A DNA stretch of 59,747 bases, from assembly GCA_015231915.1 (NCBI GenBank), contig JADGAR010000021.1, positions 1 to 59,747 on the forward strand. The letters are read 5' to 3'. Of the stretch, positions 1 to 59,747 are shown piece by piece. The first letter of the stretch is position 1. Each line of letters begins with the position of its first letter. The stretch comes from Magnetococcales bacterium. GTDB taxonomy: Bacteria > Pseudomonadota > Magnetococcia > Magnetococcales > Magnetaquicoccaceae. A program made the translations under genes and the position numbers. Under the pieces are notes generated by a model. It was not told the DNA's origin. It ran no database searches and saw only the letters and a program-made list of their open reading frames with translations.

Positions 1-512
1 CTCATGCGGTCCTTGGTGGGGCCGGGGACTTCGGCCTTCATCAACTGGGTCCCCCCGACGCCCAGTAAGGGCAGGATGGCGATGGCCATCAGCACCATGC
101 CCATCCCTCCCAGCCATTGGGTGGTGCTGCGCCACAGGAGGATGCTCTGCGGCCAGACTTCGATGTCGGTCATGGCCGAGGAGCCGGTGGTGGTGAACCC
201 GGAGGCGGTTTCGAAAAAGGCTGCGGGGAGATCCAGCCCGCCATGGAAGACATAGGGCAGTCCGCCGAAGAAGGAGGCGAAAAACCAACCCAGGCTGGTG
301 ACCAGGAAGCCGTCCCTGGGTTCCATGACCGGTCGCGCCTTGCGGGTCAGGAACAGCCCCAGTCCGCTCACCAGCGAGGTGACGCCGATGGACTTGGCCA
401 GCGGCAGGGTATCCTCGCCCAGGCCGTAGGCGAGCAGCAGCGGAAAGAGCTGAAAGGTTGAGATCAGCACCAGCAGCAGCGACAGGACGCGCAAATCGAA
501 GATCAGATTCAT
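1..512 (-). CDS. trkH: TrkH-type K+ channel subunit, N-terminal part (cut by window edge)
   Basis: Membrane subunit of the Trk potassium uptake system, gated by cytoplasmic TrkA. About 170 N-terminal residues are visible, starting MNLIFDLRVLSLLLVLIS. Hydrophobic helices are followed by the first selectivity loop, which shows FFETASGFTTTGSSAM, the TTGSS-type filter of TrkH/KtrB, and then WRSTTQWLGGMGM. The ATG (510-512) overlaps the TGA of trkA as ATGA, so the two are translationally coupled. The C-terminal two thirds lie outside the window. Confidence 0.9.
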   Translation of the reverse strand, partial: MNLIFDLRVLSLLLVLISTFQLFPLLLAYGLGEDTLPLAKSIGVTSLVSGLGLFLTRKARPVMEPRDGFLVTSLGWFFASFFGGLPYVFHGGLDLPAAFFETASGFTTTGSSAMTDIEVWPQSILLWRSTTQWLGGMGMVLMAIAILPLLGVGGTQLMKAEVPGPTKDRM

Positions 513-1858
513 TTTCGGCTCATGAACTCATCGACGTGCTTGAAGTGACCCGGATAGGTGATCAGCAGGACCATATCCCCCGGTTGCAGGACCATGTTGC
601 CGTTGGGAACCAGCATTTGATCTTTTTTGACCACGCCGGCGACGATCAGGGTTTTCGGCAACCCCAGGGACTTGATGGGAGTGCCCACCATCCGGGAGCC
701 TTCCTGGATCTCCATGTACAGGGCGTCCAGGTTGCCATGCAGCATGGTGGCGGCGTCCACGATTTTTCCGGTGCTCAGGAAGCGCAGGATCTTGCCGACG
801 GCAGCCTGTTTCGGGCTGACCACCGCGTCGATGCCCAACGAGGGGGCCATGGTGATGTAGGCCTCGTTGTCCATCAGGGCGATGGCGCGGCGTGCTCCCG
901 CCTTGCGCGCCAGCAGGCAGAGCACCAGGTTCACCTCCTGATGACCGGTCACGGCGATGAAGGTGGAGGCGCTCGGGGCGTGTTTTTTGAGGATTTCCGG
1001 GTCTGTGGCGTCGCAATGGATGACATTGGTTTCGTCCAGCACGGCGGCCAACTCCTGGCAGCGCTCCAGGGAATTTTCCAGGAGATAGACCGGCACCCCC
1101 TGTTTTTCGAGCCGGGCGGCGACATGTTCTCCCTTCCATCCCCCGCCGGCGATGACGATCTTGCGGTGTTGCACCGGACGCCGGCCCAGCAGGGTCAGGA
1201 TTTGCGGCAGTTCGGTGCGGGTCCCGGCGGTGATGAAGACCCGATCCGTGACGCTGAGGATGGTCTGCCCGTTGGGGATCACCACCTCGCCCCCCTTGTC
1301 CACGGCCACGATCAGGGCGCCCACCCTGGCCAGATCCGGAATCTGGCTCAAGGGGCGGCCAAGCAGGACGCTCTCCTCGCCCAGACGAAACCCGGCCAGG
1401 CTGATGGAGCCGTTTTCGAACGGGACCACCTCGAAGGCCTGATCGATGCGCAGCAGGTCCATGATCATATCGACTGCGGCGTGTTCCGGGCTGAAGACGA
1501 TGGTCCCTCCCAGGGCATTGGCGTCAAGCAGTTTCGGGTTGTCCAGGAACTGTTTTTTGCGCACCCTGGCGATGATCCTGGCGCGCGGGTTGAGGGTACG
1601 CGACATCAGGGTGATGATGATGTTGCTTTCGTCCGAGTTGGTGACGGCCAACACCAGATCGGCCTTTTCCAGTCCGCCGGAGATGAGGAATCCGCTGTCC
1701 GAGGTGTCACCGTGCAGGGCCTGCAGATCCATGGTTTCCTGCAAATGCCGGATCACTGCAGCGTTGTTGTCGATGACCACGACATTGTGGCCTTCTCCGG
1801 AGAGATGTTTTGCAAGCGAGATTCCGACCACGCCTGCTCCAATTATAAGTATTTCCAT
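509..1858 (-). CDS. trkA: Trk system K+ uptake regulatory protein TrkA
   Basis: Cytoplasmic NAD(H)-binding gating subunit of the Trk K+ transporter, 449 residues, the normal length for two tandem RCK units (N and C subdomain twice). The N-terminus MEILIIGAGVVGISLAKHL carries the GxGxxG Rossmann loop. A second, degenerate nucleotide-binding repeat begins near residue 230 (IVIAGGGWKGEHVAARL). It lies directly upstream of trkH with an ATGA overlap. kup ends 83 bp upstream, so K+ uptake genes are grouped here. Confidence 0.93.
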   Translation of the reverse strand: MEILIIGAGVVGISLAKHLSGEGHNVVVIDNNAAVIRHLQETMDLQALHGDTSDSGFLISGGLEKADLVLAVTNSDESNIIITLMSRTLNPRARIIARVRKKQFLDNPKLLDANALGGTIVFSPEHAAVDMIMDLLRIDQAFEVVPFENGSISLAGFRLGEESVLLGRPLSQIPDLARVGALIVAVDKGGEVVIPNGQTILSVTDRVFITAGTRTELPQILTLLGRRPVQHRKIVIAGGGWKGEHVAARLEKQGVPVYLLENSLERCQELAAVLDETNVIHCDATDPEILKKHAPSASTFIAVTGHQEVNLVLCLLARKAGARRAIALMDNEAYITMAPSLGIDAVVSPKQAAVGKILRFLSTGKIVDAATMLHGNLDALYMEIQEGSRMVGTPIKSLGLPKTLIVAGVVKKDQMLVPNGNMVLQPGDMVLLITYPGHFKHVDEFMSRK

Positions 1859-1941
1859 ATATTTTTAAGTTTTACCCTGTGTTGATTAAACCAACCCCCC
1901 ATAGTTAAAGCATAAAGGAAAATCGAATCCGGTGCAAGTGT

Positions 1942-3891
1942 TCACGTCAACACCACGCGGGCGCCCATTTCCACCACCCGGTGGGGGGGGAGGTGAAACC
2001 ATGTGGCGGCGCTGCTGGCATTGCGCTGCAACCACAAAAACAGCCGAATGCGCCACAACGGCATGCCGGCATGGGCCTTTGTCGCGAAAAATACGGCACG
2101 GCCCAGGAAGAAAGAGGTTTCGTCCGGGTTGGACCAGTCGGCCAGCAGACGGCTCTGACGCAAGGCGCGGGGCAGGTCCGGGGTCTCGGAAAAACCGAAA
2201 TGGACGGTCAGGCGGTAAAAGCCGTTGCCCAGGTCTTCTTCCGTGACCCGTTCCCGGCTGCCGAGCTGCGGGGTATCGAGAAAACGGATCGTGGCGATGA
2301 TCACGGTTTCGTGGATGATCCAGTGGTGCTGGAGATTCTGCACCAGGGGAATGGGGGCGATGCGGGCGGAGGTGGCCAGATAGAGGCCGATCCCCTGGGC
2401 GCGGGGGACCGGATTTTCCGCGAACTGGCGCAGGAACGGCTCGAGGGGGATTTCGTCGCGGGCAAGGGCCTCCCGCGTCAGCACGCGGCCTTTCTGCCAG
2501 GTGGACATCAGCAGGAAATTGACTGCGCCCAACAGGAGGGGCAGCCAGCCCCCTTCCGGGATTTTGAGGGAGTTGGCGGCGAAGAAGGCCAGGTCGAAGG
2601 CCAAAAAGAAAAATGTTGCCGCCAAGGTCATCGCCACGTTCCAGCCGAGCATGGTCCGCAACACCAGGCCGAATGCCAGGGTGGTGTCGATGGCCATGGC
2701 CCCGGTCACGGCGATGCCGTAGGCGGCTGCGAGATTGCCGCTGGAACGAAATCCCAGCACCAGCACCAGAACCGCAGCCAGCAGAATCCAGTTGACGGTG
2801 GGGACATAGATCTGGCCCTCTTCGCGCGGGGAGGTGTGGATCACCTCCATGCGGGGCAGGAAGCCGAGCTGCATGGCCTGGCGGGAGGCGGAAAAGGCCC
2901 CGGAGATCACCGCCTGGGAGGCGATCACGGTCGCGGCGGTGGAGAGCAGCACCAAAGGCGCCACTCCCCAGGAGGGGGCCAGCAGGTAGAAGGGATTCTT
3001 GAGGGTCTCCACATCTTGCAGAATCAAGGCGCCCTGTCCCAGATAGTTGATGGTAAGCGCCGGAAAGACCAGTGCCAGCCAGGCCATGCGGATGGGACGA
3101 CGACCGAAGTGGCCCATGTCGGCGTAGAGGGCCTCGGCCCCGGTCACCGACAGAAAGACCGCCCCCATCACCACGAAGGCTTCTCCCCGGTGGGCGATGA
3201 AGAATCGCACGGCGTAGGTCGGATCGAATGCCACCAGGACATGGGGATTCATTGAAATGCCACGCACCCCCAGGCCCGCCAGCACCAGAAACCAAAGGAT
3301 CATCACCGGCCCGAACAAGGCGCCCACCCCTTCGGTTCCCTTGCGCTGGAACAAAAACAATCCCATCAGAATCCCCACGGTGACGGGCACCACCACCGGT
3401 TGCAGCACCGGGGTCACCAGCTCCAGCCCCTCCACGGCGGAGAGCACCGAAATCGCCGGCGTGATCACCCCGTCCCCGAAGAAGAGCGCCAGGCCGCAGA
3501 TTCCCAGGATATTGATGAAGATCCGCCAGCGGGGCGTGGCATGGGGCGAGCGCAGGGCGAGGGCGGTCAATGCCATGATCCCTCCTTCTCCCTTGTTGTC
3601 GGCGCGCATGATGAACAGCACGTATTTGACGGTGATCACCACCACCAGGGACCAGAAGATCATGGAGAGAACCCCCAGAACCTCGGCCTGACCCGGCGGA
3701 ACGCCATGGCCGGCGGCGGTCAGCGACTCCTTGATCGCATAGAGAGGACTGGTGCCGATATCCCCGAATACGACGCCAAGTGCGCCTATGATCAAACCAC
3801 GCAGATGATCTTTTCCGGATTCCGGATGCTGTGCCGTCACGTACCAGGCTCCTGCCACCTCTGGGTTGCTGGGAAAGCCCACACTGTACAT
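1942..3891 (-). CDS. kup: Kup-family low-affinity K+ transporter
   Basis: K+/H+ symporter of the inner membrane, 649 residues, typical for KUP/HAK proteins. The family motif GDIGTSPLYA lies near residue 44, followed by about 12 hydrophobic helices and a roughly 190-residue soluble C-terminal tail. The start MYSVGFPSNPEVAG gives a plausible cytoplasmic N-terminus; a later start is possible because no strong Shine-Dalgarno site is visible. It is divergent from the amino acid transporter operon. A longer overlapping frame in this stretch is a shadow. Confidence 0.92.
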   Translation of the reverse strand: MYSVGFPSNPEVAGAWYVTAQHPESGKDHLRGLIIGALGVVFGDIGTSPLYAIKESLTAAGHGVPPGQAEVLGVLSMIFWSLVVVITVKYVLFIMRADNKGEGGIMALTALALRSPHATPRWRIFINILGICGLALFFGDGVITPAISVLSAVEGLELVTPVLQPVVVPVTVGILMGLFLFQRKGTEGVGALFGPVMILWFLVLAGLGVRGISMNPHVLVAFDPTYAVRFFIAHRGEAFVVMGAVFLSVTGAEALYADMGHFGRRPIRMAWLALVFPALTINYLGQGALILQDVETLKNPFYLLAPSWGVAPLVLLSTAATVIASQAVISGAFSASRQAMQLGFLPRMEVIHTSPREEGQIYVPTVNWILLAAVLVLVLGFRSSGNLAAAYGIAVTGAMAIDTTLAFGLVLRTMLGWNVAMTLAATFFFLAFDLAFFAANSLKIPEGGWLPLLLGAVNFLLMSTWQKGRVLTREALARDEIPLEPFLRQFAENPVPRAQGIGLYLATSARIAPIPLVQNLQHHWIIHETVIIATIRFLDTPQLGSRERVTEEDLGNGFYRLTVHFGFSETPDLPRALRQSRLLADWSNPDETSFFLGRAVFFATKAHAGMPLWRIRLFLWLQRNASSAATWFHLPPHRVVEMGARVVLT

Positions 3892-4036
3892 CGCTTCGTA
3901 TCAATTGCGGATCAATTCATGGATGAGGAAACTCAAAAATTTGTCAATTTTTGGCGAGTATCCGTGCAATTCCATCGCTTCTCGTGATAGGTTCAAAAAA
4001 TTGCACTCGCCTCCATTCCTAACGGACGAACCGCTC

Positions 4037-5725
4037 ATGCCGAAATTGCTTCGCATCCTGGCGCCGTTCGCATGTCTCCTTGTGCTCCTGTTGGCGCCGC
4101 GCCCGGTTCTGGCCCTGGAAGGAACCCTGCGCAAGATCCAGGAGAGCGGCGCCATCACCCTGGGGCACCGGGAATCTTCCTTGCCGTTTTCCTATTATGG
4201 CGACAATCAGCAGGTGATCGGCTACTCCCACACCCTGATGTTGCGTGTGGTGCGGGCCATCAAGGCGCAACTGGCCATGCCCGATCTGCGGGTGCGACTG
4301 ATGCCGGTCAACTCCTCCAACCGGATCACGCTGGTGCAAAACGGCACCGTGGATCTGGAGTGCGGCTCCACCACCAACAACGCCGAACGCCGCAAACAGG
4401 TGGCCTTTTCCAACACCATCTTCATCGTCGGCACCCGCCTGCTCACCCATGTCTCCTCCGGGGTGAAGGATTTTCCCGATCTGGCGGGCAAGACCGTCGT
4501 CACCACCGCCGGCACCACCTCGGAACGGTTGCTGCGCAGGATGAACGACGACAACCGGATGTCCATGAGCCTGATCAGCGCCAAGGATCACGGCGAGTCC
4601 TTCATGATCCTGACCACCGGTCGGGCGGTCGCCTTCATGATGGATGACGCCCTGCTCTTCGGCGAACGGGCCAAGGCCAAAAATCCCCGCGAATGGATCG
4701 TCACCGGCACACCCCTCTCCCAGGAGGCCTACGGCTGCATGATGCGCAAGGACGATCCCGCCTTTCGCGCCCTGGTCAACGAGACCCTGGCCTGGCTCAT
4801 GACCTCCGGCGAGGCGGAGCGGATCTATGCCCAATGGTTCACCAGTCCCATTCCCCCCAGGGGGCTGAATCTCCATTTCCCCATTTCCGAGGCGATGAAA
4901 AATCTCTTCCGGGAGCCGAACGACCTCTCCTTCGACCAGGACGAACCCCGGCAAACCGCCGCCACCACGCCAGCGCGCCCCACGGGCTATCACTGGAACT
5001 GGGGCATCCTGACCAGCGCCACGCCCAGCGGCGGGACCTATCTGCACTGGCTGATTACGGGACTCTTCTGGACCGTGCTGCTTTCCGTGAGCGCCTGGCT
5101 GCTGGCCCTGGCGCTGGGCATCCCCCTGGGCATCGCCCGCGCCTCGACCCACCGGCTGGTCTGGCGCAACCTGGCCATGGCCTATGTGGAGCTGTTCCGC
5201 GACATCCCCTTGCTGGTGCAACTCTTTCTTTGGTATTTCGTCCTGCCGGAACTCATGCCCGGCCCCTGGGGGGAGGCCATCAAGGGGTGGAGGCCGGAAG
5301 CCCAGCAGTTTCTCGCGGCATGGCTTTGCCTGGGCATGTTTACTGCGGCGCGGGTCGCCGAACAGGTGCGCGCCGCGCTCCAGGCCATCCCCCCCGGACA
5401 GAAGGAGGCGGCCCTGGCCCTGGGATTGACCTCGGTACAAGCCTACCGTTGGGTGCTGCTCCCGGTGGCCCTGCGGATCACCCTGCCGCCATTGACCAGT
5501 GAATTCCTGAATGTTTTCAAAAATTCTTCTGTGGCCACCACCATCGGTCTGCTGGAACTCTCCCGCCAGGCCCAGCAACTGGTGGATTACACCGCCCAGC
5601 CGTACGAGGCCTTCATCGCCGTCACCCTGCTCTATCTGCTGATCAACCTGACGGTCCTGTTCGGCATGCGTCGTCTGGAGCAGGGCGTGCGCGTTCCCGG
5701 CCTTGCTCTGGAGGGACGGGAATGA
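4037..5725 (+). CDS. Amino acid ABC importer: binding protein fused to permease (GltI-GltJ-like)
   Basis: 562-residue fusion. After a signal peptide (MPKLLRILAPFACLLVLLLA), residues 30-285 form a type 2 periplasmic binding domain like glutamate/aspartate GltI (GHRESSLPFSYYG, VDLECGSTTNNAERR). From about residue 335 follows a His/Glu-type permease with helices and the EAA-like loop (PPGQKEAALALGLTSVQAY). In E. coli these are separate proteins. The start at 4037 is chosen for the signal peptide; the frame is open further upstream, but that part overlaps the kup leader. The stop overlaps the next permease as ATGA. Substrate is probably acidic or another polar amino acid; specificity cannot be read. 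Confidence 0.85.
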   Translation: MPKLLRILAPFACLLVLLLAPRPVLALEGTLRKIQESGAITLGHRESSLPFSYYGDNQQVIGYSHTLMLRVVRAIKAQLAMPDLRVRLMPVNSSNRITLVQNGTVDLECGSTTNNAERRKQVAFSNTIFIVGTRLLTHVSSGVKDFPDLAGKTVVTTAGTTSERLLRRMNDDNRMSMSLISAKDHGESFMILTTGRAVAFMMDDALLFGERAKAKNPREWIVTGTPLSQEAYGCMMRKDDPAFRALVNETLAWLMTSGEAERIYAQWFTSPIPPRGLNLHFPISEAMKNLFREPNDLSFDQDEPRQTAATTPARPTGYHWNWGILTSATPSGGTYLHWLITGLFWTVLLSVSAWLLALALGIPLGIARASTHRLVWRNLAMAYVELFRDIPLLVQLFLWYFVLPELMPGPWGEAIKGWRPEAQQFLAAWLCLGMFTAARVAEQVRAALQAIPPGQKEAALALGLTSVQAYRWVLLPVALRITLPPLTSEFLNVFKNSSVATTIGLLELSRQAQQLVDYTAQPYEAFIAVTLLYLLINLTVLFGMRRLEQGVRVPGLALEGRE

Positions 5726-6396
5726 TCGGCCTGGATTTTTCCTCGGCGCTCGCGGCCTGGCCCCTGCTGTTGGAGGGGGCCATCGTCACCGCCCGGATCA
5801 CCTTGACCGCCATGCTGGTCGGCCTGGTCTGGGGAACCGTGCTGGCCGTGGCGCGATTGTCCCCCGTGCGACCCCTGGCGTGGCTTGCCACCCTGTATAT
5901 CAATCTCTTTCGCTCCGTGCCTTTGGTGATGGTGATTCTGTGGTTTTTTCTCATCGTCCCGGAGGTGCTGCATGGCCTGTTCGGTCGCGCGGTCGGCGAC
6001 ATCCGCCTCGCCTCGGCCATGGTGGCCTTCGCCCTGTTCGAGGCCGCCTATTACGCCGAAATCCTGCGCGCCGGCATCCTCTCGGTGCCGCATGGTCAGA
6101 TGGAGGCCGGTCTGGCCCTGGGGTTCACCCGTGGGGCGACCCTGAGGAGCATCATTTTGCCGCAGGCCTTTCGCAACATGCTGCCCCTGCTGCTCACCCA
6201 GGCGGTGATCCTCTTCCAGGACACCTCGCTGGTCTACGTCATCGGTCTGGCGGACTTCTTCGGCATGTCCTACAAGATCGGCGACCGGGATGGCCGTCTG
6301 ACGGAGATGCTGATCATGGCCGGGGCGGTTTATCTGTGCATTGGGTTGCTGTTCTCCAGGTTGGTGGCCCGGTTACAAAAGAGGTTTTCCAAATGA
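5722..6396 (+). CDS. Polar amino acid ABC transporter permease (GltK-like)
   Basis: Second membrane subunit of the importer, 224 residues, the usual size of HisM/GltK proteins. It starts MIGLDFSSALAAWPLLLEG. The cytoplasmic EAA loop reads PHGQMEAGLALGFTRGATL and contacts the ATPase. It pairs with the permease half of the preceding fusion protein. ATGA overlaps at both ends show a tightly coupled three-gene operon. Confidence 0.9.
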   Translation: MIGLDFSSALAAWPLLLEGAIVTARITLTAMLVGLVWGTVLAVARLSPVRPLAWLATLYINLFRSVPLVMVILWFFLIVPEVLHGLFGRAVGDIRLASAMVAFALFEAAYYAEILRAGILSVPHGQMEAGLALGFTRGATLRSIILPQAFRNMLPLLLTQAVILFQDTSLVYVIGLADFFGMSYKIGDRDGRLTEMLIMAGAVYLCIGLLFSRLVARLQKRFSK

Positions 6397-7121
6397 TCTC
6401 CATTCGCAATGTATCGAAACATTTCGGGGCGTTTCAGGTCCTCAACGGGTGCAGCGCGGAAATCGCCCGTGGCGAGGTGGTGGTGGTGTGCGGCCCGTCG
6501 GGTTCCGGCAAGTCGACGTTGATCCGCTGCATCAACGCCCTGGAGCCGATCCAGGCAGGGGAGATCGTCGTGGACGGCGTCTCGCTGACCGATCCCGCCA
6601 CCGACCTGACCCGCCTGCGCGCCAGGGTGGGCATGGTGTTTCAGCACTTCGAGCTGTTCAACCACATGAGCATCATGGACAACCTATGCCTGGCGCAGGT
6701 CAAGGTGCTCAAACGCCCCCGCGCCGAGGCCGAGGCCAACGGGATGCGCCTGCTGGAACGGGTGGGCCTGGCCGATCAGGCCGCCAAGCACCCGGCCCAG
6801 CTCTCCGGGGGACAGCGGCAAAGGGCCGCCATCGCCCGCGCCTTGTGCATGGATCCGGTCTGCATGCTCTTCGACGAACCCACCTCCTCCCTGGACCCGG
6901 AAATGGTCGGCGAGGTGCTGGAGGTGATGGTGGAATTGGCCAGGGAGGGGATGACCATGATGTGCGTCACCCACGAAATGGGTTTTGCCAGAAAAGTGGC
7001 CAACCGGGTGATCTTCATGGACCAGGGGGCCATCCTGGAGGATGCCCCCAGCCGGACCTTTTTCGAGCAGCCGGGCACGGAACGGGCCGCGCGGTTTCTC
7101 TCCCGGTTGCTGGACCGTTGA
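6393..7121 (+). CDS. Polar amino acid ABC transporter ATP-binding protein (GltL-like)
   Basis: 242-residue ATPase that powers the importer. Walker A is GPSGSGKST (residues 33-41), the signature is LSGGQRQRAAIARAL, Walker B is CMLFDEPTSSLDPE and the switch His is in VTHEMGFA. The length and the 'FNHMSIMDNLCLAQV' Q-loop region are typical of the GltL/GlnQ/HisP group. The start at 6393 overlaps the permease stop (ATGA). A longer frame reading in from upstream is out of frame with the permease and is spurious. Confidence 0.92.
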   Translation: MISIRNVSKHFGAFQVLNGCSAEIARGEVVVVCGPSGSGKSTLIRCINALEPIQAGEIVVDGVSLTDPATDLTRLRARVGMVFQHFELFNHMSIMDNLCLAQVKVLKRPRAEAEANGMRLLERVGLADQAAKHPAQLSGGQRQRAAIARALCMDPVCMLFDEPTSSLDPEMVGEVLEVMVELAREGMTMMCVTHEMGFARKVANRVIFMDQGAILEDAPSRTFFEQPGTERAARFLSRLLDR

Positions 7122-7128
7122 TGCCGCA

Positions 7129-8322
7129 TCAGGCTTCGTCCCTGCCCCATACCGCGAACCACAGCGTCCCGGCCAGGCCGAAGGCGGCGGCGGTCAGGAG
7201 GTTGACCTGCGGACCCAACTGCCACAACAGGGCACCCGCGAAGGCGCCCACCGCCACCACCGTGTCCCGAACCAGATAATAGGCCCCGAAGGCGGCGGCC
7301 CGGTGATCCGGAGGGGCGAGGTCGAGGATCAGCGCCTTGCGCGCCGGCTCGCCGAACTCTTTCAATCCGCGCACGACAAAGGCCGCCACCAGCCACGGGA
7401 AGGAGTCGGACCATAACAATACGAGCGGGAATGCGGTAAAAAACAAAAACGTAATGATTACAAACGGCTTTTTGCCGCTCCGATCCGCCATCCAGGCCAC
7501 CGGGAGGTAGATCAGGACCGCCGTGGTCATCTCGATCATGGTGAGCACACCGAATTCGGCAGCGGAAACCGGGTTGGCGATTACCTTCATGCACCACACC
7601 ACCACAAAGGCATAGGGCATCTGTTCGCAGAAGCGCACCAGGATGTCCGAGACCAGCAGCCGCCGCATGGCGGGAGTGATCAGGGCGAACGGCCCGCCGG
7701 GGGGATGCGCCCTCCTTGCGGGCCGGTCGTCCGGGATCAGCCGCTGCTGGGCGAACAGCCCCACCGTCGCCATCCCCAGGGCAATGACGAAGGCAAAGCG
7801 GATCCCCTCCACCTCTCCCAGCCGGTCGATGCAGATGCCGCCGATCACCGGCCCCAGGGCCATGGGCAGGCGTTTGATCAGCGAGTGCATGGTCACGCCC
7901 ATGGTGCGCTTGTTGGCCGGCAACACCGAGGCGATCAGGCCCATGCTGGCCGGCAGCGACAAAGCGCTCCAGGCCAGAAACAGGATCGCCCCGCCCAGCA
8001 CCGCCTCCCAGCGCGGCAGCAGAATCACGATCAGATAGCCGGTCATGGCCAGCAGGTTGATGTAGAGCAGACTGCGCCGGATCCCCAGGCGTTCGGCCAG
8101 ATAGCCCCCCGGCAGGGAGTAGAGGGCGTCCAGCAGGTTGTTGAGCGCCCCCAGCATGCCGATCACCAGGGGTCCACCGCCCAAAGCGAGCAGATAGATG
8201 GGCAGAAACCGTTCCGCGAGCCGTTCTCCAAGCCCCACCAGGATCACCAGCAGCAGCAAACCCACTGTCTCGCGTCGCAAGGCGAGAAATTCCATCAAGC
8301 GGGCCGTTTGTCTCATGTCCAT
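7129..8322 (-). CDS. MFS transporter, last gene of the chromate-type operon
   Basis: 397-residue major facilitator with about 12 hydrophobic segments. The loop 2-3 motif reads GGYLAERLGIRRS and a second-half counterpart is AWMADRSGKKP. The start MDMRQTARLMEFLALRRE is chosen because it begins 7 bp after the upstream gene; a longer N-terminus would run into that gene. Position at the end of the chrB-chrA operon suggests efflux linked to metal or oxyanion stress. No substrate can be assigned from sequence. Confidence 0.82.
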   Translation of the reverse strand: MDMRQTARLMEFLALRRETVGLLLLVILVGLGERLAERFLPIYLLALGGGPLVIGMLGALNNLLDALYSLPGGYLAERLGIRRSLLYINLLAMTGYLIVILLPRWEAVLGGAILFLAWSALSLPASMGLIASVLPANKRTMGVTMHSLIKRLPMALGPVIGGICIDRLGEVEGIRFAFVIALGMATVGLFAQQRLIPDDRPARRAHPPGGPFALITPAMRRLLVSDILVRFCEQMPYAFVVVWCMKVIANPVSAAEFGVLTMIEMTTAVLIYLPVAWMADRSGKKPFVIITFLFFTAFPLVLLWSDSFPWLVAAFVVRGLKEFGEPARKALILDLAPPDHRAAAFGAYYLVRDTVVAVGAFAGALLWQLGPQVNLLTAAAFGLAGTLWFAVWGRDEA

Positions 8323-8329
8323 TCCCTGG

Positions 8330-8764
8330 TCAGGGTTGCCTGGCCACCTCCAGCGTGCACCAGGCGTAGAGGGAGTCGTACAGTTCGAACTGTCGCTGGA
8401 TGTTGTCCCGGTCGTCGGGAAAACGCACGCCATACCCGGTGGCAATGGCTTCCAGTCCGCGCGCCAGGGGGTCCTGGTCGTAGCGGCGGGTGTCGGCGCC
8501 GTTGACGATGCGTGCCAGCCGCAGCAGGGGCTTGTCGGTCAGTTCATGAGCGCGGATCAAGACATCGAAGGTGCACAGGTCGCCATCATGGTCGTACTGC
8601 GCGCCGGGGCTGTCGAAGGAGATCGCCCCTTCTTGCGCCGCCACCTCCAGGACCCGGCTTTTCGGCACGAAGAGAAATTCGGCCTTGGCGTCGATGAAGC
8701 GGGAGATCAGCCAGGGGCAGGCGACACGATCGACATGCACATGGGAGCGGGTGATCCATTTCAT
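8330..8764 (-). CDS. ChrB C-terminal domain-like protein (chromate resistance)
   Basis: 144-residue stand-alone version of the C-terminal ChrB domain. HVHVDRVACPWLISRFIDAKAEF parallels residues near WVDRVASAWLIRTWID in the full-length ChrB of this operon. The downstream segment (YDHDGDLCTFDVLI, YGVRFPDDRDNIQRQFELYD) fits the family. The start MKWITRSHVHVDR at 8764 overlaps the upstream TGA as ATGA. Stand-alone proteins of this family are annotated as chromate resistance proteins; their biochemical activity is not settled. It may be an accessory factor or sensor. Confidence 0.75.
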   Translation of the reverse strand: MKWITRSHVHVDRVACPWLISRFIDAKAEFLFVPKSRVLEVAAQEGAISFDSPGAQYDHDGDLCTFDVLIRAHELTDKPLLRLARIVNGADTRRYDQDPLARGLEAIATGYGVRFPDDRDNIQRQFELYDSLYAWCTLEVARQP

Positions 8765-9069
8765 TTTTTTGCACCAGGATTGGCAGTGGTCAAACAACCG
8801 AAATAGGCCAGATTGTCGTTGAGGCTCTTTTGCATGTCCTCCACAAGGTGATTGAAGCGGGCCTCCACATCGTCCTGCAAGTGCCGCAGATACTCCTGCG
8901 CCCCCTCCTCGCCGTACTTGTCGCTCCACATGCGGGCGAACTCCAGCACCCTGCCCAGGTCGTGGCGTTCGTATTTCGCTCCGGGTTCGTCGATCCACTC
9001 GTGGATTTCCCGGTACTCCTTGCCGGTTCTGGCCAGGCTGCTTTGATAGTGCAATTCCAGTTTTGGCAT
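8761..9069 (-). CDS. Small hypothetical protein within the chromate operon
   Basis: 102 residues, soluble, starting MPKLELHYQSSLARTGKEYR. It is rich in charged residues, with no signal peptide or membrane segment. Predicted mostly helical by eye (EYLRHLQDDVEARFNHLVEDM). I do not recognise the family. It sits 14 bp after chrA and is ATGA-coupled to the ChrB-like gene, so it is part of the operon. The short start is preferred because upstream sequence is the end of chrA in another frame. Confidence 0.7.
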   Translation of the reverse strand: MPKLELHYQSSLARTGKEYREIHEWIDEPGAKYERHDLGRVLEFARMWSDKYGEEGAQEYLRHLQDDVEARFNHLVEDMQKSLNDNLAYFGCLTTANPGAKK

Positions 9070-9083
9070 GTTTTTCTCCAAGT

Positions 9084-10391
9084 TTATACGGTTGACAAAA
9101 GGCCGATCAGCAGGCAGACCGCGATGACGCGGGTGACCTCCTGGTCGAAGCGCCACATGGCGATGAAGGCCCCGCATGCCACCAGGAGTTGGAACCAGGC
9201 GATCCCTCCCAGGAAGGGGTGCTCCGGGGTTGCGGCGGGCCAGAAGACGTGCCATGCGAAAAAAAGCGCCAGATCGAGGATCACCCCGACCACGGCGGCG
9301 GTGATGGCGGTCAGTGGGGCGGTGAAGCGGATTTGCCCATGGGTGGATTCAATCAGGGGCGCTCCCGCCAGGATAAAGAAATACGAAGGCAGAAAGGTGA
9401 AGAAAGTCGCTGTGGCCGCGCCGGCCACCCCGGCCTGCCACAAGGCGTCCGGGCCGAGGATGGCCTTGCTCCATCCCCCCACGTAGCCCACGAAGGCCAC
9501 CACCATGATCAAAGGGCCGGGGGTGGTTTCGCCCAGGGCCAGGCCATCCACCATCTGCGCCCCGGTCAGCCAGCCGAACTGCTCCACCCCGCCCTGATAG
9601 ACATACGGCAGCACCGCGTAGGCCCCGCCGAAGGTGACCAGGGCCGCCTTGGAAAAGAAACTCCCCATCTCCCGCAGGACCGGATGGCCCATGATGGCCA
9701 TGCCGATCCCCCAGATGCCCGCGAATACCAGCAGTTGCACCACCAGACGGCTGGCCTTGAAACGGGTATGTTCCGGTCTGACGGCGCTTTCCTCCATCTG
9801 CTCCGGACCGGATCCATGGCCGGACGCCATGGCGAACCGGTGGGGGGCCAGTCGTCCGCCGAGCATGCCAGCCACCCCCGCACCCAGCACCACAACGGGA
9901 AAGGGGACGCGCCACCAGAACAGCGCCAGAAACGCGGTCCCGGCAATGGCCCACAGCCAGCCGTTCACCAGGGTCCGCCTGCCGATGCGCCAGGCGGCAA
10001 ACATCACGATGGCCACCACCGCCGGCTTGATCCCGTTGAACATCCCCTTGACCAGCGGCAACTCGCCATACGCCAGATAGAGATGGGTCAGCAACATGAG
10101 GATCAGCAGGGAAGGGAGGATGAACAGGGTTCCGGCCACCACCCCGCCCAGGGTGCGATGTGTCAACCAGCCCAAATAGATCGTCAACTGCTGCGCCTCT
10201 GGGCCGGGCAGGAGCATGCAGTAGTTCAGGGCGTGGAGAAAACGGGCTTCCGAGATCCAGCGGCGTTTTTCCACCAGTTCCCGGTGCATCATGGCAATCT
10301 GCCCCGCCGGTCCCCCGAAACTGATGAACCCCAGCTTCAGCCAGTACCAGAACATTTCCCGGAAGGTGGGTTGGGGAGGGGGGTCAGCCAT
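9084..10391 (-). CDS. chrA: Chromate transporter ChrA (two-domain CHR family)
   Basis: 435-residue CHR-family membrane protein that exports chromate. Two homologous halves are visible. The first shows FREMFWYWLKLGFISFGGPAGQIAMM and LLPGPEAQQL; the second shows KAALVTFGGAYAVLPYV and ALGETTPGPLIMVVAFVGY. These GGP/GGAY and PGP motifs define long-chain CHR proteins. The start MADPPPQPTF overlaps the end of chrB by 8 bp. Confidence 0.92.
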   Translation of the reverse strand: MADPPPQPTFREMFWYWLKLGFISFGGPAGQIAMMHRELVEKRRWISEARFLHALNYCMLLPGPEAQQLTIYLGWLTHRTLGGVVAGTLFILPSLLILMLLTHLYLAYGELPLVKGMFNGIKPAVVAIVMFAAWRIGRRTLVNGWLWAIAGTAFLALFWWRVPFPVVVLGAGVAGMLGGRLAPHRFAMASGHGSGPEQMEESAVRPEHTRFKASRLVVQLLVFAGIWGIGMAIMGHPVLREMGSFFSKAALVTFGGAYAVLPYVYQGGVEQFGWLTGAQMVDGLALGETTPGPLIMVVAFVGYVGGWSKAILGPDALWQAGVAGAATATFFTFLPSYFFILAGAPLIESTHGQIRFTAPLTAITAAVVGVILDLALFFAWHVFWPAATPEHPFLGGIAWFQLLVACGAFIAMWRFDQEVTRVIAVCLLIGLLSTV

Positions 10392-11340
10392 CGGTTCGCT
10401 CCTGGGCGACAAAGAAATTATAAAAATCATCAAAAATGGGCAGGCAGGCGAACAGGAAAGCGTCGTCATCCCTGGCGCGTCGCTTGATGGCGGTCAACAG
10501 GGCCTCCAGGCCGGGGGCTTCCGGGGTGGTTCCGCCCACATCCAGGGCATGGACCATCCTGGCGATTGCGGTCAGGCCTGTGTTGCGTTCCAGGCCGAAG
10601 GCGGCCAGCAGGGTTTCGAAGGTGACCCGATCCCCCATATGGGTAAACTCCCCTCCGTCCTGGTCGAAGCCGATGCCTTCTTGCGGGGGGGATTGACCGT
10701 GGGGCAGCCAGAGGAAGCTGGCGTTCGGATCGATCCATGTCCGGATGAGCCAGGCCGACGCCACGCGGTCCACCCACAAATCGGCGCGGGTGTACCACAG
10801 TCGTCCCTGGTAGTGTTGCGGATTCCGGAGTTGGATTGGATCCTCGCGCGGGGTGGGTTCATCTGGGCGGATGCGGTTGGCGATGGTTTTTTCCAGGGTG
10901 AGCAGGGCATTGTTTGCGATGGTCTGGTGATCGGTGGGAAAGAAATCCGTGGCGGCAAGCTCCGCAAATCGGCGCCGCAGGTTGCGCGCCAGGCGTTTCA
11001 GGAGGGTGAGGTCCTGCATGCCGGGATCGATTTTTGCCAATTCTTCCAGCAGGTTGGCATATTCCCCGGTGCGGTCGAACAGGGTGCGCAAACCTTCTGC
11101 CTGTTGCCCATCCAGGGGTTGGATGCCGACCACCTCGGCGGTTCCGCCGTTGCGGCGGATCTCTCCGGCCAGATCGAGCAGGGGAGTGGCCAACTGTGCC
11201 TTTTCCGGCAGCAGATAGACTCCGTCCCGCAGCATGGCTCCCCCCATGACCTTGAGTGCGCGCCATGCCCGCATTCGCTCCGTGGCATTGCGCGCCGGCA
11301 GGCTGAAGATGAGCATCAGGAATGGTGCAGGGGTTGCCAC
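10384..11340 (-). CDS. chrB: Chromate-responsive regulator ChrB
   Basis: 318-residue ChrB; in other proteobacteria it controls chrA in response to chromate. The N-terminal half has LIFSLPARNATERMRAWRALK and an Arg-rich central part (KRLARNLRRRFAEL). The C-terminal ChrB domain has LWVDRVASAWLIRTWIDPNA and FTHMGDRVTFETLL. The start is read as GTG (11338-11340) because a GGAG box precedes it, although by a slightly long 12 nt. An in-frame ATG at 11316 has no ribosome site. First gene of the operon. Confidence 0.88.
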   Translation of the reverse strand: MATPAPFLMLIFSLPARNATERMRAWRALKVMGGAMLRDGVYLLPEKAQLATPLLDLAGEIRRNGGTAEVVGIQPLDGQQAEGLRTLFDRTGEYANLLEELAKIDPGMQDLTLLKRLARNLRRRFAELAATDFFPTDHQTIANNALLTLEKTIANRIRPDEPTPREDPIQLRNPQHYQGRLWYTRADLWVDRVASAWLIRTWIDPNASFLWLPHGQSPPQEGIGFDQDGGEFTHMGDRVTFETLLAAFGLERNTGLTAIARMVHALDVGGTTPEAPGLEALLTAIKRRARDDDAFLFACLPIFDDFYNFFVAQERTDG

Positions 11341-11372
11341 GGCGCAAGGGATCTCCGGTTGGGATTTTTTCT

Positions 11373-11406
11373 GTAATGATCATTACTGGTTTGTAGTGAC
11401 CATTTC
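11373..11406 (-). promoter_or_regulatory. Tandem palindromic operator upstream of the chr operon
   Basis: GTAATGATCATTAC (11373-11386) is a perfect 14-bp palindrome 33 bp upstream of the chrB start. An imperfect copy, GTAGTGACCATTTC (11393-11406), lies exactly 20 bp further upstream and matches at 11 of 14 positions. A -35-like TTGAAA (11403-11408, minus strand) overlaps the distal copy. Two sites two helical turns apart suggest cooperative repressor binding, with ChrB itself the obvious candidate. This is inference from position. Confidence 0.55.
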
Positions 11407-11534
11407 AAGAAAAAAAACACAAGCCAGGCAATCGTTGCCTTCGGCAGTGGCTCCGAGGCCAGGATTGCCGCCGCGAGGGATGTGTTTGTCGCAACCTTTG
11501 GGGTCGGATGGTCCAGCAAAAAATCGCCAGGTTG

Positions 11535-12161
11535 CTAACCGGCAAGTTGTTTTGCTTGTATCAAAAAGATTCGGATGATGTCGGAACGGGTGATCACGCC
11601 TTGCAGTTGACCTGCCTTGTCCACCACCATCAGCCGTTTGATGCGTTTTTTGCTCATCAAGTCCACAGCTTGTTCCAGGATGGTGCCGAGTTCCACGCCA
11701 ATCACCGGCGCCGTCATGTGTTCCTGCACGACGCCCTGGAAGCCTTGCAGACTGGTGCGGTGCAAAAACAGACTTTCCAGGGTCTCCCACAGGTTGCGCG
11801 TCGGATGATGGCAGGGAATCCCCACCGCTTTGAGCAGATCCGCCTCGGCCAGCACCCCGACCAGGCGGGACGTTTCATCCACCACCGGCAACCCGCTGAT
11901 CCGGTGCTGCAACATCAATTCCGCCGCCTCGACCAGCGAGGTTGTCGGGGAGACGGTGACGATCTCCCGGCTCATGACCCGCTCTACTGGAACCTGCTCT
12001 ATGCAGCGAATTTGGGCGTGGGTCTTGGCGGATTGGTAGAGGGACATGAGATCCTCCACGGAGATGATATTGATGAATGTTGGCCGTTCCATCATGGCGT
12101 GTTTGAAATCGTCGATGATCAATTGATGGCGGCATTCGTCCTCGTCAAACAGATGATTCAT
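11535..12161 (-). CDS. CBS-pair domain protein
   Basis: 208 residues with two CBS motifs: about residues 62-112 (VMSREIVTVSPTTSLVEAAELM, HRISGLPVVDETSRLVGVLAEADLL) and 145-203 (MTAPVIGVELGTILEQAVDLM, KRIKRLMVVDKAGQLQGVITRSD). CBS pairs bind adenine nucleotides. The roughly 55-residue N-terminus has no recognised domain. A GGGGAG box lies 6 nt before the ATG. It sits 93 bp downstream of the hybrid kinase on the same strand and may be co-transcribed. Target unknown. Confidence 0.85.
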   Translation of the reverse strand: MNHLFDEDECRHQLIIDDFKHAMMERPTFINIISVEDLMSLYQSAKTHAQIRCIEQVPVERVMSREIVTVSPTTSLVEAAELMLQHRISGLPVVDETSRLVGVLAEADLLKAVGIPCHHPTRNLWETLESLFLHRTSLQGFQGVVQEHMTAPVIGVELGTILEQAVDLMSKKRIKRLMVVDKAGQLQGVITRSDIIRIFLIQAKQLAG

Positions 12162-12254
12162 TCTGGACTCCCCGGTTGGTGCTCAAGAGGTTTCTGATCG
12201 ATCATGATCAGGAATGATCCCATTTTTCCATCCGTCTTTTGTGGTTTGATGGTG

Positions 12255-15200
12255 TTATTCATGGGAGTGCTCCTTCTGGTCGATGCCCAGTGCCGCTTCC
12301 GGCAGCAGCGTTTCTGCCCGAAACGTTGTTTGCAGTTGTGCGTGCAGGGCTTGCACGATCTGTATGGATGCCTGCGTTTCCATGCGGTCAAGACGGTATT
12401 GCAGTTCAATCAGGTCTTCGGAAAATTCCGGGAAACCTGACAGCATCTCCTGGATCGTCTTGAAATGGGAATAGCACTGAAAATCTCTTTTTTCCAACAG
12501 GAGGCCCAGCTCCTTCAACAGGGCCGACAGGTGTTCCCTGTCGAGGGTTGCCGGAGGCTTGTCTGTCGACGGTGCTGGCTGCTGCTCCGGATCACTCCTG
12601 TCTGCAACCGTCTCCTGCCCTTGGGGTGCGGCACCGCCGGTCCACTGGATCAGTTTGCCCAGCAGGGTGGCGACATGAATGGGTTTGGCGATGTGGTCGT
12701 TCATCCCGTTGGCCAGACACGCCTTCACATCCTGCACCATGGCGCTGGCGCTCAGGGCAATGATGGGCAACGCCTGTGTCCCGGGCAGGAGGCGAATGGC
12801 ACGGGTGGCTTCGAGTCCATCCATGACCGGCATTTGCACATCCATCAGGACGACATCGAACGGGATGGCCGCCTGGGCCACCGCCTCCACCGCCGCGCGT
12901 CCATCGTGGGCCATGGTGATGCTCACTTCCTGTTTTTCCAACAGTGCCTGGAGCAAATCCAGATTGTCCTGCAGATCGTCCACCAACAGAATCCGCTTGC
13001 CACGCAGTCCGGCTTTTCCCGAAACATCGGTTTGCCAGGGGCGTACTTTGCTGGTGCCGTTCCGGTTGACGAACAGTTTCACGAGGAGATCAAACAGGTC
13101 GGCAGGAGTGACCGGCTTTTGGAGAAACGCCTTGATCCCCATTCTGTCTGCCTGCTCCAGGATCATTTCCTGGGCAAAGGCGACCATCATGACGATCGCC
13201 GGTGCAACCGGAATGGCCGGTTCGTTCAGAATACGCCGGGCGGTTTCGCTGCCGTCCATCTCCGGCATGGACCAGTCCAGCAACACCAGATGATAAGGTG
13301 CCCCGGTCGCTGTGGCGCGTTTCAGTTCCGCGATGGCCTCCTGTCCCGACGGCACCCCTGTGCTGTCCAACTGCCAAAAGGTCAACAGGGTTAGGACGAT
13401 CTCCCGGGCCGTGGCATTGTCATCCACCACCAGCACCCGTTTGTGTTGCAACCCGGCGGGCATGCGCAACGTTTCGCGCCTTTTCTGGTGTGGATCCAGC
13501 GCAAAACGCACGGTGAAAAAAAATTGGCTGCCTTGCCCTGGTGTGCTCTTCACCGTCATGCGACCGCCCATCATTTCCACCAGATTGCGGCAAATGGCCA
13601 GCCCCAGGCCGGTCCCGCCATAGCGGCGTGTGGTGGAGGCGTCGGCCTGCTGGAAGGGTTGCAACAAACGTTCGATCTGCCCGGACTGGATGCCGATTCC
13701 GGTATCGCGCACCGCGAAATTCAGGGTGACCTGATGGGAGATGATCAAGTGCAATTCAACCGTCAGGACGATCTCCCCCTGTTCGGTGAATTTCAGGGCG
13801 TTGTCGCACAAATTGGTCAGGATCTGTCCCAGACGACCGGCATCTCCCAGCATGTGACGGGGAACATCGACTGGAATGGACAACAGAATCTCGACTCCGG
13901 GTTTGTTTTGCGCTTTGATCAGCAGTCCGTTGATCACCTGATGCAAAACCTGGTACAGATCAAAGGGGGCCTGTTCCAACTCCAGTTTGCCGGCGTCGAT
14001 TTTGGAGAAATCCAGAATGTCGTTGATGATGCGCAGCAGCGAGTTGGACGAGGCGTGAATTTTTTCCAGGTAGCCACGCTGTTGCAGGGAGAGACTGGTC
14101 TGCAGGGCCAAATACCCCATGCCGATGATGGTATTCATGGGGGTGCGGATTTCGTGGCTCATGTTGGCCAGGAATTCACTCTTGGAACGATTGGCGACTT
14201 CCGCCTCTTCCTTGGCCTGTTGCAGGGCCTGGGTGCGTTCCTGTACCCGCTCCTCCAGCAGGGTGCGTTCCTTGGCGAGGTGATCGGCCATGCTGTTGAA
14301 GTTTGCCACCAGCAGGCGGTACTCTTTGACCCCCTGTGGCAGGACGCGCTGTTGCAGATCGCCGGCGGCGATTCTGCGGGCAGTGTCCACGAAATTCAGC
14401 AGTGGGGTGGTCAGGCTGCGGCCCAGAAAAAAGGCCGTCACGCCGGCAGCCAGCAGCAGCAGAAACAGGGTGACCATGATGAAAGAACGCAACCGGTGCG
14501 TGGGTTGGAGCGCCTCGACGGTCTCCATCTTGACGACCATGCCCCAGCGCAGTGCCGGCAGATAGCGCCACGCCGCCACGACCGGAATGTCGGCATAATC
14601 CTGGGCCAGACCCTGGCCATTGCCACCCTTCAAGGCAGCCAGCATGGGTTGAGCGATGCTGTTCTGGTTGAAGGGAACGCGGAACTGGAACGCTCCCTCC
14701 TGTTTGTGGCGCAGCGGGCTGACAAAAATCACATCATGGTCAACCAGATGGGCCAGCACGGTCTCCCCGGTTATGCCCATCCCCGTGGAGTCGGCGGTCA
14801 CTCTGGTCAGACGCTCCATGTTCAGTTGCAGCACCACCGCGCCGAGCAGACGCCTGTCATGCAGGAGCGGCGTGACAATGAAAATCGCCACCTGATTGGC
14901 GGACGGTGCATAATGTTCCGCCCGGCTGATTTGGGGAGTGAACAGGGTCTGTGATTCCCGGAAGGCCTGCGCCAGGCTGGTGTTCCGCAAAGAGCCGGAA
15001 TTCAGGTTGGCGCCGAAGTCGGTTTCCTGCAATACGGAGAAGACCACATTGCCGGACACGTCCACCAGCAGCAGGTCATAGTAATCCATGATGGAAATCT
15101 GATGACTGAAATATTGATGGAACGCTTTGAATGCTTTCTCTTTGCTCAGCGCGCGGACATCCTGTCCGGCGAACAGGGTGGAGAGGGTCACCAACGCATT

Positions 15201-15431
15201 GCCGGTCAACGGCAGGGTTGCCAGTAATTGGCCATCGGTCAGGCGTTCGTTCAGGTAGTCATCGATTTGATCGGCTTTTTTGTTGGCAATGGAGGCCAAA
15301 TTGATGACTTCGGTTTCCAGGATGGTCTTTTCAAAGGCCTGCATATACAGCCATGCCAGTCCCGCCAGCGGCACAGGGGAAAGCAGCAGGAAGCCCAGCA
15401 ACAGGCGTGGCACGATCTGGTTGAAGATCAT
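12255..15431 (-). CDS. Hybrid sensor histidine kinase with two receiver domains
   Basis: 1058 residues. Membrane helix 10-30; periplasmic Cache-like sensor 31-310; second helix 317-336; HAMP and coiled coil 336-415; HisKA with SHEIRTPMN (phospho-His near 426); HATPase with [16 protein letters not shown] and GGTGLGLAI; receiver 1 (about 664-785, [13 protein letters not shown]); receiver 2 (about 820-940, [13 protein letters not shown]); then a helical tail of about 100 residues without a clear HxxKG phosphotransfer motif. The start [13 protein letters not shown] overlaps the stop of the binding-protein gene as ATGA, so a periplasmic protein is probably its ligand-binding partner. Confidence 0.9.
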
Positions 15432-16654
15432 GGGTGTTTCAACTTGTCTGGGGCGGCAATCATGGTTTGCCACTCCTGACGGCTGTGATTGATAGGCCAG
15501 GGCAGGGGACGCAACGGTGCCAGGGAGGAAAACACCTGCTGAAATTGCCCATCCGGCTGGACATGACCGATCCGAACCGTTTGCCACATGTAATGGCTGA
15601 TGCTGTCCAGGGCGGAGATGCCGGACGGGCCGGGCACGGATTGGCGGTTGATGGAATACTTGAGCAGCTTTGGATTCCATGAGTTTTCATTGCGCACGGC
15701 ATTGGCCCACAAAAGCACACTGACATAGGCCGCCTCGATCGGCGCGCTGGTGACCCGATCGTTGCCGTAACGCGCCTTGAAGGCGGACACGAATTTCCGG
15801 TTGTCCTCTCCCGGCAGGGATTGGAAGTAACTCCATATGCCGTAATGTTGGTGCAGGCGGGTACCGCCCCAGGCCTGCAACTCGACTTCCGCGATGTCCA
15901 GCGAGACTACCGGCAAGTCCGCCAGTCCGTTTTGTTCCAGCGTGGCGAAAAACAGGGCATTGACCGGTCCGACGAGAGAGTTGAGGACCAGATCCGCCTG
16001 GTGTCGTTTCAATTCGTTTGTCAGTTGTGCAGCATCGAAGGTGTCCTGTGCCAGTGTGTGTTCGGCCAGGATTTCTCCGCCATCCAGGGTGATCACATCC
16101 TGCAGGATCATGTGGGCGGTTTGTGAAAAGAGATGGTTGGACTGCACGAGACAGATCCGTTTGCCGAACATTTTCATGGCCCAGCGGGCGCCTGGAATCA
16201 GTTGCTGATTGGGTGTGTCGCCGGTGTAGAAGATGTTGTTGGACTCTTCCATGCCTTCATGGCGCGCGGAATAGAACATCAATTGATCGAGTCGTTCCAC
16301 CACCGGCTTCACCGCCTTGCGGCAGGAGGAGGTCCAACAACCAAACAGGACGCGGATCTGTTCCTGGACAAAGAGTCGTTCGGCATCGGCGGCCACCCGG
16401 CTGTCATCCGAACGGCTGTCCACCACCACCAGTTCCAATGGATGTCCCAGCAGGCCCCCCTGGGCGTTGATCTCTTCTGCGGCCAGACGGATCGCATCCA
16501 CCAGGGGCGCTTCGCTGACCGCCATATCTCCAGTGAGGGCGTGCAGCACCCCCAGGCGCAAGGGTTTGTTGGCGGGGGCAGCCAGCATGAAATGCCACGC
16601 CAGCAGCCCCAACAGTGAACCAGGAAGGAGAATCCAAAAGAGGGCTTTTTTCAT
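15428..16654 (-). CDS. Periplasmic type 1 substrate-binding protein (UrtA/AmiC-like) coupled to a kinase
   Basis: 408 residues: N-terminal membrane/signal segment ([20 protein letters not shown]), then a Leu/urea-type binding fold ([70 protein letters not shown]). This resembles UrtA/AmiC proteins. No ABC permease or ATPase is nearby; the next gene is a hybrid kinase overlapping by ATGA. It therefore probably presents a ligand (amide, urea or amino acid-like) to the kinase sensor domain. The start is chosen for the signal peptide; a start 30 nt earlier is possible. Confidence 0.85.
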
Positions 16655-16755
16655 GGAATGCCTGCCTGGATACCGTTGGGGCATGGGGTTGCCAGGATGA
16701 ATACGATCCGCCCTGGAGAAGGCGATGTTGGCTCATCCTCTCATCCAGTCAATCC

Positions 16756-17007
16756 TCAACCAAACACGATGTTGGGATTGCGTTGCGTTTCCAGGGAGCT
16801 GTGTTCCAGTTCCCCGATTAACATTTCCGACAATTCGTGGGCTACGCTCAGATCCTGAATGCCCTCGAAGTGGCAATCACCTTCCCCGGCATCGGTTGGC
16901 AGGCACACGCTGAAACCGTTTGCGCCGATGGCGATGTGGGCGCTGTTTTGCACACCCTGGCACAATTTGGTCATGTCCGGGTCTTCAATTTTGTGTTCGA
17001 TGTTCAA
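16756..17007 (-). CDS. Small acidic protein of unknown function (TTG start)
   Basis: 83 residues read from a TTG at 17005-17007, preceded by AGGAG at 7-nt spacing: (M)NIEHKIEDPDMTKLCQGV. It is acidic, with no membrane segment; two Cys flank a hydrophobic stretch (FSVCLPTDAGEGDCHF). I do not recognise the family. It lies in line between two other small genes and the binding-protein gene on the same strand. The longer ATG-initiated reading would run through the intergenic space and lacks a ribosome site. Confidence 0.55.
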   Translation of the reverse strand: MNIEHKIEDPDMTKLCQGVQNSAHIAIGANGFSVCLPTDAGEGDCHFEGIQDLSVAHELSEMLIGELEHSSLETQRNPNIVFG

Positions 17008-17106
17008 TGTTCGTCTCCTGTGAATGCTCGTACCATGTCCCTGTGCCATCCGGCCAGACCATCGACGCAATGGATGATTCAGCCGGATGGGTATCACTTC
17101 CCGGGC

Positions 17107-17319
17107 CTATCCCTCATCCACCCATTCGTCCGTGGAGTTGGACAGATCCAGGGAAGACGGCTCCAGTGGAATGGCCAGATAGGCCTGCCGGTTGGCTTCA
17201 GACTCGAAATGAACGGTCAGGAACGAGTCTCCCTGGCCATCCACATAACAGGGGAGTCCTTCCGTGCGTCCGTGGAGATCCGTTCCGCTGATCGGGTCGG
17301 TTGTCGAAAAAATGTCCAT
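17107..17319 (-). CDS. Small acidic protein of unknown function
   Basis: 70 residues, MDIFSTTDPISGTDLHGR to STDEWVDEG. The ATG is preceded by CTGGAG at 8-nt spacing, a convincing ribosome site. Contains Cys 24 and a beta-rich middle (GDSFLTVHFESEANRQAYL). Family not recognised. Its first 103 nt overlap the 3' end of the upstream gene in another frame. Confidence 0.55.
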   Translation of the reverse strand: MDIFSTTDPISGTDLHGRTEGLPCYVDGQGDSFLTVHFESEANRQAYLAIPLEPSSLDLSNSTDEWVDEG

Positions 17320-17723
17320 GTTGTTTCTCCAGTTATTCTGGTTGTCGTAAGTTTCGTTGATGGAATGGAATCATTGGCCTCCTGCCAGAGGCCAATCTTG
17401 CCGTTTGCCAAACTGGCATCCCAGCCGTCTTTTTGCATGAACAGCGTCAGGAAATCCAGAAGGCTCGGGAGATCATCGCAGGTGTCCAACCCGCTGATGC
17501 TTAAAGTGAAAGTACCTGCAGGCCCAGGTGACGCCTGTTTTCTATCCTGGGCGGATGCCGGGGTAGGATCTGGCGCAGACTGGCCCTGCATTCGCTCCAG
17601 AGGGGCAACCCAGCTCCCCTGTTTCATGAACAGGGTCAGAAATTCCAGACAACCTTCAGGGTCCGCGCATGGATTCAGCCCGCTGATGTTGAAGGTGAAA
17701 GAACCAAAGGAGCGAAGTGGCAC
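17217..17723 (-). CDS. Unknown protein with an internal duplication (GTG start)
   Basis: 168 residues read from GTG at 17721-17723, with GGGAG 7 nt upstream. Two copies of one module are evident: FGSFTFNISGLNPCADPEGC followed by LEFLTLFMKQGSWVAPL, and AGTFTLSISGLDTCDDLPSL followed by LDFLTLFMQKDGWDASL. A Pro/Ala/Gln linker joins them. The last roughly 34 codons overlap the next gene and look like read-through, suggesting loss of an original stop. Family not recognised. Operon partner of the cNMP-binding protein 22 bp upstream. Confidence 0.6.
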   Translation of the reverse strand: MPLRSFGSFTFNISGLNPCADPEGCLEFLTLFMKQGSWVAPLERMQGQSAPDPTPASAQDRKQASPGPAGTFTLSISGLDTCDDLPSLLDFLTLFMQKDGWDASLANGKIGLWQEANDSIPSTKLTTTRITGETTWTFFRQPTRSAERISTDARKDSPVMWMARETRS

Positions 17724-17745
17724 GCGTTTTCTCCCAAATCGGAAG

Positions 17746-18372
17746 CTAGGGGAGCATCTGGTGCAAGCTGGCCATGATCCGTGGAGCATGATGGCCTCTG
17801 CCTTGCGACTGGAGCAGGTTTTCCAGGCTGGCTGTCTCCACCACCAGCAGGTTGCACTCCCCGATCGAAACCGCAGTCAGGGAGTGACACGCCTCGCGGG
17901 TCAGCGGGAGACCACCCAGACAATTGCTCGCCGTGCAGAGTCGATAGCCATTCCACACCGGCTCCTCGTCATCGGACATGTTGATCATGCCGTAAGGCCC
18001 CATATCGAGCCACTTGGGCCTGCGGGCACTCTTTCCCAGTTTGACCTGGCCGTCCAGGATCACGAAGATCCTGTCATTGCACTCGCCCTCGCAAAACAAC
18101 TGCTGGCCATTCTGGGTATGCATCATCCGACCCGCCTGCAGCAGCAGATTCAGATCCTGTTTCTGCAGACCGAAAAATTGCGCCTTGGCGCAAAAGGCCA
18201 GCCACGACGGATAGTGGTTGGCCATGGCATGGGGGATACCGGATTTCCTGTCCTGCCTGTCGGTCCTGGCTGTCGGATTGCTGTGGACCTTTTTGTCCAC
18301 AATGCGTGTATCAGTCCTGAAGAGACAATTGTCGATGGCTCCGGTATCGGTCGTTTCGACGATCTGTTTCAT
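17746..18372 (-). CDS. Cyclic nucleotide-binding domain protein without HTH
   Basis: 208 residues with one cNMP-binding beta-roll in the middle (FFGLQKQDLNLLLQAGRMM, GQQLFCEGECNDRIFVILDGQVKLGK). The Arg of the classical phosphate-binding cassette is not obvious. No helix-turn-helix follows, so this is a stand-alone sensor rather than a Crp/Fnr activator. AAGGAG lies 8 nt before the ATG at 18372; a GTG 9 nt earlier lies inside that box. First gene of the operon leading to the binding protein and hybrid kinase. Confidence 0.75.
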   Translation of the reverse strand: MKQIVETTDTGAIDNCLFRTDTRIVDKKVHSNPTARTDRQDRKSGIPHAMANHYPSWLAFCAKAQFFGLQKQDLNLLLQAGRMMHTQNGQQLFCEGECNDRIFVILDGQVKLGKSARRPKWLDMGPYGMINMSDDEEPVWNGYRLCTASNCLGGLPLTREACHSLTAVSIGECNLLVVETASLENLLQSQGRGHHAPRIMASLHQMLP

Positions 18373-18478
18373 GAGACTCACTCCTTGCAGTTGCCTCTCC
18401 TCGTGGTCTTCCGAAAACCAATATGGTGTTCTCGCGGAGAGTATTCGTATTTAGTTAATGTTATCTGGCAATATTTAT

Positions 18479-18494
18479 TGCAACCAGGATGCCA
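18479..18494 (-). promoter_or_regulatory. Sigma-54 (-24/-12) promoter of the cNMP/small-protein/kinase operon
   Basis: Minus-strand TGGCATCCTGGTTGCA fits the TGGCAC-N5-TTGCW consensus, with GG and GC separated by exactly 10 bp. It lies about 107 bp upstream of the cNMP-binding gene, with an A+T-rich flank downstream. A sigma-54 activator (response regulator) is encoded about 5 kb away. Confidence 0.6.
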
Positions 18495-18661
18495 AGGTGG
18501 CAAACCGCGTCAAGACATGCAACAAGGGGGAATCCGGCAGAGGAAGGGAGGAAAGAAAATTTGTCAACCAGGATTGAAATGGACGCTTATTAACCTGCAA
18601 CTATTGAATAATGATAGTGAAATAAGCAGATGGCAACTTTCCTGACGTATTGTCCCTTTTT
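18495..18661. other. Intergenic region between hybrid kinase and sigma-54 promoter
   Basis: No gene supportable. It separates two minus-strand units and may hold the terminator of the large hybrid kinase gene or upstream activator sites for the sigma-54 promoter; no clear hairpin was found. Confidence 0.4.
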
Positions 18662-21600
18662 TTACAGGGTAGGGCTGATCGCGTTCGGTTCCTCTGGTGC
18701 GACCATGGCCGCCCCCAGACGACGCACCACGGTTGCGGCCAGGACCAGATTGCCATCGTACAAGAGTTCCATGAGATGTTCGACCTCCTGCATCAACGGG
18801 GTGTGCCGCACCTGCTGCTGCAACAGGGTGATCGTGTGCATGGCCTCGATGATATCGCCTCTTTGCACGAGATCTTCCAGAATCTCCACCTGGTGCCTGG
18901 CCACGTCCAGTCTCTCTCCGTCCAGGCGCAAAGTCCTGCTCTCTTCACTCTTCAGCAGCGGCTGAACGGAGGTCATAACCTGTGAGAAACTGGCGAAAAA
19001 CTGCTGCAGATGTTCCGCCAGAAGTGGATCATCCAGGGGAGATCCGGGCTGGCAAATACGCTCCACCGCCCTGGCAGCGGTCATCAGTTCCTGCGCCCCC
19101 AGGTTGCCTGCCACCCCCCCCAGGGCATGGATTCTATGCCGGGCCTGTTCGTGCTCCCCCTCCTGCAGCAACTGACGAATCTCATCGTCGCACCGGGCAT
19201 AGGTTTGAGCGAATTTGCGCAGCAGCACACGATACAGCAAGACATTGCCGAGCACCCTTCCCAGTCCCTTGTTTTGATCGATTCCCGGCAATTGCGTCGG
19301 CAAAAGCGGGTCTGTCACCGGTTCGGCGAGGGCAGGGGCGGGGGAGGAGAACGCCGACCTGACCGCTGGTGGGATCCAGCGTCGGAGGGCGGCATACAGC
19401 AGGGTCCGGTCGATGGGTTTGGCCAGATGATCGTTCATGCCGACCTCCAGGCAGCGCTGACGATCGCTGCTGAAGGCATAGGCGGTCATGGCGATGATCG
19501 GCAGTGCCTCCAGGCGGGGTATGGCCCGTATGCGTCGCGCCACCTCGAAACCATCCATATCCGGCATTTTCAAATCCAGCAGCACCAGATCGCAGTTCTG
19601 GCTGTCCAGCAGTTCCAGGGCTTGTTGCCCGCTGCCGGTCACCACCACCCGCAGTCCCACCCGCTGCAACAGTTCCGTGATGATCAGTTGATTGATTTCC
19701 ACATCCTCGACCACCAGCACGCTCGCGCCAGACAGGTGCTCCAGGGAGGTCTGGAGATCCTCGGACAAAACGGACAGCCCGTTGGCTTTGTCCGCCATGC
19801 ACAGAGAGTGATCCACCACGCCGAAACGCGCGGTGAAGGAAAATGTGCTCCCCACGTCGGGTTGGCTGACAATCTTGAACTCCCCACCCATCAGGGTCAC
19901 CAGATGCCGGCAGATGGCCAACCCCAGTCCGGCGCCTCCCTGGCGGTGTGCCAAGCCATGCTCTCCCTGATAGAACGGTTGAAAGATCTGTTTTCGCTGG
20001 TTTTCTTCGATTCCGCAACCGGTATCCGTCACCGTGAAACACAACACGACCTCCTGATCGCCAGGCTCCGTCACCTCCACCCGCAACCCCACCTCCCCCT
20101 GATCGGTAAACTTGATGGCGTTGCTCATCAGGTTCAGAAGCACCTGACTCAGACGCTGGGGATCGCCCTGCAGCGTCATGGGGGTCGTCGGATCCACCTC
20201 GCAGCGCAACGCCAACTGTTTGTGGTTCAAGGTATTGACCAGCGTCATCAGGTTGTTCAGTACGTCCTGCAGGATGAACGGAACCTGCTCCATCACCAGG
20301 GCGCCGGCCTCCACCTTGGAGAGGTCCAGCAAATCATCGATGATCCGGGAGAGCGTCTTGCCCGCCTCCTGGATCTTGTCCAGATAGTGGATGATCACCG
20401 TGTCTGCGGTGTGCAGGGAGGCCAGGAAACCCAGGTTGATCACGGCATGCAGCGGGGTTCTGATCTCATGACTGATGCTGGCGAGAAAGATGTTCTTGCT
20501 CTTGTTGGCCTGGACCGCCTCATCCTTGGCCTGTTGCAGGGCCGTTTCCGCCGCCTTGCGTTCGGTGCTGTCGGTGATGATGGCGATCACGCTGTTTTCC
20601 ATGTCGGGCAGATCCGGCATGCGCCTCCCCATCAGATGTCCCCAGAAGGGGGAACCGTCCCGGCGCACATAGAGTCGCTCCGCATCCACATGGTCCAAGG
20701 TGGCCAGACCGCACTTGGCCACCTCGTGCTGACTGGCATGGAGCAGGTCAAAGTAGGTGATCGTTGGCAACTCCTCGCGGGTATAGCCGAACATTTCCAT
20801 CATGCTGCGGTTGGCCAGCAGAATGCGCCCGGCAAGATCCATCTGCAGGATGGCGGCGATGGAGGCATCGAAGATCCCTTCCAGCTGGGTTCGGTGACGC
20901 CGTACCGCCGCTTCGTCTTGTTGCTGCCGATGCCGCAACCGCAACAGATGGAGGCTGTGAGCCATGTTGGCGGCGATTTCGCTGAGCAGTTGCACCTCCT
21001 CGTCGGCGAAGGCGAACGGTTTGTCGGCGTAGACATTGAGCACCCCAGAACAATGATTCGCGTAACAGAGAGGAAAAGCGGCGGAACTGGCATAGCCTCG
21101 CTCTTCCGCCTGCTGCTGCCAGGGGGAGAACCTCGGGTTGGCGTTGACATCCTGGTTCAACACCGGTTGACAGGTGCGGATCGCCTGGCCGGTCGGTCCC
21201 TGTCCGTGTTCCGAATCATCCCAGGAGATGACCAGATGATCCAGATACCCCTCTTCGAATCCGGCATGGGCGACCGGACGCACCCGTCGACCGGGTTCCG
21301 TTTCCGCCACACCGATCCAAACCAGACGATATCCGCAACACTCCTGAATGATGGAACAGATGTCCCGGAACAGTTGGCTCTCGGTCTGGGCATAATAGCC
21401 AATGGCATTGCAGCGGCCCAGCGCACGATAGGCGCGATTGGACTTTTCGAGCTGCTGGATGTAATATTTTTCCTGTTTTTCGGCGATTTTGCGTTCGGTC
21501 ACATCCAGCAGGATCCCGATCACCCGGATGATTTTTCCAGACCTGGCACGGAACACCGCCCCTTTTTCCAACATGAAACGCTGCTGGCCATCGGGTCGCA

Positions 21601-22900
21601 CGATCCGATAGGAACGGATGAAATTTTCTTCCGTTTCCAGTTGCTGATACAGATCCCACACCACCTGTGCCCGGTCATCCGGATGAATGCGTTCCTGGAA
21701 CGCGACGCGGTTGGGTTCCACGGACCCCATCGGCAGCCCCAGCAGGGAATACAGCGTCTCGGACCACACCTCCTTGTCTGGATAGGGGTCCCAGTCCCAG
21801 CTGCCCACCTGTGCCAGTTGTTGGGAGAGGTTGAGACGGTCCATGCTTTTGCGCAGCAGGGCCTGGGTGCTGTTGACCCACCACAATCGCAGCCCGATGG
21901 CCGCCATGGCCAGCACAAACAGGATCACCACGACAAAAAACTGGGTCTGCAGCCGCAGCGGGGCGTACACCTCCTCCTGATCGATCTTGGCCACCATCAC
22001 CCACGGCATGCGCTGCATGGGAATGGTGGCGGCCAACACCGGTTCTTGCCGATAATCCCGTCCTTCCATGATGCCGCGTTCGCCCATCACGCCGCGCACA
22101 CCGGGAATGTCGCTGCCCTGGACGAGGGGCAGACGGAATTTCAACGCAGTATTCTTGAGATGGCGCAGATTGTTGAGGAACAGCACGTCGTTGCCATCCT
22201 GCATCACCAGCAAGGTTTCGGCGGTGCGGCTGGGGGTCGGCCATGCGTTCAGCAGGGGATAGAGGAATTGATGCAGATCGATGGCAAACAGCAGAACGGC
22301 GATTTTCTCGTTTCCCGTCGGCCCCTCCCATTCCAGCGGGGCGATCATATGCAGGCGGATGCTGTCGGCTGGTGACGCATACTGGCGTATTGGTGAAAAC
22401 CGGATCTGGCCATCCGTCATGGATTGCCGGACCAGGGGTCGGAGTTCCTCATCCAACCCCGCTTCAGACTCGGCTGAGGTCGTCAGCAGCACGTCACCGG
22501 AGTCCGAAAGCAGCTTGATCTCCTGGTAGTGCAACAGGGACTTTCTGGAGTTCAATTGGCTGGTGAGCAGGCGGGACCGTTCATCCGGCTTGTGACCCTG
22601 GCGCAACCACCTGACCACCTCATTGGAGAACAGGTGGTTCTTTCTCAACAACGATGCGTCCCGATAATACTGCTCCACCCAATCGTCGATCTGACGCGCC
22701 TTCAGGGTGCCGATCGCCAACATTTTTTCCTGGAATTCCCTGGTCAGGCTCTCCTTTTGCGATTGCGCGAATCCGACGACAGTCCCGACACTCGCCACCA
22801 GCAACACGAAGAAGACCACCGAGGGCAGCAGCCCAAAGACCGGACGATCCAGAGAGCGGAGCATCCGCACCGGATTCTTGGCTTCCAGCGTCGACATCAT
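18662..22900 (-). CDS. Large hybrid histidine kinase: Cache-PAS-GAF-PAS-HisKA-HATPase-REC-Hpt
   Basis: 1412 residues. Helix about 20-44; periplasmic Cache-like sensor; second helix (FFVVVILFVLAMAAIGLRLWW) about 325-345; PAS about 355-480; GAF about 505-660; PAS about 680-800; HisKA with SISHEIRTPLH; HATPase with NAIKFTDQGEVG, DTGCGIEE and GAGLGLAI; receiver with LVLLDLKMPDMDG; Hpt domain with RIHALGGVAGNLGA. A roughly 100-residue helical tail follows. It is convergent to nothing nearby and divergent from the sigma-54 response regulator at 23274, its likely phosphorelay partner. Confidence 0.9.
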   Translation of the reverse strand: MMSTLEAKNPVRMLRSLDRPVFGLLPSVVFFVLLVASVGTVVGFAQSQKESLTREFQEKMLAIGTLKARQIDDWVEQYYRDASLLRKNHLFSNEVVRWLRQGHKPDERSRLLTSQLNSRKSLLHYQEIKLLSDSGDVLLTTSAESEAGLDEELRPLVRQSMTDGQIRFSPIRQYASPADSIRLHMIAPLEWEGPTGNEKIAVLLFAIDLHQFLYPLLNAWPTPSRTAETLLVMQDGNDVLFLNNLRHLKNTALKFRLPLVQGSDIPGVRGVMGERGIMEGRDYRQEPVLAATIPMQRMPWVMVAKIDQEEVYAPLRLQTQFFVVVILFVLAMAAIGLRLWWVNSTQALLRKSMDRLNLSQQLAQVGSWDWDPYPDKEVWSETLYSLLGLPMGSVEPNRVAFQERIHPDDRAQVVWDLYQQLETEENFIRSYRIVRPDGQQRFMLEKGAVFRARSGKIIRVIGILLDVTERKIAEKQEKYYIQQLEKSNRAYRALGRCNAIGYYAQTESQLFRDICSIIQECCGYRLVWIGVAETEPGRRVRPVAHAGFEEGYLDHLVISWDDSEHGQGPTGQAIRTCQPVLNQDVNANPRFSPWQQQAEERGYASSAAFPLCYANHCSGVLNVYADKPFAFADEEVQLLSEIAANMAHSLHLLRLRHRQQQDEAAVRRHRTQLEGIFDASIAAILQMDLAGRILLANRSMMEMFGYTREELPTITYFDLLHASQHEVAKCGLATLDHVDAERLYVRRDGSPFWGHLMGRRMPDLPDMENSVIAIITDSTERKAAETALQQAKDEAVQANKSKNIFLASISHEIRTPLHAVINLGFLASLHTADTVIIHYLDKIQEAGKTLSRIIDDLLDLSKVEAGALVMEQVPFILQDVLNNLMTLVNTLNHKQLALRCEVDPTTPMTLQGDPQRLSQVLLNLMSNAIKFTDQGEVGLRVEVTEPGDQEVVLCFTVTDTGCGIEENQRKQIFQPFYQGEHGLAHRQGGAGLGLAICRHLVTLMGGEFKIVSQPDVGSTFSFTARFGVVDHSLCMADKANGLSVLSEDLQTSLEHLSGASVLVVEDVEINQLIITELLQRVGLRVVVTGSGQQALELLDSQNCDLVLLDLKMPDMDGFEVARRIRAIPRLEALPIIAMTAYAFSSDRQRCLEVGMNDHLAKPIDRTLLYAALRRWIPPAVRSAFSSPAPALAEPVTDPLLPTQLPGIDQNKGLGRVLGNVLLYRVLLRKFAQTYARCDDEIRQLLQEGEHEQARHRIHALGGVAGNLGAQELMTAARAVERICQPGSPLDDPLLAEHLQQFFASFSQVMTSVQPLLKSEESRTLRLDGERLDVARHQVEILEDLVQRGDIIEAMHTITLLQQQVRHTPLMQEVEHLMELLYDGNLVLAATVVRRLGAAMVAPEEPNAISPTL

Positions 22901-23273
22901 CTCGTATCCCCTGGTTCTTCGCCGTCACGCATCCTTTTTCTCGAGAAAGGCATTGTGAAGTGCAACCATTCGCCTCGTGGCCGGTCCACCATCTGATCGT
23001 CTTTTTTTGTTGAAATCGGTTGATGCTACCGCAACGCTTTCGGTTTTGCAAGATTTTGGCAGATTACAACCGAATGAAAAACAAAAGAATCCATGTGATG
23101 ATTGCACCTGCCAGAGGATTTTGATGGACTGCTGCGCGGATCTGCTGGTCATCTCCCTTGGATTGAGATAGCATCGTATGGTCAGATCTTGACAGGATCC
23201 GTTGCATGGGGCGCACAAACCGCGACGATTTTGCGCTCTTTGCTGCGGGTGGGACTGATCCTTCTGCAACAGG
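22901..23273. other. Divergent intergenic region between hybrid kinase and response regulator
   Basis: 373 bp without a supportable gene; the open frames here are short and overlap both flanking genes. It should contain the promoters of both divergent genes. No -24/-12 element with a good match was found on either strand. Confidence 0.45.
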
Positions 23274-24704
23274 ATGACAGGCATGACAGCTTGCTGCACC
23301 CCTGCCACGATTCTTCTGGTGGATGACGAGGAGTCGATCCTGAACGCCACGCGCCTTTGGCTGCTGAATGCCGGGTTCACCTCGATCGTCGTGCTGAACG
23401 ACAACCGCAAGCTCCTGCCCCTGCTGAACGACCAGCCGGTTGGCGTGGTGGTGCTGGACCTGATGATGCCCCACTGTTCGGGACAGGACCTCCTCCCGGA
23501 GATCACCCGTCAGTATCCCGAAGTGCAGGTGATCGTGATGACCGGCTCTCAGGATGTCGAGGCCGCCGTCACCTGCATGAAACGTGGCGCCATCGATTAT
23601 CTGCTCAAACCCACCGAACCCGATCGGCTGGTCACCAGCGTACAGAATGCCCTGCAGATTTACAATCTGCGCAGCGAGCTAAGCGCGATCCGTCGTCACC
23701 TGAACACCACGACGCCCGCTAACGCTGCGGCCTTTTCCCCCATTTTGACCCGCAGCCGGTTGATGCACCAGTTGTTCAATTATATCGAAGCCGTCGCGGT
23801 CTCTCCCGAACCTCTGCTGATCACCGGGGAGACCGGCGTGGGCAAGGAGATGTTCGTGCGCGCCTGCCATGCGGCGAGCGGTCGCACCGGCACTCTGGTC
23901 GCCGAAAATGTCGCCGGTCTGGACGAGCACATTTTTTCCGACACCCTGTTCGGTCATCGTCGCGGAGCCTTCACCGGTGCCGATCAGGACCGGAAAGGGC
24001 TGGTGGCCCAGGCGGCGGGGGGCACCCTGTTTCTGGATGAGATCGGGGACATCGGCCCGGCGTCCCAGATCAAACTGCTGCGATTTCTCCAGGAGAAGCA
24101 GTACACGCCCCTGGGCGCGGACCATCCAGTGCGCACCGAAGTCCGCATCGTCGCCGCCACCCATCGGGATCCCAACGAGCTGCTCGCCAAGGGTCTGCTG
24201 CGGCGTGATCTGTTTTATCGTCTTTCATTTCACCAGTTGCACATTCCCCCGTTGCGGGAACGCAAGGAGGACATCCCCCTGCTGACGATCCACTTTCTGG
24301 AAGAGGCCGCCGCCGCCCTCAATCGATCCACCCCCGCCCCGCCACCGAATCTGTTCGACCATCTGGCGGTCTATCCCTTTCCAGGCAATGTGCGCGAACT
24401 CAAGGCCATGGTCTTTGATGCGGTTTCCCGCCATCAGGGCCATGTGATGTCGTTGGACTGTTTCCCCGCCCTGCAGCCGGGACGGGCCGGAAACACCGCT
24501 GCCTCGATCCGCACCGACGCGGAGGATCCCTCCATCCGGTTTTCCCAAACCAGCTTTCCCACTCTCAAGGAAGCGGAAGAGTTGCTCATTCGTGAAGCGC
24601 TCCACCGCGCCGATGGCAAAAAGAGTGTGGCCGCCGCCCTGCTGGGCATTACCCGGCAGGCCCTGTACAGCCGTCTGTCCGGCAACAAGCAGGCCCCAAC
24701 CTGA
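23274..24704 (+). CDS. Sigma-54-dependent response regulator (NtrC family)
   Basis: 476 residues. Receiver about 12-125 with ILLVDDEES and VVLDLMMPHCSG (phospho-Asp); AAA+ domain about 150-385 with Walker A GETGVGKE, the sigma-54 contact loop GAFTGA and [13 protein letters not shown]; Fis-type HTH at the C-terminus (SVAAALLGITRQALYSRLSG). All elements of an active enhancer-binding protein are present. The start may be ATG 23274 or the in-frame ATG at 23283. Its neighbours are two sensor kinases, and sigma-54-like promoters lie before the operons at 25007 and 18372. Confidence 0.92.
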   Translation: MTGMTACCTPATILLVDDEESILNATRLWLLNAGFTSIVVLNDNRKLLPLLNDQPVGVVVLDLMMPHCSGQDLLPEITRQYPEVQVIVMTGSQDVEAAVTCMKRGAIDYLLKPTEPDRLVTSVQNALQIYNLRSELSAIRRHLNTTTPANAAAFSPILTRSRLMHQLFNYIEAVAVSPEPLLITGETGVGKEMFVRACHAASGRTGTLVAENVAGLDEHIFSDTLFGHRRGAFTGADQDRKGLVAQAAGGTLFLDEIGDIGPASQIKLLRFLQEKQYTPLGADHPVRTEVRIVAATHRDPNELLAKGLLRRDLFYRLSFHQLHIPPLRERKEDIPLLTIHFLEEAAAALNRSTPAPPPNLFDHLAVYPFPGNVRELKAMVFDAVSRHQGHVMSLDCFPALQPGRAGNTAASIRTDAEDPSIRFSQTSFPTLKEAEELLIREALHRADGKKSVAAALLGITRQALYSRLSGNKQAPT

Positions 24705-24932
24705 AATTAATGCGGCTCGGCAGACGATATCTCCCGCCCCGGTAAACCCGGGCAAGTTCTGTTGACTTGTGCAGAAAGCTTGTCATGCCTGCTTTTTCCC
24801 TGCAATGACCGGACGTTCCGCGTGGAAATTCGATCGTTTTCATGAATGATTCGTCATGTTTTTGTCAAATTTTCTTTCCTGGTTGATCCAACCTGTGGCG
24901 GCTGGAGCACCCTTTGATTCAATAATCCATTG
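24705..24932. other. Intergenic region upstream of the receiver-kinase operon
   Basis: No gene seen. It follows the sigma-54 regulator and precedes a -24/-12-like element. A short CCGG-TAAAC-CCGG hairpin near 24740 could terminate the regulator transcript, but it has no T-run. Confidence 0.35.
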
Positions 24933-24948
24933 TGGCTTTCAAATTGCT
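24933..24948 (+). promoter_or_regulatory. Sigma-54-like promoter of the receiver-kinase/HD-GYP/fpr operon
   Basis: TGGCTTTCAAATTGCT has GG and GC exactly 10 bp apart and an intact TTGC box; the -24 half matches TGGC but not the following AC. The predicted start lies about 48 nt before the ATG at 25007, leaving room for the AGGAG ribosome site. A sigma-54 activator gene ends about 230 bp upstream. Confidence 0.5.
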
Positions 24949-25006
24949 AGAGATGTTTCATCAGGTGTCTGTACGATTTTCTTTTTTTTGTCAGGAGTAT
25001 CGTCCC

Positions 25007-26167
25007 ATGCAAGCCCAGGCAGATTTGATGGCGGACGCACCAAAATCCACCCTCTTGATCATCGACGATCAGCCCTCCAGCATTTTCATGCTGGGTCAAA
25101 TGCTGCGTAAGGAGTATCGCGTCGATTTCGCGACCGGAGGCATGGAAGGGTTACAAAAAGCCCGCGAGGGGCAACCGGACTTGATTTTGCTGGACATCTC
25201 CATGCCCGACATGGATGGCTACACCGTCTGTCAACAGTTGAAAAACGAGGCGACCACCCGGGACATTCCCGTGCTGTTCATCAGCCTGTTGAACGATGCC
25301 GAAAACGAACGCATCGGTCTGCAGCTTGGCGCGTTGGATTATATCACCAAGCCATTCAATGAAACGGTCATCACCAGTAAAATCAAAAATCATCTGAACA
25401 CGCGTCGTCAACTGTGTGCCCTGACAGCCGCAAACCGGGAAATGGTCCGTCAGGCCCAGTCACGCGAGAGGATGGAGAAGTTCACCCTGCACGATCTGAA
25501 AAATCACCTGGGCTTTATCATCAATCTTCCAGGTTTGCTGGAAAACCTCGAGGGGACGACCACCGCGCATATGGAATTGGCGGCCCTGGCAGAACAGGAG
25601 GGCATGCGCATGCTGGAAATGATCAATCAGGCCATGGATCTGTACAAACTGGAAAGCCAGGACTTGACCCTGCCCAACGATCCGGTGGATCTGGTCGCCC
25701 TGATCCATAAACTCTGCCAGGACATGCAAACGGTGGCGGGCTTGCACAAGATCAACCTGCGCATTGTGGGTGATGCGGATGCCCACTACTGGGTGCGGGG
25801 GGGATCCAGGCTGCTGTATTCGCTTTTCGGCAATCTGCTCAAGAATGCCATCGAGGCCTCTCCTGACCGGCATGATGTCACCATTCGGTTCGATCCGGGG
25901 CGTGCCATCCACATCCACAACCACGGTGCCGTACCGGAGGCGATTCGGGAGAATTTTTTCGGCAAGTTCGTGACACACGGCAAGCGGTTCGGGTCCGGGC
26001 TGGGGGCCTATTCCGCCGCGATGATCACCGGGTTGCATCATGGCGAGATCTTCCTGTGCGCCGGCATGGAAGAGACTGAAATCGTCGTTGCGCTGCCTCC
26101 GATGACCATGCCGATGCAGGATGCAGAGGCTGCGGAAAACGCTGTGCCACAATGTGGCATGGGCTGA
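25007..26167 (+). CDS. Response regulator-histidine kinase fusion
   Basis: 386 residues. N-terminal receiver about 15-130 (LLIIDDQPSSI, LILLDISMPDMDG, DYITKPFNE), then a kinase core with FTLHDLKNHLGFI (phospho-His in HDLKN) and a HATPase region (LFGNLLKNAIEASP, GSGLGAYSAAMI). There is no membrane segment. AGGAG lies 10 nt before the ATG. First gene of the operon with the HD-GYP protein and Fpr. The HDLKNHL box resembles HisKA_7/HWE-like or two-component kinases with reduced ATP lids. Confidence 0.85.
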   Translation: MQAQADLMADAPKSTLLIIDDQPSSIFMLGQMLRKEYRVDFATGGMEGLQKAREGQPDLILLDISMPDMDGYTVCQQLKNEATTRDIPVLFISLLNDAENERIGLQLGALDYITKPFNETVITSKIKNHLNTRRQLCALTAANREMVRQAQSRERMEKFTLHDLKNHLGFIINLPGLLENLEGTTTAHMELAALAEQEGMRMLEMINQAMDLYKLESQDLTLPNDPVDLVALIHKLCQDMQTVAGLHKINLRIVGDADAHYWVRGGSRLLYSLFGNLLKNAIEASPDRHDVTIRFDPGRAIHIHNHGAVPEAIRENFFGKFVTHGKRFGSGLGAYSAAMITGLHHGEIFLCAGMEETEIVVALPPMTMPMQDAEAAENAVPQCGMG

Positions 26168-26213
26168 CAGGGAACACCAGGACGCACAATCGCACGCGAG
26201 GGAGTGGCTCAAC

Positions 26214-27854
26214 ATGGACACAATCACTTCAGCCATTCTGGAGCGGATCGAACGACTGAACGATATCGGTATCGCCCTCTCTTCTGAGCCGGATTTCAAT
26301 CGGTTGATGGAGATCATCCTCATGGGCGCCACGGAACTGACCAATGCCGACGCCGGCACCCTGTACAGCGTCACGGACAGGCAGAGCCTGAAATTTGAGA
26401 TTCTCCGCAACGATTCTCTGGGCGTCGTCATGGGGGGCACCACCGGCATTCCGATCCGTTTTCAGGAGTTGCCCCTGTACAAGAATGGGGAACCCAATCT
26501 GCAAATGATCGCCGCGTTCGCGGCTCTGAACGGGACCACGGTCAACATCCCGGACGCTTACCAGGCGCAGGGGTTTGATTTTTCCGGAACGCGCAAGTTT
26601 GACCGCAAGACCCGCTATCGCTCCCGTTCCTTTCTGACGGTGCCGTTGAAGAATCATCTCAATGAGATCATTGGCGTCATGCAACTCATCAACGCCCAGG
26701 ATCTCACCACCAGACGCGTGGTTCCGTTCTCCCAGGAACAGCAGAAACTGGTCGAATCCCTGGCTTCCCAGGCCGGCATGGCCCTGACCAATCAAAAACT
26801 GATCGCGGATCTCAAGGCGCTGTTCGAGTCGTTCATTCAGGCCATCGCGTCGGCCATCGACGAGAAATCCCCGTACACCGGCGGCCATTGTCACCGGGTG
26901 CCGGTCTTGGCGGAAATGCTGGGAAAAGCCGCCAGCGCCACCCGGAACGGTCCGCTGCAAGCGTTTCACCTCTCCGACGAGGAGATGTATGAGTTGAAAA
27001 TCGCCGCCTGGCTGCACGATTGCGGCAAGGTGGTGACCCCGACGGAAGTGGTGGACAAGGGAACCAAACTGGAGACCATTTTCGACCGCATTCACCTGAT
27101 CGACACCCGTTTCGAGGTGATCAAACGGGATGTGCGGCTCGATTATCTCACCAGGAAACTCGCCGCGCTGGAAACCGGCGCCACTGCCGATATCGCCCAG
27201 ATCGAGGAGGCGTTGCGGCAGGAACTGGCCGGCATCGACCAGGATCAGGCCTTTCTGCGGGCCACCAACATCGGGGGAGAGTTCATGTCGGTCGCCAGCC
27301 AGGATCGGGTTCGCGCCATCGCCAGACGACGTTGGGTGGACAGCAGCGGCCAGGAACGACCGTTTCTTACCGACAACGAGATCTACAATCTCAACATTCC
27401 CAAAGGGACCATCAACCCGGAAGAACGGACCATCATCAACAATCATATTGTTGCCACCATCAAGATGCTGGATGCCATTCCTTTTCCCAAACATCTCCGG
27501 CATGTGCCTGAAATCGCGGGGGGGCATCACGAGCAGATGAACGGCAAAGGATATCCCAAGGGCCTCACCGGGGATCAGATGTCCCTGCAGGCCCGCATGA
27601 TGGCCATTGCCGACGTGTTCGAAGCCCTCACGGCCCGGGATCGTCCTTACAAATCCGGCAAGACCCTCTCCGAATCGTTGCGGATCCTGGGCTTCATGAA
27701 ACAGGATGGGCATATCGATCCTGATCTGTTCCAGTTGTTCATCGATGAGCGCATCTATCTGGACTATGCCCAGGAGTATCTCGCGCCCGAGCAGATTGAC
27801 GACGTGGATCTGGCCACCATTCCCGGTTATCAAAAGGAGCTGGTTCATGTATAA
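26214..27854 (+). CDS. GAF and HD-GYP domain protein (likely c-di-GMP phosphodiesterase)
   Basis: 546 residues. GAF about 20-190 (NADAGTLYSVTD, SRSFLTVPLKNH); then an HD-GYP domain with HCHRVPVLAEML, the metal-binding HDCGK, and GGHHEQMNGKGYPKGL, the HHExxxGxGYP signature. The insertion between HDCGK and HHE (about 160 residues) is longer than in minimal HD-GYP domains. Family role: hydrolysis of cyclic di-GMP. GGGAG precedes the ATG by 9 nt. The stop overlaps the start of fpr by 8 bp. Confidence 0.88.
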   Translation: MDTITSAILERIERLNDIGIALSSEPDFNRLMEIILMGATELTNADAGTLYSVTDRQSLKFEILRNDSLGVVMGGTTGIPIRFQELPLYKNGEPNLQMIAAFAALNGTTVNIPDAYQAQGFDFSGTRKFDRKTRYRSRSFLTVPLKNHLNEIIGVMQLINAQDLTTRRVVPFSQEQQKLVESLASQAGMALTNQKLIADLKALFESFIQAIASAIDEKSPYTGGHCHRVPVLAEMLGKAASATRNGPLQAFHLSDEEMYELKIAAWLHDCGKVVTPTEVVDKGTKLETIFDRIHLIDTRFEVIKRDVRLDYLTRKLAALETGATADIAQIEEALRQELAGIDQDQAFLRATNIGGEFMSVASQDRVRAIARRRWVDSSGQERPFLTDNEIYNLNIPKGTINPEERTIINNHIVATIKMLDAIPFPKHLRHVPEIAGGHHEQMNGKGYPKGLTGDQMSLQARMMAIADVFEALTARDRPYKSGKTLSESLRILGFMKQDGHIDPDLFQLFIDERIYLDYAQEYLAPEQIDDVDLATIPGYQKELVHV

Positions 27855-28650
27855 CGCGACCGTATTGCACACGACGTTGTTGACTCCCCTGATCATGATC
27901 CTGCAGGTCAGGCTGGACCGGGATGATTTCGAGTTCATTCCCGGTCAATTCACGGTGCTGGGGCTGAAGCGGTCGGCCCCCAGAGTGCCGGAGGCCGACC
28001 CGGAAGAGGTGTCTGTGGACAAACCGGACCGACTGATCCGGCGCGCCTACTCCATCGCGAGTGGTTCCGGGTCGAAGGATTGTCTGGAATTCTACATTTC
28101 TATGGTTACCAGCGGTGAGTTGACGCCCCGTTTGTTCGCCCTGGCACCTGGAGACCGGTTGTATGTCGGTGACGGTTCCAAGGGGATGTTCACCCTGACG
28201 GATGTGCCGCCTGACAAGAACATTCTGCTGGTGGGGACCGGGACCGGATTGGCCCCTTACATCAGCATGATCCGCAGCATGGCGCTGGAGGTGCGTGCGC
28301 CGTTGGTCTCTCTGGCGGTGATTCATGGCGCCTCTTATTCCTGGGATCTGGGATACCGGTCTGAACTGGAATCCCTGGATCGGCAATGTCCCCGTTTTCG
28401 TTATCTGCCCGTCATCGTGCGTCCCAACATTGACAAAAGCTGGCAGGGGCATACCGGCATGCTGCAACCATTGCTGATGCGGCCTGATATCGGCGCTTTG
28501 TGTGGCATGCCGATCGATCCGCAGCACACGCACATTTTTTTGTGTGGCAATCCGGTCATGGTGGAGTCGCTCATGCAGATTCTGACGCCACTGGGTTATC
28601 TTCACGGCACCCGGCAGACAGCGGGTACACTGCATCTCGAGAAATACTGA
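27847..28650 (+). CDS. fpr: Ferredoxin-NADP+ reductase
   Basis: 267 residues, typical of bacterial Fpr. FAD-binding RRAYSIASGSG near residue 64, NADP-binding GTGTGLAPYISMIRS near 130, and a C-terminal CGNPVMVESL block; the protein ends HLEKY, with an aromatic residue stacking on flavin as in this family. It interconverts NADPH and reduced ferredoxin. Position 480 bp before nifA and near two nif ferredoxins suggests a role in feeding nitrogenase. It overlaps the HD-GYP gene by 8 bp. Confidence 0.9.
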   Translation: MYNATVLHTTLLTPLIMILQVRLDRDDFEFIPGQFTVLGLKRSAPRVPEADPEEVSVDKPDRLIRRAYSIASGSGSKDCLEFYISMVTSGELTPRLFALAPGDRLYVGDGSKGMFTLTDVPPDKNILLVGTGTGLAPYISMIRSMALEVRAPLVSLAVIHGASYSWDLGYRSELESLDRQCPRFRYLPVIVRPNIDKSWQGHTGMLQPLLMRPDIGALCGMPIDPQHTHIFLCGNPVMVESLMQILTPLGYLHGTRQTAGTLHLEKY

Positions 28651-28852
28651 CGTGGAGCGCATTGGCGACCGGACCTGCGCACTGCCGTCACGGTGGTGCC
28701 TGAAGCGATGGTGGTGACTATAGAGGTGTTGCTGGTTACAAAAAACATTTCGTGATCATGCAAGGCAGGTCGTGTGTCATCATCATCGCGTTATTTTCTT
28801 TAAACACCGGCGATCATTTGTGCCGCGCAAAATCGCAGGGCCACATGGCCAA

Positions 28853-28913
28853 ATGCCTATTTTTTATACAGGCAAGAGATAACGGCCAATCTCCATGATT
28901 AATAAATAGGCAT
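28853..28913. repeat. Inverted repeat in the fpr-nifA intergenic region
   Basis: ATGCCTATTTTTTA (28853-28866) and TAATAAATAGGCAT (28900-28913) pair at 13 of 14 positions across a 33-bp spacer. The whole 28651-29129 gap is A+T-rich with no gene. The repeat could be a bidirectional terminator for fpr or an operator for nifA. Confidence 0.45.
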
Positions 28914-29016
28914 ACCCTCGGCTGCAGTCTGGCGTCTGCACGCTATTTGTCGGCGCAAGCCGATGTTTTTGTTTGTATATTTATCTATTTAAACATTTCA
29001 GTAATTTGTGGATTAT

Positions 29017-29032
29017 TGGTGCATTTTTTGCA
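29017..29032 (+). promoter_or_regulatory. Sigma-54-like promoter of nifA
   Basis: TGGTGCATTTTTTGCA has GG and GC exactly 10 bp apart and a perfect TTGCA -12 half; the -24 half departs from TGGCAC. Predicted transcription start near 29043, about 87 nt before the nifA ATG. It implies NtrC control or autoactivation by NifA. Confidence 0.45.
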
Positions 29033-29129
29033 AATTGTATATTTTGTATGCAATCGGTCTCATCAATAGCCAAAACGGTTCGGTTGTTTTTCTCCACCGT
29101 CTCGTCAACAGCCGTGGAGGGCGTTCGAT

Positions 29130-30719
29130 ATGGAAATTCTGGAACCTTTTACCGAAGATGCCGTTTTCACAGGCAATGCGGTCACCACCACGGATCTGCG
29201 CGCCCTGTTTCACGTTGGCCAGGCGTTGCATCTGTCTGCAGACCCCCGGCGCACCATGCAAAGCGTGGCAGAAGCACTGCATCAGTACGCCGACATGAAA
29301 ATTGCCACCATCACCCTGGTGGATTCCTCGTCCGGGGCGCTGGTCATCAATGCGGTGGCCCCCCTGGGACCGAACGCCTTGTGCGACGATGTCTGTTACC
29401 GCTCGGGGGAGGGGGTGCTGGGCACGGTGCTGGCTGCCGGGCGTACCATTCTGGTGCCGCGCGCCGGAGATGAACCCCGTTTCCTGAACAAATGCGGTCT
29501 GCTGGAACGCAATCTGCCGTTCATTGGCGTGCCCATACGGATCGGCGCCCAGGAACTGGTCGGCGTGCTGGCGACCCAGCCCCGCCTGATGAACCAGGAA
29601 CGCCTGATGCAACAGGCATGGTTTCTGGAGATGGTCAGCCATTTGCTTGTGCAAAGCATCCTGTTGGCCCGCAAGGTGGAAGAGGAAAAAAGACACCTCG
29701 CCGCCCACCGGGATCAACTGCTCATGGAGGTACGCAACCGGTATGGGTTCGACAACGTGGTGGGACGGTCGGCGGCCATGCGCCAGGTGTTTGATCATGT
29801 GCGCATGGTCTCGCGCTGGAATACCACCGTGCTGCTGCGCGGCGAGTCCGGGACCGGCAAGGAGTTGATCGCCCATGCCATTCACTTCAATTCCCCCCGG
29901 GCCAAGGCGCCCTTCGTCAAGCTCAACTGTGCCGCCCTGCCCGACAACCTGCTGGAATCGGAACTGTTCGGTCACGAAAAAGGGGCCTTCACCGGCGCGG
30001 TGGGTACCCGACGCGGACGGTTTGAGCTTGCTCATGGCGGTACACTGTTTCTGGATGAACTGGGAGAGATCTCCCCCGCGTTTCAGGCCAAGCTCCTGCG
30101 CGTGTTGCAGGAAGGGGAGTTCGAACGGGTGGGCGGGGAGCAGACCCTGCGCGTGGATGTGCGCATCATCGCCGCCACCAATCGCAACCTGGAAGAGGCA
30201 GTGCAGCGGGGACAGTTCCGCCAGGATCTCTATTACCGCCTGAACGTCATGACCATCACGCTCCCCCCGTTGCGCGCCCGCAAGGAGGATCTCCCGGAGA
30301 TCGCCCGTTTCCTGCTGGCCCGCATCGCCAAGCGGCAGGGACGCCGACTGATGCTGACCGATTCCACCATGCGCGTGCTGATCCGGCACGATTGGCCGGG
30401 CAATGTGCGGGAGCTGGAAAATTGTCTGGAGCGGGCAGCGGTGATGAGCGAAGGCAACCTGTTGGTCCCGGAAAGCGTGATCCTGGTCAACACCCCCGGC
30501 GAGGTCAAACCCGTGCAGGCCGCAGCTGCAATGGTCCCGGCAACCCCTGACGGGGAGGCGGCCCCCGCCGAACTGGGGGAAGGGGAAAAGGATCGCGTGC
30601 TTCAGGCGTTGCGCAAGACGGGGTGGGTCAAGGCCAAGGCGGCACGCCTGCTGGGACTGACCCCGCGTCAGATCGCCTATCGCATCAAAATTTTTGCCAT
30701 CGAGACCGAGACCTTTTGA
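29130..30719 (+). CDS. nifA: Nif-specific sigma-54 activator NifA
   Basis: 529 residues. GAF domain about 28-175; AAA+ domain about 205-440 with GESGTGKE (near 237), GAFTGA (near 284) and [14 protein letters not shown]-terminal Fis-type HTH ([20 protein letters not shown]). Activates nif promoters. The linker between the AAA+ and HTH domains ([16 protein letters not shown] onward) has no Cys pair, unlike oxygen-sensitive rhizobial NifA, so it belongs to the type controlled by other means (NifL or PII). No nifL is in the window. nifV ends 12 bp downstream in convergent orientation. Confidence 0.95.
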
Positions 30720-30731
30720 ACCGGTGCTCTG

Positions 30732-31874
30732 TCATGCCAGACCGACGCCATGACAGATGACCGAGTCGTAGAGGGTCAGCAGATCCTCGGATCGGGGTAC
30801 CCGTTTGTGGCGTCTGGCGAACTGCCGCAGTCGCAACTGGAGGCTGTCCGCCTCCTGGGCCGTGATGTCAATGCCCAGGCTGGCATATACCCAGCGAATG
30901 CCATGCCGTCCCGAATGCTTGCCCAGCACCAGACGATGCTCCCGACCCACGTCGCGGGGATCGATGCCCTGGTAGTTGAGGGGATCCTTGAGCAGACCAT
31001 CCACGTGAATCCCCGCCTCGTGGGAGAACACCATCTCCCCCACCACGCTTTTCTGTGGGGAGATGGTCATGCCCGATGCCCGCTCCACCAGTTTGGAGAC
31101 CAGAGGAAACTGCTTGAGATCGATGCCGGTCTGATGTGCGCTCAGGCGCGTCAGGGCGGCGACCACCTCTTCCAGAGGGGCATTGCCGGCCCGTTCGCCC
31201 AGCCCGTTGACCGTGGTGTTGACATGGGTCGCCCCCGCCCGCACCGCAGCCAGGGTGTTGGCGGTGGCCAGGCCAAGGTCGTCGTGGGCGTGCATTTCCA
31301 GATCCAGATCCACGCTGCGTCGCAGAGCCTGCAGTCGCTCGTAAACGCCGAAGGGTTCCATGATCCCCAGGGTGTCGGCGAAGCGGAACCGTTCCGCTCC
31401 GGCCCGTTGTGCCGCTTCCGCCACGGCCAGCAGAAAACCGGGGTCCGCCCGCGAGGCATCCTCACCGCCGACGCACACCGCCAGACCCGCATCCCGCGCC
31501 TCGGCCACGCAACGCGCCACCGTGGACAACACCCAGGCCCGATCACGCCGGAGTTTGTGGGTGATCTGCTGGTCCGAAACGGGAATGGAGAGATCCACCA
31601 GGTTGACCCCCAGCCCCCGGCAGGCGTGGATCTCCTCCGGCCTCATGCGGCACCAGACCAGCAGACGCGCCTGCAAACCCAGTTGCGCCACGGCGCGGAT
31701 CTCCTCCCGCTCCTCGTGCCCCATGGCGGGAATGCCGATTTCCAGTTCCGGCACCCCCATGGCATCCAGGGCACAGGCGATGGCCAACCGTTCCTCCAGA
31801 GTGAACGAAACCCCGGCGCTCTGCTCTCCGTCCCGCAGGGTGGTATCGTCGATGATCACCCGATTGTGCGACAT
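30732..31874 (-). CDS. nifV: Homocitrate synthase NifV
   Basis: Condenses acetyl-CoA and 2-oxoglutarate to homocitrate, the organic ligand of FeMo-co. 380 residues, with [12 protein letters not shown] at the N-terminus, metal-binding [12 protein letters not shown] and [19 protein letters not shown], typical of NifV/LeuA-type enzymes. The start [10 protein letters not shown] is preceded by AGGAG at 8 nt. Last gene of the nifE operon. Confidence 0.94.
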
Positions 31875-31911
31875 GGCGGCATCTCCTATGCCCAGGGCAA
31901 ACCCTGTTCCG

Positions 31912-32238
31912 TTACATAGGCCAAGGCGCATGCTTGTGGCACCGCTTGGGACAGACCCTGGAGCAGGCGGCGCAACCAATGCAGTCGTCGGCATTATGGA
32001 TGATCATCACCATGTGCGGATCATCGGAGAATCCGTCCTCTTCCCAATCGTCTTCCCCATCCTCTGACCCGAGCAGACCGGGCACCGACTCCCGGTCTTT
32101 CAGATCGAACACCTGACGCGGACAGACCTTGAAACAGCGACCGCAGCCGATGCAGCGATTGCCATCCAGCGTGGTGACAAAGGTGGGTGTCCAGTGCGCT
32201 CCACCCCGGGTCAAACCGGTGATCCATTCTCCGTTCAT
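31912..32238 (-). CDS. fdxB: Nif-specific ferredoxin III (FdxB-type)
   Basis: 108 residues with two 4Fe-4S motifs: CIGCGRCFKVCP near residue 29 and CIGCAACSRVCPK near residue 86, separated by an acidic loop (GSEDGEDDWEEDGF). This wide spacing is characteristic of nif ferredoxin III. It sits between the nifX-associated gene and nifV. Probable electron carrier to nitrogenase or to cofactor assembly. Confidence 0.9.
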   Translation of the reverse strand: MNGEWITGLTRGGAHWTPTFVTTLDGNRCIGCGRCFKVCPRQVFDLKDRESVPGLLGSEDGEDDWEEDGFSDDPHMVMIIHNADDCIGCAACSRVCPKRCHKHAPWPM

Positions 32239-32269
32239 GCGCCTATCCTCAATGTTGCTTGCAGAGGGT

Positions 32270-32740
32270 CTACATGCCCGCCACGGCCCCGTGCGCGCCG
32301 ATCCGTTGCAACGCCACGGAGAGCAGTTGGTCCGCCTCGTCCTTCATGCGCGACAGATCCGCGAAACCAAAACGATGCACATCCCGCAACACCCGATCCA
32401 GGGCCACCAGCTTGCCCACCACGATCAACTGCGTGCCGAACCCCTCCGGGTTCATCTCCATCAGGGGACGCGCCATGAGGCCGCACTCCTTTTCGATGAG
32501 TACGGCGATGGCGTTGTAGAAACAGCGCAACCGGACCAGAACGGCGGGAGATGGATCGCCGATGACGGGAATCTCTTTCCGTTTCTCCGGGGACAACAGG
32601 TAGGGTTCCAGCATTTTGTGCATGGAAGTACCCTCATGAACACCGCCATGGGAGAGCAGTTGACGCCGCATCTCCTGAAAGAAATCGGTGGTCAACAGGG
32701 CCTCTTCGTCAGTCAATTGGATCGTGTCACGGTTTTGCAT
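32270..32740 (-). CDS. NifX-associated nitrogen fixation protein (DUF269)
   Basis: 156 residues, soluble: TDEEALLTTDFFQEMRRQL, then a Pro/Leu-rich middle and YNAIAVLIEKECGLMARP, LIVVGKLVALDRVLRDVHRFGF. This is the conserved protein that follows nifX in many diazotrophs; its function is not established. Two ATGs are adjacent (32743 and 32740) after AAGGAG; the second has the better 7-nt spacing. Confidence 0.85.
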   Translation of the reverse strand: MQNRDTIQLTDEEALLTTDFFQEMRRQLLSHGGVHEGTSMHKMLEPYLLSPEKRKEIPVIGDPSPAVLVRLRCFYNAIAVLIEKECGLMARPLMEMNPEGFGTQLIVVGKLVALDRVLRDVHRFGFADLSRMKDEADQLLSVALQRIGAHGAVAGM

Positions 32741-32759
32741 CATGCGACTCCTTGAAAGG

Positions 32760-33242
32760 TCATTCGTCCCAACCGTTGGCCAACATGGCCAAGAATTTTT
32801 CCTCCGCCTGTTTGGATGGCACAGGGGGTTTGAAAGGTGCCAGGGTGCCCACCTGGGCGACCGACTGCGCTTGCAGTTTCTCCAACAGGGAGGAGATGGC
32901 GGCTCCCTGCTGTACCACCAACGCGGTGATGCCGGCATCCGCCAACTGGCGTTTGGCGGCCTCGCCGATCGCCACGCAAAACAACAGACGGCAGCCGTCG
33001 AGCAACTGAACACGCTCCCCGACCCGACCGTTGTGGGTGTTGCAGGCCACGGATTGCAGCACCTCGCGCAGACGGACGGCCTCCGGGGCGATTTCGTAGA
33101 CAGCAAACCCGGTGGCCATGCCAAAATGCTGGTTGACATGCTGCCGGTCGCTGCTGGCAAAGGCCACCTTCCAGGTTGGTTCACCCATGACCGGCAGTCC
33201 CGGACCATGGTGAACGCGCAATCGACGCCATGCGTTGTTCAT
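32760..33242 (-). CDS. nifX: NifX, FeMo-co precursor-binding protein
   Basis: 160 residues. The core WKVAFASSDRQHVNQHFGMATGF is the dinitrogenase FeMo-cofactor-binding fold; it ends AEEKFLAMLANGWDE like known NifX proteins. NifX holds NifB-co/VK-cluster between NifB and NifEN. The start at 33242 (GGAG 9 nt upstream) gives the usual N-terminal extension before KVAFASSD and makes the gene overlap nifN by 62 bp. A start at 33188 would give only 8 bp overlap but a truncated N-terminus. Confidence 0.9.
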   Translation of the reverse strand: MNNAWRRLRVHHGPGLPVMGEPTWKVAFASSDRQHVNQHFGMATGFAVYEIAPEAVRLREVLQSVACNTHNGRVGERVQLLDGCRLLFCVAIGEAAKRQLADAGITALVVQQGAAISSLLEKLQAQSVAQVGTLAPFKPPVPSKQAEEKFLAMLANGWDE

Positions 33243-34602
33243 CGTTCACGGCTCCAAAGGGCGCAGGAATCGGACGCAACCCGCTGAAGTAGGAAGCAAC
33301 CCCGTGGGGACGGCAGGCCATCAGCAGATTGCTCATGGCAAACAGGAGATCCCGCCCCCCCTGGTAACCAATGTGCGTCTGCCGGAATCCGCCCATACGG
33401 TCGAAAATGGGCAATCCGGCGCGCAGCAGAGGGATGCGCAGCCGTTCCGAGGTCTCTGCCAGCCGGGAGTTGCCCACCAACAGCTCGGCCTGTTCCTGCA
33501 CGGCCAGGATTTCCAGGTCATCCAGGTCGCCCACGGTCAGGCACAGACCTTCTGTAGACGAGGGCGCGTGCGGAACCACGGCGGCTACGGTGCGTGTGCC
33601 CATTTCGGCGAACAGTTGGTGAAATCCGGCCACCAGTTCCAGTTCTCCAGCGATGGCCACCCGTTTTCCTCCCAGATGGAAATGGCTGTCCAGCATGGCG
33701 TCCTGCATCTGCCGACGCCAACGCTCTACGCGAGACGGCGCCTTGCGACCGACAAGACGGCACAGTTCCGCCACCAGGCGGTCGGTGGCATCCAGCCCCA
33801 TCAGATGCTCGAATCGCAGCATCGGCATGGGACACCGCTGCTGCAACCGTTCCGACGCCGGGAACAGGGAACGGCCAATCACCAAAGTGGCGCGCGCCTG
33901 ATGGAACCGCTCAAAAAAATCGAGCGGGGTGCCACCCGTGGTGACAGGCAGAAAATCGGTCTCGGAGAGGTGCCCGTCCAGGGCATCGGAGAGATCGGGC
34001 AGGAACGCCGCCTCCAGATCGAAGGCGGCCAGCAGATCCCGCAACGTCTCCAGGTCCCCCGGAGTCAGGCTGGAACCGGCCAATACATTGATCCGGGCGC
34101 TGGTGGTGGCTTCCCGGCAACGCGGGACGAGCAGATGCTCCACCATGGCCGTGACCGCCAGCCCGTAACCGCTCTCCTGACTGCCGGTAAAATCCGGCGC
34201 ATCGACCGGGATGATCGGCAGGTCATGGAATTGGGGGTACTCCTGCCGGAAACGCCGAATCACCCGTTGCAGGTCGCAACCCTGGATCGCGGCCAGTCCG
34301 GTGGAGATCACGCCGATGAGCGCGGCCCCGCTCTTGGTGGCGAGGGTGGCCAACGCCTCGATCAGGTTGTCATCCGCGCCCATGATCGTGCTGGTTTGCT
34401 CCATGGCCGTGGTCTGGATGGGGATCGGTTCCCGGAAGTGGCGCACGAAAAAGACCTTGGTGAACGCGCTGCACCCCTGGGAGCCGTGCAGCAGGGGCAT
34501 GGCGCCCGCCATGCCCTGAAAGGCCAGCACCGCGCCGACGGTCTGGCTGGTTTTCAGGGGACGCACCGTCAAGGCCTTGCGCTTGCGAATGATGTTGCTC
34601 AT
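33181..34602 (-). CDS. nifN: FeMo-co assembly scaffold subunit NifN
   Basis: 473 residues; beta subunit of the NifEN scaffold, related to NifK. Shows [31 protein letters not shown] near residue 14, [17 protein letters not shown], and [14 protein letters not shown]. The start overlaps the nifE stop as ATGA, giving coupled 1:1 synthesis. Confidence 0.94.
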
Positions 34603-35993
34603 CTCTGCTCTCCCGTCACGTCTGGGGATGTCGCCCAGGGCGCGGGACGGCGCACCCGTTCCCAGATCGGGCTGTGCATGGTGATGTCCAGTTGCCGCGC
34701 CAGCTCCGGGAGTCCCGCGTAACCGGCATAGGCGTGTTCCCGTTCCTGGTTGATGTCCAGAAAAGGCAGGCGGGCCTTCAACGCGGTGAACATGTTGCGA
34801 CCGCCGGCGATGAAGACATCGGCGCGCTGCTGACGAAAAAGCGTGAGCATCAGACGCGGGTTGCCCTCCTCGATCAGCACGGTCTCCTCGCCCAGCAACT
34901 CCCGGATGCGTTCCCGGTCCTGCTGGGTGGATTTTTTCACCCCGGTGGCCACCACCGTCATGCCCAGATCCTGCAGGGCGGAGACCACGGACCAGGATTT
35001 GACTCCGCCGGTGTACAGCAACGCCCGTTTGCCCTGCAGCCGTGCGCGCCAGGGCAGCAACTCCCGGCTCAGCCTTGCCTCTTCCCGCTGGATCAGCGCC
35101 TCAGTCCGTTGTTGCAAGTCGAGATCGCCGGTCAATCGGGCGATGCTCCGCAGGGCGTCCGAGGTGTCGCGCATGCCGTAAAAACTCCCCTCGAACCAGG
35201 GGATGGCGTATTGCTCTTCCAGTTTGCGCGCCACGTTGATCAACGCCTTGGAGCAAACCAGCATGGTGACTTCGGCCCGGTGCATGGTCTGCACCTCGTG
35301 AAAGCGGGTATCCCCGGCCAGGGTGCACAGCACCCGGATGCCCAGTTCGTCCAACAGCGGGGCCACATGCCAGAACTCCCCGGCGATGTTGAACTCTCCC
35401 ACCAGGTTGACGGTGTGAATGCGCATGCCCGGCCTGGGCGCAACCGGCTCCGGTTCGGCGGTTCCCACCACATGTTTCATGATGGTCTCCCCGGCGATGC
35501 GGTTGCCGAGATTTTTGGTGCCATAGAATCCGGCGGCGTCCACCGGGATGACCGGCAGACCAAAGGAGTCCTGCGCCGCGCGGCAGACGCTTTCCAGATC
35601 ATCGCCGATCGAGGCGGGGATGCAGGTCTGATAGACGAATATCGCCGCCGGACGCCACCGTTCCACAGTCGTTTTGATGGCGAACAGCAACTTTTTTTCG
35701 CCACGTCCCATGATGATCTCCTGCTCGGAGAGATCGGTGGTCAACCCCAGCCGGTGCAGTTCGGGACCGCTGGACAACGAGCCGCGACCGTTCCAGGAAC
35801 TCCCCGCGCAGGCGATGGCACCGTGGACGATGTGCGCTGCGTCGCTGATGGGAAACAGGGTGATCTGTGCGCCGTCGAAACTGCACCCTCCGGCGGTGGC
35901 GCCCGGCTTGAGCTTGCCGCAGGTCGCCTTGTCCGGTGTGTTGTGTCGGCAGGCTGGCTCGTCCAGCAGCCGGGCAATTTCGGAGTTTTTCAT
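34599..35993 (-). CDS. nifE: FeMo-co assembly scaffold subunit NifE
   Basis: 464 residues; alpha subunit of NifEN, related to NifD. Cluster-ligand region [20 protein letters not shown], then [31 protein letters not shown] and [20 protein letters not shown] lies 6 nt before the ATG at 35993; an ATG at 35999 abuts that box and is unlikely. First gene of the operon, with a near-perfect sigma-54 promoter 38 bp upstream. Confidence 0.94.
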
Positions 35994-36030
35994 GGGCATC
36001 TCCAGAATGGGGTATGTTGATGAATGGAAA

Positions 36031-36046
36031 AGCAACGGCTGTGCCA
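36031..36046 (-). promoter_or_regulatory. Sigma-54 promoter of the nifE operon
   Basis: Minus-strand TGGCACAGCCGTTGCT is a full match to TGGCACR-N4-TTGCW. Predicted start about 25 nt before the nifE ATG. It faces the nifB promoter across the palindrome at 36089-36134. Confidence 0.8.
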
Positions 36047-36088
36047 TTCGCAATATATTGAAATTATTTAAAAATAACTCGTTCCGGT

Positions 36089-36134
36089 TTGTCCGGAATC
36101 CGACCAAAGGCCCCTTTGGTCGGATTCCGGACAA
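36089..36134. repeat. Perfect 46-bp palindrome between nifE and nifB promoters
   Basis: Two 22-nt arms (36089-36110 and 36113-36134) are exact reverse complements around a CC centre. The outer ends read TTGTCCGG and CCGGACAA. Each arm contains TGT-N10-ACC, one base from the NifA site TGT-N10-ACA. The centre lies about 65 bp from the nifE -24 box and about 107 bp from the nifB -12 box, where an activator site would act on both promoters. Confidence 0.85.
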
Positions 36135-36204
36135 TTGTGCGTCCATTGTCTGCATGGTCCGGTTTGTGTCATGGTTAAATGATTAAAAAACAATATGTTA
36201 GCTC

Positions 36205-36220
36205 AGGCACAGCTTTTGCT
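36205..36220 (+). promoter_or_regulatory. Sigma-54 promoter of the nifB operon
   Basis: AGGCACAGCTTTTGCT keeps GGCAC and TTGC with the correct 10-bp GG-GC spacing; only the leading T is replaced. Predicted start about 38 nt before the nifB ATG. Confidence 0.72.
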
Positions 36221-36268
36221 GATCTGTGGATCAACCTCAAAGACGGAATCCAGCGAAGGAGTCACGGC

Positions 36269-37609
36269 ATGAGCAGTGTCCAAGAGTCGGGATGTAAATC
36301 GATCCGGTCGGACAGTGGGTTGGTGGAGGAGCATCCCTGTTATTCGGAAGGGGCCTCTCACCGTTACGCCCGCATGCATCTGGCGGTGGCCCCGGCTTGC
36401 AATATGCAGTGTCGTTATTGCAACCGAAAATTCGATTGCGCCAATGAATCCAGGCCCGGCGTGGTTTCCGGGGTGCTGGCCCCAGCTCAGGCGCTGGAGC
36501 GCGCCGGGGAGGCCATGGGGCGCCTGCCCAATCTGCGGGTGATCGGTTTTGCCGGACCGGGCGACCCGTTGGCCAACCGGGAACGGGTGTTTGCCACCTG
36601 CAAGCCGGTGCGCAAGCGTTTTCCTGATGTGCATTTGTGTCTTTCCACCAATGGTCTGCATCTCCCGGAGGCGGTGGACGGGATCGTCGGTCATGGAATT
36701 CGTCATGTCACCATCACCCTGAACGCCCTGGATCCGGAGGTGGGGGCGGAAATCTACTCCTGGATCTTCTGGCGGAAGAAACGCCGGCGCGGCGTGGAGG
36801 CGGCGCGCATTCTTCTGGAACAGCAACTGGCGGGGATGTCCGCCCTGCTCGCGCGCGGCGTGCTGGTGAAGGTCAACACGGTCCTGATACCGGGAATCAA
36901 TGCCGGACAGGTGTCGGAGATCAACCGTCTGGTCAGCGATGCCGGGGTGTTCAGTCACAATGTCATGCCCCTGATCAGCGCGCCGGAGCATGGCACCTAT
37001 TACGGCGTCATGGGGATTCCGGGGCCGTCTGAAGCGGAATTACAACAGGTGCGTGGTCTCTGCCAGGGGTCGGCCCGGTTGATGACCCATTGCCGTCAGT
37101 GCCGGGCGGATGCGGCAGGGTTGTTGGGCATGGATCGCCACAACGAGCTGCTGCCAGCGTCGCCGGGGGGCAGCCGGGTGATCCCCATTCACCGCCCACG
37201 GCGGGAACCGGTGGCCAATCCGGTGCTGCTCGCTGTGGCCAGTCTGACCGGTGAGACGGTGGATACCCATTTTGGCCATGCCGGTTTTTTTCGGATTTAC
37301 CGGGTGAGCGGAGATCGGATCGAAGCGCTGGGCGAACGCGTTGTGCCGCAGTATTGCCAGGGTGATGACCGGTGTGTGGAAGAAAATCACGTCTTGAACA
37401 ACGCCCTGAACGCGTTGCACGACTGTCAGGGGGTGATCTGCTCCCGCATCGGATACACCCCCTGGCAGGCGTTGCTGGCGCGTGGCATCGCGCCTGTGAA
37501 CCGCCATGCGGAGCAGTCGGTGAGGGAGGCGTTGCGCCAAACCGCGCTTATGTTGCAGGCGAGAGAGGGCGCTGCGATTCCCATGGCTGCCGCCGTCGGC
37601 ATGCAATAG
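36269..37609 (+). CDS. nifB: Radical SAM FeMo-co biosynthesis protein NifB
   Basis: 446 residues. Radical SAM motif CNMQCRYCNRKFDC (Cys 44, 48 and 51) with further Cys around it. The SAM domain spans about residues 38-300 and is followed by a NifX-like C-terminal domain (LLAVASLTGETVDTHFGHAGFF) about 325-430. It makes NifB-co, the 8Fe-9S-C core of the cofactor. AAGGAG lies 7 nt before the ATG; a reading from 36179 would include the promoter. First of four genes nifB-fdxN-nifQ-draG. Confidence 0.95.
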   Translation: MSSVQESGCKSIRSDSGLVEEHPCYSEGASHRYARMHLAVAPACNMQCRYCNRKFDCANESRPGVVSGVLAPAQALERAGEAMGRLPNLRVIGFAGPGDPLANRERVFATCKPVRKRFPDVHLCLSTNGLHLPEAVDGIVGHGIRHVTITLNALDPEVGAEIYSWIFWRKKRRRGVEAARILLEQQLAGMSALLARGVLVKVNTVLIPGINAGQVSEINRLVSDAGVFSHNVMPLISAPEHGTYYGVMGIPGPSEAELQQVRGLCQGSARLMTHCRQCRADAAGLLGMDRHNELLPASPGGSRVIPIHRPRREPVANPVLLAVASLTGETVDTHFGHAGFFRIYRVSGDRIEALGERVVPQYCQGDDRCVEENHVLNNALNALHDCQGVICSRIGYTPWQALLARGIAPVNRHAEQSVREALRQTALMLQAREGAAIPMAAAVGMQ

Positions 37610-37640
37610 ACACTTCAAAAACAGACAAAAGGAGAACGAC

Positions 37641-37898
37641 ATGCTCGCTTTGATCATCACCGTCGAATGCATCGCCTGTTGGGCGTGCGAACCCATCTGC
37701 CCCAACGGCGCCATCCGGGTCAAGAACGAAATTTTCCGCATCGACAAAAACAGCTGCACCCGCTGCGAGGGACATGCGGATCTGCCGCAATGCGTGGAAA
37801 TCTGTCCCGTGGAAGGGGCCATCACGGATGCCGAGGGCAGCGCGATGAATCCTCCCGGCACCCTGACCGGCATTCCCCGGGAGAAGATCCCCGCATGA
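37641..37898 (+). CDS. fdxN: 2[4Fe-4S] ferredoxin FdxN-type
   Basis: 85 residues: CIACWACEPICP near residue 10 and CTRCEGHADLPQCVEICPVE near residue 39. The second motif carries the insertion between Cys 2 and 3 seen in nifB-linked FdxN ferredoxins, proposed electron donors for NifB. AAAAGGAG precedes the ATG. It lies 31 bp after nifB. Confidence 0.9.
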   Translation: MLALIITVECIACWACEPICPNGAIRVKNEIFRIDKNSCTRCEGHADLPQCVEICPVEGAITDAEGSAMNPPGTLTGIPREKIPA

Positions 37899-37925
37899 GT
37901 CCTGTTGCCCATGAGGAGAACGTCC

Positions 37926-38528
37926 ATGGCATTGCACACCGAGTCGAATGTCGCAAACAGTCCCATGCCGCACCGCAGGCTGGGCATGTATACGGTGCTC
38001 CTGGATGCGGCGCGCCATGATCCGCTGGGGGTATGGCTGGCCCGCATCCTCAGTTCCTGGCTGGCGGGAGACACGGCGCTGCCTGCCAACCTCGGACTGG
38101 GAGAGCAGGCGTTGGCGGCCTTGATGAGACACCATTTTCCGGGCATCACCCTGCCGGAGCACCTCCGGTGGAGATGTGCGGCCCCTGACCCGGGACGCGA
38201 CCTGGAACGGGAGGCATTGATCGAGCTTTTTCGGCAGCATTGCCAGTTGAGTTCCCCGGATGCCGACTGGTTGGCGCGCATTCTGGCCGAGGGGTGTCTG
38301 GGGGAGGATCACCTGTGGCAGGATCTGGGCTTGTGGGCACGGGGGGATGTCTCCGCGCTGCTGGTCTACGGCTTTTCCCCGCTGGCCGCGCGCAATGTCC
38401 GAGACATGAAGTGGAAGAAGTTTTTCTACAAGCAGTTGTGCGAAGCGGCCAATGTCCAACTCTGTCGGGCGCCGTCTTGTGACGCCTGTCAGGATTACGC
38501 AAACTGTTTCGGGCCGGAGGAGGGATGA
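37926..38528 (+). CDS. nifQ: NifQ, molybdenum donor protein
   Basis: 200 residues. The C-terminal CRAPSCDACQDYANCF is the C-x4-C-x2-C-x5-C signature of NifQ, which carries a Mo-Fe-S cluster and supplies Mo for FeMo-co. The upstream WKKFFYKQLCE block also fits. GAGGAG precedes the ATG at 37926 by 7 nt; an earlier in-frame ATG at 37905 lacks one. The stop overlaps draG as ATGA. Confidence 0.9.
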   Translation: MALHTESNVANSPMPHRRLGMYTVLLDAARHDPLGVWLARILSSWLAGDTALPANLGLGEQALAALMRHHFPGITLPEHLRWRCAAPDPGRDLEREALIELFRQHCQLSSPDADWLARILAEGCLGEDHLWQDLGLWARGDVSALLVYGFSPLAARNVRDMKWKKFFYKQLCEAANVQLCRAPSCDACQDYANCFGPEEG

Positions 38529-39445
38529 TCTCCTCCCGCTGGTCTCCAGTTCAGCGGCGGGCGGTGGGTGCCTATCTGGGATTGGCCATCGGCGATGCCC
38601 TGGGGGCCACGGTGGAGTTCATGACCCCGCAGGAGATCAAGGCCAGCCATGTGCGACACAAAGAGATTATCGGTGGCGGCTGGTTGCGGCTCAAGGCCGG
38701 TCACGTCACCGACGACACCACCATGAGTCTGGCGTTGGGAGATGCGCTGCTGCAGGCAGGCCGGTTCGATCCTTGCGTTGCGGCGCACGCCTTCGACGCC
38801 TGGATGCGCACCAAGCCGGTGGACATCGGCAACACCGTGCGCCGGGGCATTCTGCACTTTCGCCGCACCGGGGAACCCTGCTCCCCGCCGGACGAGCAGG
38901 ACGCGGGCAACGGCTCGTGCATGCGGGTGCTGCCGGCGATCCTGGCTTGCCATGGGGCTGCGGAGGAGGCATTGGAACTGGCCTGTCTCCATCAGGGGCG
39001 GGTGACTCACCACAACCCCCTGGCCGAGGCGGGTACCTGGTGCGTGGCGCGTCTGGTGCGCATGGCCATGGCGGACGCCGAGCCGGGCGAGATGCTGGCC
39101 GGTCCGGTCGCAGCTCTCGTGTCGGCCTGGCCGATCTTCCGGTTCCGAACACGCCCGGAGATCTCCCATCCTTCCGGGTTCATCGCCGAGACCCTGCGCG
39201 CGGTGTTCCAGGGATTTTTCGACTCCGACACCTTCGAGGAGTGTCTCATCAAAGTGGTCAATCTGGGCGGTGACGCCGACACCACCGGGGCCATCGCCGG
39301 CATGCTCGCCGGGGCGTATCACGGAGTGGAGGCGATTCCCGAACGTTGGTTGCAGGCGCTGCATCCCCCCGTGGCCGATGCCTGTGTGTCCCAGGCCCTG
39401 GCCTTGCTCGCGGCCTCTCCGCTGCCGGTCATGTCCACAAAGTGA
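38525..39445 (+). CDS. draG: ADP-ribosyl-dinitrogen reductase hydrolase DraG
   Basis: 306 residues of the ADP-ribosylglycohydrolase family. Metal-binding motifs VTDDTTMSLALG near residue 61 and NLGGDADTTGAIAGM near residue 243. DraG removes ADP-ribose from NifH and restores activity. Coupled to nifQ by ATGA, so expressed with the nifB operon. Its 3' end overlaps the 3' end of convergent draT by 17 bp. Confidence 0.93.
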   Translation: MISSRWSPVQRRAVGAYLGLAIGDALGATVEFMTPQEIKASHVRHKEIIGGGWLRLKAGHVTDDTTMSLALGDALLQAGRFDPCVAAHAFDAWMRTKPVDIGNTVRRGILHFRRTGEPCSPPDEQDAGNGSCMRVLPAILACHGAAEEALELACLHQGRVTHHNPLAEAGTWCVARLVRMAMADAEPGEMLAGPVAALVSAWPIFRFRTRPEISHPSGFIAETLRAVFQGFFDSDTFEECLIKVVNLGGDADTTGAIAGMLAGAYHGVEAIPERWLQALHPPVADACVSQALALLAASPLPVMSTK

Positions 39446-40265
39446 CTTCGTACAACCCCCCGATCACCATGAATTCCTCTTCCCCCTTGAGTACGCCCGG
39501 CAACAGGGCGTTGAAGAAAAACACCTTCTGCAAGGGGACTTTTGTTTCCAGGATCTGATCGCCGAATTCGTCCGCCCGTTCCCGGTTGGAGGTGAACGAG
39601 TTGAGGTTGTTCAACAACACCACGCAACGGCGGCGTCCCAGTCGGCCCACGATGTCGTGTTCCGCCAGTCGGTTCACCCCGCGATAGAGGATGAGGTGCT
39701 GCTGCTGCGGCCAGCGGCGGATCAACTCATAGTGACAGTAGGTGTAGAGCAGATCCAACTGTCCTTCCAGGTTGTTGGTGTTGTACACCCCCGCGCTCTG
39801 CTGGCTGAGGAACCGCTGATACTCCTCACTGTCCGGCAGGATGCGTCCGCCGAAATAGCGCGGCAGCAGCCCGAACCGCGACGCCACCCAACCCTTCAGC
39901 ACCGCCCCTTCCCGGCCATCCGCATCGAACAGCCAGCCGCGCAGCAGGCTCTGATAATCCGCCTTGTGGCGGCGGATGCGGGAGTGGCTGTTGAAGCCGA
40001 TATTTTCCGGCGCGGCCAGGGAGAAGTATACCGTCATGTAGTCCATGAACTGCTCCGCCCGCTCCGCCGGACAGGAGAGACGCTCCAGGCGGCAGAATAA
40101 ATCCTTGTGAATGACGGCGACCCCGTCGATTTCCACCCGTTCGGGTCGGTGCTGGAAATCCAGACTCGCCAGCACGGCGGAGGGGACATTGCAGCGGTTG
40201 AATCGGGTCCACGACCCTTTGGGGGGAGGCCAGGACGCTTCCCTGTCCGCCATCTGCTCTGCCAT
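39429..40265 (-). CDS. draT: NAD+-dinitrogen-reductase ADP-ribosyltransferase DraT
   Basis: 278 residues. Family blocks FNRCNVPSAVLASLDFQHRP, VYFSLAAPENIGFNSHSRIR, LEGQLDLLYTYCHYELIRRW and LYRGVNRLAEHDIV are present. DraT transfers ADP-ribose from NAD+ to the conserved Arg of NifH in response to ammonium or energy loss. The start MAEQMADREAS has AAGGAAGAGG just upstream. It is divergent from nifH, and the NifA-type site at 40277 lies between the two. Confidence 0.93.
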   Translation of the reverse strand: MAEQMADREASWPPPKGSWTRFNRCNVPSAVLASLDFQHRPERVEIDGVAVIHKDLFCRLERLSCPAERAEQFMDYMTVYFSLAAPENIGFNSHSRIRRHKADYQSLLRGWLFDADGREGAVLKGWVASRFGLLPRYFGGRILPDSEEYQRFLSQQSAGVYNTNNLEGQLDLLYTYCHYELIRRWPQQQHLILYRGVNRLAEHDIVGRLGRRRCVVLLNNLNSFTSNRERADEFGDQILETKVPLQKVFFFNALLPGVLKGEEEFMVIGGLYEVTLWT

Positions 40266-40276
40266 GGCCTCTTCCT

Positions 40277-40292
40277 TGTAAACAACCGGACA
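40277..40292 (+). promoter_or_regulatory. NifA upstream activator site of nifH
   Basis: TGTAAACAACCGGACA is a canonical TGT-N10-ACA. It lies about 110 bp upstream of the nifH -24/-12 element, the usual distance for NifA looping. A near match (TGT-N10-ACC) follows at 40306-40321. Confidence 0.65.
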
Positions 40293-40382
40293 TTCGGACG
40301 TGTCTTGTCGCATTTCAGACCTGAAAATTCCCGGCAGCGAATCTAAAATTCTGTTTATTATTATGATATTGCATGATCGTGA

Positions 40383-41369
<987 letters not shown>

Positions 41370-41386
41370 CGATCAGGAGACAAACC

Positions 41387-42844
41387 ATGTTGACACAAGA
41401 CGAAGCGGAAAAATTGATTCAGGAGGTGCTGGCGGCCTATCCCCCGGAGGCCGCCGAGGACCGGGCCAAACATCTGGCCGTGCTGGATGGCGAAAACCGG
41501 GAAGGCGGCTGCGGCATCACCGCCAACCGCAAGTCGTTGCCCGGCGTGATGACGATCCGCGGCTGCGCCTACGCGGGTTCCAAGGGGGTGGTGTGGGGAC
41601 CCATCAAGGACATGATCCACATCTCTCATGGTCCGGTGGGGTGCGGACAGTACTCCAGGGCGGGACGGCGCAATTACTACGTCGGACACACCGGGGTCAA
41701 CGCCTTCGGCACCATGAACTTCACCTCGGATTTCCAGGAGAAGGACATCGTCTTCGGCGGCGACAAAAAGCTCGCCAAACTGCTGGACGAGGTGGACACC
41801 CTGTTTCCCCTCAACAAGGGGATCTCCATCCAGTCCGAATGCCCGGTCGGCCTGATCGGTGACGACATCGAGGCGGTGGCCAAGAAAAAGAGCGCAGATC
41901 TGGCCAAACCCGTGGTGCCGGTGCGTTGCGAGGGATTCCGCGGGGTCTCCCAGTCCCTGGGACACCACATCGCCAACGATACCATCCGGGATTACATCCT
42001 CGACCGTCCGAACGCCTCCTCCGGCATCGAGGCCGGGCCTTACGACGTGGCGATCATCGGCGACTACAACATCGGCGGCGACGCCTGGTCCTCGCGCATC
42101 CTGCTGGAGGAGATGGGGTTGCAGGTGGTCGCCCAGTGGTCAGGGGACGGCACCCTCGCCGAACTGGAACGCACCCCCAAGGTGCGGCTGAATCTGGTGC
42201 ACTGCTACCGCTCCATGAACTACATCAGCCGCCACATGGAGACCAAATACGGCATTCCCTGGCTGGAGTACAACTTTTTCGGCCCCACCAGGATCGCCGA
42301 CTCGCTGCGCCGTATCGCCGCCCGCTTCGACGACCGCATCAAGGCCGGCGCGGAAGCGGTGATCGCCAGGTACCAGCCGATGGCCGATGCCATCACCGGG
42401 CGCTTCCGGCCACGGTTGGAGGGCAAGCGGGTGATGCTGTATGTCGGCGGCCTGCGTCCCCGGCATGTGATCGGCGCCTACGAGGATCTGGGCATGGAGG
42501 TGGTGGGCACCGGCTACGAGTTCGGCCACAACGACGACTACGAACGCACTCAGGAAGAGCTGAAAAACACCACCCTCATCTATGACGACGCCTCCGGCTA
42601 CGAGTTGGAGCGCTTCGTGGAGCGGGTGCGTCCCGACCTGATCGGCTCGGGTATCAAGGAAAAGTACGTGTTCCAGAAAATGGGCATTCCCTTCCGGCAG
42701 ATGCACTCCTGGGATTACTCCGGTCCCTATCACGGTTACGACGGCTACGCCATCTTCGCCCGTGACATGGACATGACCATCAACAACCCCTGCTGGAAGA
42801 TGATGACCCCGCCCTGGCGTCAGCCGGGGGCCGGTACGCCGTGA
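41387..42844 (+). CDS. nifD: Nitrogenase MoFe protein alpha subunit NifD
   Basis: 485 residues. Typical blocks: [73 protein letters not shown] and [16 protein letters not shown], the last containing the cofactor His region. Holds FeMo-co and half of the P-cluster. 17 bp after nifH with AGGAG before the ATG. Confidence 0.98.
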
Positions 42845-42917
42845 ACGTGAGCACTTGAACTTCAATTTTCCATGATCCCCTGTGTCTGCGGATGAGCAGT
42901 ACGGGGAGGAGGCCAAA

Positions 42918-44489
42918 ATGAGCCAGACTGCGGAAAAAATCATTCCCTGTTATCCCCTGTTTCAACAACCGGAGTATCGCGACACCCTGAAACACAAGGG
43001 GGAGGCATACGAGAACCGGGTGTCCGGGGCCAAGATCGACGAGACCTTCATCTGGACCACTTCGCCGGAGTATCAACTCCTGAATTTCCAGCGCGAGGCG
43101 CTGACCGTCAACCCTGCCAAGGCCTGCCAGCCGCTGGGCGCGGTGCTGTGCGCCCTGGGGTTTCACGCGACTTTGCCGTATGTGCATGGCAGCCAGGGTT
43201 GCACCGCCTATTTTCGCACCTATTTCAATCGTCATTTCAAGGAGCCGGTGGCCTGCGTCTCCGATTCCATGACCGAGGACGCGGCAGTGTTCGGCGGCCA
43301 GAAGAACATGTTCGCCGGTCTGCAGAACGCCAAGGCGCTGTACGAACCGGAGATGATCGCCGTCTCTTCCACCTGCATGGCGGAGGTGATCGGGGATGAC
43401 CTGAACGCGTTCATCACCAACACCAAAAAGGATGGCCGCATCCCGATGGACTTTCCCACCCCGTTTGCCCACACGCCGAGCTTCATCGGCAGCCATCTGA
43501 CGGGCTGGGACAACATGCTGGAGGGGATTCTGCGCTATTTCACCCTCAACGACATGGCGGACAAGGCGCCGGGCAAGAGCGGCAAGGTCAATCTGGTGGT
43601 CGGATTCGAGGGCTATCTGGGCAATTTCCGGGTATTGAAGCGGATGACGCAGGAGATGGGCGTCTCCGCCACCCTGCTGTCGGACCCGGAAGCCGTGTTG
43701 GACACCCAGGCGGACGGCAAATACCGCATGTACGCCGGCGGCACCACCCAGGAGGAGGTGAAGCAGGCCCCCAACGCCATCGACACCCTGTTTTTGCAGC
43801 CCTGGGGCGCGGACAAGAGCAGAAAGTTCGTCAAGGAGACCTGGAACCACCCGGCGACCGCCATCGATGCCCCTTATGGCCTGGCGGCCACGGATCGTTT
43901 CCTGATGACCCTTTCCAGGCTGACCGGTCAGCCCATTTCGGCCTCCCTCGAGCTGGAACGTGGCCGCCTGGTGGACATGATGGCCGACTCCCACGCCTGG
44001 CTGCACGGTCGCAAGTTCTCGGTCTACGGCGACCCGGATTTTGTCATGGGCATGGCGCGCTTTCTCATGGAACTGGGCGCGGAGCCTCTGCACCTGTTGA
44101 GTCACAACGCCAACAAACGCTGGGGCAAGGCCATGGAGACACTGCTGGCCTCTTCGCCCTACGGCAAGGGGGCGGAGATCCATATTGGCCGGGATCTGTG
44201 GCATTTGCGCTCGTTGGTGTTCGAAAAGAAACCGGATTTTCTGATCGGCAATTCGTATGGCAAGTTCATCCAGCGCGACACCCTGCACAAGGGCAAAGCG
44301 CATGAGGTGCCTCTGATTCGTGTCGGATTTCCGATTTTCGACCGGCATCATCTGCATCGTCACACCACGCTGGGATATCAGGGGGCGATGTACCTGTTGA
44401 CCACTCTGGTCAACGCGGTGCTGGAACGCCTGGATGACGACACCCGCAGCATGGCGGAGACCGACTACAACTACGACTTGATTCGATAG
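42918..44489 (+). CDS. nifK: Nitrogenase MoFe protein beta subunit NifK
   Basis: 523 residues. NPAKACQPLGAVLCALGF, YVHGSQGCTAYFRTYFNRHF and VSSTCMAEVIGDDLNAFI carry the P-cluster Cys ligands; VRVGFPIFDRHHLHRH-type block near the C-terminus (RVGFPIFDRHHLHRHTTLGY). Start at 42918 (GGGGAGGAGG upstream) gives the normal length. It forms the alpha2beta2 enzyme with NifD. Confidence 0.98.
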   Translation: MSQTAEKIIPCYPLFQQPEYRDTLKHKGEAYENRVSGAKIDETFIWTTSPEYQLLNFQREALTVNPAKACQPLGAVLCALGFHATLPYVHGSQGCTAYFRTYFNRHFKEPVACVSDSMTEDAAVFGGQKNMFAGLQNAKALYEPEMIAVSSTCMAEVIGDDLNAFITNTKKDGRIPMDFPTPFAHTPSFIGSHLTGWDNMLEGILRYFTLNDMADKAPGKSGKVNLVVGFEGYLGNFRVLKRMTQEMGVSATLLSDPEAVLDTQADGKYRMYAGGTTQEEVKQAPNAIDTLFLQPWGADKSRKFVKETWNHPATAIDAPYGLAATDRFLMTLSRLTGQPISASLELERGRLVDMMADSHAWLHGRKFSVYGDPDFVMGMARFLMELGAEPLHLLSHNANKRWGKAMETLLASSPYGKGAEIHIGRDLWHLRSLVFEKKPDFLIGNSYGKFIQRDTLHKGKAHEVPLIRVGFPIFDRHHLHRHTTLGYQGAMYLLTTLVNAVLERLDDDTRSMAETDYNYDLIR

Positions 44490-44499
44490 GGGGTGCTTT

Positions 44500-44712
44500 G
44501 TGCCGGAGATCATGTTGCGACGCAGCGAGCGCGGTGAGTTGTTGTGCTATGTGCCCAAGAAGGATCTGGAAACGGTGGTACGGGAGGTGGAGTTCGATCA
44601 GGATGACCGCTGGGGCGGCACGCTGAGTCTGGCCAATGGGGAAAAACTGCATATGGAACCCATGGCGACCAGACCGCGTTTGCCGGTGGCCTTGCGTGTG
44701 CGCAAATTGTGA
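44500..44712 (+). CDS. nifT: NifT/FixU protein
   Basis: 70 residues with the family pattern IMLRRSERGELLCYVPKKDL and WGGTLSLANGEKL. Starts with GTG at 44500, with a G-rich ribosome site (AGGGGGTG) upstream. It follows nifK by 10 bp, the standard place for nifT. Function is not established; deletions elsewhere have little effect. Confidence 0.9.
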   Translation: MPEIMLRRSERGELLCYVPKKDLETVVREVEFDQDDRWGGTLSLANGEKLHMEPMATRPRLPVALRVRKL

Positions 44713-44776
44713 GGTGGGCTGGCGGGGGGATTCCCCCGCCAGCCGTTCAAGACGAAAGAATACAAGGAGTTGGATC

Positions 44777-45469
44777 ATGACCGTTCTTTCCCGTGAGTTG
44801 ACTGAAGAGCTTGCCTTGCGCATCGGCCTGGCCAGTCGGGAGTTGGCGTTGACCTCCCCGCGCGTGTTGATCGAGGGGTTGCAGAAGCTGTTTGGCGGGC
44901 AGTTCCCGGATCGGGAGCGGATGAAAACCGTTACGCCGTGCCAGTTGCGTCCCTTGTTGCAGCAGGATGTGCCAGGTCTCACCGGCAGAAGTCTCAAGGC
45001 CGCCCTGCATTGGCTGACGAACTGGGAGGCGGCGGCAGGGGCCTGCGGTTCGGCGGAACCGATTGCCCGACAGGCGCCCGGCGGGGTGGTGCGGGTGGCC
45101 ATGGCCAGCCATGGGCATGGCCGGCTGGAGGGACATTTTGCCTCCTGCAGCCACTTCATGATCCATGATGTCACCCCGCAAGAGGTGCGCTTCGTGGCGG
45201 AGCGGGCGTTCTCCCCGGTCGCGGAGGCGGGCGACAAGGTGGAGGCCAGGCTCGCTTTGATCCGGGACAGCCGGATTCTGGTGGTGGCCAGTATCGGCGG
45301 TCCGGCTGCAGCCCGGGTGACCCGGAGCGGCCTGTTGCCACTCAAGGTGACGGATGGCACGACCGCCACGGATTGGCTGGAAAGTCTGCGTCAGGTGTTG
45401 GCGGGAACGCCTCCCCCCTGGTTGCGGCGCTGCATGTCCGGGATTGACAGCGAACGGATTGGCGTCTAA
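44777..45469 (+). CDS. nafY: NafY/NifY-type FeMo-co binding protein
   Basis: 230 residues. N-terminal helical domain about 1-95 (LTEELALRIGLASREL, LPLLQQDVPGLTGRSLKAAL-like, ALHWLTNWEAA), then a NifX-like domain about 105-205 (VRVAMASHGHGRLEGHFASC, RILVVASIGGPAAARV). Such proteins bind apo-NifDK and FeMo-co before insertion. Follows nifT by 64 bp with AAGGAG before the ATG. NifY versus NafY cannot be separated by eye. Confidence 0.82.
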   Translation: MTVLSRELTEELALRIGLASRELALTSPRVLIEGLQKLFGGQFPDRERMKTVTPCQLRPLLQQDVPGLTGRSLKAALHWLTNWEAAAGACGSAEPIARQAPGGVVRVAMASHGHGRLEGHFASCSHFMIHDVTPQEVRFVAERAFSPVAEAGDKVEARLALIRDSRILVVASIGGPAAARVTRSGLLPLKVTDGTTATDWLESLRQVLAGTPPPWLRRCMSGIDSERIGV

Positions 45470-45486
45470 ATTTGACCAAAATCAAT

Positions 45487-45510
45487 TTCCAGTCCCAGCC
45501 GGGACTGGAA
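45487..45510 (+). terminator. Strong hairpin after the nifHDKT-nafY operon
   Basis: Perfect 10-bp stem TTCCAGTCCC / GGGACTGGAA with a 4-nt AGCC loop, 18 bp past the nafY stop. No T-run follows, so it may be an mRNA-stabilising or Rho-assisted hairpin rather than a simple terminator. A second, weaker stem (GCCGGA/TCCGGC) lies near 45553-45571. Confidence 0.5.
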
Positions 45511-45669
45511 CAGGCCGTTCCGGGCGCGTGCGGATCCGGTGGCTTCATCCACAGCCGGACGCTTGATCCGGCCATCGGCAAGTGTCTGCAGCCTGCGGGA
45601 GGGAATGGGTTGCAGGTGGTGCCCGCAGTGGTGCGCGAGGGGGGATGCTTTGTCTGGGGGAGAGACCAC

Positions 45670-46080
45670 ATGCCGATTGAATGGAAGGCATCTTTGAGCG
45701 TTGGTGATTTTGCTTTGGATCGGGATCATCAGCAGTTGATCGGAATTATGAATAATTTTATGGACGCGGTCGTCAAAAATCACGCCCTGGAGGAGCGTGG
45801 TCGGGTGTTGAACGATCTTTTATTATATACTAAAAATCATTTCCAGAAAGAAGAGGCGTATCTGCAGCAAATAGACTATCCAGGATTGGCAGCCCATCAG
45901 GAGGCGCATGCGGCGTTGATGCGGCAGGTGTTTGAGTTTCGGATGAAATTTTTGCTGAATCCAGACCAACCGTCCCAAGATCTTTTCGCATTTTTGAATC
46001 ATTGGCTGATTAACCACATCATCAAAATGGATTTGCAATACCGAGAATTTGTGAGCGCCACTGCCACGCCGATTCGCTGA
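45670..46080 (+). CDS. Bacteriohemerythrin
   Basis: 136-residue O2-binding di-iron four-helix protein. Iron-ligand motifs: DFALDRDHQQLI, TKNHFQKEEAYL, AAHQEAHAALM and HWLINHIIKMDLQY. The start MPIEWKASLSV has GGGGGAG 7 nt upstream. It lies 200 bp after the nif operon on the same strand and could buffer or deliver O2 near nitrogenase. An in-frame reading from a TTG at 45472 adds 66 residues with no family similarity and no ribosome site. Confidence 0.88.
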   Translation: MPIEWKASLSVGDFALDRDHQQLIGIMNNFMDAVVKNHALEERGRVLNDLLLYTKNHFQKEEAYLQQIDYPGLAAHQEAHAALMRQVFEFRMKFLLNPDQPSQDLFAFLNHWLINHIIKMDLQYREFVSATATPIR

Positions 46081-46192
46081 GCCTGAGCAAGCCGCAGGAC
46101 AGGTTCCGGACGGATCGTCGTCTCCCCGTGTCGCTCATCGGCCAGACCCGTAAGAAGCAATCCCACGGGATCGGCAACCCTGGTCTGTTCTG

Positions 46193-46307
46193 GAATGGCG
46201 CGCGCGTTGGTGTTGTCATCCGCCACCAGTACCTGTCGCCCCAACAGGCGGTCGGCGATGCGGAAGGTACTCCCCGATCCGGGTTCGCTTTCGACCAGGA
46301 TGGTGCC
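46193..46307 (-). pseudogene. Remnant of a hybrid histidine kinase
   Basis: Minus-strand reading gives GTILVESEPGSGSTFRI, the end of a HATPase domain, followed by LGRQVLVADDNTNARAI, the start of a receiver. Neither domain is complete, and the frame soon loses similarity. It is a decayed fragment, about 38 codons. Confidence 0.6.
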
Positions 46308-46412
46308 AGCCAAAAAGACGCTTCTGACGCGCAACAGGTGCCCACGGGTACTCTCTCTGACTTTCCCTGGCCGACAGCGGCTGATGACGCGAATGGGCTT
46401 TTTTCGGGGGAC

Positions 46413-46559
46413 TCAGTCGTTGCCCTTGACGAATTCCACCCGCCGGTTCTCCTCGGCCCGGGGATTGTTCCGGATCAGCAGTTCGGAGGCACCCATGCCG
46501 GCCACGCTCATGCGGGAGGGATCGATGTTATGCCTTTCTTGCAGAGCCGCAACACTTAA
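46413..46559 (-). pseudogene. Remnant of an OmpA/MotB-family C-terminal domain
   Basis: Last 48 codons of a minus-strand frame read LSVAALQERHNIDPSRMSVA, GMGASELLIRNNPRAEENRR and VEFVKGND, the peptidoglycan-binding end of an OmpA/MotB domain. Upstream sequence is the neighbouring repeat-protein gene in another frame, so the rest of the gene is missing. Confidence 0.65.
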
Positions 46560-46570
46560 AGAACTGGGGT

Positions 46571-46596
46571 CAGGCCCCCGGCATGCCAGGGGCCTG
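46571..46596 (-). terminator. Hairpin downstream of the repeat-protein pair
   Basis: CAGGCCCC / GGGGCCTG stem (8 bp, 10-nt loop) 52 bp past the stop of the second repeat protein, followed on the minus strand by a short T-rich tract. Plausible terminator. Confidence 0.45.
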
Positions 46597-46648
46597 TACG
46601 TCCTCTCATCTCGACTGGACCTCCATCCGCATGGTCCAAAAGAGGCCG

Positions 46649-47002
46649 TTACTTGCCCTGCATGCCGCCCACGCTGAGTTGGGAGTCGTTGTTGGAGCCG
46701 TCCACCTTGTTGGTGACGCCACCCTTGACGTTGGTGCTGGACTTGGTATTGCCCTTGACTTGGACGGTGCCCTGGACGCCACCGACGTTGGTGGTGGCCT
46801 TGTTGCGGCTGCCCTTCACTTCCTGCTTCGCGCCGTCCTGGACATTGGTGTTCAGGTCGGTATTGCCCTGGATCTGAACGGCACCGCCGGTCTGGCTTTG
46901 TCCGGTCGGGGCTTGGGAGGCGGCGGACCAGGCCGATGTTGCGCCGAGTCCGGCGATCAGGGCGGCGGCGGCGACGAATTGCAGGGTCTGTTTGATGTTC
47001 AT
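46649..47002 (-). CDS. Secreted two-repeat protein, paralog B
   Basis: 117 residues. Signal peptide MNIKQTLQFVAAAALIAGLG ending near AWSA. The mature part is about 80 residues with two tandem repeats of about 38 residues: AVQIQGNTDLNTNV...GSRNKATTNVGGVQG and TVQVKGNTKSSTNV...GSNNDSQLSVGGMQGK. Gly/Asn/Thr/Val-rich, no Cys, alternating polar and beta-branched residues; this suggests a beta-solenoid or fibre-forming protein. Family not recognised. Start chosen by GGAAAGAG upstream and the signal peptide. Its sister gene lies 53 bp upstream. Confidence 0.75.
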   Translation of the reverse strand: MNIKQTLQFVAAAALIAGLGATSAWSAASQAPTGQSQTGGAVQIQGNTDLNTNVQDGAKQEVKGSRNKATTNVGGVQGTVQVKGNTKSSTNVKGGVTNKVDGSNNDSQLSVGGMQGK

Positions 47003-47055
47003 GGTGTCTCTTTCCTTCTGTCTGGTTGTTGGTTCGTTGCGGAATGGCGAACGGC

Positions 47056-47394
47056 TCATTTGCCTTGAATGCCACCCACGTTGAGTTGGGATTCGTTGTT
47101 GCTGCCCTCGACGGAATTGACGACCCCGCCTTTGACGTTGGTGTTGACTTTGGTATTGCCCTGGATCTGCACGGTGCCCTGGACGCCGCCGACATTGGTG
47201 GTGGCCTTGTTGTTGCTGCCCTTGACGTTCTGCTTCACGCCGCCCTCGACATTGGTGTTCAGTTCGGTATTGCCCTGAATCTGTACCGCGCCGCCCGGCT
47301 GTGATTGACTGCCCGCCGACCAGGTGGGAGAGACTCCCAGTCCCACGATCAGGGCGGCGATGGCCAGGATTTGCAAGCTCTGTTTGATTTTCAT
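47056..47394 (-). CDS. Secreted two-repeat protein, paralog A
   Basis: 112 residues. Signal peptide MKIKQSLQILAIAALIVGLG ending near TWSA. Mature repeats AVQIQGNTELNTNV...GSNNKATTNVGGVQG and TVQIQGNTKVNTNV...GSNNESQLNVGGIQGK are about 80% identical to those of the next gene, so the pair arose by tandem duplication. Periodic GNT, TNV, GSNN and VGGxQG blocks. No curli export genes are near. Divergent from the sigma factor gene at 47731. Confidence 0.78.
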   Translation of the reverse strand: MKIKQSLQILAIAALIVGLGVSPTWSAGSQSQPGGAVQIQGNTELNTNVEGGVKQNVKGSNNKATTNVGGVQGTVQIQGNTKVNTNVKGGVVNSVEGSNNESQLNVGGIQGK

Positions 47395-47730
47395 CGTGTT
47401 GGCTCCATGTGTTGTTGATGTTGAATCACATCTCTTTTGCGTTGATTGCATGTATTTACAAACAAAAACAAACTCCGTGCGTTCCGGCTTTGACGGGATT
47501 GTGCGTTTTTGCCTGTTCGGTTAATATAGACGGAGGCAGTCGTGAATATTGTCGTTTTGCGTGCCATTTTTTTTCGAGGTTGGTGTCATCACGCTTCTTG
47601 AGAAAAGATTTCACATCCGTGGGGGACGAGGCCCGCTGGACAGCCAGGTTGGCGAGGATTGCCAAGTCATGCTTTATTTGTGTTATTTATTATTAACCTA
47701 TGCCAATCCAGACCCGAAGCATGCAACCCC
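47395..47730. other. Divergent intergenic region of repeat proteins and sigma factor
   Basis: 336 bp, A+T-rich, no supportable gene. It must hold the promoters of the repeat-protein pair (minus) and of the sigma gene (plus). No -24/-12 element was found. A candidate place for a promoter recognised by the divergent sigma factor. Confidence 0.4.
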
Positions 47731-48600
47731 ATGATGGTATCTGAAGATTACAAAAAATCTTTCTTTGATCATTGGTCGTTGTTGGAGCGACTGACGCAAA
47801 GACGTTTTCCGGATCAAAATCTCCGTGATTTGGCCATCTTGTTTGTACAGGAGGCGATGGCCAAAAATAATTGGGAAAGATTGCGTGCGTTTCAGGGGCG
47901 CTCCAGTTTTGCCACCTTTTTTGGTCATGTGACGCATCGACTGCTGGAAGATTTTGCCCGTTCCCGCCATGGCCGTCCCCATATTCCCGCTTGGATCAAG
48001 GAAGCGGGTGAATTCTGGCAGGATATCTATCGCATGCTGTGTCTGGAGCGATTGCCAGCCATTCAAATTGTTGAAATGGTTCGTATCTCTGCTCCAGGGG
48101 AACGTTCCCAGGCGGCAGTGGAAACGGCCATCTCGGTCATTTTTGGCAAGGAACCGAACTGCGGCGCGACCGCCACGGATGAAATTGCCATTGAGGACTC
48201 CGTCCTGGAAGGAATGGCGCATCGGAACGATGAACTCTCCGTGCCCTCGCCGGAAGAAGAGCGGATGATTCAGGAAGGACGCCGCATCCTGAACCTGTTT
48301 TATTGCTTTCTTACCGAGGAGAATGGGGTGCGGATCGGGGCGGGGCGGAGAATCGAGGGACAGGCATTTCTGGAGCGCTTGCGTACTCATTTGACACTGT
48401 CAACCGAAGAGCGCCTGTTGCTGAAGCTCTTGTATCGCGATGAACTGCGCGTGGATGCGGTAGCCAAATTGTTGGGCATGACCACGCATCAGATTTATGG
48501 CAGGCAGCGGCGTTTGTTGACGCGTATCCGGCAAGGCGTGGCCAAAGCCGGGTTGACGGAAGATCTCTTGGCCTTGCTGAATTTGGCGGAAGAAAATTGA
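47731..48600 (+). CDS. ECF-like RNA polymerase sigma factor
   Basis: 289 residues. Region 2-like segment: RLRAFQGRSSFATFFGHVTHRLLEDFARSRHGR (residues about 50-82). Region 4-like HTH near 245-280 (TEERLLLKLLYRDELRVDAVAKLLGMT, HQIYGRQRRLLTRI). Long linker of about 150 residues between them, longer than in classical ECF factors. The downstream gene is a zinc-finger anti-sigma factor, supporting this call. The start is one of two adjacent ATGs (47731 or 47734); no strong ribosome site. Confidence 0.72.
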   Translation: MMVSEDYKKSFFDHWSLLERLTQRRFPDQNLRDLAILFVQEAMAKNNWERLRAFQGRSSFATFFGHVTHRLLEDFARSRHGRPHIPAWIKEAGEFWQDIYRMLCLERLPAIQIVEMVRISAPGERSQAAVETAISVIFGKEPNCGATATDEIAIEDSVLEGMAHRNDELSVPSPEEERMIQEGRRILNLFYCFLTEENGVRIGAGRRIEGQAFLERLRTHLTLSTEERLLLKLLYRDELRVDAVAKLLGMTTHQIYGRQRRLLTRIRQGVAKAGLTEDLLALLNLAEEN

Positions 48601-48763
48601 TCATGCAATGACAAATTGTGCATTGCATGCCGTCTATGGTGATATGCCATGGCCGCGAGATGCTCCTGTTTCGGATGCGGGAGAAGGATTTTCCGGCCAA
48701 GTGTGTTGGTTGTTATAAATAATCAACTATTTTTTTGTTGTGCGATCCTTGTGAGTGTGTATT

Positions 48764-49642
48764 ATGAGCGTTTTGCATCACACTGATGACATGCGCATCC
48801 GTCCCACGCCTGGGGAACGTTTTGAAGTCCTCATTGCCCTGTCCTGCAAACAGCAGCAGCATGGGGACACCCCTTCCTGTCCCACCGAGGAAACATTGGC
48901 CGCCATGGTGGATGGACATTGCACGGCCAAGGAGCGTGCGGTTTTGTTGGAGCATTGTGATCGGTGTCCATCCTGCTATCAAGAATGGTTGTCGATGTCG
49001 GCGCTGCAATCCGGGGCAATGGAACGGAACGCCGCCAGGCCTGTCATGGCCAGGATGTGGAAAGGAGGCCTTTCCCTGGCCATTGCGGCTTCCTTGCTAT
49101 TGGTGCTTTGGCAGGCCCCCCGTTCCGATCGCTCCGAACTTTTATTGGCGAGCGCCTACCAAGATGCCGCATCCCTCAAAATCGTTGCGGACAGAGCCAA
49201 AAGAAAGGACAGGGGGGGCGGGGGCATGGTTTCCGCTTCGGATCCCGATGAATTCTCTGGGGCAAAAAGGGCATTCCTGGCAGGGAGTCGCCACGGTTTG
49301 CAGCTTCTGACAGGCGGTGATAAAAACAACTCATTACCTGCCAACAGTACAGGCGATCATCATTTTTTTCGGCTTGGGCAATGGAGCGCCCTGTTGAAGG
49401 TCATGTGTGCGGCATCGTCCAAGGTGCCGGAGGAATTGTGGCGCGCACAGGAGAAGATTGGCCTGGCAATGGTTGAAGAATGGGCCAGCAAACCCGAGGA
49501 CATTGCGGAAAGGCGTCTGGCGCACGCCAGCGTGGCCAAACTGCTCACGGTTCTGACCAATCCCGATGTTTCGGAGGGGCATGGTCAGGAGTGTTCCAGT
49601 ATCTATAATATTTTTTCCAGGCTGGAAAGCGACATGCGGTAA
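48764..49642 (+). CDS. Membrane anti-sigma factor with ZAS zinc finger
   Basis: 292 residues. HCDRCPSC near residue 66 is the H-x3-C-x2-C zinc anti-sigma motif, preceded by a conserved DGHCTAKERAVL helix. One membrane helix about 105-123 (GGLSLAIAASLLLVLWQA), then a roughly 165-residue extracytoplasmic domain of unknown type. It lies 163 bp after the sigma gene; the ATG at 48764 is chosen, with GTG 48755 possible. Confidence 0.75.
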   Translation: MSVLHHTDDMRIRPTPGERFEVLIALSCKQQQHGDTPSCPTEETLAAMVDGHCTAKERAVLLEHCDRCPSCYQEWLSMSALQSGAMERNAARPVMARMWKGGLSLAIAASLLLVLWQAPRSDRSELLLASAYQDAASLKIVADRAKRKDRGGGGMVSASDPDEFSGAKRAFLAGSRHGLQLLTGGDKNNSLPANSTGDHHFFRLGQWSALLKVMCAASSKVPEELWRAQEKIGLAMVEEWASKPEDIAERRLAHASVAKLLTVLTNPDVSEGHGQECSSIYNIFSRLESDMR

Positions 49643-49945
49643 ATAAACTTTTTTGGACCGGTTTGGACGGTTGGGTGGCAAGAGCAGAGCCAAACCGGAT
49701 GCGTTTGCCTGGCTCTATTGCCGACATGGGAAGCATGGCGCATACTGTTGGACAGCATCAATAGCGCCCTGGTGCCAAGATTGGATCATGAAGGGTGTCG
49801 TGACACGCGACAATCACGCCACCGGTGTCCGTCCATACCGGTCAGAGGCAGTGAGCGGGTCCGGGAGAATCACAATACCATGGACCGGCTCATGGGTTTC
49901 TGATCGGATGTCATTCACATGTTGTCCACGAAAGGAGAACATCGC
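49643..49945. other. Intergenic region between anti-sigma and lipoprotein genes
   Basis: 303 bp. Short frames only, none with a ribosome site or recognisable similarity. No repeat seen. Confidence 0.4.
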
Positions 49946-50251
49946 ATGAAACGCTTGACCATGACCCTGTTGGTGGCCGGTTTGATGACGCTGCCCGCTT
50001 GTTCGCACCGGCATCACCGGGATGATGTCGCTGCCGGTATTCTGGGCGGGGCCGTGGTCGGGGCCGTGGCGGGTGCCCTTCTGGCCGACTCATACGACGA
50101 TGATCGCCACCACTACGTGCAAGAGAGGCGATATGTCGTCGTTGAGCGACCCCCCAGCAAATACGGCAGGGGGGCACGTCGTCATGGTAACCACGATTCC
50201 ATGTGGCGAGAGGAACGCTATTCCTATCGGAGGCACTCCTCCTGGGATTGA
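49946..50251 (+). CDS. Small lipoprotein with glycine-zipper segment
   Basis: 101 residues. Lipoprotein signal MKRLTMTLLVAGLMTLPACS with lipobox LPAC, then a His-rich spot (HRHHRDD), a glycine zipper AGILGGAVVGAVAGALLA, and a Tyr/Arg-rich tail (YVQERRYVVVERPPSKYGRG). AAAGGAG lies 8 nt before the ATG. Resembles small envelope lipoproteins of unknown role. May belong to the regulon of the neighbouring sigma factor. Confidence 0.75.
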   Translation: MKRLTMTLLVAGLMTLPACSHRHHRDDVAAGILGGAVVGAVAGALLADSYDDDRHHYVQERRYVVVERPPSKYGRGARRHGNHDSMWREERYSYRRHSSWD

Positions 50252-50985
50252 TTGGGAGCGTCCCTCAGACGATGCAAGGAAAGTCACGCATCATCATCTT
50301 GCCAATGATGCTCCTGTCGCAATCTTTTTGCAGGACGCCAAGGCCGGCGAGACCTTATGGGGCTGGCCATCATGGTGATCGATTTCACTTCGCTGCTGCA
50401 TGAGAGCCGGTTGCTCGAATTTTCGCCATAACTGGAATCGCCCTGCGTTGCAGGGATGGACTAGGGCGCCAAGGGCGAACTCTGCTTCGGCCAGAAAAGT
50501 GCCTTGCAGGACGACGCGGTGACGCAGGAGCACAGGGGAGGCAACCACCACAGGCTGGATCAGTTCTCGCCAGGGCAGGGGAGGCAACATCGCCGTTCCA
50601 CGGAACAAACGTGTGGTCACCAGAGCCAACCCTCAAAAACCCACGCTCGAACACCCAGGAAAGGGACGTGGAGTTTTTGAAAAAATCCGTTAGCTACAGA
50701 TTGCCTCAACCATTGCGGGGACTTTGTCCCCGCCCCCCCCGGGATTTTCCGCTTTTTTGGCCAAAGCAGGAGGGGAAAGCAGAACCGGGAAGCCTTTCGG
50801 CTGCCCAGTCCCTGCTTCGGCCCCTGAACGGCGCTCGGGTTGCGTCCCCGCATCAGAGGGAGTCGACCAAGTGGCATTGTCAATCCCCTGATACAACGTA
50901 CTCAATAGCGCGCTTACCTTGTTCCGATAGATCCTCAAGGGAACGCCAGGATTGGGTGGCCAATCTGTCTACCACATTCAGATAG
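50252..50985. other. Non-coding or decayed stretch with GC hairpin and repeat-like segment
   Basis: About 730 bp with no supportable gene. Frames on both strands lack ribosome sites. A perfect 8-bp hairpin GCGGGGAC-TTT-GTCCCCGC lies at 50715-50733, in a G+C-rich block about 50700-50870 that reads like a mobile intergenic repeat. A T-free C-run follows the hairpin. Confidence 0.4.
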
Positions 50986-51142
50986 ACTTGTTGGCTGCGT
51001 GCGGATAACACGGACACGCTGACGTTCGGAATCGCTTCGGCCATCGGCAGCGTCAAATTGAATGGAAAAAACGTGAACCCGTTCTTGCTGTATTCAAACG
51101 GAATGATCGAGGTGTCCTTTGGCAATATCAAAGGCAACTCGC
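50986..51142 (+). pseudogene. 5' portion of a split gene (nuclease-like family C-terminal region)
   Basis: Plus-strand frame reads TDTLTFGIASAIGSVKLNGK then NVNPFLLYSNGMIEVSFGNI before diverging. An in-frame TAG at 50983 and lack of start show it is broken. Its last 46 bp are repeated at 52039, where the same frame continues into a normal-looking C-terminus. This resembles the C-terminal part of proteins with a nuclease-type N-terminus, by pattern only. Confidence 0.5.
51097..51142. repeat. 46-bp direct repeat, left copy
   Basis: 42 of 46 positions match 52039-52084. In the plus-strand coding frame the differences give two synonymous changes, one E/D and one N/H. Together the copies flank the segment holding the DUF4197 gene. 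Confidence 0.8.
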
Positions 51143-51222
51143 ATAATTTGCGTGAACGCCACTATCGACCCATCCGCCAAACCTGAGTATCACCTCTCGT
51201 GGAGTATCGGATTCATCGTCCG

Positions 51223-52005
51223 TCAACGGGCACCAAATACCTTGCGAAGCAGATCCGTACTCCGGGCCGCCGGATTGGCGCGGATCATTTTTTCTTCTCC
51301 GGCCACCTTGAGGAAGATCCCATCCAGGGTTTTACCGGTGACATAGCCATCCAGGTCGGCAACATCCTGTCCGGCGACCCCGGAGAGGAGATTCAGGCCG
51401 CTCTTGGGCAACGCGCCGGTAAGGGATTGATAGGCTGGTCCGACCCCCGCCTCCCGGGTGGTCTTCGCCACGATGGGTTTGATGGCCCTGGTCAATTCCG
51501 TGGAGGTGGTTTTGCGGAAGTATTCGGTGGCGGCGTTGTCCGGACCACGCAGGATGCCGGCGGCATCTTGAACCGTCATGCCTTGGATCGCCTTGGCGAA
51601 GATGTCGGCGGTCACCGGCGTCGCCTTTTCCGCTGCCTGATTGAGGGTGGCGACGAAGCGATCGCCGATCCCCTTGGCCGCGCCCATTTTCATCAGGGAT
51701 TCCAGGGGTTGCAGGGCGGGAGGCATGGGAATCTTCACCTGGGGATCATTCAGGAAGCCGTTCTCCCGCCCCAACCCCTGGATGGCATGTCGCACGCCCA
51801 TCGACAGGGCCTCCTTCAGGCCGCCGGACATCTCCGTCTGGGTCAGACCGGCCAATCCGCCGCCTGTTGTGTTCCGGTTGGCCTCCCCCGCCGTAATGGC
51901 CTGATTGAGCAACGGAGCCGCCTGGTTGAGCAGGTCGTTCATGCCCGCCTGCGCGGTGGATGCGCTCATCGCAACCGCTATTGCCCAAATGACCGGATTT
52001 TTCAT
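51223..52005 (-). CDS. DUF4197 family secreted protein
   Basis: 260 residues. Signal peptide MKNPVIWAIAVAMSASTAQA; mature part with GMNDLLNQAAPLLNQAI, GLKEALSMGVRHAIQGLG, ATPVTADIFAKAIQGMTVQDA, GILRGPDNAATEYFRKTTS and GYVTGKTLDGIFLKVAGEE, the recognisable DUF4197 pattern. Predicted periplasmic and helical; function unknown. It lies inside the segment bounded by the 46-bp repeats. Confidence 0.85.
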   Translation of the reverse strand: MKNPVIWAIAVAMSASTAQAGMNDLLNQAAPLLNQAITAGEANRNTTGGGLAGLTQTEMSGGLKEALSMGVRHAIQGLGRENGFLNDPQVKIPMPPALQPLESLMKMGAAKGIGDRFVATLNQAAEKATPVTADIFAKAIQGMTVQDAAGILRGPDNAATEYFRKTTSTELTRAIKPIVAKTTREAGVGPAYQSLTGALPKSGLNLLSGVAGQDVADLDGYVTGKTLDGIFLKVAGEEKMIRANPAARSTDLLRKVFGAR

Positions 52006-52038
52006 GGTGATTGCCCTCGGATAGAGTACAGAAGAAAG

Positions 52039-52084
52039 AACGGAATGATCGATGTGTCCTTTGGTAATATCAAAGGACACTCGC
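52039..52084. repeat. 46-bp direct repeat, right copy
   Basis: Matches 51097-51142 at 42 of 46 positions. It forms the beginning of the 3' gene fragment. Confidence 0.8.
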
Positions 52085-52272
52085 CGTTTTCAGACCAGGG
52101 GAAACGAATCGAACTTCTGGAAAAATTGAATTCAATCATAGGTATCGAAATCCAACAGGACAAAATCGGATCTTTCCCGAAATTCCCTCTTTCTGTTCTT
52201 CAAGACGATAACGCGCTTCAAAGATTCTTTGAGGTATGTGCGTGTGTGATTGCTGACAGCAGGAAGGGATGA
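52039..52272 (+). pseudogene. 3' portion of the split gene
   Basis: Reads NGMIDVSFGNIKGHSPFSDQ, then GKRIELLEKLNSIIGIEIQQ and FPLSVLQDDNALQRFFEVCA to a TGA at 52270. No start or ribosome site of its own. The pattern (ELL..LN.I.G..I..D, PLS.L.D..AL..F) recalls the C-terminus of uncharacterised nuclease-like proteins. It joins seamlessly to the 50986 fragment across the repeat. Confidence 0.55.
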
Positions 52273-52557
52273 TCAATCTCTGGTCTCCCAGTCACGCCCC
52301 CGATCATCCCCGTACCCGCTTCCCTGGCGGTGATCGTGGCCCAGCTTGCCATTCCGACGCAACACATCCAGCATCTCTTGTGCCTTCTCCAGTTTTTCGG
52401 TCTCGGACGGCTCCATTACCCCGTTTCTGATCATCCGGGGTGTGTGGAGCACGTCTTCCAGTTTGCGCCCGGTGGCCGGAGGAGCTTTTTGGTGTTGGTA
52501 AGGCTCACCCCCGACAAACAAGACACTGGATAGCGCCAACGTCGCCAAGGTCATCAT
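52273..52557 (-). CDS. Small secreted protein of unknown function
   Basis: 94 residues from MMTLATLALSSVLFVGGEPY. AGGAGGAG lies 7 nt before the first ATG, an excellent ribosome site. After the signal segment: KLEDVLHTPRMIRNGVMEPS, EKLEKAQEMLDVLRRNGKLG and a Gly/Asp/Arg-rich tail ending DWETRD. Family not recognised. It is convergent with, and abuts, the split-gene fragment. Confidence 0.6.
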   Translation of the reverse strand: MMTLATLALSSVLFVGGEPYQHQKAPPATGRKLEDVLHTPRMIRNGVMEPSETEKLEKAQEMLDVLRRNGKLGHDHRQGSGYGDDRGRDWETRD

Positions 52558-52790
52558 GTGCAGGCTCCTCCTGGCCGTTCTCGATTTCATGCAATGCTCA
52601 ACGAACAGTGCAAATCATACCACCTCTTGCAACCATTCGAAAATCCGAAAATCGCGAAAATCTGGGGACATATATGGACCCCTCCCGGAGCGCAAGGAAA
52701 TTTTTGTGTCCGAGAATGATTTGGTGCCTTTGCCCCCTATAGGCTGATTTTTTGATTTGTTCGTTTCTGCGCACCTCAATCATTGCTTTT
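52558..52790. other. Intergenic region
   Basis: No gene, repeat or clear signal seen; upstream region of the small secreted protein. Confidence 0.35.
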
Positions 52791-52949
52791 TCCCGCCGAA
52801 CAGGGACGTTTGACGCAGTTCCTGGTAGCCCGCGCGTCGAGGTGGGTCAGGACGGCATCGGCATCAATCTGCGCACCGAAGGGCTTGCCAGCCTGATTCG
52901 TGAACTGCGTCAACCGCTTCATCTCCAGAATATGAGGGCTTCCAAATGA
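52791..52949 (+). pseudogene. 3' remnant of a serine recombinase
   Basis: The frame ending at 52949 reads RVEVGQDGIGINLRTEGLAS and LIRELRQPLHL, like the extreme C-terminus of large serine recombinases of alphaproteobacterial type. Catalytic and DNA-binding domains are absent. The TGA overlaps the next ATG (ATGA), so the original operon junction survives. Confidence 0.5.
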
Positions 52950-53371
52950 CCACCGTTGCTCCAGCCGGACAGGCCCAGTACACTTTGAGTACCGACGGCA
53001 GCATGCTGTCGATCTTCATCCCGGTGCAATTCAAGAGACGCGGAGGCCGGAAAATGATCGTGGCACCCGATGGCGTGGTCGGCAGGCCAGCCGAACGGGA
53101 TGAAAGCATGATACAGGCCGTGGCCAAGGCGTGGAAGTGGCGTCGGATGCTGGACCGCAAAGAGGCGTTGAACCTGTCGGAGATCGCCGCCAAGGAGAAG
53201 ATCGGAGAGACATATGCCGGTCGGATCTTGGAGTTGAGCCTTCTATCACCGGAGATCGTGGAGGCGATTCTGGATGGCAGGCAGCCGGTGGGGCTGTCGC
53301 TGCGGGAGTTTGCCAAAGGGATACCGCTGGCTTGGGAGGAGCAGAGGGTGAAGTTTGGGTTTGGAAGGTGA
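52946..53371 (+). CDS. Recombinase-associated protein
   Basis: 141 residues. IFIPVQFKRRGGRKMIVAPDG, then AVAKAWKWRRMLDRKEALNL and SEIAAKEKIGETYAGRILEL, an HTH-like helical unit, then LLSPEIVEAILDGRQPVGLS. Such proteins are found next to serine recombinases in integrated elements. Overlaps the recombinase remnant by ATGA, so it appears left over from a mobile element. Intact in length. Confidence 0.65.
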   Translation: MTTVAPAGQAQYTLSTDGSMLSIFIPVQFKRRGGRKMIVAPDGVVGRPAERDESMIQAVAKAWKWRRMLDRKEALNLSEIAAKEKIGETYAGRILELSLLSPEIVEAILDGRQPVGLSLREFAKGIPLAWEEQRVKFGFGR

Positions 53372-53377
53372 CGACGT

Positions 53378-53539
53378 ATGGTCCATCTGCCACTCAAAAA
53401 GCAGCGCTCCCAGGCGAGGGCCGTCAGGAAAAGAGCCGCTCGTAGCAAGCCCGGCCCACGACGTCCGGCGGTGATGTCGCAGGAGGCATTTCAAAGGCTG
53501 GCTGCTGGGACAGCAGAGGATGTGGCTGAAAGATCTTGA
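53378..53539 (+). CDS. Possible small basic protein
   Basis: 53 residues, MVHLPLKKQRSQARAVRKRA then KPGPRRPAVMSQEAFQRLAA. Very basic N-terminus; starts 6 bp after the recombinase-associated gene. GGAAGG lies upstream of the ATG. No family recognised; could be chance. Confidence 0.3.
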   Translation: MVHLPLKKQRSQARAVRKRAARSKPGPRRPAVMSQEAFQRLAAGTAEDVAERS

Positions 53540-54042
53540 AATGTCGGAAAGTGATGTACTGGAAGCCATGGAGTGGATGGCCAGCAATGTGTTCGCAAAT
53601 TCAATCCGTCACAATCCAGGGTGGCACTTTTAGTTGCCGCCCTCAGGCCGCGCTATGGCAAGCACCGTGGTGATGAGTTGTCGTCAGGAATGAGGAGCCG
53701 GAAGGATCGTCTGGAGCGTTTGGATCTGTGCAACGGGGAATTGAATCTGCACTCAGCCACGCACAATCTGAAGAAACTGCACTCGAAATGCGTCCTGATG
53801 AGACAAAAAGGGGGGAAATGGCTCCATAGAGGGCGGTCTTCTCGCTTTCAGTGGGATGAAACCGGTCTGATGGATGCGGGTGGCGGTTCGCATGCCGACC
53901 TTGCAGGCCATTTAGGCCATTCGACAACAGGCTCCAAAGGAAAAAAATCCAACAAATGGTGGGTTTTGCAATTGCATCAAAAAAATATAAATGCATGCTT
54001 CATGTTGAACCAGCACGCATGTCCGGCTTGACAAGATTTCCG
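53540..54042. other. Gap between mobile-element remains and Pel-like cluster
   Basis: About 500 bp. One frame is open through much of it but has no ribosome site, atypical composition and no similarity I recognise. Probably decayed element DNA, with the promoter of the Pel-like cluster at its A+T-rich right end. Confidence 0.4.
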
Positions 54043-54930
54043 ATGCCTGCTCCTGGTATGCAGCATATTGGTTATTTATTTGTGCTGAGCAGGAGAGTGT
54101 TTGTAATAATAATATTTTTTTTCTATTCTTTTTTGTGGGGTTGTGCTTTGTACGCAGCGGATGATGCACCGCTTGTGGTCTATTATGGCCAACATGCCAC
54201 CCTTAAAGAATTACTCCCATACCGCATGCTGGTCCTCGACAGCGATTCCCATCCCTTGTTGGAACCGCTCCTGGAACGGGACAAAAAATTATTGGGATAT
54301 CTCAGCCTCGGCGAGGTGGCTCACTACCGCGATTATTTCGCGCTGGTGCGTGATCAGGGGTTGCTGATCCGGGAAAATTCCAACTGGCCGGGCGCCCACT
54401 TCGTCGATGTGCGCGACGAACGGTGGAGCGCACTGGTGATCGAGCGGATCATCCCAGGCATCCTGCGCCGGGGATTTCAGGGGCTGTTCCTCGATACCCT
54501 CGACAATCCGCCTTATCTGGAGGAGAGCGACCCGATACGTTTCGCCGGGATGCGGCAGGCGGCCATCGACCTGGTCGCCGCGATCCGTCGTCACTATCCC
54601 TACTTGAAGATCATGGTCAATCGGGGCTACGCGCTCCTCCCGGAGATCGCGGGAGGGATCCAGGCCGTGCTCGCGGAGTCGCTCGACAGCCAATACGATT
54701 TTGCCACCCGGACCTACCGTTCCACCACGCCGGCAGAGCGGGATCAAGCCCTGAAAACCCTCGCAGAGGTCAGGAAGCGCCATCCCCACCTGGAACTCTA
54801 CGCCCTGAACTACTGGCGGCCCGATGATCCCGAGGGAATCCGCCGGCTCTACCGGCTGGCGCGAGAGCGGGGCTTCCTTCCGTATGTGGCCACCGTGGAA
54901 CTTGATCGCATCCTTCCGGAACCGGATTGA
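54043..54930 (+). CDS. PelA-like glycoside hydrolase domain protein (GH114/GH166-type)
   Basis: About 295 residues. After a membrane/signal segment (VFVIIIFFFYSFLWGCALYA) comes a TIM-barrel hydrolase of the endo-alpha-1,4-polygalactosaminidase type: LVVYYGQHATLKELLPYRML, LGYLSLGEVAHYRDYF, GFQGLFLDTLDNPPYLEE, LKIMVNRGYALLPEIAGGIQ, VLAESLDSQYDFATRTYRST. In Pseudomonas this is the N-terminal domain of PelA. Start uncertain (54043 or 54058) because no ribosome site is clear. Its 5' end is markedly A+T-rich. Confidence 0.75.
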   Translation: MPAPGMQHIGYLFVLSRRVFVIIIFFFYSFLWGCALYAADDAPLVVYYGQHATLKELLPYRMLVLDSDSHPLLEPLLERDKKLLGYLSLGEVAHYRDYFALVRDQGLLIRENSNWPGAHFVDVRDERWSALVIERIIPGILRRGFQGLFLDTLDNPPYLEESDPIRFAGMRQAAIDLVAAIRRHYPYLKIMVNRGYALLPEIAGGIQAVLAESLDSQYDFATRTYRSTTPAERDQALKTLAEVRKRHPHLELYALNYWRPDDPEGIRRLYRLARERGFLPYVATVELDRILPEPD

Positions 54931-55026
54931 TCGATCACACTGTGTTTTACGCCATGCGCGTGTTATCCTGCCGCGCGGTTTGATCATCAGACCTGAGGAA
55001 ACAAGCGACGAGCGAGGAGTCGGAAC

Positions 55027-55947
55027 ATGGCAATCTGGCTGATTACCGGCGGGTGCGGTTTCATCGGTTCCCATTTGGCGGACGCTCTGATCGCCCGTGG
55101 CGATACGGTGCGCATCCTGGACGATCTCTCCACCGGCAAGCGCGAACAGGTCGACCCGCGCTGCACGGTGATCGTGAACGATGTCGCACGTGAAGGGGTG
55201 GCGGCCCACGCGCTGGAAGGGGTGGACGGCTGCTGGCATCTGGCGGCCATCGCCTCGGTGACGCGCTCCAACACCGCCTGGGTCGAGACCCATCAGGTCA
55301 ATCTCACCGGTACCATCCGGCTCCTCGAAGCCGCCCGACGGGTCAGACCCGGCGCGCCTCTGCCGGTGGTCTACGCATCCTCGGCTGCTGTCTATGGCGC
55401 CAACGACCGCCTGCCCCTCGCCGAAACCGCCATCACCTGTCCGCTCACCGCTTACGGCGCGGACAAGCTCGGTTCGGAACTCCACGCCCGCGTTGCGGGC
55501 CATGTCCATGGGGTCCCCACCATCGGCTTCCGCTTTTTTAACGTCTACGGGCCGCGCCAGGACCCTGCCTCGCCCTATTCCGGGGTGATCTCCATCTTCG
55601 CCGACCGGATCACCCGGCGGCAGCCCATCACCCTCTTTGGCGACGGCACCCAGACCCGTGATTTCGTCTACGTCGGGGATGTGGTCCGGTTTCTTCTGAA
55701 AGGGATGGAACGGGCCACCACCTCCGCTTCGGTCTTCAACGTCTGCACCGGGCGCCGTACCTCGATCCTCGAACTGGCCCACACCCTCTTTCGCCTGCGC
55801 GGTCACGAGGTCCCCATCCACCATGCCCCGCCCCGCGCCGGCGAGATCCCCCACTCCCTGGGGGACCCGGAACCGGCTGCCGCCGCCCTGGGAATACGCG
55901 CCGACATGGCGTTGGAGGCGGGACTGCAACGCACCCTGCGGGCATGA
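55027..55947 (+). CDS. NAD-dependent sugar epimerase (PelX/GalE-like)
   Basis: 306-residue extended SDR. NAD-binding TGGCGFIGSHLAD near residue 7; YASSAAVYG; catalytic YGADK (residues about 141-145); FFNVYGPRQDP; ending with sugar-binding GDGTQTRDFVYVGDVV. Such enzymes convert UDP-GlcNAc to UDP-GalNAc, a precursor of Pel. Lying between the hydrolase and deacetylase genes supports that role. The stop overlaps the next gene (ATGA). Confidence 0.85.
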   Translation: MAIWLITGGCGFIGSHLADALIARGDTVRILDDLSTGKREQVDPRCTVIVNDVAREGVAAHALEGVDGCWHLAAIASVTRSNTAWVETHQVNLTGTIRLLEAARRVRPGAPLPVVYASSAAVYGANDRLPLAETAITCPLTAYGADKLGSELHARVAGHVHGVPTIGFRFFNVYGPRQDPASPYSGVISIFADRITRRQPITLFGDGTQTRDFVYVGDVVRFLLKGMERATTSASVFNVCTGRRTSILELAHTLFRLRGHEVPIHHAPPRAGEIPHSLGDPEPAAAALGIRADMALEAGLQRTLRA

Positions 55948-58292
55948 CCCGGTGGCTTGCCATCCTCGCCCTCCTGTTCCCGATGGGGCTTTGTCAGCCT
56001 TGCGCGTCAGCCCGCGCCGATGACCCATTTCGTCTGGTCCCGCGCACCATCCTGGCCTTTTACGACGGCACGCAATCCCCCTCTCCGCGCACCCAGCGGG
56101 TCCACCGCCTGGCGGAGATGCCATTGAACCATCTGGGGTTGACCGTCACCTACCAGGATATTCATGCCCCTCTCCCCGACTGGGAGAGCCTGCGGGAGAC
56201 ACGGGGCGTTCTCTTGTGGCTGCAACGCGATACCATGCCAGATCCCGCCGGTTTTCTGCGCTGGGCCATCGCCGGGATGCGGCGCGGGGTCCGCATGGTG
56301 GTGATGGGTACTCCCCCCTTTCAGAAGGATCTGGCACAACAGCCCGTCCCGGAAGCACTGCTCGTCGAATTCTGGGGCCGGTTGGGGCTGATCCCCGCTT
56401 TCGATTGGATCCGTTTCACCCACAAGATGAAACTGGCCACGCTCGATACCGAAATTTTCAACTTCGAACGTTCCATCACTGGGGTGCTCCCCCCCTTCAC
56501 CACCATGCGCTCAGGCGATCCCAGGCTGCGGATTCATCTCTCCGCCCGTCGCCACGACGATCCCACCACCGATGCCATCCTGGTGGCCACCGGCACGGCG
56601 GGCGGCTATGCGGCAGAATCCTACGACTTCTATTCCGTCCACGAAGGGGAGGCGTTCATCCAATGGTATCTCAATCCGTTCGCCTTCTTTGAGCGGGGCT
56701 TCGCCACCGGCGGTTTGCCCAAACCCGATCCCTCCACCCTCTCCAACCGTCGCGTCTACTACAGCCACATCGATGGAGATGGCTGGCGCAATCTCACGAA
56801 CCTGGAGTCGGAGAATCCCCAGGATAAACGTTATGCCGCCGAGTTGATTCTCGAAAAGATCATCCGCCCCTATCCCGATCTCCCGGTCACCGTGGCCCCG
56901 ATCGTTGGCGACATCGATCCCTATCTCCTCGGGAGTTCCAGGATGATGGAACTCGCCGGTGCCTTCTTTGTTCTGCCCCATGTCGAGGCCGGTTCTCATA
57001 CCATTACGCATCCATTATTTTGGGAATTTTTTGATAATTATCATCCAGACGATGAAAATAAATATTTAATTCACTATCCAAAGGTCAAAAATACTGATTT
57101 TTTTCAGCGTCTGACCTACCTGCTAGACTGGCGCAACCGGTATCGCAAAGTGCAGATGGATACCGGAAAATGGCAGGAATTGCTGAAACAGGCCAGCAAA
57201 AATCCGCAGGAGAGCGCTGGGCAGGAGAAGGTCGTCATGGATTACAAGACGCCGCGGGTTTACCATTTCGGTCCGTTCAATCTGGATCATGAGATCCAAG
57301 GCTCGATTCGGTTCATTGAGGGGTTGCTGCCGCCCGGCAAGCGGGTGGAGATCGTGCAGTGGTCCGGGGATACTCAACCTTTCGAGCGTGCCCTGGCGGC
57401 GGCGCGGGAGGCGGGGGTGGTCAACATCAATGGCGGCGACTCGCGTTTCGACCGACAGTATCCCTCCATCGCTTGGGTGTCCCCGTTGGGCAGAAGGGTG
57501 GGGCGCGAGTGGCAGACCTATGCCTCCAACAGCAATGAAAATACTTATACTGAACTATGGACATCCAATTATTTTGGCTATAAACATTTATTAAAAACTA
57601 TTAATAATACAGAAACCCCGATAAGATTAAAACCATTTAATATATATTATCATATGTATTCCGGTGAGCGCATCGCCAGTCTCTTCGCCCTGCGTCACAA
57701 TCTCGACCATGCCCGCACCCTCCCCCTGGCCCCGGTTTTTGCCAGCCACTTCGTCAAGATGGTGCGGGGGGCGCTCGACATGCGACTCCTGGACGATGGC
57801 CAGGGGAGGTTCCGGATTGTGGAGCGGGGTGAGCTGGAGACGCTCCGGTTCGACGGCGCGACGCGTCAGGCAGTCGATTTCGACCGTTCGGAGGGGGTGC
57901 TCGGTCAGCGCCATTATCAGGGGAGTCTCTACGTGGCCTTGGATGGCGCCCACGAGCGACCGGTCGTGGCCTTGCGCGCCCAGAAGCCGGACGGACGTTT
58001 GCCCGCCGCTGCGCGCCCTTACCTGGTGGAGTCGCGTTGGCGGGTCTGGGGCTCGGATTGGGAGAATAATAAAAAAAGTTTTCAATATAAATCCAAAGGA
58101 TTTGGTCCAGGTGAATTCTCCTGGCGGATGCCCGAACCTGGGCGCTACGCGGTCCAATGGATCGGCGTGGAGGACCCACCCGGCATCCTGGAAGTCGCGA
58201 CCGATGCGGAGGGGCGGCTCGATTTTTCGTTGCCGGCGCTGCAAAACCGTCAAGTCGATGTGCTGATCGCGCCGATAAGGGAGTCAGGTTGA
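55944..58292 (+). CDS. PelA-like polysaccharide deacetylase
   Basis: 782 residues with signal peptide MTRWLAILALLFPMGLCQPC. Region 25-240 resembles the Rossmann-like domain of PelA (ILAFYDGTQSPSPRTQRVHR, VLLWLQRDTMPDPAGF, GTPPFQKDL). The deacetylase core has the metal ligands in YYSHIDGDGWRNLTNLE (near 272) and GSHTITHPLFWEFFDNYHPD (near 350). C-terminal beta domain from about 600. In Pseudomonas this is fused to the hydrolase domain; here it is separate. Three A+T-rich islands interrupt otherwise G+C-rich coding sequence. Confidence 0.82.
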   Translation: MTRWLAILALLFPMGLCQPCASARADDPFRLVPRTILAFYDGTQSPSPRTQRVHRLAEMPLNHLGLTVTYQDIHAPLPDWESLRETRGVLLWLQRDTMPDPAGFLRWAIAGMRRGVRMVVMGTPPFQKDLAQQPVPEALLVEFWGRLGLIPAFDWIRFTHKMKLATLDTEIFNFERSITGVLPPFTTMRSGDPRLRIHLSARRHDDPTTDAILVATGTAGGYAAESYDFYSVHEGEAFIQWYLNPFAFFERGFATGGLPKPDPSTLSNRRVYYSHIDGDGWRNLTNLESENPQDKRYAAELILEKIIRPYPDLPVTVAPIVGDIDPYLLGSSRMMELAGAFFVLPHVEAGSHTITHPLFWEFFDNYHPDDENKYLIHYPKVKNTDFFQRLTYLLDWRNRYRKVQMDTGKWQELLKQASKNPQESAGQEKVVMDYKTPRVYHFGPFNLDHEIQGSIRFIEGLLPPGKRVEIVQWSGDTQPFERALAAAREAGVVNINGGDSRFDRQYPSIAWVSPLGRRVGREWQTYASNSNENTYTELWTSNYFGYKHLLKTINNTETPIRLKPFNIYYHMYSGERIASLFALRHNLDHARTLPLAPVFASHFVKMVRGALDMRLLDDGQGRFRIVERGELETLRFDGATRQAVDFDRSEGVLGQRHYQGSLYVALDGAHERPVVALRAQKPDGRLPAAARPYLVESRWRVWGSDWENNKKSFQYKSKGFGPGEFSWRMPEPGRYAVQWIGVEDPPGILEVATDAEGRLDFSLPALQNRQVDVLIAPIRESG

Positions 58293-58325
58293 CGCACGGG
58301 CCGACTTCATGATTCTGGTCGCAAC

Positions 58326-59747
58326 ATGGTTCGTTATCATTTAGCATTATCGATCATCGTGGCGTGCGGTCTGTTGCTCGGACAGGAGCTTGTGCCGGAC
58401 GGGGAGTCGCTTGCCCTGATCCATCTGAAGGCCCGCAATTATACGGCGGCCAAGGATTATTTCGCCCGTTTCGATCACAGTGAATCCCTGCCGTCCGACC
58501 GCCTGACGCCATTGCTGCAATTGCATCTGCAAACGGGAGACGTGAATGGGGCGGTGGATATCCTGGAACGGTTTGTGTCCCGCCATCCGCGTCATCTGGA
58601 GGCACGTCGGCTGCTGGTCGATTATTACCGGCTCTCCCAACGCCCGGTCGATGCCCTGAACAATCTGGAGGCGATCCGTGCTTTGCGTCCCAGTCGCGCC
58701 CTGCTCGAAGAGTTGGCGGAACGGTATGACCTGCTGACCTTGTACGACCGGGAACGCGATGTTTTGAGACAACTGGCGCGCGATCACGGGGAGAATCCGG
58801 CATACCATGTCCGCCTTGCGGAACTCTCCGCAGCCGCCGGGTTGTGGAGGGAGGCGGCAGAGGCGCTAATTCAGTTTCAGGCCCGCCACCCCAGGGAGAT
58901 GAATCACGATCTGGTGGTGCTGCAGGCCGACATGCTGATCCTGGACCGGCGTCCGGAGGAGGCGCTGACCAGGAGTCGGGAGTGGCTGGAGCGGGCATTC
59001 GACCCGGAGACCGCCGCCGCACTGGGTGACATGTTCCATCATGACGTCGATGCCCGTATGGCCTGGAATCTGCTTTCCCCGTGGGGAGAGCGCGCTTCCG
59101 GCCACGACGCCCTGCTGGCCAAATGGAGCGAGCTGGCCCAGGCGGTGGGAGAGGGGGAGCGGGCGCTGGAATATCTGGAAGGACTCTCGAACGCTGGTCG
59201 CCTGCCGCTTCGGGTGGTGCCGCAACTGGTGGAGCTGGCCTTGGCACAGGATCGGGAGGAGGTGGCCCGTCGGGCCGTGACCCGCCATGGTGGACAAGCG
59301 GTCGATGAGTGGTTGTTGGTATTCTATCTCGATCACGTCATCGACCGGAAGAAGGTCGCCGCCGCCCGCTTCCTGACCGGTTGGTTGAACGAGTCGTTTC
59401 TGGCCGCCCGTCCCTTGCAGGCCGCGCGGCTCGCCTGGCTGGCCGGGGAGCGCCGCGTGGCTCTGGCCAGACTGGAGGCCATGGGCCGGGAGCTGCGCGG
59501 GGATCTGAACCTCTGGATCGGCGCCCATGGGCTCCTTGTGGAGATGGGCGAGCGGGAACGGGCCATGACCCTGGCACGGGAGCTGGCGAGGCGTCCCGAT
59601 GCGCCGGAGTGGTTGCTGAGCGATCTGGCGTATCAATTCATCGAGCGCGGGGAGGCATTGGAGGGGTGGCGGCTTTTCGGAGGATTGCTCGGTCGGCGCG
59701 CAGAGCCGGGGGTCTGGCGGGGGTGGGCCTTGCTGGCGGTTGGGGCG
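58326..59747 (+). CDS. TPR-rich protein of the Pel-like cluster (PelB/PelE-like; cut by window edge)
   Basis: 474 codons are open to the window edge. N-terminal membrane segment (MVRYHLALSIIVACGLLLGQ), then helical TPR-like repeats: YTAAKDYFARFDHS, GAVDILERFVSRHPRHLEA, PVDALNNLEAIRALRPSRA, WREAAEALIQFQARHPREM, and more up to RAMTLARELARRPDAPEWLL. PelB has a long periplasmic TPR region before an outer-membrane barrel; PelE is a shorter TPR membrane protein. The missing 3' end would decide. It starts 34 bp after the deacetylase gene. Confidence 0.72.
   Translation, partial: MVRYHLALSIIVACGLLLGQELVPDGESLALIHLKARNYTAAKDYFARFDHSESLPSDRLTPLLQLHLQTGDVNGAVDILERFVSRHPRHLEARRLLVDYYRLSQRPVDALNNLEAIRALRPSRALLEELAERYDLLTLYDRERDVLRQLARDHGENPAYHVRLAELSAAAGLWREAAEALIQFQARHPREMNHDLVVLQADMLILDRRPEEALTRSREWLERAFDPETAAALGDMFHHDVDARMAWNLLSPWGERASGHDALLAKWSELAQAVGEGERALEYLEGLSNAGRLPLRVVPQLVELALAQDREEVARRAVTRHGGQAVDEWLLVFYLDHVIDRKKVAAARFLTGWLNESFLAARPLQAARLAWLAGERRVALARLEAMGRELRGDLNLWIGAHGLLVEMGERERAMTLARELARRPDAPEWLLSDLAYQFIERGEALEGWRLFGGLLGRRAEPGVWRGWALLAVGA

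Follow-up and report, generated by a model that had tools for sequence, protein, structure and literature searches.

Overall, our analysis indicates that the perfect 46-bp palindrome at positions 36089..36134 of the window, i.e. the whole stretch of 59,747 nucleotides of Magnetococcales DNA that was analysed, very probably acts as an enhancer shared by two nif operons. It would consist of two mirrored binding sites for the activator NifA in the interval that separates the divergent sigma-54 promoters of the nifE and nifB operons, would be aided by IHF, and would probably owe its symmetry to the copying of one arm onto the other. Such an element is ordinary in kind and neat in layout.

The genes on both sides of the palindrome score above their curated cutoffs. 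nifE lies on the minus strand (34599..35993; TIGR01283, 658 bits vs a cutoff of 505; with 35999 as a possible alternative start) and nifB on the plus strand (36269..37609; TIGR01290, 513 bits vs a cutoff of 344). The same cluster also carries nifA, nifV, nifN, nifX-like genes and draG; nifH, nifD and nifK, as read from the open reading frames and the NifH motif, come next. The NifX-like genes at 32760-33242 (after nifN) and 44636-45469 (after nifK) score 77 and 91 bits, respectively, which is below the TIGR02663 cutoff of 112. The host belongs to the Magnetococcales, and the nearest matches of the nifE protein in named genomes come from Magnetococcales metagenome assemblies. The predicted binding protein is encoded in this genome by nifA at 29130..30719 on the plus strand (TIGR01817, 627 bits vs a cutoff of 529, nearly full length). 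About 100 bp before nifA, a sigma-54-like element, TGGTGCATTTTTTGCA, is present at 29017-29032; nifA may therefore be transcribed from a sigma-54 promoter of its own. No strong match to a NifA site was seen in the vicinity of this element. An inverted repeat, ATGCCTATTTTTTA / TAATAAATAGGCAT, is located further upstream of nifA at 28853-28913 in an AT-rich intergenic stretch.

Both nifE and nifB are preceded by a GG-N10-GC core close to TGGCAC-N5-TTGCW. The nifE promoter TGGCACAGCCGTTGCT (36046-36031, minus strand) matches the -24/-12 consensus perfectly, with 0 mismatches, and the nifB promoter AGGCACAGCTTTTGCT (36205-36220, plus strand) matches it with one mismatch, in line with what an earlier note on this DNA had claimed for the two. 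The same note had described the promoters as face-to-back; as they point away from each other, back to back on opposite strands, the region is instead a divergent promoter pair. The GG and GC elements are kept in all seven genomes with divergent nifE and nifB genes.

The palindrome itself is an exact inverted repeat of two 22-nt arms (36089-36110 and 36113-36134), which are 100% complementary around a CC centre, as noted before. Of the 14 inverted repeats listed for the window, it is the only perfect one; the remaining ones are 74-93% complementary, several with overlapping arms. Each arm contains the sequence TGT-N10-ACC, at 36090-36105 on the plus strand and at 36133-36118 on the minus strand, and is therefore, as had also been stated, one base away from the consensus of NifA upstream activator sequences, TGT-N10-ACA (PMC4999443, which does not mention Magnetococcus). 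Neither arm matches the strict consensus, the inner half-site being GGT instead of TGT in both. Literature searches on TGT-N10-ACC in connection with NifA and on paired NifA sites with IHF found nothing.

The arms were scored with a symmetric weight matrix built only from nifH upstream sites of other genomes, without any nifE-nifB sequence, and the scan covered the window and the extracted loci. Out of 59,732 positions in the window, the two copies of TGTCCGGAATCCGACC rank 3rd (36090..36105, plus strand, the nifE-proximal site) and 4th (36118..36133, minus strand), and the window's own nifH sites rank 1st and 6th. When sites were scored as pairs with a spacing of 27-31 bp, the arms came first in the window with 32.0 bits and the nifH pair second with 30.5 bits; among pairs that involve none of these four sites, the highest score is far lower, at 13.2 bits. 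Strong lone matches are present at 28081-28096 (16.2 bits), 52243-52258 (14.9 bits) and 18651, all without a partner at 28-30 bp; the first two may be due to chance.

The nifH promoters provide an internal comparison. In the window, the double site TGTAAACAACCGGACA / TGTCGCATTTCAGACC is located at 40277..40321 on the plus strand with a spacing of 29 bp, and nifH is preceded by two NifA-type sites at a distance of exactly 29 bp in 17 of 17 genomes (L061-L080), of which 16, including the window's genome, belong to the same order according to their kinship labels and one (L079) comes from elsewhere in the phylum. The promoter-proximal site, located around -100 to -103 in the majority of genomes, starts with TGTCG[CT][AG]T and ends in ACC in 12 of the 17; the distal site, 29 bp further upstream, is TGT-N10-ACA in all of them. 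The TGT-N10-ACC variant is thus also found among the sites from which the matrix was derived. Judged from these sequences, the ACC-for-ACA departure is a habit of the lineage, and TGT-N10-ACC is normal here.

Furthermore, the inverted site pair was found in all seven Magnetococcales genomes in which divergent nifE and nifB were detected, the window's genome included; these are related genomes, so that the counts are not independent, and G001 was counted as divergent on the basis of a visible nifB reading frame that is one residue off the NifB motif. The two arms differ from each other at 0 of 16 positions in the window's genome and at 1, 1, 3, 3, 3 and 4 positions in the relatives, one of which carries an arm with the sequence TGTCCGAAACCGGACC. 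The centre of the palindrome varies among the relatives, and palindromy is perfect only in the window's genome. The site centres are 28 bp apart in the window's genome; this spacing is 29 bp in five of the relatives and 18 bp in the sixth. Because the arms diverge and the centre is not conserved, two sites have been kept and not one long palindrome, to which more weight had been given implicitly before. In a distant relative without a divergent nifB (G037, L050), an inverted near-mirror pair, TGTAGCAGACACGACA / TGTCGTGTTTACTACA, is found before nifE with a spacing of 30 bp.

These comparisons bear on the best of the alternatives, namely that a different palindrome-binding regulator, e.g. a repressor or a protein that senses metals or redox state, takes the 46 bp as one site and that NifA exerts its effect from elsewhere in the intergenic region. 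The symmetry indeed far exceeds that of one NifA site, and in most relatives the inner half-sites depart from TGT. However, what the relatives hold are two 16-bp sites and neither the centre nor the full symmetry, no other position in the nifE-nifB intergenic region scores as a NifA site with the matrix, and the same ACC type of site occurs at nifH. We therefore consider this alternative improbable. The earlier note had offered two proposals at this point: a separate regulator, which is not needed, and two NifA dimers serving both operons, for which the independent matrix, the conservation in 7/7 genomes and the occurrence of TGT-N10-ACC at nifH provide good comparative support.

NifA sites typically lie about 80-150 bp upstream of the transcription start. 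Starts were predicted at 12 nt past the C of the -12 element. On this basis, the site centres in the window's genome are at -77.5 and -105.5 with respect to nifE and at -105.5 and -133.5 with respect to nifB; the site at 36118-36133 is thus equidistant from both predicted starts. The nifE-proximal site is found at -77.5 from the predicted nifE start in 7/7 genomes. Relative to nifE, the second site is centred at -105.5 or -106.5 in six of the seven genomes and at -95.5 in G026; relative to nifB, it is centred at -104.5 to -106.5 in five genomes, at -117.5 in G005 and at -95.5 in G001. Each of these three larger departures amounts to about 11 bp, i.e. one turn of the DNA, and the one in G005 is visible as an 11-bp tandem duplication. 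This series, in which the larger shifts are all of about 11 bp, suggests that the helical phase between NifA site and promoter is under selection.

Between the site pair and the promoters, one IHF-like site with one mismatch to WATCAANNNNTTR is present on each side in the window's genome, TTTCAATATATTG at 36051..36063 (minus strand) on the nifE side and AAACAATATGTTA at 36188..36200 (plus strand) on the nifB side. The nifE-side site is perfect and in the same place in six relatives (6/7 genomes), vs 0.01-0.03 such sites expected per region; on the nifB side it is perfect in two relatives and weak or absent in the others. In the mechanism that we propose, two NifA dimers would bind side by side with their centres 28 bp apart (29 bp in most relatives), and this adjacent binding would help them to assemble the active AAA+ oligomer. 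IHF would bend the DNA between sites and promoters, so that NifA reaches the sigma-54 polymerase at either promoter. The site about 106 bp from both starts could serve both promoters, with the other site as its nifE-proximal partner.

A structural role of the DNA or RNA, as a cruciform or as a bidirectional terminator or insulator between the divergent units, might be expected from the stable hairpin that the palindrome can form as DNA (-25.4 kcal/mol, z -10.7, with 0 of 200 shuffles equally good). However, the palindrome is located between the two sigma-54 promoters and upstream of both predicted starts, and for this reason it is part of neither transcript. The palindrome itself was not called in the terminator scan, and neither this nor its position fits an intrinsic terminator, in which a GC-rich stem with a T run behind it closes a transcript. 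The terminator was thus rejected by position and scan, as the earlier note had anticipated. Moreover, hairpin strength varies among the relatives, whose arms differ at up to 4 of 16 positions and whose centres differ as well. A structural function is very unlikely on these grounds.

The whole 4.02-Mb draft genome was searched with the 16-nt core, allowing up to three mismatches. The two arms were recovered exactly, one further match had two mismatches and the rest was three-mismatch background, so that nothing besides the arms is closer than two mismatches to the 16-mer; many copies, the mark of a dispersed palindromic repeat, are absent from this draft. Perfect palindromes do characterise certain families of dispersed repeats, but the insertion of a mobile or dispersed repeat by chance is hardly conceivable for a single-copy element whose site pair occupies the orthologous place in six relatives, and the repeat family was rejected by this search, an outcome that favours the reading of the earlier note, where the check had been called for.

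Regarding the origin of the perfect symmetry, a quasi-palindrome is to be expected wherever two sites of the same type are inverted with respect to each other. As the two arms represent the same type of binding site, the identity over 22 nt does not represent 22 independent coincidences. Resampling of the relatives' arms gave a mean of 2.8 mismatches and a P of about 0.02 for identity at 16/16 positions; an extra outer T and an inner AAAGG extend the match beyond these resampled positions. Arms are also more alike within than between genomes, with 15 summed mismatches vs 20.7 expected over all 5040 pairings (P = 0.014, or 0.017 without the near-duplicate G005, both uncorrected for genome relatedness). 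Since palindromy is perfect only in the window's genome and the relatives differ at 1-4 of 16 positions, it is probably a product of arm homogenisation that is tolerated rather than required; the case for homogenisation consists of one perfect and two near-perfect examples. One arm would have been copied onto the other by template switching at the quasipalindrome. Template switching is known to generate mutations at quasipalindromes (PMC7202029). Such an event could give the symmetry together with a small indel, e.g. 28 vs 29 bp. As a tentative extension, the element might be a bidirectional enhancer, in which the equidistant, in-phase site drives both promoters and its mirror partner stabilises the complex, with arms that evolve in concert and repeatedly become perfect palindromes.

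The present work describes a NifA enhancer layout for the Magnetococcales, a magnetotactic group whose nif promoters were not treated in the literature searched, and a site shared by two promoters at equal distance lends itself to a compact test of how both can be served by one activator complex. When compared with known systems, each site resembles the NifA upstream activator sequence TGT-N10-ACA in being a 16-bp dyad with an outer TGT, about 78-134 bp upstream of -24/-12 starts, with nif genes on both sides and nifA nearby. It differs from it in the inner GGT half, in the arrangement of two mirror sites between divergent operons and in the identity of the arms. The double site at nifH in the Magnetococcales is similar in that its two sites have a spacing of 29 bp and one of them is usually TGT-N10-ACC. 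However, that pair serves one promoter and is not a mirror image, whereas in the nifE-nifB pair the two ACC halves point towards each other, with a spacing of 28 bp in the window's genome. In the enteric glnA enhancer, two NtrC dimers bind cooperatively upstream of a sigma-54 promoter, with a spacing of about three turns of the DNA. The nifE-nifB element would share with it the pairing of activator dimers and possibly their cooperativity, although NtrC is a different activator with a different site sequence and its enhancer is usually described for one promoter.
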